Positions 1 through 50,232 of a stretch of DNA of 50,232 bases are shown here, piece after piece. A program made the translations under genes and the position numbers. The first letter of the stretch is position 1. Each line of letters starts with the position of its first letter. Under the pieces are notes generated by a model. The model ran no database searches and was not told the DNA's origin. It saw nothing but the letters and a program-made list of their open reading frames with translations. The stretch is from Spirochaetales bacterium (lineage in GTDB: Bacteria > Spirochaetota > Spirochaetia > UBA9216). The stretch lies in NCBI GenBank assembly GCA_016342585.1, contig JAEINK010000038.1, positions 1 to 50,232 on the forward strand, written 5' to 3'.

Positions 1-2
1 AT

Positions 3-884
3 TTTTTCTCACAGGTATCTTGGGTATCGGAATGGATCTTTTTTATTGCAGCTACGCTAAGACTTCTATATGTTATATTTGATCCATCACTGAAAACAAT
101 TGAAGAATACCAGAAAAACAGGTTTATACTCCTGTTATTGCGCAGAGCCATTAAAAGAAATTATATTACTCCCTATTTCCAACCAATTTACGATATATCA
201 AGAAAAGAAATTACCAGATATGAGTGTTTAGTCAGGTTAGTCGATTCTAATCAGGTGTATACTCCCCATGCTTTCCTGAAGATTTCATAGAGAGCAAAGG
301 TATATCCTTCGATTACGCAAATCATGATAAGGAAATCTTTTTCTTTTTTCCATGATAAAGATTTTGATTTCTCTGTCAATCTATGCCGGGAAGATCTTTT
401 TAATCAGGATACAGTCAGCCTGATTTATAAGGAGATAGATTTATTTCCTGATCCTCGAAAAATAACCTTCGAATTATTAGAAACAGAAAAAATTGATAAG
501 TCGGAAGAGGTCCTTTCATTCATTTCGAAAGTTAAAGAAAATGGGTGTAAAATTGCAATAGATGATTTTGGATCAGGATATTCGAATTTCAATTATATTC
601 TGGCTCTCAGCATCGATATAATAAAAATTGATGCAAGTCTTATAAAAGATATTCATCAGGACCCCAATTCAATGACGATTACAAAAAACATTGTAAATTT
701 TGCCAAAGAGATGAATATCAAAACCATTGCCGAATATGTTCATAATAGCGAAGTGTTCTCGGTGGTCGAGTATTTGGGTATAGATTATGTTCAAGGATAC
801 TTTATAGGGAAACCCTCACCAGATATAACAAAGTCCTCAGTGATCACCTTAGATGAGCGCTTTTTATTACAAACAATCACTTAG
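3..884 (+). pseudogene. EAL-domain (cyclic-di-GMP phosphodiesterase-like) gene with in-frame amber stop, 5' end outside window
   Basis: One reading frame from base 3 encodes a membrane-like helix, then the start of an EAL domain (YFQPIYDIS, YECLVRL in place of EAL). It stops at TAG 288-290 and continues in the same frame as the rest of the domain: SVNLCRED, FELLETE, DDFGSGYS, IKID, IAEYV and VQGYF. The metal- and substrate-binding signature residues therefore survive on both sides of the stop. The family hydrolyses cyclic di-GMP at the inner membrane. The stop sits where relatives usually have an acidic residue (FLKIS-stop-RAK), so a single GAG-to-TAG change is the simplest cause. An ATG at 324 could start a fragment, but that fragment lacks the first catalytic Glu. 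The 3' end overlaps the convergent flavodoxin gene by 4 bp. Confidence 0.8.
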
Positions 885-1375
885 TTGTTAAATAGGGACC
901 ATTTCTCCAAAGTGGTACGAATATCCTTTTCACTACCTGTTTTCCCCGGTGAATTCCCCGGCAAGGCGATTGATCCATCTACGGTACCACCCGCATCCTC
1001 TACGCGCCTGGTATAATGGGCAATAACCTGACCGGATGAGCGTAAATTTGGATCCGCCTGTAGAGTAAAAAGGTAAACGTGTTTTCCTGATAGATCAATC
1101 TTGTCAAGAAAACCATTCATGGCGGGAATCCCTTTCCCAGCCCAGATGGGAGCTCCCAGTATAAGTGTGTTGCAAGAGGCAATTTCCGCCCATGGATCTC
1201 CGGAAAGGGCGGCATGTTTCCTGGTCGAAGCACGAAAACCGGACATAAGAAAATTCCGGTTCGGTTTTTCTTCCTGTAATTCAATCAATTCAGCACCAAT
1301 CTTTTCTGCAATTATATTGGCAGCAATTCGTGTGGAACCATCTCGTGAAAAAAATACAACAGCTTTATCATTCAT
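881..1375 (-). CDS. Flavodoxin-like FMN protein
   Basis: A 164-residue flavodoxin fold. Residues 10-16 (SRDGSTR) match the FMN phosphate loop, and LILGAPIWAGKG matches the second flavin-contact loop with its tryptophan. It would be a cytosolic one- or two-electron carrier or quinone/flavin reductase; the partner is unknown. The frame opens 48 bp further upstream (1423), but that ATG lies against the T-tract of the preceding operon's terminator, and the fold begins at MNDKAVVFF, so the start at 1375 is preferred. The Shine-Dalgarno is weak (AAAG just before the ATG). The gene follows the Rrf2-linked operon in the same direction, but the hairpin between them suggests it is mostly transcribed separately. 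Length is close to a long-chain flavodoxin. Confidence 0.8.
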   Translation of the reverse strand: MNDKAVVFFSRDGSTRIAANIIAEKIGAELIELQEEKPNRNFLMSGFRASTRKHAALSGDPWAEIASCNTLILGAPIWAGKGIPAMNGFLDKIDLSGKHVYLFTLQADPNLRSSGQVIAHYTRRVEDAGGTVDGSIALPGNSPGKTGSEKDIRTTLEKWSLFNN

Positions 1376-1422
1376 CTTTAAATTATAATCAATCGTTAAT
1401 TCAAAGAACAGCTTTATCGACA

Positions 1423-1464
1423 TAAATTTAAAAAAGCACCTGAAATCATTGATTCCGGGTGCTT
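1423..1464 (-). terminator. Rho-independent terminator of the Rrf2-linked operon
   Basis: Read on the minus strand, AAGCACC (1464-1458) pairs with GGTGCTT (1440-1434) around a short loop and is followed by a T-rich tract (TTTTTAAATTT). It lies 40 bp past the stop of the zinc-ribbon gene and ends against the first possible ATG of the flavodoxin frame. Confidence 0.75.
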
Positions 1465-1503
1465 GAAGTCTGTAGCTGCTAACCCATTCAGGTTTTCTTC
1501 TGA

Positions 1504-1746
1504 TTAGTAATCTACACCAGCGGCCTGCACATTGGCAGGATCAAAGGCGTGACAGGGGGTAACACCATAGATCATGTTACAATGTGGACATTTGGCCTCA
1601 AAAGTCTCCATTTCAAACTCCTTGTCACACTCCACACATTTTATTTCCAGGGGTACAGGCATGTATTGCTCCGAAAAACCCATCATCCTTACCTTCTCTA
1701 CGACCTCTTTCCCATTCTCAAAAGTTCCACTGCATCCATCGTGCAT
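1504..1746 (-). CDS. Small zinc-ribbon protein, last gene of Rrf2-linked operon
   Basis: An 80-residue protein with two CxxC knuckles, CVEC (about residue 37) and CPHC (about 54), plus isolated cysteines near the N terminus (C5) and in the tail (TPCHAF). This is a classic small zinc-ribbon or rubredoxin-like metal site. A strong GGAGG lies 6 bp before the ATG. It is 43 bp downstream of the ABC ATPase gene and is followed by a terminator, so it is the last gene of the operon. There is no signal peptide. It could be a metal or cluster carrier or a structural subunit of the system; function is unknown. Confidence 0.75.
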   Translation of the reverse strand: MHDGCSGTFENGKEVVEKVRMMGFSEQYMPVPLEIKCVECDKEFEMETFEAKCPHCNMIYGVTPCHAFDPANVQAAGVDY

Positions 1747-1789
1747 TTTATTCCTCCAATCCTGTTTCTAAGTTTCAAATTTAAATTAT

Positions 1790-2803
1790 TTACAGCTTGG
1801 TGAGGATCTCACCCTGCCTTAGTTTTGTTCGATAAGCCAGCAATTTTGAATCCATCTCTTCAAGGACGGCCAGTATGTCCCGTTCACTGGCGGTAGTTTC
1901 GATGATTTTATGAATACCGCCATTCTTTATGACTATCCTCTTATCGCCCATAAGGGCAAGTATGGGATCGTGGGTGGCCATGAGGACAACCTTGTCCTCC
2001 GATAGAAGAAGGTCCAATGCCTGTTTTCTATCAATTCCAGCATTTTCAATCTCATCGATAAGGATAATCGGAGACTTACTTAAGATGGCTGTGTCTGCAA
2101 TCATGAGAGCTCTCGACTGCCCCCCGCTTAAAGAGGTAATTGGCGTGTCCGGAGTGAATTTCTCACCCGCTAAACCATTGGCGCTGTCGATAATCCTCTG
2201 AATAATCTCCTCTTTGTTCTCTACGAGCCTGCTTTCGGCATGAAGTTCTACAAATTCATACACACTAAGATCCATTACGAAGTTCATATTCTGAGATATC
2301 TGGGCCACCAGTTTGTCAGAAGTAGAAAAACGCCATTTCTTATCGGGAATATCGTTATTTATTAATATCTTCCTGGAAGTAGGTGTATCCTCCTGGGCAA
2401 CCCATTCGATGTCCCCAAGCAGACGGGATTTACCCGAGCCGGTGGGACCAACAATACAGATAATCTCCCCCTGCTTAATTTCCATCCTTTCAAAGTTTTC
2501 GCGATTACCCGATTTATCGGTTCCGGGAAGTATGGTAACCGACTGCACCTTATCTTCATCCCTTCCGAGAAAAACGTTCATCTGCTTTACAAACTCGGCA
2601 ATTTGTTTGTAATGAAGCTCAACATCAATCGCACTTTCTTCGATCTCATCCTCATCAAAACCGGCAAAATAATCTTCCAGGCTTAAGTGATCATACCCCT
2701 CGATCTCAAGGTTGTTGTCGTTGAAATAGGAGATCAAAAAGGGGTAATTTTTAAGGAGCACTTCTATCTTTTCAGATCTGATATCCATAGTAATTGTTTT
2801 CAT
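1790..2803 (-). CDS. Orphan ABC-type ATPase with helical N-terminal module
   Basis: A 337-residue soluble ABC ATPase. Walker A GPTGSGKS is at 119-126, signature LSGGQ at 225-229, Walker B IILIDE at 246-251 and the switch histidine in MATHDP at 278, so all catalytic motifs are intact. About 100 residues precede the ATPase core. The segment LLKNYPFLISYFNDNN resembles the opening of the DUF1858-like module on the binding protein two genes upstream. No permease gene is present in the operon, so this is unlikely to be a conventional importer. A cytosolic chaperone-type role, as for SufC in Fe-S assembly, is one possibility (inference). It starts 10 bp after the GTPase stop with a good GGAG/AAGG ribosome site. 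Confidence 0.85.
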   Translation of the reverse strand: MKTITMDIRSEKIEVLLKNYPFLISYFNDNNLEIEGYDHLSLEDYFAGFDEDEIEESAIDVELHYKQIAEFVKQMNVFLGRDEDKVQSVTILPGTDKSGNRENFERMEIKQGEIICIVGPTGSGKSRLLGDIEWVAQEDTPTSRKILINNDIPDKKWRFSTSDKLVAQISQNMNFVMDLSVYEFVELHAESRLVENKEEIIQRIIDSANGLAGEKFTPDTPITSLSGGQSRALMIADTAILSKSPIILIDEIENAGIDRKQALDLLLSEDKVVLMATHDPILALMGDKRIVIKNGGIHKIIETTASERDILAVLEEMDSKLLAYRTKLRQGEILTKL

Positions 2804-2813
2804 CCTTCTTCTC

Positions 2814-3506
2814 CTAACCTTCCATCTTCATTTTGCGAACATTACCCATCTGAAACTCATCACCAATTCTGGTTTCACCAAGGCAATAGGAACAGAGGGC
2901 TGAAGGCATGGGGAACCTGAGTTCCTTACCCACAAGAGTTTTCACATTGTCTTTCTCGTCATAGAGAAGAGTCGATAATTCATAGCTCCCCTGACCAGTT
3001 AAACCATTCACATGCATGATAACAGCCCCGGGGTTCACAGTATTCACACGGGAAGCAAAAACTTCCCTTTCGGCCTGGGAGACAATGTCACCCTTGGTAA
3101 TAACGACAATATCCGCACTCTTGAGCATGGGCCCGATTTTTTTAGGTGTATTTATACCGCTTAAGTTATCGATCACACAGATTGCTTTTATACCTTTAAC
3201 ATAGGGTGAGCAGCGGTTACACAAGCCGGCAGACTCACTTATAAGGATGTCATACTCGTTTTCCACACCCCATTTGGTTACCTCTTCGATATTGCTGATA
3301 AAATAATGATCCGGACAGAGCGCTCCGGAGAGTCCCTTCTTCACGGGTATACCCGCTTTCTTATAAAGGAGATCATCATCAGTATAGAGGCAGTCAAACT
3401 TGGCGACTGCTGTTTTCATACCCCGCTTTGTGAGGGATTCAATTGTCTTAAGTATGACTGCTGTTTTTCCCGACGAGGGAGGTCCTGATATTGTTACAAG
3501 ATTCAT
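2814..3506 (-). CDS. SIMIBI-class GTPase, HypB/UreG/CooC-like, cysteine-rich
   Basis: A 230-residue P-loop protein. Walker A GPPSSGKT is at 8-15, an aspartate-bearing loop VAKFDC at 34-39, and a guanine-specificity-like TKGD at 137-140. Paired cysteines occur at 95/98 (LCNRC) and 205/208 (CSYC). The organisation fits the G3E and maturation-factor ATPase/GTPases that load metal into enzymes (HypB, UreG, CooC), although the cysteine pairs are not at the standard positions of those families. It is cytosolic. It sits between the binding-protein gene (15 bp gap) and the ABC ATPase gene (10 bp gap), which implies joint action. Nucleotide preference cannot be decided from sequence alone. Confidence 0.75.
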   Translation of the reverse strand: MNLVTISGPPSSGKTAVILKTIESLTKRGMKTAVAKFDCLYTDDDLLYKKAGIPVKKGLSGALCPDHYFISNIEEVTKWGVENEYDILISESAGLCNRCSPYVKGIKAICVIDNLSGINTPKKIGPMLKSADIVVITKGDIVSQAEREVFASRVNTVNPGAVIMHVNGLTGQGSYELSTLLYDEKDNVKTLVGKELRFPMPSALCSYCLGETRIGDEFQMGNVRKMKMEG

Positions 3507-3521
3507 TGTTTCGCATTTCTC

Positions 3522-4748
3522 CTATGACAGTGCACTTTTAAAAACGTTTTCACAGTGGGAAATCAGGGCGCTAATATCATGCTCATAGATATAATCCCAA
3601 CCCAGCCACATGAACTTATTCTCTTCGGGGATATGATTGTCTATTTCCGGATTTATGCTTGGGAACAACCCGTTATGTGATAAAACCTTGGCCACTTCAA
3701 CCCCCGAAAAAAAGTCAATAACAGGCTGGAGCTTTTCCTGCTTCTCCTTCTTTGAGAGCATGAAGATGGGACTTATAATAGCACCATCCGAGGGCCACAC
3801 AGCCTTCATGATGCCCCCCTCCTTAGCCATTTTGGTAAAAAAGTAAGGCATGATTGTTACAATGGGTCTGTCCTGCTTTTTTCTATCAGACTTAACCATC
3901 TGAGAAGGATGAAGGGATTCAAGCAGATTCTTACCGAGACGCTCCACCCCTTCATCACCATATTTCTTATGGATGTTCAAAAGGATTCCATTAAAAAGGT
4001 CAAAGTCTCCAACAGGAAGGGAGATCCTCTTTTCATAGAAAGGGTCCAGAACATCCTCCCAGCTTTGAGGAACAGGATGGTCTCCCAACTCTTTTGTATT
4101 GATAAGGAAGACAGCGGGCACCACACCTATCATGGAGTAATGCTTTTTGGGATCCTTTAAGGCAATATCCTTGAACGAGTCATTAAAACGGGAAAAGTTT
4201 GTGGTGTCCTCAAAGACATCCTGTTTCTTGAACTTTCCAATCATCTCTTCATCGAAAAACATATCAAAACCTGCGGAAATAAAAAGGTCCGGAAGGTCTG
4301 CCGCATCATCAACACCCTTTATATTATTTTCAACCCAGTCGAGGCCCATGGAGGCCGCCTTAAGTTCATGATTGATTTCAACATTCCCGGACAAGGTATA
4401 CCCTTTGATAAAATTATTAAACTCTTCAAGCAGGGGCAGTCTTACAGGACAGGGAAGAAGGCCTACAATATTTAATGCCTCTTTATCAGCCACCTTAGTG
4501 TTAGCGGTCAGGGTCAAATCGGTTTCATTATCCTTAGACTCAATAGCTTCTACCAGGAAACGAGCAAAAAGATCATAATCCATCTGTTTCAGCATGAGGG
4601 ACATCCCCAGGGTAACAGACTTGGCAAACTGTTCCCTCTTAGCCTTATCCTCCATATGTCCAAACCCGTTGGAGGTAAATACGGGGATTGTTTCGGGATA
4701 CTTATCAGCGATTTCCAATAGAGTGGTGTCTTTATCAAAATATGTCAT
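3522..4748 (-). CDS. Leaderless solute-binding-like protein with N-terminal DUF1858-like domain
   Basis: A 408-residue protein. Residues 5-35 (TTLLEIADKYPETIPVFTSN then GFGH) match the DUF1858/ScdA_N helical pattern, but the position often held by cysteine is His31. From about residue 90 the protein resembles type-2 periplasmic binding proteins of the iron/extracellular class (for example VPAVFLINTKELGDHPVPQS and SLGN-like C-terminal segments), including LPCPVR at 98-103. There is no signal peptide or lipobox, so the binding fold should be in the cytoplasm. The start is set by AGGAG 8 bp before the ATG. An operator-like inverted repeat lies directly upstream. The ligand is unknown; a metal, cluster or oxyanion is plausible given the neighbours. 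Confidence 0.7.
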   Translation of the reverse strand: MTYFDKDTTLLEIADKYPETIPVFTSNGFGHMEDKAKREQFAKSVTLGMSLMLKQMDYDLFARFLVEAIESKDNETDLTLTANTKVADKEALNIVGLLPCPVRLPLLEEFNNFIKGYTLSGNVEINHELKAASMGLDWVENNIKGVDDAADLPDLFISAGFDMFFDEEMIGKFKKQDVFEDTTNFSRFNDSFKDIALKDPKKHYSMIGVVPAVFLINTKELGDHPVPQSWEDVLDPFYEKRISLPVGDFDLFNGILLNIHKKYGDEGVERLGKNLLESLHPSQMVKSDRKKQDRPIVTIMPYFFTKMAKEGGIMKAVWPSDGAIISPIFMLSKKEKQEKLQPVIDFFSGVEVAKVLSHNGLFPSINPEIDNHIPEENKFMWLGWDYIYEHDISALISHCENVFKSALS

Positions 4749-4759
4749 GGTCTATACTC

Positions 4760-4787
4760 CTATTCTGGTACTCTTATACCTTATTTT
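4760..4787 (-). promoter_or_regulatory. Second copy of the Rrf2-linked operator
   Basis: A 28-bp site beginning CTATTCTGGTACT and continuing to ATACCTTATTTT. It matches the site on the rrf2 promoter at 20 of 28 positions, including the core GGTACT-N3-ATACC. It lies immediately upstream of the Shine-Dalgarno of the binding-protein gene, a position suited to repression. The right half is less symmetric than in the first copy. Confidence 0.55.
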
Positions 4788-4825
4788 AAGCAAAAAATAT
4801 CATTGCAAAATTACTCAGAGTTATC

Positions 4826-5224
4826 TCAGTTAAAATTGGAAAGTTTGATTTTATCGTAGGTGTTGTAGATATCTTTGGATATCCTATTAAAATCATCATT
4901 AAAGATACACATATTAAAGGAACAGCGGCTCTTGCCAAGGGGACAATCTCCAAGATTAACCTTCCCTTCGATTATCTCGTAGATGTCGAGAAATGATATA
5001 TCTTCGGCCGGTTTATCCAGGATAAAACCCCCGGAAGGCCCCCTGACAGATTTTACCAGCCCAGCCTTACTAATCTTCTGAAAAACCTTAGCTAAATGGG
5101 CCTGGGAAGCATTGAGCTCCTCCGCAAGATTCTTTACCGAAAGCCTTTCAGGCTGTTTACTGGCTATTAACGCCAGGCTGTGCATGGCAAGATACGCCCC
5201 TTCGGATATATTCAGTAGATTCAT
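4826..5224 (-). CDS. Rrf2-family transcriptional regulator
   Basis: A 132-residue Rrf2 protein. It has an N-terminal winged helix (LSVKNLAEELNASQAHLAKV recognition region and the wing RGPSGGFIL) and three cysteines at 94, 101 and 106 in GDCPLGKSRCSFNMC. That spacing is typical of Fe-S binding members such as IscR, NsrR and RsrR-type proteins. An in-frame start 13 codons earlier exists, but AAGGAAGGG sits 3-11 bp before the chosen ATG, and the earlier region holds the promoter. It is the first gene facing the binding-protein/GTPase/ABC operon. The operator overlapping its own promoter indicates autoregulation. The signal is likely cluster status, redox or iron (family knowledge). Confidence 0.88.
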   Translation of the reverse strand: MNLLNISEGAYLAMHSLALIASKQPERLSVKNLAEELNASQAHLAKVFQKISKAGLVKSVRGPSGGFILDKPAEDISFLDIYEIIEGKVNLGDCPLGKSRCSFNMCIFNDDFNRISKDIYNTYDKIKLSNFN

Positions 5225-5238
5225 TTCCCTTCCTTTAT

Positions 5239-5266
5239 CTATTGTGGTACTACAATACCTCAATAG
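5239..5266 (-). promoter_or_regulatory. Operator inverted repeat on the rrf2 promoter
   Basis: The 11-bp arms CTATTGTGGTA and TACCTCAATAG are separated by 6 bp and complementary at all but one position. The site covers the -10 element and probable transcription start of rrf2, as expected for an autorepressor site. A related copy lies at 4760-4787. Confidence 0.7.
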
Positions 5267-5280
5267 ATAAACGATGTCAA
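5252..5280 (-). promoter_or_regulatory. Sigma-70-type promoter of rrf2
   Basis: On the minus strand, a perfect -35 TTGACA (5280-5275) and a -10 TATTGT (5257-5252) are separated by exactly 17 bp. The -10 element lies inside the inverted repeat at 5239-5266. Confidence 0.7.
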
Positions 5281-5382
5281 TAGTTTTTTATCAATTATAT
5301 ATAGGCCCAGATTTTTGGCTATTTTATGACTAATATACCAAATGTAGAAAACAACAAATTTCTGGGCACCATATATTCATTA

Positions 5383-6039
5383 TTATAGATTTTGTTGTAC
5401 TCTAATAGATGACAGAATGGAAAGTGCTGATGTAAGTCCTTCAACCCCTGGAAAGACCTCACCGGAATCCCCCTGTACAGCTCCTGTCCCCAGAGGTACA
5501 AGATCTATTTCTCCGGCGTCCTGATCCAGAGCGACCTCTGCATAATAGATAAGGGAAGGCTGACCGTTTACATCACCCTCGGTTTCCGGATAAGTATTGT
5601 TGTAGTCAAATGAGGAATTTACCTCAGCGAAAACAATATACCGTCCCTCAGAGAGTGACTCCCCAGAAGCTGCACAAAATACTTTATTACCCTTTGGTGT
5701 GGCGGAGGTAACGCTGTCTAATTCAGTAGACTTATTTTTGTGAGTAAAAACCGGCAGTGCTTCAGGTCGCCCTTCATCTGCACCTCTCCAGCTGCCCTCA
5801 CCCCCTCGCCGGGAAACCAGAAGAGTTTGGATAATCTCACCCTCTTCATTTTCAACCCAAACCGCAATCTGGGGAGTAAGTTTTACTGGAAGTATTCCGA
5901 ACCATTTCCAATGGCTGTAATTTACTCCGGGTTCGATAAAGACCTCCAAGCCAAGCCCCTGTGCTCCCAAGGGTATCAGTCCAAAAATCAGTATTAGTAA
6001 AAAAATGACTATACATTTTTTATAAATTTTCATTTTCAT
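5383..6039 (-). CDS. Exported protein with DUF2271-like domain
   Basis: A 218-residue protein. An N-terminal hydrophobic signal ending in PLGAQG is followed by a domain with features I associate with DUF2271: TPQIAVWVENEEGEIIQTL, SWRGA, RPEALPVFTHK and the vDaVTsATPKG-like segment LDSVTSATPKG. It should be periplasmic. The start overlaps the end of the upstream tetR gene by 20 bp, in a run of GAAAAT repeats, so the two are translationally coupled. An alternative ATG lies 6 bp further in. The C-terminal 50 residues are not recognised. Function is unknown. It is likely controlled by the TetR protein. Confidence 0.6.
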   Translation of the reverse strand: MKMKIYKKCIVIFLLILIFGLIPLGAQGLGLEVFIEPGVNYSHWKWFGILPVKLTPQIAVWVENEEGEIIQTLLVSRRGGEGSWRGADEGRPEALPVFTHKNKSTELDSVTSATPKGNKVFCAASGESLSEGRYIVFAEVNSSFDYNNTYPETEGDVNGQPSLIYYAEVALDQDAGEIDLVPLGTGAVQGDSGEVFPGVEGLTSALSILSSIRVQQNL

Positions 6040-6661
6040 TTTCTTTTTCCTTTATTGTAAAAGGTATCCTATCCAGAATACCGTCCATGGCCGCATATAG
6101 TCGTTCCTGTCCTTCGGGCTCTCCAAGAGGAACTCCATTAAACACATCCACCCTGTCTGAAATGAGGGTAAGGTAGTAGCTTCCCCCAATAAGAATAGCC
6201 GTAATAGCATCAATATCCTCGGCTGTATCTATTTTGTCCTTGTAGGAGTGGCTTATTTCCCTTCCCCTGGTTTCTATTCGCTCCAGTGCATCTCTGCTAA
6301 TAGGATTCTCCTCTGCTATAAACCATCGAAGAAGCTCCCTCCGTAAAGGTTCATCCAGCAAGCCCTTCCATTGGTCCCGGAACATCTTTTTCATCGTATC
6401 ACGGTAGACAAAGGCTTCCCGTGGAAGATTTTCCAACTCCTTTTCCAGGCTCCCGGTATCCTCCATCCAATAACTATTTTCAAGAATCCAGGTACCAATC
6501 AAACCTTCAAGCCCGTCGAAATACCTGTAGATCAGCATCTTGGAAACCCCAGCCTGCTTGGCCACAGCATTAACTCCCACTCCTGAAAAACCTTTTGTTT
6601 TGACAATTTGCCCGACAGCTGCAAGAAGAATCTCCTCAGTTGCCTTTCTATTTTTCTCCAA
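6020..6661 (-). CDS. TetR-family transcriptional regulator
   Basis: A 213-residue TetR protein. The N-terminal helix-turn-helix spans about residues 10-50, with GVGVNAVAKQAGVSKMLIYR followed by YFDGLEGL, the standard family signature. The C-terminal ligand domain is unassigned. A perfect 8+2+8 palindrome 31 bp upstream of the ATG is the likely operator, suggesting autorepression. The downstream DUF2271-like gene overlaps by 20 bp and is probably the co-regulated target. The insertion sequence begins about 45 bp beyond the operator, so the original upstream neighbour may have been displaced. Confidence 0.88.
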   Translation of the reverse strand: MEKNRKATEEILLAAVGQIVKTKGFSGVGVNAVAKQAGVSKMLIYRYFDGLEGLIGTWILENSYWMEDTGSLEKELENLPREAFVYRDTMKKMFRDQWKGLLDEPLRRELLRWFIAEENPISRDALERIETRGREISHSYKDKIDTAEDIDAITAILIGGSYYLTLISDRVDVFNGVPLGEPEGQERLYAAMDGILDRIPFTIKEKENENENL

Positions 6662-6691
6662 ATAACACCCCTAAACAATTTGTATTTACAG

Positions 6692-6709
6692 TGTTACCAT
6701 TTGGTAACA
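6692..6709. promoter_or_regulatory. Palindromic TetR operator
   Basis: TGTTACCATTTGGTAACA has perfect 8-bp arms around a 2-bp centre. It lies between the tetR start and the insertion sequence. Length and symmetry are typical of TetR operators. Confidence 0.65.
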
Positions 6710-6754
6710 TAAAGATCAAGAGTTTCAAATCAAAAATATATAAATTAATTACAT

Positions 6755-6777
6755 AGTGCCCCAAAGCCTGTTGATCT
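6755..6777 (+). repeat. Left terminal inverted repeat of the insertion sequence
   Basis: It begins AGTGCCCCAAAGCC and is complementary to 7973-7995 with one mismatch in 23 bp. Confidence 0.88.
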
Positions 6778-6839
6778 GAAGCAACAGCACAAATTCCCCG
6801 GTATTCCTTATAAAGAAACAAATTAGTAAGGAGTATCGT

Positions 6840-7964
6840 ATGGAAATCCCCTGTTGTCCTAACCCAAAATGCACACATTTTCACAATCCTGATAAGGATT
6901 CCTGGTATGTTAAGTATGGAACCTACCGTTCAAGAGCCTTTGGTACAGTTCATCGTTACCGCTGCAAAGCCTGCGGCATTACTTTTTCTTCCCAGACCTT
7001 CTCAATCGATTATTATGCAAAAAAGAGAATCAGTTACGTCAGGCTTCTGCAGCACCTCAATTCAGCTTCAGGCCTGGACGATATAAGCCGCTTCTTCAAT
7101 CTGCGGGTGGAAACACTCGAAAACAGGTTGGAACGGGTTGCCCGTGTTGGTCTGGCGATTGAGGCGGCCCTGGAACAACACCTTCCCTGTACAGAAAACA
7201 TGACGGCCGATGGTTTTGAGACCTTTTCCTACTCCCAATACTATCCTTGTCATGTAAACACCTTTGTCGGTTCTGACTCCGAGTATGTTTACACCATGGG
7301 TTTTTCAAACCTCAGGCGCAAAGGGCGTATGACGGCGAAACAGAAAGCCCGCAGGGCGGAGCTTGAAAACCAGGGCAAAGCCAGTCCAACAGCCATACAG
7401 AAATCATTCCGAATCTGTACTGATAAAATCCTGCAACTTATTAAGAGTAAAGAAGTTAGTACATTCTCTGAAAGGAATAAACTCTATACGGATGAACATA
7501 AAGCTTATCCTTTGGCTTTCAGAAAACTGGACGGATTTGAGGAAACCTTCGACCATGTTCAGATATCATCGAAAAAACCAAGGACTGTTTACAACAACCT
7601 CTTTCCTTCCAACTACTTTCACCGTTTTCTGCGTATGGACCTTTCGGATCATACCCGTGAAACCCTGCAATGGGCGAAATGTCCCAGTGCCTTGATGGCA
7701 CGAATGGAAGCCTTTCGTTTTGCTTACAACTGTTTCAACCCCAGAAGGGTGAAGGCCAGTCGGGCCGGGGATTGGACCACCCATGCGGAAGCTGCCGGTA
7801 TTCCACGAGCGGTTCTATCAGATACAATTAATGAGTTTTGGGGAAAGAGGCCCTTTCTGGGTAAAACCAATTTAAGTGAAGATGAGATAAAAACCTGGAC
7901 GTGTCAGTGGACTAATCCAGGCAGGACAGTAGGCCGGAGGATTCCAAATTATATTTTTCTGTGA
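6840..7964 (+). CDS. Transposase with N-terminal zinc finger
   Basis: A 374-residue protein with an N-terminal zinc finger (C6, C11, C42, C45; RYRCKACGITFSSQTFS) as in IS1- and IS1595-like transposases. A middle region has acidic residues that could form a DDE triad: D124 in MTADGF, D218 in LYTDEH and E290 in MARMEAF (assignment inferred). A basic segment LRRKGRMTAKQKARR lies between the first two. AAGGAG lies 7 bp before the ATG. It is the only gene inside the inverted repeats and has no frameshift or stop, so the element is potentially active. I cannot place it in a named IS family with confidence. Confidence 0.82.
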   Translation: MEIPCCPNPKCTHFHNPDKDSWYVKYGTYRSRAFGTVHRYRCKACGITFSSQTFSIDYYAKKRISYVRLLQHLNSASGLDDISRFFNLRVETLENRLERVARVGLAIEAALEQHLPCTENMTADGFETFSYSQYYPCHVNTFVGSDSEYVYTMGFSNLRRKGRMTAKQKARRAELENQGKASPTAIQKSFRICTDKILQLIKSKEVSTFSERNKLYTDEHKAYPLAFRKLDGFEETFDHVQISSKKPRTVYNNLFPSNYFHRFLRMDLSDHTRETLQWAKCPSALMARMEAFRFAYNCFNPRRVKASRAGDWTTHAEAAGIPRAVLSDTINEFWGKRPFLGKTNLSEDEIKTWTCQWTNPGRTVGRRIPNYIFL

Positions 7965-7972
7965 GTTGGAAG

Positions 7973-7995
7973 AGATCAACAGGCTTTCGGGCACT
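7973..7995 (-). repeat. Right terminal inverted repeat of the insertion sequence
   Basis: It ends GGCTTTCGGGCACT and is the partner of 6755-6777 (22 of 23 complementary). Its outer edge is one base from the ylxP stop codon. Confidence 0.88.
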
Positions 7996-7996
7996 G

Positions 7997-8284
7997 TTAA
8001 AAGATTTCGGAGTGAATGCTTACATCCTGGAGGCGTCCATCCACCTCATCCTCAACAAAATTGATGATTTTATTCATTACTTCTTCCCCGAAGGTTTTCG
8101 AGTTGGAAACAAGAGCGGCTCCCAGTTGGGAGAATTTCAGGGAGTCCTGGAGATCAACCTCTGCAATTGAGACCCTGAACTTCCTGAATATCCTATCTTT
8201 AGCCGATTTTATGACCTTGCGCTTATCTTTTATAGAAGTTACATCGGGGATCTCCAGGATGAACTGAACCATGGATACAACCAT
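7997..8284 (-). CDS. ylxP: YlxP/DUF503 family protein
   Basis: A 95-residue protein matching DUF503: hydrophobic start VQFILEIPDVTSIKDKR, then VIKSAKDRIFRKFRVSIAEV and LQLGAALVSNSK-like central strands. In many bacteria ylxP sits in the nusA-infB-rbfA cluster, where it is implicated in ribosome biogenesis; here it is instead the last gene of a three-gene operon. Its ATG overlaps the stop of the voltage-sensor gene (TGATG), implying coupled translation. The stop codon lies immediately next to the right end of the insertion sequence, yet the length is normal for the family, so it appears intact. Confidence 0.8.
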   Translation of the reverse strand: MVVSMVQFILEIPDVTSIKDKRKVIKSAKDRIFRKFRVSIAEVDLQDSLKFSQLGAALVSNSKTFGEEVMNKIINFVEDEVDGRLQDVSIHSEIF

Positions 8285-9423
8285 CAGCCCAATATATCTC
8301 CTAAATCACCCAGATCTTCCATCTTTAATTCGAGGGTATCCGGATCATCGGAGTCTCCCGCCTGTTGATTCTGAAGATCCTTCATGGCCAGAAAGACCTC
8401 ATTGTAACTTTCACCAAGTCGGAAAACATCATCATCTTTGAACTTATCAAGAATCTTCACCTGGAAGTTGTATCCCTTCTCATCAAGCCCACGTCGCATA
8501 ACATGAATGGGATCCGAAATCGTCATGGCAAAATGCGGACTGTAAACAAACATTAAAATCACAGTAATTATTACAATGATAAGGAAATACATCAGATTAT
8601 TTCTTGATTCAAGCCGGTTAACTTCCCGCATATCGAAAAAGAAAGAATAATCCCCCTCTTCGAAGTAGATATAATCGCCTGTTCCGAAAAAAGTATAAAA
8701 GTAACTGTTATTGTGTTTTGAAAAAACAGTTATACCACCCTTCTTTATGATAAGAAGTGCATCATCGGATAAAGTTGTTGATTCCAGGGCGACCCTTTCA
8801 TCTGCACCGCTTATTGCTCTTGTAAAAGCCCTTACAGTCTGCTGGCATGATTTATCGAATGCTGTATCACTCTGGGGGAACCCAAGAAAACCACTGAATA
8901 GAGAGAAGACAAAAACTGTAAACACAAAAGTAGTAATGACCATGGCTGTAACTTTTTGAATATGCCGCTGAGCCATGACTGAATTTGTATTTTTTATCTG
9001 TTTAAAAATTTTAAGTACACGCAGTAACCTCAAAATTCTGGCAATTCTGACGGTTTTAACGATTTTTAGTATATTTAAAATACCACCGACAGAAAAAAGA
9101 ACGCCGGAACCGGCCATCAAAGCCACGAAAGCCGGACCTGAGTTTAGAATAACAAGAGGAACAGAAGCAATTAGATCGATCCACCCCTGTCTCCTTCCCA
9201 TATACTCTTTCAGATCACCCATCGAAAGGGCAACATAAAACCGTGTAAGGAATTCCAGAGTGAAAAACAGGTCAAAAACAAAACCTGACACTATAAGAAT
9301 CTTTCTAAAGGACCATGTAAAACCTAAAAGTACCGCTAAATCCTCCACAAAGGTTTGAACAAGTACCAGCACAATCATTACAATTACAAGTCCCTCAAGA
9401 AAAGAGATGAACTTTTTTGACAT
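8284..9423 (-). CDS. Voltage-sensor-domain membrane protein with extracytoplasmic loop and HAMP-like tail
   Basis: A 379-residue protein. S1 (5-25), S2 (42-66, FDLFFTLEFLTRF) and S3 (78-93, WIDLIASVP) are followed by S4 (116-144), which carries K/R at nearly every third position (KIVKTVRIARILRLLRVLK). This is the voltage-sensor pattern of ion-channel proteins. A helix at 157-181, a loop of about 95 residues, a second helix at 277-294 and a HAMP-like segment (298-352) follow. No potassium-type GYG filter is present. It may sense membrane potential and signal rather than conduct. The start is chosen for AGGGGG 5 bp upstream; the ATG five codons earlier overlaps the preceding gene. Middle gene of an operon. 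Confidence 0.75.
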   Translation of the reverse strand: MSKKFISFLEGLVIVMIVLVLVQTFVEDLAVLLGFTWSFRKILIVSGFVFDLFFTLEFLTRFYVALSMGDLKEYMGRRQGWIDLIASVPLVILNSGPAFVALMAGSGVLFSVGGILNILKIVKTVRIARILRLLRVLKIFKQIKNTNSVMAQRHIQKVTAMVITTFVFTVFVFSLFSGFLGFPQSDTAFDKSCQQTVRAFTRAISGADERVALESTTLSDDALLIIKKGGITVFSKHNNSYFYTFFGTGDYIYFEEGDYSFFFDMREVNRLESRNNLMYFLIIVIITVILMFVYSPHFAMTISDPIHVMRRGLDEKGYNFQVKILDKFKDDDVFRLGESYNEVFLAMKDLQNQQAGDSDDPDTLELKMEDLGDLGDILG

Positions 9424-9431
9424 ATATCCCC

Positions 9432-10358
9432 CTACCACCCGTTCTCGGCAGCAATCTTGTAAAACTCATCGATGATCTTGATATCAAAACCGTAAAAACG
9501 GAAATTTCTCCTCGCCACAGCGAGCCAGCTCTTCTGGGCTGTATCAGCCCCTTTATCCTGCTTCATATCAGGTCTGATGTTTTTACACATCATGTTTATA
9601 ATTGAAGAAATTCTTGCGGTAGCCTCAAGTCTGTTGTTATCAAGAAAGGATAGATTACTATTCACAGCAGAAGATATTACAGGATCCGGAAAACCGACAA
9701 CCTTTTTCTGAATTGTCTGAAAAACACGTTCTGTGAAATTGGGTTGTTTGAAACTGTTAAAAAAATCACCACCGCCTCCCCTTGGTGCAACGACAAATTG
9801 AAATACAGCCGGTTTCAAAAGCAGAGAGGTTTTTATCATATTTTTTACTTCATCAGAGCCCATCTTCAATTTCTGTACTTTCGAAATCTCAAAATGCACA
9901 TAGGATTTTCGTTCAAAACACTGATCAACATACTTATCCGGTATACGGTAGGTAAGACCAGTATAAACACCGGAAAATTCCCTTCTGGCACTATCGTTTT
10001 TAAGGATATCCTTTAGATACTTGAAAAGGTCTGTCTTCAGATTTTCACTTGAAATATTCTGCTGACGCAACAAACCTATGAAAGACAAATCCAGGTTCCC
10101 GACGATGTTCTCAAGTCCCGGATAAAGGGTTTCATTAACCCGGCCATATAATGCCTGGATTAGCAATTGATAAATCTTATCCCAGCTCGTGCCAGGGAAA
10201 AAAGACTGTGAAGCAAGGGTCGGATATAATTGACGACTGTTTACTCCCAGAAACTGAATTATCTGTTCTTCCCGTTGCAGAGGTGTGTTCTGCTGAAGAG
10301 CTGGATTGCTGAGAAGCCGGTCAATAAACGCTGTTGCCTTTTGTAATTCTACACTCAT
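9432..10358 (-). CDS. Conserved-looking cytosolic protein of unknown function
   Basis: A 308-residue soluble protein with no signal peptide, membrane helix or recognisable motif. Regular helical predictions and a glycine run (APRGGGGDFF) in the middle are the only visible features. It is the first gene of an operon with the voltage-sensor protein (stop overlaps the alternative start, 8 bp gap to the preferred start) and ylxP. The ribosome site is weak (TTAAAG). It could regulate or partner the membrane protein, but nothing in the sequence proves this. No function assigned. Confidence 0.7.
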   Translation of the reverse strand: MSVELQKATAFIDRLLSNPALQQNTPLQREEQIIQFLGVNSRQLYPTLASQSFFPGTSWDKIYQLLIQALYGRVNETLYPGLENIVGNLDLSFIGLLRQQNISSENLKTDLFKYLKDILKNDSARREFSGVYTGLTYRIPDKYVDQCFERKSYVHFEISKVQKLKMGSDEVKNMIKTSLLLKPAVFQFVVAPRGGGGDFFNSFKQPNFTERVFQTIQKKVVGFPDPVISSAVNSNLSFLDNNRLEATARISSIINMMCKNIRPDMKQDKGADTAQKSWLAVARRNFRFYGFDIKIIDEFYKIAAENGW

Positions 10359-10448
10359 CTTTAATAACTATCGTCTATAGAAGTTAAAAAATCAATCCAA
10401 TTTTTATTGATAGAAATGAATTTATAAATACTGTATATTTTTGTATAA

Positions 10449-13400
10449 GTGGAAAGAAAAATATTTCGTCGCTCAATTTTACTATTAATCTCATTACTGT
10501 TTCTTCCTTTTATTTATGCCTACGATGTCCCTCTACCCGAAAATGAAGCCCCGGCTTCTTTATTTGATCTGGATATGGAAAATGAAGATGTAGAGCTATT
10601 CATCAAAGGAAACTGGGATGCGAAGATGAGCGCCTCCTGGGGGTTCGGGTATAGTAAAGAGCGGGGTCTTTTTCAGGATTCATCCCATGCATCCATCCCT
10701 GTCGGCTTTGACTTTGAACAGCAACCGGACATTACCCTCTCATTATGGCTTTTTGATAGGTATTTTATTGAAACAAACTTTGGTAATGATTGGGAATCCA
10801 ACACCTACCTTGTCGGTTATAAGGGTGATGAGAATGAATTCCTTCAATCAGTACAAATCGGGAATACCCGGATTTCCATGGATGATTACGCCTATTGGAA
10901 GGTTCCCGCCATACCGGAAAATGGTTTTGGTGGTTCGGCAGCCTTCCTTTCAGGGATCTCCACCCATGAGATGTTACTAAGGCTTGATCCAGCCGAAAGT
11001 CAGTCCGTCATATACCAGGGATCCAACCTTCTTGAAGAGGAGTTTATAAATCCGGGGGGATACATAAAGAACAGGTTCTTCATCCTGCCGACAAGACCTG
11101 TGTCGGATCTCCTTATCCTTACAGAAGATCCTGATGCCTCCATTAATTCAGTGACATATACTGGAGATGATGGTAAAGGGTATTATCTGATGGATGATTC
11201 TAATTACAATTTTGATTCAGTCAATGGGGTGTTGATCCTGGAGGCAGAACCATCCGGTAATATTTTGATTTCGTATCCGGAGATGGATACGGAGATGACA
11301 TTTGATGATAACCTGCCCTGGGACTCTTCAACTGAAAGTTATACTCCAGAGACAGTTTCAGTTGATGGGATAGAGCGACTTATCCTGTTTTCTCCCGGAG
11401 AGTTTTCGATTTTCGAAACGAATAGATATTATACCACCGGCCTCAGCCTCCCCGAGGATGAGGCCTGGAGAATGAAGGGATACCTCGTATCCGGCGGGAA
11501 CCTGAATGATCTCACGAACACGTTAAACATAAGTTTCGAGGAAAATGGGGTATTTGCCCTTGAGTCCTCAGGGTATACCCCCGGAACCATACTTAACTCA
11601 TACCCTCTCTCCGATTTAACAGAAAACATGATCTACGGTCCTAATCGAACCATTGGAGATGATGAACAGAACCAGAAGATTCTTCTCCAGGTAGTCACAC
11701 CGGTTACTTCCTATCAGTTGAATAACCCCATGGCCGGTTCTGTTACAGTAATGATAAATGATATTCAGACCACCGCTTTTACCCTTTCAGATTCGGGAGA
11801 ACTCATATTTCCAGGTTATATTCATCCCAGTGACAGGATCGAAATTTCATACAGGACCGAATCATCAACCGATTCAGGCGGAGATATTCTTTTTGGGATG
11901 GGGAACAGATTTACGATTCTGCCGGATCTTTCTCTTGAAATCGGTACCGGGTTAAGGTGGAACCTGTACTCTGGTGAATTCACAACTGAAATAAATGAGA
12001 GTCAGGGGTCTCTTTTAACCTCTTTCAAGGCTGAGTATGCACGAGAACATTTAAATATTGAACTTGAAGGAGGGATTTCCCTCTCTACCGGCGACACAAC
12101 AGGCATTTTTAAAGCCCTTGGTATGGATGATGGCGGGATTGTTTTTTCGATACCTGAATTTGGGATTCTGCCTTCCGCTCTACCCGCCGATCGGGAAGAA
12201 GATAAACGGGGGCCACTCTATTTCAAGGATTATCATATTTATTCAAACCTGGGAGCATCCTATCTGCAGGATTATACGTGGGATATCCCGGATTCCCGGA
12301 TTTTTCCCTATGAACAGGGGGCGAGAACCGGACCATACACAGCCCTGGCCAGCTCGGATGGCCGTTCCGGAAATATCCTGGTATTAGATTACCTCCTCCC
12401 GGAGACAAACTCCTGGGCGGGTGCACAGATTCCCTGGAGTACAGAAGACGAACTCCTTGATCTCTCATCCTATAAAGCTTTAAATCTTGCCTGGAAGTGG
12501 GATGGGGATATCCCGGAAGATGTAACTGTTTATCTGGAGATAGGAACCCTGGGAGAGGATGTGGATGGAGACGGCATCCTGGATGAAGAGTCAAGCGGAT
12601 ACGCGAATGGATTTACGTTCAACGATGGTGGATCGGATATAAGCCTCGACTTTGGTGGTTCCGAAAATGATTCTGCCGGAGAAACCCAGACAAGCGACGG
12701 GTACAGACATACCGAGGATATAAATGGCAATTCCTATTTAAATGCGGAAAATCCCGGCAAGGTCGTTTGCTTTGCTTTCAATTCAGGAGATTTGAACTAT
12801 CCTTCCGGGGGTTGGGAGTATATTAGGGTTCCATTAACTGCCGAAAACAAGGCAAAACTTACCGGAGTATCGGGGGCCCGGATCTATGTGGTAAATAATG
12901 GTGCATCGGCTGTGGAAGGCAGACTGCTTACAGGGGATTTCTTTTTTGAAGGTTCCTCCATGATCCCTGCTCAGCCGGAGCTATCGGATGCTTTTCAGCC
13001 GGGCGATACCTGGGAAGGACAGCTCCCGGAGGAAGAACTCCCCGTAAAGAGTCTCGAGTCCTCATTTTCTGAAGTTTCCACAGTATTTCACTCTTCTGGC
13101 AGCACCCAAAAGATATTCAGACTAGGATGGGATTCTTCACTTGCCGATGCAGATTGGAATAATGAATGGGAAATCAGAGCATTCACCAATGCTGTATATC
13201 TATCGTCGTATTCAAAGCTCTCCTTTTATATCCGGATCCCCGAACTCACCGCTGGAGATGATAACAGATTCTACATCCAATATACTGATTCTGAAGGAAG
13301 GGGTGTTTCAGCCTCCTTCACCCCGCAAATCTTTTTCGAATGGGAAAAAATAACCATCGATCTTGAGACAGGAGAAATAGAAGGAGAAGCATTAGAGATA

Positions 13401-15254
13401 ACGGCCCCCGAAGTTGATATAAGTCCGGGAAATTATACGGTTACTAAAGTGAAATTCGGGATGACCGACACAAGTGCAGGACTTCTATTCTTAGATGAAA
13501 TCCATCTTTCCGGTAGTAAATCCGGTCTTACCGCCGGTGGCCGTGGAAATCTTACCTATTCAAACCCGGAAGCCAGATTGACTATAGGGGGTTTCCCCAT
13601 TTTTGAGAACATCAGCATAAAGGGAGATGGCTTTTATCAGGGAAGTTCTTTTGCTGCCGGGATCGATTCCACCGCGACAGCCGGGGAGCTGAATGCCCTT
13701 GGTGGAAACATTACAACAGCCTTTAACCTTATAGCCGGCTCCTTTGTTTTAAATGGCGATATTGTCTCCTTTGGGGATGAGATAAGTCATTCGGAATCCC
13801 ATGAAGTCACCCTTCCCGCAGCCGCCTTTCCTGTGAAAATCACGGATAGATATGGAGAAACCATCGACTCAGACGGAAAAGAATTTTCCAGGTCCAATAC
13901 CTTGACGATTGCACCGTCCTCTGTTTTCATGCTGACTGCGGAGAACTATTCATCCCTTTACAATCAAGGGAGCGGGAATTCAATTCAGGGACTCCTTATA
14001 AGAGATTGGAACCTGACCCTCTCTTCCACACTGATTGAAATCGTAAGTCTGACAGGCTCTTTAAATCTTCAGCAATCCTGCCCGGACTGGGAACAGGAGA
14101 ACCTTGACTATTTCAACCAATGGATTAATGGATTTGCACTTATAATGCCATCGACCGATTATCCGGATAATGACAGGAAAGGATCTGCTCTTGTTCGTTT
14201 CAATATTGATGCCCTGCCCATCGGGGGATGGCTGACAGCAATGGCTAATTATTCGACTGGAACCAGCCAGGGATTTGGCATAAAGAACTCGGGAGGAACA
14301 TGGAGTGGAGGACTTTCTCTAAAAGGAAAGGGAAAACGGGTACGCAGCTGGAACCTCGCTTTGGATTATAACAGGAATTTCAGCTGGAAAAGGAGCTGGG
14401 ATGAATATGATTTCCTTCATGATGGTAGCTCATATTTTGAAGAGATCAGTGAGATGCCTTATCTTTATCAAGGAATTCCTTTTGTCGAAATTTATTCAGA
14501 CTCTTTCATCGATGATTTTTCGAGGATCAATGGTTTTTCATGGGAATTCACAGACAAAAGTTACTCCCCATGGTACACCTTCTCTCTTGTACGCTCATCC
14601 GGCTCCTATCTGACGGATCTTTTAATTCCCTCATCCCTGGCCTTTACACAAAAAAGAGAAACAAGTCTCGGCTCAGGTGAATATTCTGATATTCTTGGTA
14701 CCGATTTATCCATACAGTTGGGCTCTATCAATCTATTTGGAAGCCGGGGGGCCTACCCGACCTTCTCAGAATATTATGAAACAGAGGAGCTTAGAATGAT
14801 TCTCGCCTATGAACATGAAAAAGATTTATTATCAGACTCCACAGAAAAGAGTGAGCTTATTCTTCAGAATTATATTTTCTTTCGATTTTCTAAAATAAAC
14901 TCCCTATGGTTAAACAATCGTTTTTCCATGGAATTCAGTGATCAATCATTTAAAAATTCGGGGACCCTCTCATGGACAAGAAGCCCGGAGGAGCTCCCCG
15001 GTTTTAACTTTTTTGAAAAACCCGTATTTGAAGAGGCATCCATACAACATTCCGAGGAGGCTGAGTTTTCATTGAATTCAGAGGAAGATACATTGGATGT
15101 CTCCATCCTTTACACCCACGATACAAGTATAATATTTCCTTTTGGTAGTATCGGAATATTTGGTTCTGCCGGAGTGGAAATTATCGACAATGAGGATGGT
15201 AAAACCTGGCTTTTCGGAATTTTGGCCGGTCTAAATGCAAAATTTTCTTATTGA
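10449..15254 (+). CDS. Giant putative outer-membrane protein with sugar-binding-like modules
   Basis: A 1601-residue exported protein starting at GTG, with a signal peptide ending near residue 24 (FIYA-YDV). The N-terminal half is beta-rich, with a turn motif at about 244-265 (YYLMDDSNYNFDSVNGVLIL). An aspartate-rich calcium-type loop (DVDGDGILDEE) is at about 704. Two jelly-roll-like modules are suggested at about 670-850 and 915-1020, the second ending LLFLDEIHLSGS. From about 1030 onward, alternating strands end in ...LNAKFSY, an aromatic terminus typical of BAM-inserted barrels. It resembles SprA-type giant surface proteins in style only (inference). No clear Shine-Dalgarno; a TTGATA-N16-TACTGT element 37 bp upstream would give a very short leader. 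Probably first of an outer-membrane gene set with the two barrels downstream. Confidence 0.75.
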   Translation: MERKIFRRSILLLISLLFLPFIYAYDVPLPENEAPASLFDLDMENEDVELFIKGNWDAKMSASWGFGYSKERGLFQDSSHASIPVGFDFEQQPDITLSLWLFDRYFIETNFGNDWESNTYLVGYKGDENEFLQSVQIGNTRISMDDYAYWKVPAIPENGFGGSAAFLSGISTHEMLLRLDPAESQSVIYQGSNLLEEEFINPGGYIKNRFFILPTRPVSDLLILTEDPDASINSVTYTGDDGKGYYLMDDSNYNFDSVNGVLILEAEPSGNILISYPEMDTEMTFDDNLPWDSSTESYTPETVSVDGIERLILFSPGEFSIFETNRYYTTGLSLPEDEAWRMKGYLVSGGNLNDLTNTLNISFEENGVFALESSGYTPGTILNSYPLSDLTENMIYGPNRTIGDDEQNQKILLQVVTPVTSYQLNNPMAGSVTVMINDIQTTAFTLSDSGELIFPGYIHPSDRIEISYRTESSTDSGGDILFGMGNRFTILPDLSLEIGTGLRWNLYSGEFTTEINESQGSLLTSFKAEYAREHLNIELEGGISLSTGDTTGIFKALGMDDGGIVFSIPEFGILPSALPADREEDKRGPLYFKDYHIYSNLGASYLQDYTWDIPDSRIFPYEQGARTGPYTALASSDGRSGNILVLDYLLPETNSWAGAQIPWSTEDELLDLSSYKALNLAWKWDGDIPEDVTVYLEIGTLGEDVDGDGILDEESSGYANGFTFNDGGSDISLDFGGSENDSAGETQTSDGYRHTEDINGNSYLNAENPGKVVCFAFNSGDLNYPSGGWEYIRVPLTAENKAKLTGVSGARIYVVNNGASAVEGRLLTGDFFFEGSSMIPAQPELSDAFQPGDTWEGQLPEEELPVKSLESSFSEVSTVFHSSGSTQKIFRLGWDSSLADADWNNEWEIRAFTNAVYLSSYSKLSFYIRIPELTAGDDNRFYIQYTDSEGRGVSASFTPQIFFEWEKITIDLETGEIEGEALEITAPEVDISPGNYTVTKVKFGMTDTSAGLLFLDEIHLSGSKSGLTAGGRGNLTYSNPEARLTIGGFPIFENISIKGDGFYQGSSFAAGIDSTATAGELNALGGNITTAFNLIAGSFVLNGDIVSFGDEISHSESHEVTLPAAAFPVKITDRYGETIDSDGKEFSRSNTLTIAPSSVFMLTAENYSSLYNQGSGNSIQGLLIRDWNLTLSSTLIEIVSLTGSLNLQQSCPDWEQENLDYFNQWINGFALIMPSTDYPDNDRKGSALVRFNIDALPIGGWLTAMANYSTGTSQGFGIKNSGGTWSGGLSLKGKGKRVRSWNLALDYNRNFSWKRSWDEYDFLHDGSSYFEEISEMPYLYQGIPFVEIYSDSFIDDFSRINGFSWEFTDKSYSPWYTFSLVRSSGSYLTDLLIPSSLAFTQKRETSLGSGEYSDILGTDLSIQLGSINLFGSRGAYPTFSEYYETEELRMILAYEHEKDLLSDSTEKSELILQNYIFFRFSKINSLWLNNRFSMEFSDQSFKNSGTLSWTRSPEELPGFNFFEKPVFEEASIQHSEEAEFSLNSEEDTLDVSILYTHDTSIIFPFGSIGIFGSAGVEIIDNEDGKTWLFGILAGLNAKFSY

Positions 15255-15358
15255 GCTTTTAATTTAGATTAATGTGATCAATAATTATGTTATATGAGTT
15301 TAGATGATGTATCTTCATCTCTAAAGGGATATAATATATTCAGTAGGAGATTATAATT

Positions 15359-16786
15359 ATGAGAAAACATAAAAGTATCAGAATCAGCCTTTTTCTGCTT
15401 CTGTTTCTTTCCCTGACCATTGGTTATGCCACGGCTCAGGACGCGGATGCGGCTCCGGAGTTCGGCTTTGGCCTTGGTATGGATTTAGGTGTTGCCACAT
15501 TCCTGGATGATAGTAACAACGAAGTTACCTACCAGAGAGTCGGTTTTGTTCCTGACATTTCCTTTGGCAAGTTCGGACTTTCACTGGATCTTTCTTTCCA
15601 TGTCAGATCGAACCCTTCGAATCCCGATATGCCCTTCGAATTCAGGACGGAAGACTGGGTACCCGATGATGAGACAAGTTTCCTGGAACTCTACCTTCCC
15701 AAATTTAACTATGTGAGATATGGGACAAAGGGTGAAAATCTCTTTGTAAAAATGGGTTCTATTGATGATGCCACACTGGGTGTGGGTTTTATAATGGGAA
15801 ACTACAGCAATGCCATGATGCTCCCGAATGAAAAACTCTTCGGTTTGACCCTTGATATGGATGGCAAACTCTTTGGATTCCCCTATGTAGGGTTTGAATC
15901 TTTTGTTGGAAACCTCGCAGCACCGGATGTTATGGGGGGAAGACTTTACGGAAGGCCCATGGCCTGGTCCAGTATCCCCATCCTTGATATGATAGAAGTT
16001 GGTTTTACTGTGGCCGGTGATATATCACCTGATGCCAGACCAGAATATTTTACAGAATTATCCAGCCTTTATAGTGTTGATGTTGACGGTAACCTTGATG
16101 AAGACATTAATAGTGTGGCCATCTGGGGAATCGATGTGATTCAGCCCATCCTTTCCAACCCTGTCATTTCACTGGCGGCCTTTACATCGGTTGCATTTGA
16201 ACCCATTTCCGATGGAACAACAGAAAGCACTTCTTCAGGTATGATGATCGGAGCCGGTGGAAGGCTTATCTCCTTCATCCCTTTCATGGCACAGCTTCGT
16301 TTCTTGGGTGAAAATTTCATCCCCTCCTATTTTGATACAACATATGATCTTTATAGGGCACAAAAATATGCGGTACTCAGTGGAAAGGTAGATAGTATTG
16401 ATCCATTTGTAGGATGGCTTGCTTCCTCAGGTTTTTCTTTCCTCGAAGATAAGGTGGCTTTCAGTGTTTCCATTGATGGTCCTTTTGCGGCAGCTCCCAG
16501 TGGAGACATTTCGGAACACAGTGCTACGGAATACCCTCACCTGAAAGCAGCTTTCACATTAGCCGAGGATCTGATTCCCGGTGTTTTCTTTGATGCTTAT
16601 TACGATAAACAGTATATCGCTGCTTTCAGCGATATTTTCGATGCCACAGGAGCTGTAATCGGTGCCAATATAAATTATAAAACCGGTCCTGCTGTGATCA
16701 CGCTTAACTATGATGTCAAATACGATCCTGCAACCGGCGATTTTACAACAGCAGCCAAGCTTATGACATCACTCGATCTATTTTAA
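15359..16786 (+). CDS. Outer-membrane beta-barrel protein, paralogue of the downstream FecR-fused protein
   Basis: A 475-residue protein with a signal peptide (cleavage near ATAQ-DAD) and alternating amphipathic strands to the terminal phenylalanine (...MTSLDLF), consistent with a BAM-assembled barrel. The segment LFVKMGSIDDATLGVGFIMG followed by NYSNAMMLPNEKLFGL corresponds to the equivalent part of the next gene's barrel, so the two are paralogues. A TATAAT element is at 15330-15335 and AGGAG lies 9 bp before the ATG. It is followed after 10 bp by the FecR-barrel gene. Likely a porin or structural surface protein; the substrate is unknown. Confidence 0.72.
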   Translation: MRKHKSIRISLFLLLFLSLTIGYATAQDADAAPEFGFGLGMDLGVATFLDDSNNEVTYQRVGFVPDISFGKFGLSLDLSFHVRSNPSNPDMPFEFRTEDWVPDDETSFLELYLPKFNYVRYGTKGENLFVKMGSIDDATLGVGFIMGNYSNAMMLPNEKLFGLTLDMDGKLFGFPYVGFESFVGNLAAPDVMGGRLYGRPMAWSSIPILDMIEVGFTVAGDISPDARPEYFTELSSLYSVDVDGNLDEDINSVAIWGIDVIQPILSNPVISLAAFTSVAFEPISDGTTESTSSGMMIGAGGRLISFIPFMAQLRFLGENFIPSYFDTTYDLYRAQKYAVLSGKVDSIDPFVGWLASSGFSFLEDKVAFSVSIDGPFAAAPSGDISEHSATEYPHLKAAFTLAEDLIPGVFFDAYYDKQYIAAFSDIFDATGAVIGANINYKTGPAVITLNYDVKYDPATGDFTTAAKLMTSLDLF

Positions 16787-16796
16787 GGAGGGAACA

Positions 16797-19121
16797 ATGG
16801 TATTAAACAGATTTTTTAACAAGAAAATAATTCTCAGTCTACTGATTATTTTCAGTCTAATTCCCGTGTTTGCCCAGGATACCGGTGGTGAACCGGCGGC
16901 AATTCTGGTATACGCGGATGATGAATACGAAATAGAGGTACTCGATGCGGATGGAATCGCAACAGATGCTTATATAGGAATGGATCTTCTGGAAGGAGAT
17001 ACAATCAAAACCTATAATTCCACAGTTGAACTTCAACTGGAACCCAATGGTTCTATTCTCAAACTCAGTGAATCAACAAATTTTCGAATTGATGGATTCC
17101 AGAAGGATATTAATTCATCCAATGATTTTTCACTCATTGCCGGAAAATTACGTGCTGTAGCAGCACGATCATCGACAGCCAGTCATAATTACAACATCTA
17201 TACCCAATCGACAGTCTGTGGTGTCCGTGGTACCGACTTTTTGATCGGTGACAATGGAAAACTTGTTGTTGGTGAAGGTAGTGTTGAATTTATAAAAATG
17301 GATACCGGTGAATCGGTAATGGTAGAAACCGGAATGGCGGCAGATGCCTTCTCCGAAGCCTTTTCTGCTGTTATGCTTACGGCAGAACAAATTGCTCAGG
17401 AATTTCAGGCCTTCAGTTTTACAGCTCTTGATCCTTTTGCCGTAGAAGGTCATACACCTCCAGCCGCACCCGAACCGGAACCTGAAGATGAGCCCGTTGA
17501 GGAAGAACCTGTCGTCGAAGAAGAAAATACCGATGACGGCGGAGCCGCTCTGGAACCCGTTAATACAGGAATGGGAGAAGAGGCACCGGAAGGTGAATCA
17601 ACCGGTGATGATGGTGGACTTCTTAAAGAACAGTCTCCTTTGGATAAGTTCCTTGAACCCCTTGGCGAATTCCTTGGAATGGAAATCGGTTCAATGACTA
17701 TTGATGGGGTAACATACTCCAAGATGCTGCTTCAGCCTGAGTTCTCTATTGGTGACCTGCAGATGTCACTCTATCTTCCGATTATCTATCAGAATGATAT
17801 CTTCGATCCCATAGATGACTGGTATCACCCCGCAGGAAACGATGAATGGTCCTTTGGTACCGATCAGGGTGATGATATTGGCGCTATCGCTTCGGATGTA
17901 TTAAGCGATCTTTTCCTGAAGATTAAATACGTTAAATGGGGTCAGCATAGAGATCCTTTCTACTTTAAACTCGGAAATGTTGCTGATATGACCATTGGCC
18001 ATGGTATCCTTATGGAAAACTATGCCAATGATGCGGACTTCCCTTCCATCCGAAAAATAGGATTAAACATGGGGATTAACAGAGAAAAAATGGGTGTTGA
18101 GTTTGTGGGTGATAACCTGGCAGACCTTTCAATCGTGGGTGGCAGAATAGCCTTCGGCAAAAAGCTCAAGTTTGGAATATCCAGTGTTATTGATATAAAT
18201 GCTGATGCTTCGGCTCCAGCGGAGACCACAATAGAAGATCCCCTCAATGCAGGAACCAATCTTGCCTTTGAAGATAGTCTTTTTATAAACCTTGCCCTGG
18301 ATCTCGATTTTCCCATAATTGAAACAGATCTTCTCTCCTTTGTTCTTTTTGCCGATGCGGCCACCATGGTCCCCGTTATAGATGGTCAGCCTCAGGTCAA
18401 CTTTTTCCTCGACCTGAATATAGAGGATGATAATTTCCTTAATAAATTGAGGAACTATGGTTTTGCCGGTGGTCTTCTTGGTAATATCCTGGGTGCCCAG
18501 TATAAAGTTCAGTATATGTACTCTACCGACCTTTTCCGTCATGGTCTCTATAATTCAACCTATGATCGAACAAAGACCGATTATCTTGAAGAGGTTGTAG
18601 GTTATCTCTCTGCAAAGAAAGATATCGACACCACAACCAAAGGAGCCTTTTACTCCTCCACCGACTATGCTTATTATGAACCCCTTAAGAATCAGGGTGT
18701 ATACGGTGCTTTAAGCTGGGATATCCTGAAGATGGTCGATGTTACCGGTGGATATAAATGGCCCTGGAATAATTCTGGAGAGCTCGATTTTGAAAATGAT
18801 TACCTTCACTTCAGTGTAACTCTGCAGCCGGATGTCATCCCAGTTGTCGGTATTCATGGTTCACTCACCTATGACCGAACAGGTTTTGTAGGCAGCATGC
18901 TTGATGCTGATGACAATCTTGATTTTGGACAGTTCTCCTTTGTGGATGAGAATACAGTTCTCAAAGGTGAAATCATTGTACCTGTAGCCCCGACGCTGGA
19001 TATGGCCGCAACACTGGCCAGCTCACTGGAGAGGGATTCAGACGGAAATGTTGTATACGATGAAGATGGAAGAACCAATCCATACTATGCTTTTACAATC
19101 GATACAAGGATCCATTTTTAA
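16797..19121 (+). CDS. FecR-domain/outer-membrane beta-barrel fusion protein
   Basis: A 774-residue exported protein with a signal peptide ending PVFAQ. A FecR-type domain spans about 40-180 and carries the core motif STVCGVRGTDFLI at about 138-150. A proline/glutamate-rich spacer (EPEPEDEPVEEEPVVEEEN) follows at about 225-245. The barrel runs to a terminal phenylalanine (DTRIHF). The barrel shares the pattern FYFKLGNVADMTIGHGILME and NYANDADFPS with the preceding gene. FecR domains normally sense an outer-membrane partner in the periplasm; here sensor and barrel are in one chain. GGAGGG precedes the ATG. mutL starts 8 bp after the stop. Confidence 0.8.
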   Translation: MVLNRFFNKKIILSLLIIFSLIPVFAQDTGGEPAAILVYADDEYEIEVLDADGIATDAYIGMDLLEGDTIKTYNSTVELQLEPNGSILKLSESTNFRIDGFQKDINSSNDFSLIAGKLRAVAARSSTASHNYNIYTQSTVCGVRGTDFLIGDNGKLVVGEGSVEFIKMDTGESVMVETGMAADAFSEAFSAVMLTAEQIAQEFQAFSFTALDPFAVEGHTPPAAPEPEPEDEPVEEEPVVEEENTDDGGAALEPVNTGMGEEAPEGESTGDDGGLLKEQSPLDKFLEPLGEFLGMEIGSMTIDGVTYSKMLLQPEFSIGDLQMSLYLPIIYQNDIFDPIDDWYHPAGNDEWSFGTDQGDDIGAIASDVLSDLFLKIKYVKWGQHRDPFYFKLGNVADMTIGHGILMENYANDADFPSIRKIGLNMGINREKMGVEFVGDNLADLSIVGGRIAFGKKLKFGISSVIDINADASAPAETTIEDPLNAGTNLAFEDSLFINLALDLDFPIIETDLLSFVLFADAATMVPVIDGQPQVNFFLDLNIEDDNFLNKLRNYGFAGGLLGNILGAQYKVQYMYSTDLFRHGLYNSTYDRTKTDYLEEVVGYLSAKKDIDTTTKGAFYSSTDYAYYEPLKNQGVYGALSWDILKMVDVTGGYKWPWNNSGELDFENDYLHFSVTLQPDVIPVVGIHGSLTYDRTGFVGSMLDADDNLDFGQFSFVDENTVLKGEIIVPVAPTLDMAATLASSLERDSDGNVVYDEDGRTNPYYAFTIDTRIHF

Positions 19122-19129
19122 TAGAGCAA

Positions 19130-21025
19130 ATGAATAATAATGATAAAATTAAAGGACCCGAATTCGCAAGGATTCGGGTCCTTGTTGATTCTGTAGCACG
19201 CCGGATTGCCGCAGGAGAAGTGATCGACCGTCCCTATTCGGTTGTTCGTGAACTATTGGACAATGCCATAGACGCCGGAAGCAGCAAAATTAGACTCGAT
19301 ATTAAGCAGGGTGGCATTGAATCCATTACCTGCACAGATGACGGGACAGGGATGGTAGCCGAGGATTTAAAACTCGCCATTCTCCCTCATGCCACCAGTA
19401 AAATTCGCGAGTTCGACGATCTCTACAACCTGTCTACCCTGGGTTTCCGCGGAGAAGCCCTCTCCAGTATTGCCGCCTGTTCCCGGCTTGAAATTCTAAG
19501 CAGGGAAAGACAATCCGACAGGGCCTACAGGATTACGGTTCATGGTGGCAGGATTATTGAACAAACCGACGATCACGGTGCTCCGGGGACCCGGATTCAC
19601 GTGGAAGATCTCTTCTACTCTCTTCCTGGTCGGAAAAAATTCCTGAAAACTCCCGGGGCGGAAGGAAATCTTTCCTATTCGGCCTTCCTTGAAAAGGCAA
19701 TGCCCTTCCCGGAAATCGAATTCCGATACTTCAACAATGATAAAATGAAAATGTTTCTGCCAAAAGGAGATATTAAGGAGAGGGTGTGTGCTGCCTATCC
19801 TCGAATATTGAACTCATCACTGGTTAACAGTTGGGAATCCGACGAGGGGCCCTATAACTTTAAAATTGCAGGGGCTACCCCGTCACTCTACAGGAAGGAC
19901 CGACGGTACATTCAGATCTATGTCAATAAAAGACGAATCAACGACTACTCCTTAACCCAGGCCGTTGAATATGGATATAGTGAATACCTGCCGGGAGGTT
20001 GTTTTCCCCTGGCCTTCGTTTTTATAACTATTCCACCGGATATCGTGGACTTTAATATCCACCCTTCCAAAAAAGAGGTCCGATTCCGGGACAGTCATAC
20101 TCTTCACAGGTCCCTCGTGGCGGCCGTGAAAAACGGACTGGCAGCCTATGCAAGGGGGGCTGCTGAATCCTCAGCCTTCATAAAAGACAGACCCCTCTCC
20201 TTTTCAGGCTCCGATTTTAACAGATCAAAATTCTCTCCACAAACCCCATTTCCAAACAATACTGGAACTACGGGACAGGGTACGAATTTCAATAAGAGAG
20301 AAATACCAAGCTATCAGAATATTTCTTCCGGAAGTTCATCATATGCAGCAGAGAGGGTTTCACCTTCAGACTTACGGAAGACATTAGCCCCACGCCCCTT
20401 TCCTATTGAAAATGAGAATAATCAGGAGCCGCCTTATGATAAATATGCAGGCAAGCCCCATGAAGAGATAAATGATAGGAATCTGCCCCTACGATACATG
20501 GGACAAATCATGAATCTCTTTCTTGTTGTAGAACGAGGGAACTCTCTCTTTCTAATTGATCAACATGCCGCCCATGAACGGATCCTTTACAATAAATTTC
20601 TTTCTGATCCGGGTGGAAAGCAGGAACTTCTTGTCCCCATGCTCTTTGAGTTTGATCAGGAACGAGAACTTCTCCTGTCAGAAAATCAGCAAAAACTTGA
20701 TGAGGCAGGCTTTACGGTAGAGAAGATTGAGGCTGGCCGATGGCAGCTCCTCTCCATGCCCTCCCGTTATTCGGGAATGGAAGATGAAATATCAGATTTT
20801 TTTACTGACCCGAAGGGTGACTTTTCGTTGCTTGAAAAAAAGCTGAATCATTCGACATCCTGCAGAAAAGCTGTTAAAGATGGAGATCTACTGGACGATC
20901 TTACGGCCATAAAACTTGCTGAAGAAGCGTTCAGGCTTCCCCAGCCAAGGTGTCCCCACGGGCGTCCCGTTTGGTTTGAACTAACCCGTGAAGACCTGTA
21001 CAGACTTGTGGGACGAAGTTTTTAA
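19130..21025 (+). CDS. mutL: DNA mismatch repair protein MutL
   Basis: A 631-residue MutL. The GHKL ATPase domain contains ARRIAAGEVIDRP, RELLDNAIDAG (catalytic Glu), DDGTGM and GFRGEALSSIA. A low-complexity linker (about 350-450) leads to the C-terminal dimerisation/endonuclease domain with DQHAAHER (residue 477), SCRKAVKDGD and CPHGRP. The latent nickase motif DQHA(x)2E(x)4E lacks its last glutamate (Asn instead), while the zinc-site CPHGRP is kept. The start at 19130 is supported by the homologous IRVL segment 15 codons later, but the ribosome site is weak, and a 12-bp hairpin occupies codons 8-18. It acts with MutS to direct strand excision. Confidence 0.93.
   Translation: MNNNDKIKGPEFARIRVLVDSVARRIAAGEVIDRPYSVVRELLDNAIDAGSSKIRLDIKQGGIESITCTDDGTGMVAEDLKLAILPHATSKIREFDDLYNLSTLGFRGEALSSIAACSRLEILSRERQSDRAYRITVHGGRIIEQTDDHGAPGTRIHVEDLFYSLPGRKKFLKTPGAEGNLSYSAFLEKAMPFPEIEFRYFNNDKMKMFLPKGDIKERVCAAYPRILNSSLVNSWESDEGPYNFKIAGATPSLYRKDRRYIQIYVNKRRINDYSLTQAVEYGYSEYLPGGCFPLAFVFITIPPDIVDFNIHPSKKEVRFRDSHTLHRSLVAAVKNGLAAYARGAAESSAFIKDRPLSFSGSDFNRSKFSPQTPFPNNTGTTGQGTNFNKREIPSYQNISSGSSSYAAERVSPSDLRKTLAPRPFPIENENNQEPPYDKYAGKPHEEINDRNLPLRYMGQIMNLFLVVERGNSLFLIDQHAAHERILYNKFLSDPGGKQELLVPMLFEFDQERELLLSENQQKLDEAGFTVEKIEAGRWQLLSMPSRYSGMEDEISDFFTDPKGDFSLLEKKLNHSTSCRKAVKDGDLLDDLTAIKLAEEAFRLPQPRCPHGRPVWFELTREDLYRLVGRSF
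19152..19183. other. Strong hairpin in the first codons of mutL
   Basis: The arms AAGGACCCGAAT (19152-19163) and ATTCGGGTCCTT (19172-19183) are perfectly complementary over 12 bp, with an 8-base loop. On the plus strand there is no T-tract; on the minus strand the stem is followed by TTTAATTTTAT. It may limit translation or read-through from the outer-membrane genes into mutL. Confidence 0.6.
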
Positions 21026-21034
21026 TACCTGACG

Positions 21035-22981
21035 TCAGGGCAGTATCAGAGGTTCAATAGAGGCTCTTTTGGAATAGTCTGGATTCTTCTGAAGAAGTTT
21101 TTTGAATATATCCGAAGCTCCCTGCTTGTCCCCCTCCTTGTACAGAAGGTTTCCAAGCCTGTAATATGCATCATAAAAATTAGGTGCAATCGTGATCAAT
21201 TCCGTCAAGGTAGATTTTGCACTGTCATCCTGTTCGGTCTCTATATAGGCAATCGCCAGATTATATCGCATCAGAGTGTCGTCAGGGTTCCGTGAAAGGG
21301 CTTTTTCATAATGGGTGATAGCATTCTCATAAAGACCCGTGTGCAGATAGACATTCCCCAGGTTGTTATTCACCTTCACAGCATCAGGATCTACCCTGTA
21401 TGCCGCCAGAAGATGCTCTAAAGCCTTATCATAGGTTTCCCGCTTATCATAAATATTCCCCAGGTTTATCCGCGGTAATGTATAGGACGTATCAAGGGCG
21501 GCCGCCTTTTCATAGGCGGCAATAGCGCCATCGATCATATCCAGAGCCTCGCTGATTTCCCCCATTGTATAAAGATAAGAAGCAGAATCAGACTTCAGTT
21601 GAACCGCTTTTACCGAATACTCGAGGGCTTCGGCAGGTTTTCCCTGTTTCATCAGGGTTAATGCCAGATTAAAGCTCGCTTCTGGTTTCTGCGGATCGAT
21701 ACCTATGGCCTTCCTGAAATGGGTCTCTGCTTCACCATAACGTCCAAGCTGGTACAAATTCGTTGCCAGTTTAAGAATATAATTGAAATTGTCTGGTGCA
21801 AGGGTAGCCGCCTTTCTATAAGCGCTGTCGGCCTCTACAAAATTCCCTTTTCTCCTTAAAACCTCCCCTATGCTGAAATGGGCCGCGGCGTAATCCGGAT
21901 CGGCCTGTGCAGCTTTCCTGTAGGAAGCGAGAGCGGAATCTATATTTCCCAGCTGAAAATAGGTCGCCCCCAGATTGTAATAAGCCCTTGAATGGCCGGA
22001 ATCAAGATGGACGCAACCTTCAAAGGATTGCCGGGCATCATTAAAATTTCTTGCCCGGTATTGTGCCTTTCCAAGGTTGAAAAGGAGGTCCGAATTTTCT
22101 GGATTCAGGCGTGAAGCTTCACGGAATTCGGTTACAGCATTATCCCAGTTCTTGGTCTGGGAGTATATTTTCCCAAGAGTATTATGGGGAACCCAGAGGT
22201 TTTGATCATTCTGTATCGCCTTATTAGCATTTTTTACAGCTTCCTGAATATTCATCTGGCTGGAAGAATCCTGTTGGAAAAAAGATTCACCCTTGTACGC
22301 ATACGCAGGTGCTGCGGAGGAGTCCATGCCGAGAGCCCTGTCAAAGGTTGAAATCGCTTCAGAAAAACTGGACGACTCAAGGTATCGGATACCTTCATCA
22401 ATGAGGCGCAGGACCTCTTCCGCTTTTTCCCGTTCAGCCTGACTGAGGGCTGCCAGCCTCGCCTCCTCAGCTAACCTTCGCTCTTCAGCGGCAGCGATCT
22501 GAGCCTGGAGAGCCGCCATCTCCTCTTGTCGCCGGAGTTCTTCCTGCTGCCGGCGGAGTTCTTCTTCCTGTCTCTGTCGCTCTAGTTCGGCAGGGTCGAC
22601 CTGTTGAATAGTCTGTTCCGATATTGAGTTTCCCAGGCCTTCCAGGGACTCGACAAGGTCTTCCTGACTCTGCCGCTCCTCATCTTTTTCCGCTTCAAGA
22701 ACTGTTTTCCGAGCCTCTATTATCCTGTTGCGCAGGTCTTTTGCCTCAGCGTCTGTGGCATCCTGAATCAAAAGGGTATCAAGGAGATCCAACGCCCGCT
22801 GATACTCACCCTGGTCAAGATAATCCTGGGCTAATATCAGGGTATTCTGTCGTGTATTATCTACCTTCTCGACCACAACAGGCTCGGGAGTTTTTTTATT
22901 GAAAAGAAGAAAACCACCAACGCCAAGAGCAAGTAATAGCAGCACGCCGCCGCCAATCAAGAATAATTTATTTCTGTCCAT
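21035..22981 (-). CDS. Membrane-anchored TPR-repeat protein with coiled-coil region
   Basis: A 648-residue protein with one N-terminal transmembrane helix (7-27) and a short repeat-like helical segment. A highly charged predicted coiled coil spans about 105-190 (QRQEEELRRQQEELRRQEEM). At least a dozen tetratricopeptide repeats run from about 190 to 640, with consensus residues such as NLGNIYDK, AAYNLG-like and P at helix ends. It is exposed on the outer face of the inner membrane if the helix is uncleaved. TPR arrays serve as protein-protein scaffolds. Downstream partner of the smaller TPR gene (38 bp gap). Convergent with mutL, 9 bp apart. Confidence 0.8.
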   Translation of the reverse strand: MDRNKLFLIGGGVLLLLALGVGGFLLFNKKTPEPVVVEKVDNTRQNTLILAQDYLDQGEYQRALDLLDTLLIQDATDAEAKDLRNRIIEARKTVLEAEKDEERQSQEDLVESLEGLGNSISEQTIQQVDPAELERQRQEEELRRQQEELRRQEEMAALQAQIAAAEERRLAEEARLAALSQAEREKAEEVLRLIDEGIRYLESSSFSEAISTFDRALGMDSSAAPAYAYKGESFFQQDSSSQMNIQEAVKNANKAIQNDQNLWVPHNTLGKIYSQTKNWDNAVTEFREASRLNPENSDLLFNLGKAQYRARNFNDARQSFEGCVHLDSGHSRAYYNLGATYFQLGNIDSALASYRKAAQADPDYAAAHFSIGEVLRRKGNFVEADSAYRKAATLAPDNFNYILKLATNLYQLGRYGEAETHFRKAIGIDPQKPEASFNLALTLMKQGKPAEALEYSVKAVQLKSDSASYLYTMGEISEALDMIDGAIAAYEKAAALDTSYTLPRINLGNIYDKRETYDKALEHLLAAYRVDPDAVKVNNNLGNVYLHTGLYENAITHYEKALSRNPDDTLMRYNLAIAYIETEQDDSAKSTLTELITIAPNFYDAYYRLGNLLYKEGDKQGASDIFKKLLQKNPDYSKRASIEPLILP

Positions 22982-23019
22982 AGTTTGTTCTACAATCCTT
23001 TTAAACCGATATATCCGGT

Positions 23020-23739
23020 TTAGTCTTCAATATCAAGATCCATATCAAAAGATTCAATTTCTTCCGAATCGGCTCTCATGTTTACAGTATCATCATCGGC
23101 ATTTTCCAGCGAACTTAAAACCGAGGCAAGCAAAGCCCTTTGCCTTTCCGCCTCGGCAGCCCTTCGTGCCTCCGCTTCCTGCTTTTCTAGCTCGACCTCC
23201 GCTAAATAGGCCTGAACCCTTAAAATCAGCTCCTCGATAGCCTCTCGCTGGGGAGAATTACTCTCCTGAAGAAGGTAAAGCCTGTAATCACCTATCGCAG
23301 TCACATACTTCTCCAGGCGCATCCTGGTATTAGCTCTGTTCAGAATGGCATCGGCAAAAGCACCATCCTCTTCTATTGCCTTTGAAAAAGCCCTCTCAGC
23401 CGCTTCATTCTCTTCAAGGAGAAAATAGTTATTACCCATATTGAAATATAGTCGCCCATAGGGAGGAAGTCCGTAATTAACCCCCATGGTCAAGACCTCA
23501 ACAGCCCGTTGAAATCTCCCTAACTGCTGCAAGGCAATCCCAAGATACAAATAGACCTGGTTGTCAGAAACCTGCTCCTGAGTAAGGGGTTCAAGGAATG
23601 ATACTGCCTGCTCAGGTTGGTTATTCAGGAAAGCCTCTTCCCCCTTTTTCCATAGTTCGCTTTCAGCACTATGGATTGGTAGAGGCATAATCAGGAGAAA
23701 TAGTAAAAAAAACCCTTTATATTCGATTCCATTCTTCAT
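23020..23739 (-). CDS. Exported TPR protein with charged C-terminal coiled coil
   Basis: A 239-residue protein with a signal peptide (LLFLLIMPLPIHSAES), three to four TPR units (YLYLGIALQQLGRFQRAVEV; RLYFNMGNNYFLLEENEAAE) and an alanine/glutamate-rich helix (EKQEAEARRAAEAERQR) with an acidic tail. The start ATG at 23739 is preferred over the GTG at 23751 because AGGTGG, overlapping that GTG, lies at correct spacing before it. First gene of an operon with the large TPR protein. Probably periplasmic and interacting with it (inference). Confidence 0.78.
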   Translation of the reverse strand: MKNGIEYKGFFLLFLLIMPLPIHSAESELWKKGEEAFLNNQPEQAVSFLEPLTQEQVSDNQVYLYLGIALQQLGRFQRAVEVLTMGVNYGLPPYGRLYFNMGNNYFLLEENEAAERAFSKAIEEDGAFADAILNRANTRMRLEKYVTAIGDYRLYLLQESNSPQREAIEELILRVQAYLAEVELEKQEAEARRAAEAERQRALLASVLSSLENADDDTVNMRADSEEIESFDMDLDIED

Positions 23740-23755
23740 TTTTTTTTCCACCTAT

Positions 23756-23784
23756 TTGACAGCAAGCCATTTTCCCGGTAATCT
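23756..23784 (+). promoter_or_regulatory. Sigma-70-type promoter of the TPR/Mrr-like gene
   Basis: TTGACA (23756-23761) and TAATCT (23779-23784) are separated by 17 bp. It predicts a leader of about a dozen bases before the ATG at 23803. Confidence 0.6.
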
Positions 23785-23802
23785 TTTCCAAGGGAGTGTT
23801 TA

Positions 23803-25188
23803 ATGTCAGCAATCATCTTTCTAATAATAATACTCGGCATAGCAATCGGTGCCATTACCTTTTTTATCGTCAGAACCGTAATAAATCCGAGGAAAATCGC
23901 CAGCCTGGAGACTCTCCTTAAACAGGGAAAGACGTCTACCGTTACCCGCACAGCTAAACAGATTCTTGCGAAGGAATCCAGTAACTGTGCCGCCCATTAC
24001 ATCCTGGGAAAAGCCTATCTCGCAGATAACAAACCCGAATTAGCCCTCATGGAACTCAAGGCCGTAAACAGACTGGCCGATTTCAATCACCACTGTCCCG
24101 AGCAGGAGTACCGTTTAACAATAGCCCAACTATACGCGAATTTCAATCAACCTGAAGAAGCTTTAAAAGAATACCTCCTTCTCCTGAAAATGGAACCCGA
24201 TAACGGTGATTATTACTACAAGGCTGGAAAACTTTTTGAGGATCGAAATAAGACCGAGAAAGCTGTACAGTTCTATCGAAAAACTCTGGAACTTGATAAA
24301 CGGCATTCGGATGCCCATTTCTCATTGGGGAATATCCTTTATCGACAGAAAAAATATACTGAAGCCAGAGAAGAGTTGGAAATAGCCTTGCGTTTCCAGC
24401 CTGAGAATTATAAAGCTTACTATATTTTAGGAAAAATCCTCAAAGAGAGTCATGATTATGTAACAGCCCTTCATACCTTCGAGAAGGCCCAGAGAGACCC
24501 GGAATACAAGGTTAAGTCACTTATTGAAAGAGGCGGGTGTTATATCCAGACCGGTAGCCTCGATCGAGCCGTTACCGAGTTGGAGAGAGCGGTATCCCTC
24601 TCTACCAGTGATTCAGCCAGTGAAGTACTCTACGCCCGGTATTTTCTTGGTTTCTGTTATGAAAAGATGCGGAATATTGACAGGGCTGTGGAGCAATGGG
24701 AAAAAATATACACAAAAAAACCAACCTTCAAAGATGTGGCTGAAAAACTGAGTCAATACCAGGATATTCGCCAGGACGACATGATGAAGGAGTATTTAAC
24801 CTGTGGTAAAGAAGATTTCATCATGCTTGCCATGGAAGTCGTGAAAAAAATGGGATTATCCGTCAGGGATTCCGGTATAATTCCCAATGGATGCCAGATA
24901 ATCGCTGTAGATGGCGATTCTAAATGGGTTGGTACGAGAAAAATACCTAAACTGATATGGTTTCTGAGGGTTCCGGAACTCCTTTCTGAATCTACCCCCC
25001 GGGCACTTCATGAAGAGATGAAGAAACAGAGTCTGGGAAGGGGTATAATATTCTCCAGCTCAAACTTTTCACGAAAAGCCATTACCTTCGCAGAGAGCAG
25101 ACCAATTGATATGATAGGAAAGGATAAACTCCAGACTATGCTGAAGGGAATTAACCTTCCTGCTCCTCCATCAAAGAGTAAAAGATAA
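23803..25188 (+). CDS. Membrane-anchored TPR protein with C-terminal Mrr-like domain
   Basis: A 461-residue protein. An N-terminal transmembrane helix (2-26) is followed by about seven TPR units (45-330), then a domain resembling the Mrr-type restriction endonuclease fold (about 330-455). That domain ends with FSRKAITFAESRPIDMIGKDKLQTML, quoted here as FSRKAITFAESRP and MIGKDKLQTML, as in Mrr relatives. The catalytic Q/ExK strand is not evident (IWFLRVPE occupies its place), so the domain is probably non-catalytic. AGGGAG precedes the ATG. Divergent from the other two TPR genes and possibly functionally linked to them. The cytosolic domain could bind nucleic acid or protein (inference). Confidence 0.7.
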   Translation: MSAIIFLIIILGIAIGAITFFIVRTVINPRKIASLETLLKQGKTSTVTRTAKQILAKESSNCAAHYILGKAYLADNKPELALMELKAVNRLADFNHHCPEQEYRLTIAQLYANFNQPEEALKEYLLLLKMEPDNGDYYYKAGKLFEDRNKTEKAVQFYRKTLELDKRHSDAHFSLGNILYRQKKYTEAREELEIALRFQPENYKAYYILGKILKESHDYVTALHTFEKAQRDPEYKVKSLIERGGCYIQTGSLDRAVTELERAVSLSTSDSASEVLYARYFLGFCYEKMRNIDRAVEQWEKIYTKKPTFKDVAEKLSQYQDIRQDDMMKEYLTCGKEDFIMLAMEVVKKMGLSVRDSGIIPNGCQIIAVDGDSKWVGTRKIPKLIWFLRVPELLSESTPRALHEEMKKQSLGRGIIFSSSNFSRKAITFAESRPIDMIGKDKLQTMLKGINLPAPPSKSKR

Positions 25189-25225
25189 TAGACTCGATTA
25201 AGGCGGTTTAGGTTGAGGCAAGAAA

Positions 25226-25906
25226 TCAGTATTGAAAGGGAAGGGATTGCAAAACCCACCCCTTAGAAACATCCTGGGCGGAAAGAACAAGCACATCACC
25301 CGAAGAGGGTTTAAGCTGCTCACGTAAAAATCTCTGAGTAAAATTTTTATTATCTATTTTAATCTGACCTTTCAGTATACTATCGCCGTTATAGAGTCGT
25401 ATTATATGCTGATCATAGGGGCTTTGAATCTCCCAATCATCACCATTCCGGGATAATCTTGGAAAAACAAGCGGGTCAAGGACACGCTTAATGGAAATTG
25501 CAATTGAAGTTTCATCCCTTTGACCGCTTCTATCAATAACAAGGAGCCTGTAGCTACTTCTTGGAAAAGGCTCATCTTCCATCATGAGAAGAGAACTGCC
25601 ACCAATCCATTTTTCACCTTGAAGTTCGATCTCTTCCCAGTTATCTTTATCGAGTTCCCAGAAAAGCTCCTCTTCATCCTGGATAAGAAAGACCGATTCT
25701 ATCTCATCATCACCATCATCATCCCTCGATACGGTAAAAATAGAAAGTTCTTCTCTAAAGGTGACCAACTCTTCGGTTGAGTCAGGAGATTCAACAAGGG
25801 TGATTTCCCAGAAATTCTGTAGAATTTCCGGAGGACTGTTACTGCATGCCGATAAAATAAGGATTATCCCCATAAAAAGTACCGGCCGAAGGGATAAACG
25901 GTTCAC
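25226..25906 (-). CDS. Putative lipoprotein
   Basis: A 226-residue protein whose N terminus ends in a clear lipobox (LILSAC-SNS), giving a lipid-modified Cys21. The mature part is acidic and beta-rich with no domain I recognise. It starts directly after the stop of the acyltransferase gene with no gap, so the two form a coupled pair. Presumably anchored in the inner or outer membrane facing the periplasm or surface. Function unknown. Confidence 0.78.
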   Translation of the reverse strand: MNRLSLRPVLFMGIILILSACSNSPPEILQNFWEITLVESPDSTEELVTFREELSIFTVSRDDDGDDEIESVFLIQDEEELFWELDKDNWEEIELQGEKWIGGSSLLMMEDEPFPRSSYRLLVIDRSGQRDETSIAISIKRVLDPLVFPRLSRNGDDWEIQSPYDQHIIRLYNGDSILKGQIKIDNKNFTQRFLREQLKPSSGDVLVLSAQDVSKGWVLQSLPFQY

Positions 25907-27043
25907 CTATGCATCCCTTTCCATACTTATTTTCTTTTCCACGGCCTCGGCATAGGTACGAAGACCAATCTTCCTTACAGCTGAAGGGAGATGACGAAAT
26001 CTTTTTAGAAACATGATCTTCTCCTCCTCTGTGTATTTATCTTTGAATCTATCTCCCTCATTCAGTGAGTCAAAGGCAATATAGTTGGTTGGCCAGATTT
26101 TGTAGTTATAGCAGATAAAATTATCAATGGCATCGGCTGCAGACTTATCGGAGGGAAAATTGCCTCTTAAAGGTTCTCCAAAATTAAGATGAACCCGGCC
26201 CTTCATGCCTTTAATACCGAAGTACATGCTGATAAGATCTTCATGTTTCCGTTTTGTGTGCTCTCCCCTCGTCTCTTTTCTGTAGATTTCCCAGGCTTTC
26301 AGGTTATCAAGAGGGTCCAGTTCATAGTTAATGGAAACAGGAACAAGATTCATACTGTTTATATACTCGGAAAAGTTTTTCTCACTTTTACGTTCTGAAA
26401 GGTAGAGCATCTTTAAAATCGCAGGGTTGGTAAGATCCTTACCATCCTTGGCACGCCCCTCTCTTTGAGCAATCCAGAGGGAATTCCCCTCCTTCATAGT
26501 ATGGTTTATATATTTTGAAAGCTTAAGTGATGCCCCGATCTGTTCTCTTAAAGGCAGATTTCGTCTAACTATGAAGGAGCGGTTGATTCGGATCAAATCT
26601 TCCACAAACTGATTCATCAGAAGATTGTCACCAATGGCTATCTCAATAAATGGTAATTTCGCATCAACCATGGCACAGGTTATGAATGCCACATCAAGAA
26701 CAATATCCCTGTGATTACTGATGTACAGGTAGGCAGTATCCCTATCCAGTTTTTCATGACCAGAAAAAGAGAGTCCATTTGTGGTATTTTCAATGATCCA
26801 ATGCATAAATTTATCGATGATAAGCTTCTGCTGAAAATCTTCCCGTGTTTTTATCCCCCTCATCTGTTTTCTAATAAACTGCTTAATAACAAGATTCGCC
26901 ACTCCTCTTAAAATCAGGGGGCATCCTGGCCATTTAATCTTTCTTAAGGTTTCATGCAAATAGGGGCTGTTAACTAATCTATGTAGTACTTCCGGAAACT
27001 CTTCTTCACTGTAGGGCCGGATATCATTAAATTCATTATTCAT
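25907..27043 (-). CDS. Glycerolipid acyltransferase (PlsC/PlsB superfamily)
   Basis: A 378-residue acyltransferase. Block I is NHRDIVLD (residues 110-117), a variant of the usual HX4D in which the aspartate follows at a different spacing. Block II is FIVRRNLP (157-164), block III is WIAQREGRAKDG (190-201) and block IV is LVPVSINYE. The family transfers acyl groups to glycerol-3-phosphate or 1-acylglycerol-3-phosphate at the membrane. Substrate choice cannot be told. No signal peptide or clear transmembrane helix is seen. Cotranscribed with the lipoprotein gene that follows without a gap. Divergent from the phnD-like gene. Confidence 0.8.
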   Translation of the reverse strand: MNNEFNDIRPYSEEEFPEVLHRLVNSPYLHETLRKIKWPGCPLILRGVANLVIKQFIRKQMRGIKTREDFQQKLIIDKFMHWIIENTTNGLSFSGHEKLDRDTAYLYISNHRDIVLDVAFITCAMVDAKLPFIEIAIGDNLLMNQFVEDLIRINRSFIVRRNLPLREQIGASLKLSKYINHTMKEGNSLWIAQREGRAKDGKDLTNPAILKMLYLSERKSEKNFSEYINSMNLVPVSINYELDPLDNLKAWEIYRKETRGEHTKRKHEDLISMYFGIKGMKGRVHLNFGEPLRGNFPSDKSAADAIDNFICYNYKIWPTNYIAFDSLNEGDRFKDKYTEEEKIMFLKRFRHLPSAVRKIGLRTYAEAVEKKISMERDA

Positions 27044-27127
27044 TTAGCAAGATTAACGCTTTTTTTTTCAAATGTAAACATGTATAATAAATACGATAAA
27101 AACAGTTTTATAAAAAGGAGAAACACT

Positions 27128-28036
27128 ATGAAGAAACTTATCTTCACCCTGGTTGTTGCAGGTCTGATCTTATCTGCACTTCCCGTCTTTTCTGCAGCCC
27201 AGAAGGAAATCCCTCTCGGCTCCGAAGAAAATCCAATTATATGGTCCTTCGTACCCTCAGGAGAGATGGAACGAGTTTCATCCGGAGCTCAGGCTGTAGC
27301 CGACATGCTTCATGAAAAAACCGGATATTACTTCGATACAAACGTAGCTACCGAGTATGCTGGTGTAATTGAAGCAATGGGAAGCAATCCTCCCGAAGCC
27401 CACATGGCATCCATGGCAACTTTCGCCTATGTGCTTGCGGCAGAAAAAGGCGTTGCGGATGTTGCCCTTGTATCTGTACGATATGGAACTCCCACCTACA
27501 ATGGTCAGCTTATTGCACGGGCCGACAGCGGCATAAATGGACCTGAAGATCTTGCCGGAAAAACCTTTGCACGCCCTGACCCCCTCTCTACAAGTGGTTG
27601 GATTATCCCCATGCTGACCATGAGAGCCGCTGGAGTTGATCCCCAGACAGATCTTAAGGGTATTGTAGATGCAGGAAGTCATGATGGTGTAGTAGCCGCC
27701 GTATTCAACGGTGATGTTGATGCAGGTGCTACCTATGTTGATGCCAGAACCAGAGTTGAAGGTGATTTTCCTACCGTAATGGATGAAGTCGTTGTTATTG
27801 GTGTAACCACCGATATCCCCAACGATGGTGTACAGTTCATTCCCGATTTCGATCCTGAAATGAAAGCTGCTATTGTAAAAGCCCTTCTTGAGATCGCAGC
27901 CAGTGAGGAAGGAAAAGAAGCATTAAGTACTGCTTATCAGTGGAATGCCCTCGAAGAGCATGATGATACTTTCTATGATCCATTCCGTCAGGTTCTACAG
28001 GCTGCAGGATTAAGTATCGAAGAGCTTAATAACTAA
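27128..28036 (+). CDS. phnD: Phosphonate/phosphite-type ABC transporter substrate-binding protein
   Basis: A 302-residue binding protein of the PhnD class with a signal peptide (VFSAAQ). Hinge and ligand segments match the class: AYVLAAEKG, ARPDPLSTSGWIIPMLT (STSG phosphonate/phosphate contact) and DVDAGATYVDA. AAGGAG lies 7 bp before the ATG at 27128; the frame extends upstream to 27080, but that region carries the TATAAT at 27083-27088. A hairpin follows the stop, so phnD is probably made in excess over the other two subunits. The ligand could be phosphonate, phosphite or another oxyanion; no C-P lyase genes lie in the window. Confidence 0.85.
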   Translation: MKKLIFTLVVAGLILSALPVFSAAQKEIPLGSEENPIIWSFVPSGEMERVSSGAQAVADMLHEKTGYYFDTNVATEYAGVIEAMGSNPPEAHMASMATFAYVLAAEKGVADVALVSVRYGTPTYNGQLIARADSGINGPEDLAGKTFARPDPLSTSGWIIPMLTMRAAGVDPQTDLKGIVDAGSHDGVVAAVFNGDVDAGATYVDARTRVEGDFPTVMDEVVVIGVTTDIPNDGVQFIPDFDPEMKAAIVKALLEIAASEEGKEALSTAYQWNALEEHDDTFYDPFRQVLQAAGLSIEELNN

Positions 28037-28058
28037 TTCAGTTTTTAAGACCTTTTAT

Positions 28059-28096
28059 AAGGAGTTCTTCGGGATTTTCCCGTAAGAACTCCTTTT
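28059..28096 (+). terminator. Hairpin between phnD and phnC (partial terminator or 3' stabiliser)
   Basis: The stem AAGGAGTTCTTCGGG pairs with CCCGTAAGAACTCCTT (one bulged base), then TTTTTT. phnC begins 30 bp later with no separate promoter evident, so the hairpin probably allows partial read-through and raises phnD mRNA relative to phnC-phnE. Confidence 0.75.
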
Positions 28097-28125
28097 TTAA
28101 GCCAAAACGATTTTCAGGAGTAGAT

Positions 28126-28914
28126 ATGCTTGAATATAAAAACTTGTCAAAAACCTATGATGATGGAACAGAAGCACTAAAAAAAGTAAGCTTCGAGGTA
28201 GAGGATGGTGACTTCCTCATAATAATCGGACTTTCCGGTTCCGGTAAATCAACCCTTTTAAGGTGCACAAATCGCCTTGTCGATGCTACGGACGGTCAGA
28301 TTATCTGGGATGGTGAAGATATTGTCACCGCCCCGGCCAAAAACTTAAGACAAATACGAAGAAAGATCGGTATGATCTTTCAGCATTTTAATTTAGTGAA
28401 GCGTTCCTCTGTTCTTACAAACGTACTCGCCGGAAGGTTGGGATATGTTGATTCCTGGAAATCTCTTTTCAGGAATTTCCCGGCAGCGGATCGAAAAAAA
28501 GCCATGGACGCCCTGGCAATGGTAGGAATCACCGAGCAGGCTTTTAAAAGAGCTGATGAACTTTCCGGTGGACAGCAACAGAGGGTTGGTATAGCCCGTG
28601 CGCTCATGCAGGAACCGAAAATAATACTGGCCGATGAACCTGTTGCCAGTCTCGATCCCGTTCTCGCGCACTCAATCCTCGGATACCTCGAGAAACTTAA
28701 CAAAGAGATGGGGATAACCATTATCTGCAGTCTTCATTACCTTGATTTGGTTCAGAGATATGCGACCAGGGTCGTTGGGCTCAAGGATGGGGAGGTTGTC
28801 TATAAGGGAACCGGAGATGATATAAAGAAGATGACAGACGAAGAGTTTAAGGATATCTACGGTCAGGAGGCCATCAGGGTCGGTGCCGCTTCAATTACAG
28901 GAGAATCCGAATGA
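28126..28914 (+). CDS. phnC: Phosphonate-type ABC transporter ATPase
   Basis: A 262-residue ATPase. Walker A GLSGSGKS is at about 37-44 (written in the sequence as IGLSGSGKSTLLRC), Q-loop QHFNLVKRSSVLTNVLAGRLG is typical of PhnC, signature LSGGQQQR is at about 147-154, Walker B is IILADEPVASLDP and the switch histidine is in SLHYLD. Length and motif order are those of PhnC. The stop overlaps the PhnE start by 4 bp (ATGA). It energises uptake by PhnE. Confidence 0.9.
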   Translation: MLEYKNLSKTYDDGTEALKKVSFEVEDGDFLIIIGLSGSGKSTLLRCTNRLVDATDGQIIWDGEDIVTAPAKNLRQIRRKIGMIFQHFNLVKRSSVLTNVLAGRLGYVDSWKSLFRNFPAADRKKAMDALAMVGITEQAFKRADELSGGQQQRVGIARALMQEPKIILADEPVASLDPVLAHSILGYLEKLNKEMGITIICSLHYLDLVQRYATRVVGLKDGEVVYKGTGDDIKKMTDEEFKDIYGQEAIRVGAASITGESE

Positions 28915-30422
28915 GTATTAAAGTAGCCCCTATTGAAATCACCGGGAAAAAACCCATTGTTATGGGAATTCTTTCCTTCCTTATTCCAGGACTTGGTCAG
29001 ATCCTTCAATTGAAAATAAGACGAGGATTACTGCTTCTCTTTTCCATGGTTACCATCGGCGGGCTTTCTGCCTGGCGGATACACCTCCTTGCTCATAGAG
29101 AGATAACCGCGATGGCTAAATTTTCCAAAGCCTTCTCACGAACACCAGCTTTCATCATTTTGATGTTGGCCGGACTGCTTTTATGCTGGCTGTGGAATGC
29201 CTGGGACTCATACAAATTGAGTAAAAAGAAAAATACAAGCGGAATGGGTCTCTTTTTTATGATCCTTTTTCTCTTCTTCAGCGTCGGCTGGCAGATAAGC
29301 GAAATTGACCTTGTGAAAATGGGTCGAGAATTCCCTGATGCCTGGCCTCCCCTTTCCAAAATTCTCTGGCCCTGGCAAGCGGCTGTCACACATGATGAAG
29401 CAATACTTGAGGCTCATGCAAATATCCTTGTGGATGATACCGAAAACCCACCCGTCAATCCCGAGAGAATCGAGGGAAAACCTTATCTTTATTCAACCCC
29501 GACCTTTGGAAAGATGACGACTCTTGATGAAAACAACAAACCCATCCCGGGAGATGTAATTCACCTGGTCGGGACCGGTTATGCACCGAATACATTCACA
29601 ACAATCTGGTGGGCTGATTCGATAGGAAATGAATTCCGCCCCCGACAAAATGGTGAATATGTTAACCTTACAACCGATGCACAGGGGAACTTTGAATTTG
29701 ATCTTATAATCCCCTATCGCCTTATTCCTCCTTCGGCTTTAGGACAGCAGATTCACAGAGTTCAGGCCCGGCAAACCTCTCAGGTGGGAGGCCCCAAGGC
29801 AAGTGAAGCTCTCAAGAAAACCATTGAACTCATGATTGAGACAATCTTTATGGGGATGATGGCGACCCTCTTTGGAATCATAATATCTATTCCTATCAGC
29901 TTCCTTGCTGCCAGAAACCTCATGTCCGGTTCCTGGCTTACCATGCTTATATACTGGTTCACAAGAACCATCCTCAATATCATCCGATCGATAGAACCAA
30001 TGATCTGGGCTTTAATCGCTGTTGTCTGGGTTGGGCTTGGCCCCTTTGCCGGTATTCTTGCCCTCACCATCCACACCATAGCGGCTCTGGGCAAACTTTA
30101 CTCGGAAGCTATAGAAAATATCGATCCGGGCCCCATTGAGGCCTTAGAAGCCGTTGGTGCAACAAAGCTCCAGATTATCGCCTATGCCGTCGTACCGCAG
30201 ATGATACCTCCCTTCGTCTCCTTTACGATTTACAGATGGGATATCAATGTGCGAATGTCTACCGTCATAGGTATGGTCGGCGGAGGAGGAATCGGATTTC
30301 TGCTGGTTCAATACATCAGACTTCTTGATTACAAATCGGCTGGGATTGCCGTATGGTTCATCGCAATTACCGTTTCAATACTTGACTATGTAAGTGCTGA
30401 AATACGTCAAAAGTATGTCTAG
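28911..30422 (+). CDS. phnE: Phosphonate-type ABC permease with long N-terminal extension
   Basis: A 503-residue protein; usual PhnE permeases are about 260-290. The last 200 residues form the transport domain, with the EAA-type coupling loop EALEAVGATKLQIIAYAVVP and conserved GGGGIGFLLVQ. The extra 290 residues hold an initial SFLIPGLGQ motif with TM2/DUF5683-like helices and two more helices. A periplasmic segment of about 130 residues follows, with an IPT/Ig-like stretch (VHLVGTGYAPNTFTTIWWAD-type strands; TTDAQGNFEFDLIIP). The extension may dock the binding protein or an external factor. ATGA overlap with phnC. The next gene starts 9 bp later. Confidence 0.88.
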   Translation: MSIKVAPIEITGKKPIVMGILSFLIPGLGQILQLKIRRGLLLLFSMVTIGGLSAWRIHLLAHREITAMAKFSKAFSRTPAFIILMLAGLLLCWLWNAWDSYKLSKKKNTSGMGLFFMILFLFFSVGWQISEIDLVKMGREFPDAWPPLSKILWPWQAAVTHDEAILEAHANILVDDTENPPVNPERIEGKPYLYSTPTFGKMTTLDENNKPIPGDVIHLVGTGYAPNTFTTIWWADSIGNEFRPRQNGEYVNLTTDAQGNFEFDLIIPYRLIPPSALGQQIHRVQARQTSQVGGPKASEALKKTIELMIETIFMGMMATLFGIIISIPISFLAARNLMSGSWLTMLIYWFTRTILNIIRSIEPMIWALIAVVWVGLGPFAGILALTIHTIAALGKLYSEAIENIDPGPIEALEAVGATKLQIIAYAVVPQMIPPFVSFTIYRWDINVRMSTVIGMVGGGGIGFLLVQYIRLLDYKSAGIAVWFIAITVSILDYVSAEIRQKYV

Positions 30423-30431
30423 GAGTATGGT

Positions 30432-31151
30432 ATGACTAACAACTCCTTTGATGTTCTTTTCCTTTTGGCACGACCGGGAGCCGGAAAGAGTGAGGTTATA
30501 GATTTTCTGAAAAACCTGGCTCCTGATCGCAGACGGAGTGAATTCCACCTGGATAATCTTGGGGAGCTTGATGACTTTCCTATGCTCTGGACCTGGTTTG
30601 AAGAGGATGACATCCGTCAATCCATGGGCAAAGCCAGGGTGCATTCCACCCCGGAATACTATTTTAAAGAGCCCTATCAGTGGGATCTCCTTATTCGCCG
30701 TTTGGGATTAGATTACCAGAAAATCTTGCGGGATAATCAGGATTACCATAAAGATCACTCCCTTCTTGTGGAGTTTGCCAGGGGGTCTCAGCATGGTGGT
30801 TTTAAAAGAGCCTTCGAGCATCTGTCTAAGGATTTAATCAAACGCAGTGCTATACTCTATATTGATGTATCCTGGGAAGAATCTCTGAGGAAAAACCGTA
30901 AAAGATTTAACCCGGATAAACCGGATTCAATACTGGAGCATGGCCTTGAGGATGAAAAGCTGGAATTCCTTTATAAAGAGAGTGACTGGCAGGAGATCGC
31001 TCCGGGAGAATCGGGGACGATCGACATTCAAGGTGTAAAAGTACCCTATGCGGTAATGGATAATCATGATGATGTGACTTCTACCGGAGGAGAGGTGCTC
31101 GCAGAAAGGCTTAAATCTTCCATGGATGTACTATTCAATTTAATGGCTTAG
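30432..31151 (+). CDS. P-loop protein of unknown function in the phn operon
   Basis: A 239-residue cytosolic protein with a Walker A motif, ARPGAGKSE (13-21), near the N terminus, as in adenylate-kinase-like or nucleoside-kinase folds. Later basic residues (KNRKRFNPDKP) might serve as a lid. No family is recognised. AGGAG lies 6 bp before the ATG. It starts 9 bp after phnE and is followed by a strong terminator, so it is the last gene of the phnD-C-E transcript. A kinase acting on the imported compound or a regulator is possible; this is inference from position only. Confidence 0.68.
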   Translation: MTNNSFDVLFLLARPGAGKSEVIDFLKNLAPDRRRSEFHLDNLGELDDFPMLWTWFEEDDIRQSMGKARVHSTPEYYFKEPYQWDLLIRRLGLDYQKILRDNQDYHKDHSLLVEFARGSQHGGFKRAFEHLSKDLIKRSAILYIDVSWEESLRKNRKRFNPDKPDSILEHGLEDEKLEFLYKESDWQEIAPGESGTIDIQGVKVPYAVMDNHDDVTSTGGEVLAERLKSSMDVLFNLMA

Positions 31152-31193
31152 TCGATAGAAGCACAGGTAAAGCAAAAACTGAAAAAAATAATG

Positions 31194-31229
31194 GGCCGTT
31201 TACTCATTGAGAGGAAACGGCCTTTTTTT
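31194..31229 (+). terminator. Bidirectional rho-independent terminator
   Basis: GGCCGTTT (31194-31201) pairs with AAACGGCC (31215-31222), followed by seven Ts on the plus strand. On the minus strand the stem is followed by CATTATTTTTTTC, so it may end both transcripts. The stop codon of the membrane protein on the minus strand falls inside the hairpin. Confidence 0.85.
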
Positions 31230-31479
31230 CAATCCTTCTATTTCTAAAATAGAGAAGGATATCCACTGAAACCATAATCCCGTTCAAAGAGTACAGAAAT
31301 ATAATCCAGTCAAAATTAAAAAATATTTTATGCATTATCCCGAAGATATACCCACAACCAATAACAATCATAAACGGCAGACTTTTACCTGCCGTTGACT
31401 TCGCTATCGCTGATCGATAAATAGAAAATGGCCATGCGGCTCCAAAACAGAGGAGCATGAGAGCTTCAAATGGACTCAT
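31204..31479 (-). CDS. Small PQ-loop/SemiSWEET-like membrane protein
   Basis: A 91-residue protein with three transmembrane helices (about 3-22, 33-50 and 58-78) and the pattern WPFSIYRSAIAKSTAGKS, as in single-repeat PQ-loop proteins (here WP replaces PQ). Such half-transporters dimerise. The substrate is unknown, and the family assignment is moderate. The ATG overlaps the stop of the upstream flavoprotein gene (TAATG). The last codons lie within the terminator stem. Confidence 0.6.
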   Translation of the reverse strand: MSPFEALMLLCFGAAWPFSIYRSAIAKSTAGKSLPFMIVIGCGYIFGIMHKIFFNFDWIIFLYSLNGIMVSVDILLYFRNRRIEKKAVSSQ

Positions 31480-32462
31480 TATTCGATTCCGACAACAGCC
31501 TTTATATACTGGTTTCTTTCATATATCTCAGGATTATCACTGGATTCCTGACAAAGCTTTCCGTTGAAATCAGCAATCGATGAAAAACCTTTCTTATCCA
31601 TCCAGCCTTCAAGTTCTGAAAGAATTTCAGGAATAATATGAAGACCGTTTTTAATGAGAGCACTGCACATCTGAATCGATTTGGCCCCAACTAATAACTG
31701 CTTAATTAGACCTTCTCCATCCCATACACCGGTGGTTGCACAAAAATCGCTCTCAATCTCTCCGGATAAAAGGGCAATCCACTGAAGAGCCAGATAGATC
31801 TCCTGGGGAGAGCTTAATATGGGGGCATGTTTCATTATGAGATTGTCAATATCAACATCAGGTCTATAAAATCTGTTGAACATTACAATGCCATCTATTC
31901 CTATATCCGCAAGTTTCTTTACAAAACCTGCCATATCCGTAAAATGGGGTGAAACTTTCATGGCAACTGGAATTTTCACCTGCTTTTTAATCTTACGTGC
32001 CAAATCCAGGTAAATTTCTTCAAAATATGATGCATTTTTTGAAACATCCGATGGAATAACAAATGTGTTTAATTCAAGCCCATCGGCGCCAACACTCTCG
32101 AACCTTTCGGCATATTCAATCCATTCTCCACCGGTAACACAGTTTACACTGGGGATGACAGGAATCGAAACCCTCTCTTTAGCCTGCATGACAAGTTCAA
32201 CATAATCATCAAGGAAATGGCTCTTACCATACCCCATAAAAAAATCATAACCGTCAGCATATCCCATGTCAGAGGCACCCTCGAGCATTTTTGCCCTATC
32301 TATGTTGATCTGTTCTTCAAATAATGATTTCAGAATTACAGCACCTGCGCCAGCCTGCTCACATTTAACAATCTTATCCAGATTGGAGGTCAGGGTGGAA
32401 GAAGCCACAATAAGAGGGTTTTTAAGTTTAATTCCCATGTAGGTTGTTTGTAAATCAGCCAT
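31479..32462 (-). CDS. Dihydroorotate-dehydrogenase-like flavoprotein
   Basis: A 327-residue FMN TIM-barrel protein of the PyrD-like group: MGIKLKNPLIVASSTLTSN start, PVIPSVNCVTGGEW, GLELNTF, PVAMKVSP and FNRFYRPDVDI. The usual catalytic Ser/Cys loop of true PyrD is not obvious. The group is often annotated as dihydroorotate-dehydrogenase-like with unproven substrate. AGGAG lies 7 bp before the ATG. It shares a 1-bp overlap with the PQ-loop gene. An Lrp gene lies 86 bp upstream in the same direction and may control it. Confidence 0.75.
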   Translation of the reverse strand: MADLQTTYMGIKLKNPLIVASSTLTSNLDKIVKCEQAGAGAVILKSLFEEQINIDRAKMLEGASDMGYADGYDFFMGYGKSHFLDDYVELVMQAKERVSIPVIPSVNCVTGGEWIEYAERFESVGADGLELNTFVIPSDVSKNASYFEEIYLDLARKIKKQVKIPVAMKVSPHFTDMAGFVKKLADIGIDGIVMFNRFYRPDVDIDNLIMKHAPILSSPQEIYLALQWIALLSGEIESDFCATTGVWDGEGLIKQLLVGAKSIQMCSALIKNGLHIIPEILSELEGWMDKKGFSSIADFNGKLCQESSDNPEIYERNQYIKAVVGIE

Positions 32463-32548
32463 AATTTTCTCCTATTAATCCCTATTTAACCATTTTATAG
32501 ATATTTTTACGAGTGTTTTTATCAATTATAGTGCTTTTTTAAGTTGAT

Positions 32549-32992
32549 TTATAGATTATAAGGGACTCGGAATTCGAAAGTCTGATAGGCAATGTAGGTC
32601 TCAACTTCAACAACCTCTTCAATCTTGATGACCTCCTGGGTATAGAACTCGATCAAACCGAATTCAGGACCTAGGAGTACCTGAACGAAGAGATCATAAC
32701 GTCCCGTTATGACACTGACATTTATCACACCATATAACTTACTCATTCGTTTTGCCACAGTGGCCAGATCCATAGTATTGAGCTTGACTCCAATTATGGC
32801 CAACTGATGCCCAGGTAGAGACTGGGGATCAACTAAGCCGGTAATATCAAGGACTCCCTCTTCCGTAAGTTTATTAACCCTGGCCCTCACTGTATTTTCG
32901 GTAATGGAAAGACTGTCCGCTATTGCCTTGAAAGATTTTCTTCCATCCTTTAAATGTTTTATAATGGAAATGTTGGTTTCATCAATCTTCAT
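32549..32992 (-). CDS. Lrp/AsnC-family transcriptional regulator
   Basis: A 147-residue Lrp protein: winged helix (DGRKSFKAIADSLSITENTV and RARVNKL) followed by a RAM domain (IIGVKLNTMD, YDLFVQVLLG). The family responds to amino acids or related metabolites and often acts on neighbouring genes. A sigma-70-type promoter lies 48 bp upstream. The next gene downstream is the flavoprotein, 86 bp away. Confidence 0.88.
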   Translation of the reverse strand: MKIDETNISIIKHLKDGRKSFKAIADSLSITENTVRARVNKLTEEGVLDITGLVDPQSLPGHQLAIIGVKLNTMDLATVAKRMSKLYGVINVSVITGRYDLFVQVLLGPEFGLIEFYTQEVIKIEEVVEVETYIAYQTFEFRVPYNL

Positions 32993-33039
32993 GGTTAATA
33001 ACCCTTTATGTAAATTGCTGTATAAGTAAGCTAAGAATT

Positions 33040-33068
33040 ATTTTAATTTATTCTTTCCGCAAATACAA
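33040..33068 (-). promoter_or_regulatory. Sigma-70-type promoter of the Lrp gene
   Basis: On the minus strand TTGTAT (33068-33063) and TAAAAT (33045-33040) are separated by 17 bp. Confidence 0.5.
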
Positions 33069-33085
33069 CAAAAATAACTGAGGAA

Positions 33086-33149
33086 AACAAAAAAAAAGAC
33101 CTACAGAACACGTAATCCATGAAAATGGACTATTTGGCTGTAAGTCTTT
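33086..33149 (-). terminator. Rho-independent terminator after rpsU
   Basis: On the minus strand AAAGACTTACAG pairs with CTGTAGGTCTTT (one wobble), with an inner TCCAT/ATGGA stem, and is followed by a run of Ts (33094 downward). It ends the recO-recJ-peptidase-rpsU transcript. Confidence 0.8.
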
Positions 33150-33170
33150 GCTATTCCGGGAAAACTATTT

Positions 33171-33380
33171 CTAGTAACTTTTGCCGGCCTGAAGCTTTCG
33201 AATCTTCTTCATCTGCTTCCGCTGCATTGCTTTCTTCTTCCGGTTATTTATGGTTGAAGGTTTTTCGAAGTATTCTCGTTTTTTCCATTCGCGAATAATC
33301 CCTTCTTTTTCAACCATTCTCTTAAAACGCTTAATGGCCTTCTCTAAAGGTTCGCCTTCGTCAATTCGTACCTGAGCGAT
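33171..33380 (-). CDS. rpsU: 30S ribosomal protein bS21, apparent ATC start
   Basis: A 69-residue bS21: the frame reads [11 protein letters not shown] then [20 protein letters not shown] and [12 protein letters not shown], with a basic tail. bS21 normally begins Met-Ala-x-Val, so the ATC at 33380-33378 occupies the initiator position. The preceding in-frame codons are TGT TCT after TGA, and no ATG, GTG or TTG lies in frame near it. AGAGGGGG lies about 9 bp upstream, at usable spacing. An out-of-frame ATG at 33387 opens an 8-codon overlapping ORF. It lies 22 bp after the M23 peptidase gene and is probably cotranscribed. Confidence 0.85.
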
Positions 33381-33402
33381 AGAACATCACCCCCTCTTTT
33401 GT

Positions 33403-34353
33403 TTATAGTGATTCTATAATACTGAAAATAGCGCTTTTGTCAATAAGAGAGGCCTCGATCAAGGAATCAGGTGCTACAGAAATACCGTTAACCCTCACTT
33501 CCCAGTGAAGGTGAGCCCCGGTAACCAGACCTGTTGCACCAATGGTTCCTATAAGCTGACTCTGTTCAACCATTTCCCCCTCTTCAACAAACCGGTTTGT
33601 AAGATGATAGTAGGAAGAGTACACACCGGGGAGGTGTTCGATGACCAAGGTCTCCCCTGTAAGGATCCTCACCCCGGAAAAAGCAACCCGGCCCCGACCG
33701 GCAGCCTCAACGGATGTTCCGGGAATTCCTGAAAAATCAATACCATGATGTATAGAGGAGGAGACGTTTCCATCTGTATAGATAAAACTTCTACGATCAC
33801 CATAAAAACTTGTTCTTCTTAAATCTGCACTCACAGGAAGAATAAATCGATCTTCAAGAAAGAGGTCTTCCGGATTAAAAGTAGTTAAAATTCCATACAG
33901 GATTCGCCACTGCCTGGCCTTTTCAGGATCTGCACCCTGCCGCAAATCCGACATGGCTGTATTTAAAGGGATATCTTCATGTATAAAATTAAAAGATGTA
34001 ATATTTACACCCCGCGACTCACTCAGATCCTCCTCTGGTATATCCAACGGAGATTCAAAATCAAATTTCACCCGCCCCTCACCTGTGGGAATAGTTGAGG
34101 GAACCCCAAGAATAATTAACCCCACCCATGGATTACCCTCTCCACGCTTATAAAGTGTGAAGGAGTCCCCCGAAGTGTAACTCTTGCCCTCAACCTCAAG
34201 ATCACAGCTGATACGGCCCTGCGGGGCCTCTTCATCCCAGAGAAGCACCCTGAGGACCTCACCTTGTGCAGTTTCATCAGGTAAATAGATTGATAACGAA
34301 AATAGAGGAACCATTCCCAGGCTTAGGAGGAAAATAGCCGTTATTTTTTTCAT
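33403..34353 (-). CDS. M23-family (LytM-type) peptidase
   Basis: A 316-residue exported protein with a signal peptide (MVPLFSLSI), a beta-rich N-terminal domain and a C-terminal M23 peptidase. HHGIDFSG provides one His and the Asp, and GAHLHWEVRVNG provides the HxH, so the zinc ligands are intact. SSYYHLTNRF is the usual middle strand. It would cleave peptidoglycan cross-links in the periplasm, or activate a hydrolase if catalysis is weak. Its start overlaps the recJ stop by 4 bp. rpsU follows. Confidence 0.85.
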   Translation of the reverse strand: MKKITAIFLLSLGMVPLFSLSIYLPDETAQGEVLRVLLWDEEAPQGRISCDLEVEGKSYTSGDSFTLYKRGEGNPWVGLIILGVPSTIPTGEGRVKFDFESPLDIPEEDLSESRGVNITSFNFIHEDIPLNTAMSDLRQGADPEKARQWRILYGILTTFNPEDLFLEDRFILPVSADLRRTSFYGDRRSFIYTDGNVSSSIHHGIDFSGIPGTSVEAAGRGRVAFSGVRILTGETLVIEHLPGVYSSYYHLTNRFVEEGEMVEQSQLIGTIGATGLVTGAHLHWEVRVNGISVAPDSLIEASLIDKSAIFSIIESL

Positions 34354-36458
34354 TTTTTTATGTCCATCACTGTAAGTTGTATACTTTCTCTGTTCTGATA
34401 ATAGTTTCTACCCATCCGGAAGACAACATCCACCTTGTCTCCAAGATTAAACTCCCGGGCCAGTTTTTCGGCCCCGTTCCAATATATGGCAGGCCATTTA
34501 TGGGCCCCGGAATCCAACAGAAGCTTAAGATGCTGTGATTCTGTTTTTCCTACAACCTTGGCCTCCTGAATCGAGACGCCACGAGCTAAAAAGATGAGGG
34601 GAGGATTCCGCTCACCATAGGGTTCCATTCGTTCAACTATGTCCAAAAGCCCGGGGTTAAGGTGCTCGGGTCTTAATTCAGCATCGATTTCGATCTTTTC
34701 TTCCGGTATTTCCTGCTGTTTCAGCTCACCAATCATCCCTTTCAACCGTTTCTGGAACTCTGGCAACTTCTCCGGTATGAGACTGAAACCTGCGGCATAA
34801 TCATGACCACCATAATCTATAAAGAGGTCAGAAGCTTTACCAAGGAAGTTTTTGGCATTAAAACCTTTAAAACTCCTCATGGATCCCACAGCCTTGTTCT
34901 CTAAAAGCGAGAGGGCAATCGAGGGTACGCCGAAGAATTTTACCAGTCTTGAAGCAATGATCCCGGTTATTCCCCGTTTCAGGTCTTTATCCGCGATGAA
35001 GACCAGTTTGGAATCATTATCCTGAAAAGATCTTTTCGCTTTAGGTAAGATTCGATCCCAACTCTTTTCACCAAGCTTCTTCCGGGCTTTATTCAGATCC
35101 ACAACCTCATCAGCAAGTTTAATCATGACATTTGAATCGGTTGACAGAAACAGTTCGGCCGCTTTTTCGGGAACACCCATCCGTCCTGTGGCATTGATAA
35201 CAGGCGTTATCTGCCAGCCCACATCTGTGGTCCCCAGCACCTTACCGGTCAGGTTCTGCCTGACCATGAGCTCGGTTAAAGGGGGTCGCACCCGTGAATT
35301 CAGGACGGTCATACCCTGTTTAATAAGGATCCTGTTTTCATTTCGCAAGGGCATTAAATCCGCAAGGGTCCCCAGAGCAACAAGGTCAAGTTCCTTTCGA
35401 TATTCATCGGTAAGACCCCGCTCCTTCCTGAAAACATAGGAGGTAAAGAGGCTTATAAGGGTATCAAGTTCACTTAATGGTGTACTGCTGTATCTTGCCA
35501 CCCTGCTTTTCTCTCTTAATTTCAGGAGACTTTTACCTTCAAGTGCCGGAAAGAGTGACCAGATTTCCGGACCGATATCCGTGAGGTTTATCTCCGTATT
35601 CTGACCAAAAATCTGCCTGAGCATGCCGGTCTGGGCCTTTGTCTGGTAGACAAGGACCTGGTTGGCAAAAAAGGCTGGCAGTCTGGTTCTTGATACATCG
35701 ACAATCCCCGGAACAAGGGTTTCACGGATCCTTTCCACCTCAACCAGGTTAACCAGCCGTACTCCTTCAAGAATGAAAGCGTCGTTGGCCGGGACGATGT
35801 TCATAAGACAGACCGACTGATTATAAAAATCGGTTCTGGAAAACCTAAGAGCCCAGATGACCTTGGAGACAACGCCGCATCCCGCAAGGTCCCGAAAAGG
35901 GTATCCCGAATCATCCATCTTTGGATTGAGGATAGCATAGGCAGGTGGAAGCTCCTCAGGAGGATTATGATGATCGATAATAATCGTATCCAATCCAAGG
36001 GAAGCGGCATATTTAATCTCTTCAATATTGGATATTCCGCAATCCACAGTGATAAAGAGACTACCGTCTACCGCTGAAAACTCATCGACAGCCGCCTTCG
36101 TAAGACCATAGGGTTCATCACCACTGGGCAATCCCCAGCTGACATCCACACCAAGTTCGGTAAGGGCATTAACCATGAGAACCGTGGATGTTATCCCATC
36201 GGCGTCCCTGTCTCCGAAAATCTTTACCTTTTCACCCTCTTCGGCGGCGGCAGTAATCCGTTCGACGACATCTTCCATTTCAACAAAATCAAAGGGATTA
36301 TTAAGGAAACGAAGATCTTTTTCCAGAAAAAACTGAATATCTCCCGGTTCTGTGATCTCACGCCTTAATAGAATGGAGGCGGTTATCAGATCTATTTCAT
36401 AACGTGCTGCCATAGCACGGACATCATCGGCTTTAAGCTCTTTTTTATTCCACTTCAT
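34350..36458 (-). CDS. recJ: Single-stranded-DNA exonuclease RecJ
   Basis: A 702-residue DHH phosphoesterase. Motif I is DRDADG (83-88; DxDADG in most relatives), DHH is at 162-164 (IIIDHHNPP), and the DHHA1 domain has the GGHDYAAGFS motif. A C-terminal OB-like region follows (GERNPPLIFLARGVSIQEA). It degrades 5' ends of single-stranded DNA in repair and recombination. At 702 residues it is longer than E. coli RecJ, within the range seen in other phyla. Overlaps the peptidase gene by 4 bp; recO lies 56 bp upstream. Confidence 0.9.
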   Translation of the reverse strand: MKWNKKELKADDVRAMAARYEIDLITASILLRREITEPGDIQFFLEKDLRFLNNPFDFVEMEDVVERITAAAEEGEKVKIFGDRDADGITSTVLMVNALTELGVDVSWGLPSGDEPYGLTKAAVDEFSAVDGSLFITVDCGISNIEEIKYAASLGLDTIIIDHHNPPEELPPAYAILNPKMDDSGYPFRDLAGCGVVSKVIWALRFSRTDFYNQSVCLMNIVPANDAFILEGVRLVNLVEVERIRETLVPGIVDVSRTRLPAFFANQVLVYQTKAQTGMLRQIFGQNTEINLTDIGPEIWSLFPALEGKSLLKLREKSRVARYSSTPLSELDTLISLFTSYVFRKERGLTDEYRKELDLVALGTLADLMPLRNENRILIKQGMTVLNSRVRPPLTELMVRQNLTGKVLGTTDVGWQITPVINATGRMGVPEKAAELFLSTDSNVMIKLADEVVDLNKARKKLGEKSWDRILPKAKRSFQDNDSKLVFIADKDLKRGITGIIASRLVKFFGVPSIALSLLENKAVGSMRSFKGFNAKNFLGKASDLFIDYGGHDYAAGFSLIPEKLPEFQKRLKGMIGELKQQEIPEEKIEIDAELRPEHLNPGLLDIVERMEPYGERNPPLIFLARGVSIQEAKVVGKTESQHLKLLLDSGAHKWPAIYWNGAEKLAREFNLGDKVDVVFRMGRNYYQNRESIQLTVMDIKK

Positions 36459-36514
36459 ATTTCATCCTGTATATAATTTAACATGATTAATCTTTTTCGG
36501 ACAGTAGTCCCTGG

Positions 36515-37294
36515 TCACACATCCATAAACTGATGATAATCCTGAGTCTTAAAATGTATATCCATTTCGGAAATCATCATCTCAAGGGGAATACTCTCCA
36601 AAGTTGTAAGGTCACCCTGTGGAGGAATGATTTTGATACTGGATAGAATATCCAACCCCTGAGTTCGGCTTAGATATTTAGCCGCACCGGGAGAGAGACT
36701 CTGTCTCTCATTAAATACACTCCGCCTTTTACAATTTTCGCAGAGAAAACCGATTTCACGGGAAGAGTATATGAGGGTTTCCCCCTCATCCAGTCCCCGC
36801 CCACAGGAGGAACAGGATGAAAAATCCATACTTAAACCGGAGAGAGCCAGGAATCTCCATAAAAACTGAATATTCAGATAGGGCAATTTCCTGGTTTCAA
36901 TGGTTTCCAAGACTTCCAGGGCTTTTAAAAGTAAAAAATAGACTCTCTCCCCCTCTTCAAACCCGGCTCCAGCCCCCCGGGTTCTTATCATAAGCTCACT
37001 CCAGAGGGACGCCAGGTATATCTTTGGAAGAACAAGTCTGAGATTTTCGAATGAATTAATTATCTCTCCATCGGAAATTTTATAGGTATCTTTCACCGGG
37101 TCATGATACAGCAAAAAAGCCACCCGTCGAAAAGGTTCGGTCCCCCCGGCCATGCGGCTCTTCCCCTTGTATCCCCCGTGAAGTACGGCATTAAAAACGC
37201 CTCCTTCCCGGGAAAGGATCGTCACATCTTTGTGAAACTCCATAAACCTTCGACTGTGGAGAGTAATACCCTCAACCCTGATGTTTCTTCCCAT
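36515..37294 (-). CDS. recO: DNA repair protein RecO
   Basis: A 259-residue RecO. It has an N-terminal OB-like segment (EGITLHSRRFMEFHKDVTIL; FNAVLHGGYKGKSR), a helical middle and a zinc site CSSCGRGL ... FLCENCKRR. RecO loads RecA on SSB-coated DNA with RecR. First gene of the minus-strand repair group, divergent from lon. Confidence 0.85.
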   Translation of the reverse strand: MGRNIRVEGITLHSRRFMEFHKDVTILSREGGVFNAVLHGGYKGKSRMAGGTEPFRRVAFLLYHDPVKDTYKISDGEIINSFENLRLVLPKIYLASLWSELMIRTRGAGAGFEEGERVYFLLLKALEVLETIETRKLPYLNIQFLWRFLALSGLSMDFSSCSSCGRGLDEGETLIYSSREIGFLCENCKRRSVFNERQSLSPGAAKYLSRTQGLDILSSIKIIPPQGDLTTLESIPLEMMISEMDIHFKTQDYHQFMDV

Positions 37295-37316
37295 GAAAGA
37301 ACTATAGTTAAAAATC

Positions 37317-37345
37317 TTGAAACTGAACAGTATTCTTATTACATT
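37317..37345 (+). promoter_or_regulatory. Sigma-70-type promoter of lon
   Basis: TTGAAA (37317-37322) and TACATT (37340-37345) are separated by 17 bp, giving a leader of about 30 bases. No heat-shock operator is recognised. Confidence 0.5.
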
Positions 37346-37381
37346 AAGGGAGTAGTTTAATGAATGTTAGAAGGAAATACC

Positions 37382-39721
37382 ATGACAGATAAACAGCTTA
37401 TACCGGCAGATTTAATACTGCCAGAGACACTCAACATCATACCAATCATGGGAAATCCAGTTTTTCCCGGTATTTTTACACCGATGATGATTGAGTCCGC
37501 CAAAGACATCGAAATTGTTGATAAAGCCCTGGCTTCCGATTCAATTTTGGGATTATTACTTCTGAAAAATGATGAAACACAGAAACCTGAAGCGGATGAT
37601 CTTTACAGGGTCGGGACACTGGCAAGAATCGTAAAGAAGATAAACCTCCCGGACGGCGGGATTAATATTTTTATTTCTACTCTTAAAAGATTTGAAGTCC
37701 AAAAATTTTTAACAGACACACCACCTATTACGGCACAGGTAAAATACCTGGATGATAAAAAGCCGGGTTCCATTGAAGTTAAAGCCCTCACCCGTTCACT
37801 GATTTCAGAGATGAAACAGCTTTCAGAAGGAAATCCCCTCTTCTCTGAGGAGATGAGGCTGAATATGGTCAACATTGATCAACCGGGGAAAATCGCTGAT
37901 TTCATCATATCCATTCTCAGTATAGACAGGCATCAGCAGCAGCAGGTCCTCGAAGAGCTGGATATACAGAACAGGATGGAAAAAGTTCTGGTTCATATTA
38001 AAAAGGAACAGGAACTTCTTAAAATTCAAAAGAAGGTTCAGAATAACATTAATGAAAAGATAGAAAAGAACCAGCGGGACTATTTTCTCAAGGAAGAGCT
38101 CAAAGCCATTAAAAACGAATTAGGAATGCCCACGGACTCAAAGGCGGGAGAGTATCAAAGGTTTAAAACCGCGATTTCAAAACTCGATCTTGAAGGAGAA
38201 GTAAAGGAACAGGTTGAACAGGAACTTGAAAAGTTTTCCCTCATGGATCCTAATGCTTCCGAGTTTGTCGTAACCAGAAACTACCTTGATACGATTGTCT
38301 CCCTACCCTGGGAAGAACCAATCCCTGAAAATTTCGATATGGTTGAAGCTCAGAAGATCCTGGATGATGATCACTATGGTCTTGAAGATGTAAAGGAGCG
38401 GATCCTTGAATATCTTGCCGTGAGGAAACTTAAAAAAGATACAAAGGGATCGATAATCTGTCTTGTCGGTGCCCCGGGTGTCGGAAAAACCTCGGTAGGG
38501 AAATCCATCGCCAAGGCCCTGAATAAGAAATTCTTCCGTTTTTCAGTTGGTGGAATGCGAGATGAGGCGGAAATAAAAGGACACCGAAGGACCTATGTGG
38601 GTGCCATGCCCGGGAAAATTATGCAGGGCCTGAAAATAGTAAAAACAAAAGATCCTGTTTTCATGATTGACGAGATCGATAAACTGGGAACCTCCTATCA
38701 AGGAGATCCATCGTCTGCCCTTCTGGAAGTTTTAGATCCGGAACAGAATGTGGCCTTCAGGGATCACTATCTGGATCTTCCCTTTGATATTTCCCATATT
38801 CTGTTTATTGCAACAGCCAACTCCCTGGATTCCATACCCAGACCACTCCTGGATCGTATGGAGATTATCCGTCTTTCGGGTTATATCGAACAGGAAAAGA
38901 TTGCCATAGCCAAAAAGTATCTCATCCCTAAAAGCCTTGAAAGATCAGGACTTAAAAAGAAAGAGGTAAAATACCCGGCGAAAACCCTTTCATCCATTGC
39001 AACCCAGTATGCCCGGGAAGCCGGGATGAGAAATTATGAGAAGGCCCTGGATAAAATCCACCGAAAAATAGCCAAGAAAATAGTTCTCCATGAGGAGAAA
39101 GCACCTTTCACTGTCAGTCCGGACACGTTGAATGGTTACCTCGGACAGCCGGTCTTCCGAGAGGATGAGATAAAGGCCGCCTCAATTCCAGGAACGGCCA
39201 TAGGTCTTGCCTGGACAAATTTTGGCGGGGATACACTTGTTATTGAGGCAGTCAATAATCCCGGCAAGGGAGGATTACAGCTCACGGGCCAGATGGGAGA
39301 TGTAATGAAAGAGTCGGCCTCAATCGCCTACACTTATGTGCGGCATATTGCCGCAAGGTATGGTATTGATGAATCTTATTTTGAGAAAAACGCTATTCAT
39401 CTTCATATTCCAGAGGGGGCGACTCCCAAGGATGGCCCCTCAGCGGGTATCACCATGGCCTCCTGTCTCCTGTCGCTACTCCGGGGAAAACCCCTTAAGA
39501 AAAACCTGGCCATGACGGGAGAACTTTCACTGGTGGGTAATGTAATGCCGATTGGGGGTCTGAAAGAGAAAACCATTGCCGCCAGGAGAAACAAAATTAA
39601 AACTATTCTCATTCCCGGGGCAAACCTGAAGGATCTTGATGAAATTCCCGATAATGTTAAAAAAGGAATCACCTTCCACGCTGTAGAAACGATGGAAGAT
39701 GTCCTGGAGAAGATATTTTAG
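37382..39721 (+). CDS. lon: ATP-dependent Lon protease
   Basis: A 779-residue Lon. N-terminal substrate domain LNIIPIMGNPVFPGIF, central coiled-coil (EKNQRDYFLKEELKAIKNEL), Walker A GAPGVGKTS (about 362-370), Walker B VFMIDEID, and the Ser-Lys dyad S687 in PKDGPSAGITMA and K730 in GGLKEKT. The start at 37382 has GAAGGAA 7 bp upstream; an in-frame ATG six codons earlier (37364) and an out-of-frame 10-codon ORF (37360-37392) also lie in the leader. It degrades misfolded and regulatory proteins. The CapA-like gene begins at the next base after the stop. Confidence 0.95.
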   Translation: MTDKQLIPADLILPETLNIIPIMGNPVFPGIFTPMMIESAKDIEIVDKALASDSILGLLLLKNDETQKPEADDLYRVGTLARIVKKINLPDGGINIFISTLKRFEVQKFLTDTPPITAQVKYLDDKKPGSIEVKALTRSLISEMKQLSEGNPLFSEEMRLNMVNIDQPGKIADFIISILSIDRHQQQQVLEELDIQNRMEKVLVHIKKEQELLKIQKKVQNNINEKIEKNQRDYFLKEELKAIKNELGMPTDSKAGEYQRFKTAISKLDLEGEVKEQVEQELEKFSLMDPNASEFVVTRNYLDTIVSLPWEEPIPENFDMVEAQKILDDDHYGLEDVKERILEYLAVRKLKKDTKGSIICLVGAPGVGKTSVGKSIAKALNKKFFRFSVGGMRDEAEIKGHRRTYVGAMPGKIMQGLKIVKTKDPVFMIDEIDKLGTSYQGDPSSALLEVLDPEQNVAFRDHYLDLPFDISHILFIATANSLDSIPRPLLDRMEIIRLSGYIEQEKIAIAKKYLIPKSLERSGLKKKEVKYPAKTLSSIATQYAREAGMRNYEKALDKIHRKIAKKIVLHEEKAPFTVSPDTLNGYLGQPVFREDEIKAASIPGTAIGLAWTNFGGDTLVIEAVNNPGKGGLQLTGQMGDVMKESASIAYTYVRHIAARYGIDESYFEKNAIHLHIPEGATPKDGPSAGITMASCLLSLLRGKPLKKNLAMTGELSLVGNVMPIGGLKEKTIAARRNKIKTILIPGANLKDLDEIPDNVKKGITFHAVETMEDVLEKIF

Positions 39722-40999
39722 ATGATATTTTTCAAACAGCCGAAGCTGTCACCACCGCGATTGCCTTCGGGCATAAAAAAATTAATAGCTAAGGTGTTAA
39801 TAGGAATTTTCCTGATATTTATCATACCGGGAGCGCTTCTATCAGCTCAGAACTCTCACGATCTAAGCTCTTCAGGAATAAATGCCTCTGATATTCAAAA
39901 AGAGGAGCTTATACTGACCTTCACCGGCGATCTCATGGCCCACTCCATAAATTATCGTATGACTGATTATTCGGACATCTATGCTCGTGTTAAGGATATT
40001 TTTCTAAAGGATGATCTGACCTTCACCAATGCCGAGTTTCCTATGGATCCCGAAAAACCCATGGCAAGTTTTCCCAGTTTCAACATCCATCCGATATACC
40101 TCCGGGCTTTTGTTGATGCAGGACTCGATGCCTTCTCTATTGCCAATAATCACTCGGGTGATATCGGCCTTGAATCCTTAAAGGCCACTTTTAGAGCCGC
40201 CGGGACCTTGGCGGAAGATGTCCGAAATGAGTTAAACCGTGAACTTTACTACTCCGGGGTTTCCGATGTTCCCCAGGATGAGTATACGATTACCGAGATT
40301 AATAAAAATGGATGGAAAATCGGGTTTCTTGCTGTAACGCAAAAGAGCAACAATCCTATGGATTCCCGATATCTCTATCAGGTTGATTATAATAAACGAG
40401 AAGAACGAGAATCATTTCTCCAATGGCTGGCTGTAAAGACGGATGCTTATGATCTTTTTATTATCTCCTATCATGGGGGAGTTGAATATAATTTCATTCC
40501 GGTTCAGCCGAAGCGTGACTTTTTCCATGCCCTGCTTGATGCGGGAGTGGATATTGTCTGGGGCCAACATCCTCATGTTATCCAGGAGATCGAAGTTGTT
40601 GAATCAAAAACCAGCCAGGGGGTCATCCTCTACTCCCTGGGAAATTTTCTATCCGGCCAGGGAAGAATAATTGATGAGGTTCTGCCCGAAGAGGAGTGGT
40701 CCTATACCGGAGATTCTGCGGCAATTCAACTGGTGATCGGTGCACTGGGGACCCAGGAGACGATGGATGATTCATCCCTCCAGAGTAAAAGGGGGGGGAT
40801 TTCAGTGCGAAATATAATACCAATTCCCATGGCCAATTATATAACCCCCAACAGGGAGGTCATTATCTACCCGCTGGAAGATCTAGTTTTACACCCCCTT
40901 CCCTCGCCCTGGGATGAGTTTTACAGGGTAAGAAGCAGGATTATGAGTGGATATTTCCGGAATAATATTAAAAGGGTGTCGTCTCAGAAGCGGAATTAG
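39722..40999 (+). CDS. CapA/PGA-cap-type metallophosphoesterase-like protein
   Basis: A 425-residue protein with an N-terminal membrane helix/signal (VLIGIFLIFIIPGALLSAQ) and a domain matching the CapA family: LTFTGDLMAHS, FTNAEFPM, AFSIANNHSGDIG, IISYHGGVEY and WGQHPHVIQEIE, YSLGNFLSGQ. The family is tied to poly-gamma-glutamate or capsule synthesis, but related proteins have other roles, so the substrate is uncertain. The ATG directly follows the lon TAG, implying coupled translation. The 3' end overlaps the convergent next gene by 32 bp. Confidence 0.8.
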   Translation: MIFFKQPKLSPPRLPSGIKKLIAKVLIGIFLIFIIPGALLSAQNSHDLSSSGINASDIQKEELILTFTGDLMAHSINYRMTDYSDIYARVKDIFLKDDLTFTNAEFPMDPEKPMASFPSFNIHPIYLRAFVDAGLDAFSIANNHSGDIGLESLKATFRAAGTLAEDVRNELNRELYYSGVSDVPQDEYTITEINKNGWKIGFLAVTQKSNNPMDSRYLYQVDYNKREERESFLQWLAVKTDAYDLFIISYHGGVEYNFIPVQPKRDFFHALLDAGVDIVWGQHPHVIQEIEVVESKTSQGVILYSLGNFLSGQGRIIDEVLPEEEWSYTGDSAAIQLVIGALGTQETMDDSSLQSKRGGISVRNIIPIPMANYITPNREVIIYPLEDLVLHPLPSPWDEFYRVRSRIMSGYFRNNIKRVSSQKRN

Positions 41000-42005
41000 A
41001 TTCAGGGTCACTATCGATATCAATGTTACCATTGCCCCCATTGGTTACGCCAACGGGAGTTTGAGTTTCTATCGAATCTTCGGAATCAACAGTATCTTCG
41101 ATGTTGGTTTCGAAATCGATATTGGCTTCGGCTTCGGGGAGAGACTCTCTATATGTGTAATTTCTGATATACCTTGATACCGGTCGAAAATAATTCCCAA
41201 CCCGGCCTGGGATCATCTCACCAATCTGTTTTTCAATCCACAATCCCCTTTCATTTTCCCTGTAATAGAAATTCACCTCACGGAGTCTGTCTCCCGAAAC
41301 ATCGAAATACTCTTCAAGATCAACCCTGCCATCATTGCTATAACCAAAGCGGGTAATGGAAACAAGCTCCTTATTCACATCAAATTTCTTTTTTACAGCA
41401 AGCCTGTTTTCGGAATCCCATTCAAACTCGTCATACCAGCGAATGTTTTCATCCAACCCACCCCCTTCGGCAGAGACAACCCGGCCGGCCTCATCATAGC
41501 TGAATTTTTTCACCCACACGACCACATCCTTCCAGTATCGATCTATCTTCGTAACAACACTCAAACGATTAAATTCGTCATAGGTATATTCAAATCTCCA
41601 GCCATATTTTCCTGTGGTGTATACTCTTGCCACTGAAAAAAGCCGCCCCTGATTATCCCAGACATAATATTCACTATCCGGTATCCGGGCATCGGGATGA
41701 TGAAACTCTTTTAATGAAAGCCTTCCCGCATCATCATAAAAATAAAGGATTTTACTCCCTTCTTTACCATTTTCATCGTAGAAGGTTTCCGATTCAACAA
41801 CGCCCCCCCTGCTGAATTCCGAAATTCGGGAATATTCGAATCCCGCATCAGACCACCCTTCTTCATGAATGGTGGATATAAGCCGAAGAGTCTCGGATGA
41901 AAATTCAGACCTGACCAGGCCTGGAAAATTTATTACCTGTGCGGAAAGGGAGAAATACGTAAAAAAAAGAGTGATAGTTAGATACAGTAGATGCCTTATT
42001 CTCAT
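40968..42005 (-). CDS. Exported YD/RHS-repeat-like protein
   Basis: A 345-residue protein with a signal peptide (YLTITLFFTYFSLSAQ). The body is tyrosine/aspartate-rich with imperfect repeats of the form Y-D-E-x-G-R-L (FYDDAGRLSLKE; WDNQGRLFSVAR; YDEFNRLSVVT; YDEAGRVVSAEG; YSNDGRVDLEEY), as in YD-repeat/RHS beta-structures. The tail is acidic, low complexity. The start ATG at 42005 is preferred to the one 13 codons earlier because the signal peptide follows directly. Likely periplasmic or surface. Function unknown. Confidence 0.7.
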   Translation of the reverse strand: MRIRHLLYLTITLFFTYFSLSAQVINFPGLVRSEFSSETLRLISTIHEEGWSDAGFEYSRISEFSRGGVVESETFYDENGKEGSKILYFYDDAGRLSLKEFHHPDARIPDSEYYVWDNQGRLFSVARVYTTGKYGWRFEYTYDEFNRLSVVTKIDRYWKDVVVWVKKFSYDEAGRVVSAEGGGLDENIRWYDEFEWDSENRLAVKKKFDVNKELVSITRFGYSNDGRVDLEEYFDVSGDRLREVNFYYRENERGLWIEKQIGEMIPGRVGNYFRPVSRYIRNYTYRESLPEAEANIDFETNIEDTVDSEDSIETQTPVGVTNGGNGNIDIDSDPESNSASETTPF

Positions 42006-42098
42006 GATGGTGCAACTATACCCCGTAACATCTTGATCATGCAATGGTTAATTGTTAATCTTCCCCTGCCTCAAAAGGGCTGAAATGAAGGAGTAAAT

Positions 42099-43313
42099 AT
42101 GGAACTGCTTTCACCTGCCGGGAATCTAGACAAACTAAAATATGCATACCTCTATGGAGCCGATGCAGCCTACATAGGGATAAGAAATTTTTCACTCAGA
42201 CAGAAAGCTGATAACTTTCATCAGGATGAGTTTAACGAGGTTAAAAAACTGAAAGGTAATAAAAAGCTTTTTGGTGCTTTAAATATCTATTTTCATCAGA
42301 GAGATATTGAAAACCTAAAAAATAATATCGATTATCTGAAAGAGTACCCCTTCGATGCCTTCATAATCTCAGATATTGGTGTGGTCCCCATCCTGAAAGG
42401 ACATTTCCCGGATACCCCCCTTCACCTCTCCACCCAGGCTAACTGTGTAAATGGCTCAGCCGCCCGGATGTATAGGGATATGGGATTCTCCCGGGTCATT
42501 CTGGGCAGAGAAACCCCCCTTGCGGAAATCGCCTCCATTAAAGAGAGTGTCCCTGATCTTGAAATTGAAACCTTTGTTCATGGCGCTATGTGTCTGGCCT
42601 ATTCCGGCCGCTGTTTTATAAGCCGTTATATGGCCGATAGATCAGCAAACCAGGGGGCCTGTTCACATTCATGCCGGTGGAACTACAGGGTACTTGAAGA
42701 GGCTGAAAGACCGGGAGAGTACTATCCTGTCTATGAGGGTGACGGATTTACTTCTATATTATCATCCAAAGATCTCTGCATGATCGACTACCTCCTGGAT
42801 TTAAAGAAAGCTGGAATTGATTCCCTCAAGATCGAAGGGCGGATGAAATCTCTTTATTATACAGCTGTAATAACCCGAGCCTATCGAAAACACCTCGATG
42901 CAGTTGAAGGATTTTCAAATGTATCGGAGAAGGAACTTGAAGAGTATAAGGAAGAACTCTTAAAAGTCAGTCACAGGGAGTTTTCCACCGGATTCTATTT
43001 TGATAAAGAAGATATTGAAGCCCCTACTACTAAAAGTTATGAACGAACCACCGTTTTTCTGGGCACTCTGGGAGAACCTGCAGAAAATGGAGCCTTTCAT
43101 CTGGAGGTGAAAAACAAAATTGTATGTGGTGAGGAACTTGAATTCATCGGTCCGGATATTCTTTATATCAAGGATTGTGACTATAAGATCTATGATAAAC
43201 ATGGTCTTTCGGTAAATGAGGCAGATCATGGAAAAGAGTACACGATTAAAACCGACAAACCTCTGAAAACAGGTTACATCCTTCGAAGAAAAGTCAGGGG
43301 CTTGGAAAAATAG
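42099..43313 (+). CDS. U32 peptidase-family protein (TrhP/RlhA-like)
   Basis: A 404-residue U32 protein: start MELLSPAGNLDKLKYAYLYG, the family signature ETFVHGAMCLAYSGRC with ISRY following, and CSHSCRW. Three or more cysteines could bind a cluster. Characterised relatives (TrhP, RlhA, UbiU/V) take part in RNA or quinone hydroxylation rather than peptide cleavage; which role applies here is not decidable. AAGGAG lies 6 bp before the ATG. Confidence 0.85.
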   Translation: MELLSPAGNLDKLKYAYLYGADAAYIGIRNFSLRQKADNFHQDEFNEVKKLKGNKKLFGALNIYFHQRDIENLKNNIDYLKEYPFDAFIISDIGVVPILKGHFPDTPLHLSTQANCVNGSAARMYRDMGFSRVILGRETPLAEIASIKESVPDLEIETFVHGAMCLAYSGRCFISRYMADRSANQGACSHSCRWNYRVLEEAERPGEYYPVYEGDGFTSILSSKDLCMIDYLLDLKKAGIDSLKIEGRMKSLYYTAVITRAYRKHLDAVEGFSNVSEKELEEYKEELLKVSHREFSTGFYFDKEDIEAPTTKSYERTTVFLGTLGEPAENGAFHLEVKNKIVCGEELEFIGPDILYIKDCDYKIYDKHGLSVNEADHGKEYTIKTDKPLKTGYILRRKVRGLEK

Positions 43314-43388
43314 CATTTATTCAACGGGATTTGATAGTCTCAGACCTTTTAAAAACACAAATTCTCCACAACCTCTTCATATTTTGCC

Positions 43389-43415
43389 CTCCTGCTCCGA
43401 TAATCAGAGCAGGAG
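43389..43415 (+). promoter_or_regulatory. Hairpin burying the ribosome site of a 43-residue microprotein
   Basis: CTCCTGCTC (43389-43397) is perfectly complementary to GAGCAGGAG (43407-43415) across a 9-base loop. The second arm contains the Shine-Dalgarno AGGAG, seven bases before the ATG. No T-tract follows, so it is not a standard terminator. Folding should block initiation until it is opened by temperature, a small RNA, or translation from upstream. Confidence 0.6.
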
Positions 43416-43422
43416 AGACACT

Positions 43423-43554
43423 ATGTTCGACGCGTTATCAAACTTTATCATCTTCCTGGAAGACAGCCTTCAGAAAACAAGTGATCCCGCTGAAACTCTC
43501 GAGATCATCAAGATCCTGAGAACAGCCCGCAGACTCCAGAGCAGAGAAAAATAA
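43423..43554 (+). CDS. 43-residue putative microprotein
   Basis: The frame reads MFDALSNFIIFLEDSLQ and continues to a basic C terminus (ILRTARRLQSREK). Residues 7-12 are hydrophobic; the whole is predicted as an amphipathic helix. AGGAG with good spacing precedes the ATG. It lies between the U32 gene and the convergent ilvD stop, with 2 bp between ends. No family recognised. Presence of a strong ribosome site, buried in a hairpin, argues that it is real. Confidence 0.5.
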   Translation: MFDALSNFIIFLEDSLQKTSDPAETLEIIKILRTARRLQSREK

Positions 43555-43556
43555 AA

Positions 43557-45401
43557 CTAAATTTCATCTGAATCGTCAAGAACCCTCACAGCTCCCATAT
43601 CGGCCGAGGCAGCAAACTTTGCATAGGCTTTTAAAGCTCTCGATACAACCCTCTCCCTTTTCACAGGTGTAAAAGCCGCTTTTCCTCGACCTTCCTGAAC
43701 CTTACGCCTTTCGGCAAGGACAGAATCGGAAACCAGCACATTGAGCTTCCTCCCGGGGATATCAATTTCGATCTCATCTCCATCCTGAACAAGTCCAATA
43801 TCACCACCGGAAGCGGCTTCAGGAGAGACATGCCCAATCGACAGCCCGGAAGTTCCCCCGGAGAATCTACCATCTGTTATCAGGGCACAGGCTTTTCCCA
43901 ACCCCTTCGATTTAAGATAGGATGTAGGATAAAGCATCTCCTGCATTCCTGGACCACCTTTGGGGCCTTCGTATCGGATGATCACAACATCCCCTGCCTT
44001 TACACTGCCATTGAGAATCCCTTCACAGGAGTCCTCTTGAGATTCAAAAACTTTCGCAGGACCTTTAAACACATAAATCGAAGGGTCCACACCGGCAGTT
44101 TTTACGATACTACCCCTCTGCGAAATATTTCCAAAAAGGACAGCCAATCCACCATCCGGATAGTAACAATTCTCAATATTCCTGATACAACCTGATTTTC
44201 GATCAAGATCCAACTCTTTAAAACTGTTTCCCTGAGATCCGAGAACCAGATTTCGCTCTCCGTTTCCAGGAGCAGAAGACCACAATTCTGCGGCCTCGGG
44301 AATTGAGGTTTCGCGGATCACATCCCAGCAATCCAGAGCCTCTTTAAGGCTGTCAGCATCCACTCTGTTCACCGAGGTATCCAGCAGCCCGCCCCGGTCC
44401 AGTTCTCCAAGAATCCCCATGATTCCACCAGCCCTGTTCACATCCTGTATATGGTAATGGGAATTGGGAGCAACCTTTGAAATACAGGGAACCTTTCTGG
44501 AGAGACCATCAATATCCTCGATCGTAAAATCGACCTCAGCCTCCCGGGCAATAGCAAGAAGATGAAGAACTGTATTCGTGGATCCTCCCATGGCAATATC
44601 CAGACTCATGGAGTTCATGAAGGCGGCTTTAGTGGCAATTGAACGGGGAAGGACCGATTCATCGCCCTCCATATAGTATCTATTGGCCAGCTCAACTATC
44701 AATTTTCCTGCCTTATGAAACATCATCTTTCGATTTTCATGGGTGGATAAAACAGTTCCATTCCCGACCATGGCAAGCCCCAAGGCTTCATTCAGACAGT
44801 TCATACTGTTAGCTGTAAACATCCCCGAACATGAACCGCAGGAGGGACAGGCAGAAACTTCAAGATCGTTTAATTCCGAGTCGGAAACAGAAGGGTCAGC
44901 CCCCTTAACCATGACATCCACAAGATCTATCGGTCCTGAAGGAGATTTACCAGCCTCCATTGGACCTCCGGAAATGAAAACAGCAGGAATATTGAGTCTC
45001 ATGGCAGCCATAAGCATTCCCGGGGTAATTTTATCACAGTTACTGATACAGATGATGGCATCAATCCTGTGGGCATTACACATATATTCAACGCTGTCTG
45101 CTATGAGTTCACGACTCGGCAGGGAATAGAGCATTCCGTCATGCCCCATGGCAATGCCATCATCAATGGCAATGGTATTAAATTCGGCGGCAAAACTTCC
45201 TGTCTCTTCGATTATTGCCTTTATCTCCTGACCGATAGTATGAAGATGCACATGGCCCGGTACCAGCTGGGTGAAGGAATTGACTATACCGATAATGGGT
45301 TTTCCCATCTGTTCGGGTTTCATACCGTTAGCACGCCAGAGGCTTCTCGCTCCAGCCATTCTTCGGCCTTTTGTTGAAATATCACTTCTTAAAGGTATCA
45401 T
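43557..45401 (-). CDS. ilvD: Dihydroxy-acid dehydratase
   Basis: A 614-residue IlvD, nearly the E. coli length. The segment [12 protein letters not shown] marks the E. coli-type enzyme (the cysteine-bearing variant is absent), and C122 in [10 protein letters not shown] and C185/C188/C191 in [12 protein letters not shown] provide cluster ligands. [20 protein letters not shown] is the C-terminal substrate motif. It makes 2-keto acids in isoleucine, valine and coenzyme A synthesis; the E. coli type carries an oxygen-sensitive [4Fe-4S] cluster (family knowledge). AAGGAG precedes the ATG. It stands alone, without other ilv genes nearby. Confidence 0.93.
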
Positions 45402-45616
45402 AAATTATTCTCCTTATAATTGACCATTCTATACTGCTGTTCTGTTTTTGTTAATTCCTTTTATCAGGTTTATCATTGTAAAAATCGGGATACAATATTT
45501 CAATCTAAAATCGAGGTTATATGATTATTAATAGATTTTTCTCATACATCCCCTTGCAGCAAATCCGGTTAGGGTTGTATTCTTTCTGAATATTTCTTAT
45601 GCAGAGGATGTGTTTT

Positions 45617-46927
45617 ATGGAACTTAAAGAAAAACTTTCAAAAGTCGGAATTACCCTTCCGGAAATAATGCTTCCCGTTAAAGGTACAGATCTTCAAAAG
45701 TGGGCGGTAATCGCCTGTGATCAATACTCTTCAGAACCTGAATACTGGCAGGCTGTAACAGAACTTGTAGGCAATGAGCCATCCACTCTTAACCTCATAT
45801 TTCCTGAATGTTATCTTGAAGACGGAGATGGCATTGATAGAATTAAAAACATCAACAGTACCATGAATTCTTATATTTCCAACGGAGTCTTATCCTCCTT
45901 GGGTGAGTCTTTTGTATTAATCCGCAGAACAACACCCGACTCTCCTGACAGGTGGGGACTCATCACAGCCCTGGATCTTGAAGCCTACGACTTCACAGAG
46001 GGCTCAAACAGCCTTATCCGGGCAACGGAAGGAACGATCCTTGATCGAATTCCCCCGCGGAAAGAGATCCGAAAAGATGCCCTCCTTGAGTTTCCCCACA
46101 TCATGGTCCTCTTGAATGATCCCGCAGGTTTATGCATTGAACCTTTGGAAAAAAAGGCAGATAAGCTCCCAAAAATCTATGATTTTGAGCTCATGATGGG
46201 TTCCGGTCATTTAACCGGTTACCATATTAGCACACCACAGGATATTGAAGCCTTTGCCAATGGACTTTTAACCCTCCTCGATAAGGAGAATATGGATGAT
46301 CCCATGCTTTATGCCATGGGAGATGGAAACCACTCACTGGCGACAGCAAAATCGATATGGGAAGATCTTAAAAAAGATCTTGATGATGCCTCCTTAAAGA
46401 ACCATCCGGCACGATATGCCTTAGTCGAACTAGTAAACCTTTTTGATAAGGGTATTGTTTTCGAACCCATTCACAGACTAATTTTTGATACGGATCCCCA
46501 GGCATCACTGGCCGCCCTCCTTGAAGAGTGTAAAGGAGAGTTCATCGCCACCGATGATCTTGATTTGATATCTACCTCTGTTTCGGCGGATCCTCAAAAA
46601 CCTGTTATAGGTATTATGGGAAATGGGATTAATGGCTATATAAAACTTATCCCCGAGGAAGGACTCCTACCAACCGGTCTTGTTCAGGACTGGATGGATA
46701 ATTTTCTTCTCAAAAACCCGGGCAGCAGGGTTGATTATATTCACGGAACCGAGTCAACCAGAACACTCTCCTTCGAATCCGGAAATATGGGAATACTACT
46801 GCCTGCCATTGATAAGGGTAGTTTCTTTGAAGCAGTTAAAAGTCGAGGTGCGTTCCCAAGAAAGACATTCTCAATGGGAGAAGCACGAGAAAAGCGTTTT
46901 TATATGGAATCAAGAAAGATTCAGTAA
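45617..46927 (+). CDS. DUF1015 family protein
   Basis: A 436-residue cytosolic protein with the DUF1015 core AMGDGNHSLATAKSIW and other family segments (WAVIACDQYSSEPEYWQAV; RWGLITALDLEAYDF; GVDYIHGTESTR-like VDYIHGTEST). Function unproven in the family. The start at 45617 has GAGG about 9 bp upstream; the frame opens six codons earlier (ATG 45599). The 3' end overlaps the Sua5 gene by 18 bp. Confidence 0.8.
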   Translation: MELKEKLSKVGITLPEIMLPVKGTDLQKWAVIACDQYSSEPEYWQAVTELVGNEPSTLNLIFPECYLEDGDGIDRIKNINSTMNSYISNGVLSSLGESFVLIRRTTPDSPDRWGLITALDLEAYDFTEGSNSLIRATEGTILDRIPPRKEIRKDALLEFPHIMVLLNDPAGLCIEPLEKKADKLPKIYDFELMMGSGHLTGYHISTPQDIEAFANGLLTLLDKENMDDPMLYAMGDGNHSLATAKSIWEDLKKDLDDASLKNHPARYALVELVNLFDKGIVFEPIHRLIFDTDPQASLAALLEECKGEFIATDDLDLISTSVSADPQKPVIGIMGNGINGYIKLIPEEGLLPTGLVQDWMDNFLLKNPGSRVDYIHGTESTRTLSFESGNMGILLPAIDKGSFFEAVKSRGAFPRKTFSMGEAREKRFYMESRKIQ

Positions 46928-47485
46928 AACAGAGTCGGGAATCACAATCTCGCCCTGACGAAGGATTTTATATGGCCTCTCTCTTATATCAACAAGAGTA
47001 GAGGCTTTTCCTTCAGACAGATCACCTTTATTAATTATCAGATCAACTTCATCCTCAAAAGTTGAGATAATTTCTCCAATTCGATCAAGATGCGACCTTC
47101 CACTCATGTTGACACTGGTAGAATATATAAAAAAATCTAATTTTGACAGAATGTCTTGAAGGAACTCGTCCGCCGGTACCCGGAGAGCGCGGCTTCTGTT
47201 ATTCATATCATTGATTATCAGGGTGACTGGTCCTGGCCAGTAGGCACTAAGTGAAGAGGGAATATTGGTTTTTGATATATTTTTTACAGAATCCTCATCC
47301 GGAGCAAGCTGAAGAAAAGGATTGTTTTCGCCCCTTCCCTTTATCTCCCGGATTTTCCCTTCCGTATCGGGAACCCTGCCAACGATACCGTAAATTGTAT
47401 CACAGGGAATAATGGCAATACCACCCGCAGACAGGCAGCTTCTCAATTCTAATCCTGTGTTTTCATCGTCGAACGAAATTATCAT
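46910..47485 (-). CDS. L-threonylcarbamoyladenylate synthase (Sua5/YrdC/TsaC family)
   Basis: A 191-residue protein with the YrdC fold: PCDTIYGIVGRVPD, GRGENNPFLQLAP (KxR-like nucleotide loop), YWPGPVTLII, LRVPADEFL and STSVNMSG. It makes the threonylcarbamoyl-AMP used for t6A37 in tRNA. No second Sua5 domain. ATG 47485 follows AGGTGA; GTG 47494 is an alternative. Overlaps the FtsB-like gene by about 20 bp, which suggests coupling. Confidence 0.88.
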   Translation of the reverse strand: MIISFDDENTGLELRSCLSAGGIAIIPCDTIYGIVGRVPDTEGKIREIKGRGENNPFLQLAPDEDSVKNISKTNIPSSLSAYWPGPVTLIINDMNNRSRALRVPADEFLQDILSKLDFFIYSTSVNMSGRSHLDRIGEIISTFEDEVDLIINKGDLSEGKASTLVDIRERPYKILRQGEIVIPDSVLLNLS

Positions 47486-47912
47486 TTCTTTCACCTGGAA
47501 AAAACAAACTCATAAGCAGATAAATGATAATCCCAAAACTTAAAGAGAGCACCCTGAAAAGCGGCGTTTTAGTCACTATCTTTCTATTCCAGGCAAGCAT
47601 CTTCCCCATTGAGTAGGTGCTTTGTTCTCGCTGCCTATCCTCCACGAGAATCACACCCTCATTTTGACGATAATAATCAAGGTTCCTGGCATATATCTGA
47701 AGTGTTTCGGCCTCTGTCCTCAGTGAAGCAGCCTTTTCATTTAGTGATTCATTTAGAATCTCAAGCTCATTGAGATTTTCGGTCAATACACCTCTGTAAT
47801 CCTGAAGCCGTCTCTTCTCAGCTATTCCATAATCACCAAGGACCAGTATAAGAAGTATGTACAATAAAAATGATGCATAAAGGCCCGTAAGTACGCGCTT
47901 GAGAAAAGTCAT
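47463..47912 (-). CDS. FtsB/DivIC-like coiled-coil membrane protein
   Basis: A 149-residue protein with an N-terminal transmembrane helix (7-28), a coiled coil (about 35-85, NLNELEILNESLNEKAASL) and a second hydrophobic helix near 119-138. The layout of short N-terminal helix plus coil fits FtsB/DivIC septum proteins, but those lack the second helix, so the assignment is tentative. Cotranscribed with Sua5. Confidence 0.55.
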   Translation of the reverse strand: MTFLKRVLTGLYASFLLYILLILVLGDYGIAEKRRLQDYRGVLTENLNELEILNESLNEKAASLRTEAETLQIYARNLDYYRQNEGVILVEDRQREQSTYSMGKMLAWNRKIVTKTPLFRVLSLSFGIIIYLLMSLFFPGERNDNFVRR

Positions 47913-47976
47913 ATTTTCTTTACGGCCTGAAAGGTCAATTCCTTTAGTTTTCAGGGAATAAATGCACTTTTTTTTA

Positions 47977-48006
47977 TTGTTAATGTATATCTAAATGAAG
48001 TATACT
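47977..48006 (+). promoter_or_regulatory. Sigma-70-type promoter of the acidic repeat protein
   Basis: TTGTTA (47977-47982) and TATACT (48001-48006) are separated by 18 bp. An 8-bp inverted repeat (AAATGAAG ... CTTCATTT) followed by seven Ts lies just downstream, between promoter and gene, and could act as an attenuator. Confidence 0.5.
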
Positions 48007-48076
48007 AGAATGATGCTTCATTTACAGTTTTTTTCTGCCGATATATTTGGTAGTGTGTATCTTACAGGAGAGTAAA

Positions 48077-50232
48077 ATGGCTTCAAAAGACCAGATGGAT
48101 GATAAGCAAGAATTTGAGAACATGGATGAGTTCTCTCCCAGCCCGGAAGATGCTGAACTCGAAAAATATGGGGTTTGGGTGAAAGTAGGACCTGAAGATA
48201 TTCAGGATAGTTCTGATGACAGTGATGACTTTACTCTTGAAGATCTTGGTACCACCGATCCATCGATTGAAACAGAAGAAGAGTCCGATTTGCTCACTTC
48301 CGAAGAAGAAGAGCTTTTAGGGGACCTCGAAATGGATGATGACTCAAGCTCTGACTTATCCAATGATTTATCTGATGAAGATTTTTCATTGGAAGATGAA
48401 CTTCCAGATCTTGAAATGGATGAGATAGAAGAATTTTCCTTCAATGAAGAAATAGACAATAGCGATATTTCCGAAGAATCTATGGAATCACTTTCAGATA
48501 TGGATCTTCCCGATCTTGATACAGATGAGGATTTCGGTGAAATAGAAAAAATGGACTCTTTTGAATCCGATATAATAGTAGAGGATATTGAATCAGAAGA
48601 GGTTACATCTGAAGAATCGGAAACCAAAGAAATTGAGACTTTAGACGATTTTGAAGATCCGTCAGACTCTGATTTTGATCTGGATAAAATGACAGAGGAT
48701 GTGGACCTGGAACTTTCCGATATCTCTATGGAAGATGAAAACGAACAACTTTTTGAAGATTTAGATATAGAGAAAGAACTTCAGGAGCTTGAAATTTCCT
48801 CGGATGATACTGAAACCATTCAGAATGCATTGGAAGAGGACTCCTACGGAGACGACAATATGAATTTGGATAATTTTGACAACATAGAATTAACAGATAT
48901 GGATGATGACCTGGATTTTGATGATATAGCATCGCCTGCAGGTACTGATGCTTTAAGTTCCGAACAGGATCAAGATGAAATTGAAGCCCTTGAACTGGCC
49001 GCAGCAGATCTTCCGGAAGTTGAAATCGAAGAGATTGATTTAGATGCTGAATTAACTGATGAAGAGAAATCTTCTATAGAAGAAGAGTTTCTTGTAGAAG
49101 AGATACCCGATTTTGATGAAGAGATCATTGGCAATGAACTTGACGAAGACTCATCCCTCCTCCCCACTGCCGAGGAAGGACTTTCAGATATTGATGATGA
49201 TGAGCTAAAACAAGCCGATTTTGGTGAAAACCTTCAAGAACTTGAACTTGACAGCGATTTTTCTGAAGAAGATGAAATTGATGACCTTGGCTCTCTCGAA
49301 GAGGATCTTCTTAAAACAGAGGAGGAAGTTATAAAAGTGGTGGAATCCGGCTCCCCTGAAACCAACTCTATACTTTTAAAAATTGAAAGTGAACTTTTAT
49401 CTATTAAGGATGAATTAACATCACTGAAAACAGAACTTTCCAACCTCCGTGCAGAAGAAGCCGCCGACAGGGCAGAAAGGGATGATTCTCAGGTTGTAGG
49501 GTTCTTTGATGATGATGAAGACGAAACAATTGCCCTCACAGGAGATGAACTCGATAATATTCTAAACACAGCAGATATAACTGAATCTGCCGGTGAAGAG
49601 TCTGAAAACCCCAATGATGTAATCCTTGACGATATAGTTCCCGATGAAAAATCATTAGGTAATATCATCGATGAAGGTCCTGAAAGCAAAGATTCATCTG
49701 ATTCAACCCTTGTTCAAGAAGAGATATCACTCGATGATGCTGCTTCAATCGATGAGGAAATAATTCTCGATGAAGTTCCCTCCTTTGATGAAATCGATTC
49801 CCGGGAGAGTGAAATTACCTTCGATGAAGCCCCTGAACTGGATGAAGAGCTTGTACTTGAAGATCCTCCGAACTTTGATGAAGAGATCATCCTTGATGAA
49901 GCTCCTGATTTTGATGAGGAAATCAACATTGAAGAGGCTCCTTCCTCTGATGATGACATAATACTTGAAGAGAGTTCTGAAGATGAAATTTCTGATGAGA
50001 TTTCATTAGACGACGATGAGATTTCATTAGACGAAGAGATTTCATTAGACGAAGAGATTTCATTAGACGAAGAGATTTCATTAGACGATGAGATTTCATT
50101 AGACGATGAGATTTCATTAGACGAAGAGATTTCATTAGACGAAGAGATTTCATTAGACGAAGAGATTTCATTGGACGAAGAGATTTCATTGGACGAAGAG
50201 ATTTCATTGGACGAAGAGATTTCATTGGACGA
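48077..50232 (+). CDS. Large acidic low-complexity protein, 3' end outside window
   Basis: The frame starts at ATG 48077 (AGGAG 7 bp upstream) and stays open to the window end, at least 718 codons. Composition is dominated by Asp, Glu, Ser and Leu/Ile. A short coiled-coil-like stretch (IESELLSIKDELTSLKTEL) is at about 434-455, followed by FFDDDEDETIALTGDELDN at about 475. From about residue 640 it is a hexapeptide array of (D/E)EISLD. No signal peptide or membrane helix in the visible part. The segment DEDETIALTGDELDN occurs, from memory, in treponeme-like proteins. Function unknown; an intrinsically disordered scaffold or cation-binding protein is plausible. Confidence 0.75.
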   Translation, partial: MASKDQMDDKQEFENMDEFSPSPEDAELEKYGVWVKVGPEDIQDSSDDSDDFTLEDLGTTDPSIETEEESDLLTSEEEELLGDLEMDDDSSSDLSNDLSDEDFSLEDELPDLEMDEIEEFSFNEEIDNSDISEESMESLSDMDLPDLDTDEDFGEIEKMDSFESDIIVEDIESEEVTSEESETKEIETLDDFEDPSDSDFDLDKMTEDVDLELSDISMEDENEQLFEDLDIEKELQELEISSDDTETIQNALEEDSYGDDNMNLDNFDNIELTDMDDDLDFDDIASPAGTDALSSEQDQDEIEALELAAADLPEVEIEEIDLDAELTDEEKSSIEEEFLVEEIPDFDEEIIGNELDEDSSLLPTAEEGLSDIDDDELKQADFGENLQELELDSDFSEEDEIDDLGSLEEDLLKTEEEVIKVVESGSPETNSILLKIESELLSIKDELTSLKTELSNLRAEEAADRAERDDSQVVGFFDDDEDETIALTGDELDNILNTADITESAGEESENPNDVILDDIVPDEKSLGNIIDEGPESKDSSDSTLVQEEISLDDAASIDEEIILDEVPSFDEIDSRESEITFDEAPELDEELVLEDPPNFDEEIILDEAPDFDEEINIEEAPSSDDDIILEESSEDEISDEISLDDDEISLDEEISLDEEISLDEEISLDDEISLDDEISLDEEISLDEEISLDEEISLDEEISLDEEISLDEEISLD
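49994..50230 (+). repeat. 18-bp tandem repeat array, 13 units, running off the window
   Basis: The unit is GA(A/T)GAGATTTCATT(A/G)GAC, encoding (D/E)EISLD. The first unit (49994-50011) is separated from the next by one GAC codon; twelve units are contiguous from 50015. The last four carry TTG in place of TTA, indicating recent local expansion. The array keeps the reading frame and continues past base 50232. Confidence 0.9.

Follow-up and report, generated by a model that had tools for sequence, protein, structure and literature searches.

A leaderless binding protein, a UreG-like GTPase, a soluble ABC ATPase, and a zinc ribbon form a conserved cassette that likely belongs to the nitrosative-stress response

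Introduction

In a Spirochaetales genome, the gene of an Rrf2-family regulator is followed by genes for a protein with a binding-protein fold (SBP), a HypB/UreG-like GTPase, an ABC ATPase, and a small zinc-ribbon protein, which raises the question of what such a combination does in the cell. Names listed among the 120 best GTPase and the 120 best SBP matches point to nickel GTPases for hydrogenase and urease and to Fe3+-import binding proteins, but the gene context supports neither. No description of the four-gene set was found among the open-licence literature matches listed. Here, the locus was analyzed within a stretch of 50,232 nucleotides, referred to as the window, and compared with related loci from other genomes.

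Organization of the locus

The five genes are all located on the minus strand, and the gaps between them are 77, 15, 10, and 43 bp in order from the Rrf2 gene, so that the unit of co-oriented genes spaced by 10–77 bp described in the initial annotation was found in reading frames, strand, and spacing alike (Table 1). For the Rrf2 gene, the start at ATG 5224 behind GGAAGG was preferred to the TTG at 5263 given by the ORF finder (4826–5263). No permease is encoded within this transcription unit. Downstream, the hairpin at 1464–1430 was not among the sites listed by a simple terminator scan. A flavodoxin gene (881–1423) was considered as a sixth cassette gene and rejected, as this hairpin lies between.

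Table 1. Features of the locus in window coordinates.
Feature	Position	Strand	Basis
Probable transcript end: hairpin and U run 3' of the zinc-ribbon gene	1430..1464	-	fold z -3.5
HypA-like zinc-ribbon protein, 80 aa; N-terminus MHDGC, CxxC...CPxC, TPCHAFD	1504..1746	-	
Soluble ABC ATPase, 337 aa, extra helical N-terminal domain; LSGGQSRA, IDEIENAG	1790..2803	-	
HypB/UreG-like GTPase, 230 aa; P-loop, CPDH (64-67), GLCNRC (94-99), CSYC (205-208)	2814..3506	-	
Leaderless DUF1858 + SBP_bac_6 protein, 408 aa; invariant Cys100 (LPCP), His280, Met284	3522..4748	-	
Second copy of the operator pattern, 2 mismatches, between Rrf2 and SBP	4761..4786	.	
Rrf2-family regulator, 132 aa, cysteine triad CPLGKSRCSFNMC	4826..5224	-	Pfam; start ATG 5224 chosen
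Predicted Rrf2 operator, 26-bp near-palindrome TATTGAGGTATTGTAGTACCACAATA, overlapping the -10 hexamer	5240..5265	.	pattern search
Sigma-70-like promoter TTGACA-17-TATTGT, 10/12 matches (sites of this quality often arise by chance)	5252..5280	-	

Conservation of the gene order

The gene order was compared across the best 80 of 183 loci found (L021–L100; the short loci L001–L016 were left out). SBP, GTPase, and ABC genes lay within one directon in 72 of these 80 loci, and together with the zinc ribbon in 58. When gap size was ignored, the three-gene order held in 74 and the four-gene order in 67 of the 80, and it was the four structural genes that kept their order, across seven phylum-level groups. 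As the same order recurs in many phyla, the set goes beyond chance. The proposed linkage thus stands for the great majority of the best 80 of 183 loci, but not for the spirochaete genomes L210 and L211, where the GTPase–ABC pair is far from the SBP gene and an HcpR box precedes the GTPase gene both times.

The family is large: at E ≤ 1e-10, and counting diverged relatives, 6508 matches were obtained for the GTPase and 2552 for the SBP. The predicted machine is so far unstudied. Diverged relatives adjoin CooC-like, NifH/NifDK-like, FecCD, and DUF364 genes. Cluster c8 beside the Marinifilaceae cassettes was considered as an enzyme and rejected, its matches being a T9SS-sorted protein.

Properties of the encoded proteins

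The SBP matches Pfam SBP_bac_6 with 264.5 bits and DUF1858 with 43.2 bits. This second domain, which the initial annotation had missed, gives a sub-threshold hit to NCBIfam TIGR03980, whose name refers to hybrid cluster proteins. Export was assessed by the highest 12-residue hydrophobicity window within the first 60 residues, and none of the 95 homologues had an export-type N-terminus by this test: their highest window was at most 1.82, with the top values stemming from over-long ORF starts, versus 2.27–3.52 for six secreted SBPs from the same and related genomes, all six with a clear export-type N-terminus. The protein was therefore correctly described as leaderless, and homologues with a signal peptide did not turn up. 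By contrast, iron binding in the manner of FbpA, whose iron ligands are adjacent tyrosines, is not supported, since the FbpA-type Tyr-Tyr is absent and the pair of 1y4t aligns with Phe303-Phe304. Among solved structures, the closest folds include proteins that bind PLP or sugar phosphates. Besides iron, the ligands of SBP relatives comprise sugar phosphates, PLP, and polyamines, so the cassette protein could have a ligand other than metal. The N-terminal domains of SBP and ABC ATPase share a weak similarity (hhalign probability 39%).

The assignment of the GTPase as HypB/UreG-like is borne out by the cobW/HypB/UreG Pfam domain (46.4 bits, cut-off 20.7), while the curated equivalog cut-offs are not reached for HypB (47.8 versus 121.2) or UreG (26.2 versus 204.2). 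CPDH and GLC[NH]RC are present in all 92 GTPases compared, and CPDH aligns with the CPH motif of UreG, the spacing being off by one residue; the C-terminal cysteine pair (CSYC) is based on 27 aligned rows. Selenocysteine was considered for two GTPase hits of the genome searches with an in-frame TGA and rejected, as translation revealed a normal stop.

The ABC ATPase (Pfam ABC_tran, 60.7 bits) had been described as lacking a permease. Across the best 80 of 183 loci, 16 proteins with at least four predicted transmembrane segments were found in 11 directons, and they are of many kinds (MATE, UPF0014, ABC-2, PepSY, ABC exporters, chromate, BacA, FtsX, P-type ATPase). A single binding-protein-dependent permease (BPD_transp_1) lies several genes upstream in locus L100. 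The description therefore holds at the cassettes, in that no recurrent importer permease was found across these 80 loci, but does not extend to diverged 'type 2' relatives, which adjoin FecCD importers.

The 80-aa product is a HypA-like zinc-ribbon protein with a CxxC...CPxC pattern; its Pfam matches to HypA and zinc ribbons are all sub-threshold, and the curated HypA scores are not reached (22.5 versus 28.9 in Pfam, 18.9 versus 88.1 in NCBIfam). Its N-terminus reads MH[DEN]GC near the start in 59 of 67 proteins and M[SAP]H[DE]GC in five more, with three reading otherwise. By the rule of methionine removal, M[SAP]H[DE]GC would be left with His at position 2. HypA binds nickel through its N-terminal amine together with His2 and Glu3, and insertion of a residue alters this site (PMC7055735).

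Regulation and association with Hcp

The Rrf2 product (Pfam Rrf2, 96 bits) carries the three Fe-S-type cysteines that had been reported; among 30 homologues, they are conserved in 30, 29, and 30, respectively. The near-palindrome TATTGAGGTATTGTAGTACCACAATA is the only zero-mismatch operator site in the window genome, and a similar site precedes 11 of 19 adjacent Rrf2 genes in Rrf2-led relatives. Sites with two mismatches also turn up in the reversed-pattern control, and allowing up to two mismatches yielded 25 strand hits versus 22 in that control (eight genomes). A wide Rrf2 regulon was rejected, as zero-mismatch operators occurred solely at the cassette, in four of the eight genomes searched.

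The main context absent from the initial interpretation is the hybrid cluster protein Hcp, an enzyme with a link to NO defence, together with the box of the Hcp regulator (HcpR). In 19 of the best 80 of 183 loci, an Hcp gene follows 1.9–2.8 kb downstream of the cassette on the same strand, and three linked Hcps that were tested reach 745–780 bits against TIGR01703. Loci with Hcp after the cassette occur in Clostridia, Cloacimonadota, and Spirochaetota. In the window genome, the Hcp gene is unlinked to the cassette. To our knowledge, no accessory factors have been established for the unusual Hcp cluster.

The two also co-occur. In a phylum sample, Hcp was found in 13 of 14 strong-cassette genomes (nine genera, five of the 14 being from one genus, as the samples hold near relatives) versus 77 of 282 others (Fisher 1e-6), and in the class sample of G379 in 11 of 11 versus 117 of 235 (6e-4). 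These counts rest on SBP matches at E < 1e-100; adding the weaker, diverged matches gives 15 of 17 and 13 of 13. Hcp was further detected in 42 of the 50 genomes behind the loci, 41 of them over the cut-off. However, no Prismane-family gene (Hcp/CODH) was found in nine cassette genomes, namely the other eight of these 50, which are metagenome drafts, and G134, which is 99% complete. Conversely, the cassette is missing from the majority of genomes with Hcp (77 of 90 in the phylum sample, 117 of 128 in the class sample). A special Hcp subtype tied to the cassette was rejected, as only one discriminating column emerged between 22 cassette-linked and 20 cassette-negative Hcps.

The box GTAACnnnnGTTAC is that of HcpR2 in the HcpR and NsrR nitrosative-stress regulons, in which an Rrf2-type regulator and Hcp are also described (PMC1274295). 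It was found before the cassette or its Rrf2 gene in 32 of the best 80 of 183 loci, while 59 permuted half-sites gave no locus each among the same 80. The exact box is missing in the other 48, and 18 of the 32 loci that bear it are closely related Bacteroidota. It also precedes Hcp genes, including that of the window genome; upstream of the cassette in the window, the HcpR box is missing (best match with three mismatches of 10) and the 26-bp palindrome is found instead. In L071, an Aminicenantes draft without Hcp, the cassette does carry the box.

Proposed function

Linkage to and co-occurrence with Hcp, together with the HcpR boxes, make it likely that the cassette is part of the nitrosative-stress response. 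Its sequence motifs, namely the UreG-like CPDH, the HypA-like N-terminal MH[D/E], and the soluble ABC ATPase, suggest metal delivery driven by GTP and ATP. We therefore read the cassette as a predicted cytosolic metal-delivery machine that (re)builds the metal centers of redox enzymes under NO stress, with a probability of roughly 0.5. Hcp would be its probable main client but not its sole one, because neither Hcp nor CODH is encoded in nine of the genomes with the cassette. The cytosolic metal- or cluster-transfer machine under Fe-S or redox control that was originally proposed fits these observations, but missed the Hcp and HcpR context.

In such a machine, NO would damage clusters, and Rrf2, a predicted Fe-S sensor, and/or HcpR would switch the cassette on. 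The free N-terminus of the zinc ribbon (X-His-Asp/Glu, as in HypA) may hold the metal and pass it to CPDH of the GTPase, the counterpart of CPH in UreG. The leaderless SBP with its invariant cysteine could serve as carrier or docking adaptor, and the ABC ATPase would open the client or drive release, perhaps pairing with the SBP via the related N-terminal domains. On GTP hydrolysis, the metal would be freed into the client.

Among the alternatives, a dedicated maturase assembling solely the hybrid (Fe-S-O) cluster of Hcp appears unlikely. It would account for Hcp following the cassette in three groups, for the co-occurrence and common boxes, and for the sub-threshold likeness of DUF1858 to TIGR03980, but the nine carriers without Hcp or CODH, the box on the cassette of Hcp-less L071, the majority of Hcp genomes without a cassette, and the failure to find an Hcp subtype speak against it. 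Less probable still is a cytosolic ligand sensor or scavenger, in which the SBP captures a small molecule of NO stress (PLP-type, a phosphate ester, or a dinitrosyl-iron thiolate) for processing by the NTPases; the nearest solved folds and the Phe-Phe in place of the FbpA tyrosines agree with it, yet the HypA/UreG-type motifs and the metal-related neighbors of diverged relatives are left unexplained.

Lower again we would rank nickel insertion into a not-yet-recognized nickel enzyme, to which the CPDH GTPase and HypA-like N-terminus point. Against it, [NiFe]-hydrogenase was not found in the window genome and, among the 25 sampled genomes with the cassette, occurs in only one (three of five extra Hcp-less carriers, none of 50 controls), for which reason hydrogenase maturation was rejected as the role; CODH is absent from the window genome and the nine Hcp-less carriers. 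That the cassette is the remnant of an iron ABC importer, having lost permease and signal peptide, is hardly credible: some public SBP names read Fe3+ transport or ABC transporter binding protein, but the set persists across many phyla in leaderless form, without a recurrent permease, and its motifs are strongly conserved.

A bolder and less likely reading would be a new class of metallocenter machine, in which a fold of periplasmic binding proteins, now at work in the cytosol and coupled to a transporter-type ABC ATPase as well as a UreG-like GTPase, strips or re-inserts metal in NO-damaged enzymes. It could be the missing maturation or repair arm of the HcpR (Hcp) regulon in anaerobes, with diverged relatives perhaps serving nitrogenase-like and CODH-type enzymes. 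In any case, a conserved cassette that shares operator boxes, neighborhood, and phylogenetic pattern with Hcp offers directly testable genes.

Comparison with known systems

Nickel insertion by HypA-HypB shares with the cassette a cobW/HypB/UreG-fold GTPase with Cys/His motifs and a small zinc-ribbon partner with N-terminal MH[E/D]. It differs in that the cassette proteins score far below the HypA and HypB cut-offs, the window genome has no [NiFe]-hydrogenase, and the cassette adds SBP-fold and ABC proteins as well as HcpR/Rrf2-type control sites. With UreG/UreEFD, the cassette has the alignment of CPDH with CPH in common, but its GTPase reaches 26 bits against a 204-bit cut-off, and neither UreD/E/F nor urease is among the annotated cluster members. 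The fold of the SBP is that of SBP_bac_6 importers (FbpA/SfuA, AfuA, P5PA), whereas export signal and permease are lacking, and DUF1858, the LPCP cysteine, and Phe-Phe for Tyr-Tyr are particular to the cassette protein. Parallels to its ABC ATPase are the soluble ABC engine SufC and the A2 component of MCR activation, likewise a soluble ABC protein.

Among the members of the HcpR/NsrR regulons mentioned in the available text of PMC1274295, the cassette does not appear. Near clade B CODHs, binding-protein and ABC genes also adjoin a Prismane-superfamily enzyme, but as far as the available text of these sources goes, they are NitT/TauT transporters with a transmembrane and periplasmic module and other COGs, and identity with the cassette was therefore rejected (PMC6344411, PMC13056359). 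The MCR activation complex, in the available text of PMC12176620, has other partners and no GTPase or SBP fold named; what it has in common with the predicted machine is the ATP-driven activation of a metal site in the cytosol, there with the A2 component.

Gene order of the cassette

The minus strand of the window carries genes for an Rrf2 regulator, a binding protein (SBP), a GTPase, an ABC ATPase and a zinc-ribbon protein, separated by gaps of 77, 15, 10 and 43 bp. The five co-oriented genes and the families assigned to them in the initial annotation were upheld by ORF positions, Pfam and NCBIfam, which added a DUF1858 domain at the SBP N-terminus. ATG 5224 is the better start for the Rrf2 gene.

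The SBP search returned 15 strong matches in 60 related genomes (own genome counted) and 183 loci on GTDB contigs, the best 80 of which, mostly metagenome drafts, were kept for counts. Grouped by record title, these comprise Bacteroidota (21), Clostridia (18), Spirochaetota (15), Cloacimonadota (9), Fermentibacterota (7), Aminicenantes (3), Acidobacteria (2) and others (5), and all four structural genes were found in each of the seven named groups. Searching for the same order elsewhere had been suggested as a check, and the order is indeed shared: SBP, GTPase and ABC genes run in a single directon in 72 of these best 80 loci, with the zinc ribbon next in the same directon in 58 (74 and 67 if gap size is disregarded; a contig end interrupts the cluster in several loci). 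Identity per alignment column averages 76% in the GTPase, 68% in the ABC protein, 61% in the zinc ribbon and 54% in the SBP.

Cytosolic proteins with a binding-protein fold

An export-type N-terminus is absent from all 95 SBPs and present in all six secreted SBPs used as controls, so that the proposed lack of an export signal holds. No importer permease recurs beside the ABC ATPase: the membrane proteins in 11 cassette directons (best 80 of 183 loci) are of mixed families, but one, in locus L100, is a binding-protein-dependent permease, encoded several genes upstream. Two Fermentibacterota loci carry a membrane protein (table) of the UPF0014 family, which resembles the FetB iron exporter.

The predicted SBP model (mean pLDDT 84.6) matches the FbpA/SfuA, AfuA and PLP-binding P5PA folds. 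The structural comparison with iron-binding periplasmic proteins had been suggested as a check. In the alignment with the Campylobacter protein, Phe303-Phe304 take the place of its two tyrosine iron ligands, so the SBP has no FbpA-type ferric site. Its invariant cysteine (LPCP, 94/95) lies near a position held by histidine in secreted relatives, as judged from N-termini compared by eye. The ABC protein (predicted model, pLDDT 85.9) retains the P-loop (86/90), signature (88/90) and Walker B (85/90), and its N-terminal helical domain shows weak similarity to the SBP's DUF1858 region (hhalign probability 39%, E 3e-4, compared with 0.1% when the GTPase served as control).

Predicted regulation

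The HcpR2 box GTAACnnnnGTTAC, described by Rodionov and colleagues (PMC1274295), occurs in this form 56 times in 1.84 Mb of loci: 32 copies precede the SBP, 6 the Rrf2 gene, 3 the GTPase and 12 Hcp (hybrid cluster protein), while 3 lie elsewhere. Six control palindromes gave 0-7 occurrences each. A separate count, over a region reaching from 300 bp upstream of the called ORF to 150 bp within it so as to tolerate over-long starts, placed a box ahead of the SBP or adjacent Rrf2 gene in 32 of the best 80 of 183 loci, and in 0 for each of 59 permuted half-sites. The hits were Bacteroidota 18/21 (near relatives), Clostridia 8/18, Spirochaetota 3/15, Cloacimonadota 1/9, Aminicenantes 1/3, Acidobacteria 1/2, Fermentibacterota 0/7 and others 0/5.

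A TATTTAGGTATTnnnnTACCTAAATA-type palindrome precedes 11 of 19 cassettes led by Rrf2, a family whose members include NsrR, a nitrite-sensitive repressor, and IscR, an Fe-S regulator (PMC1274295). The window cassette, on contig C99, has the palindrome and no HcpR box; the draft genome's own Hcp gene, on contig C110, has box CGTAACATATGTTACG and a divergent CRP-family gene. Judging from these boxes and palindromes, two predicted regulators, HcpR for NO and Rrf2 as an Fe-S sensor, would converge on the cassette.

Diverged relatives

Diverged GTPase-ABC pairs also exist, mostly with leaderless SBPs, and their neighbours point to metals and cofactors. The L203 cluster, by its gene content, is an uncharacterised nitrogenase-like (NifH/NifDK-like) cluster with its own FecCD importer. 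Methyltransferase and DUF364 genes are neighbours in L113 and L114, with a DUF4213/DUF364 'heavy-metal chelation' protein gene beside the L114 cassette, and the L098 trio recurs in L196 and L197. No Prismane-family gene was found in the L104 genome (81% complete).

Features in the window and in relative loci (L numbers; type 2, diverged cassette relatives)
Feature	Position	Description
Promoter-like TTGACA-17-TATTGT		before Rrf2 gene, overlapped by near-palindrome
26-bp near-palindrome	5240-5265	overlaps promoter-like site
Hairpin + U run		3' of zinc-ribbon gene (last gene)
Two ORFs	window 138-884	resemble single EAL-type protein, split by stop near 290 (translations)
374-aa ORF	window 6840-7964	N-terminal zinc ribbon, transposase-like appearance (translation)
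Cupin gene (cluster c14, ten loci)	e.g. L022:7579-7974	usually between Rrf2 and SBP, Cloacimonadota-type loci
UPF0014 membrane protein + ABC ATPase gene	L033:13964-14779; L034:7129-7917	few genes past cassette
Orphan DUF1858-type SBP	L116:8453-9667	no GTPase/ABC partners; ordinary ABC ATPase gene adjoins
Type-2 cassette	L104:3-4973	divergent from CooC-like ATPase + membrane protein (DsbD_2/NicO-like matches)
Type-2 cassette	L114:6695-11538; L113:6237-10720	with SAM methyltransferase, HTH_17-PBP_like regulator
Diverged GTPase-ABC-leaderless SBP	L203:7112-15553	then NifH-like, two nitrogenase-component-like, BtuF-like, FecCD, ABC genes
FecCD/BtuF-type importers	L192, L198, L202	adjoin diverged pairs
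TonB receptor	L195	adjoins diverged pair
Second ABC-GTPase pair	L098:15173-17328	with 219-aa PF04060 Fe-S domain protein

Function and comparison with known systems

We read the cassette as a cytosolic engine that would build or repair metallocentres in the response to nitrosative stress. The cytosolic metal- or cluster-transfer machine proposed in the initial annotation fits these findings in part. Gene order, motifs, linkage, co-occurrence and boxes were directly observed; the metal and the client, a complex among the proteins and the way in which transfer runs we infer. No description of this gene set was found in open-licence papers.

The cassette is linked to Hcp, a Prismane-family protein tied to nitric-oxide defence. 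In 19 of the best 80 of 183 loci (11 Clostridia, 6 Cloacimonadota, 2 Spirochaetota), an Hcp gene (family confirmed for three) follows on the same strand at a distance of 1.9-2.8 kb. The co-occurrence figures, inflated by relatedness (the 14 phylum-sample cassette genomes represent nine genera), are 13/14 strong-cassette genomes versus 77/282 others in that sample of 296 (Fisher 1e-6), with Hcp adjoining by coordinates in 8/14, and 11/11 versus 117/235 in the class of genome G379 (246 genomes). Hcp is also carried by 42 of 50 locus-bearing genomes. A dedicated maturase of Hcp is a possible alternative, but no Prismane-family gene was found in the other eight (all metagenome drafts by title) or in cassette genome G134 (99% complete), carriers that such a maturase leaves unexplained, and most Hcp genomes lack the cassette. 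Service to a nickel enzyme is likewise possible, but [NiFe]-hydrogenase was not found in the window genome and occurred in 1/25 sampled cassette genomes versus 0/50 controls.

For metallocentre assembly or repair, the GTPase and zinc-ribbon motifs are leads for metal handling, short of proof. Among the zinc ribbons, MH[DEN]GC stands at the called start or close to it in 59/67, five start M[SAP]H[DE]GC and three fit neither pattern; by the rule of Met removal, the M[SAP]H[DE]GC start would leave His second again. CPDH and GLC[NH]RC are present in 92/92 GTPases. The cassette proteins reach none of the curated cut-offs for HypA, HypB and UreG (Pfam, NCBIfam). The CPH motif of H. pylori UreG coincides with CPDH in a profile alignment, and the zinc ribbons have a HypA-like Met-His start. 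HypA itself binds its nickel ion through the amine of the N-terminus together with His2 and Glu3, in a site that is altered by a residue inserted ahead of the His (PMC7055735).
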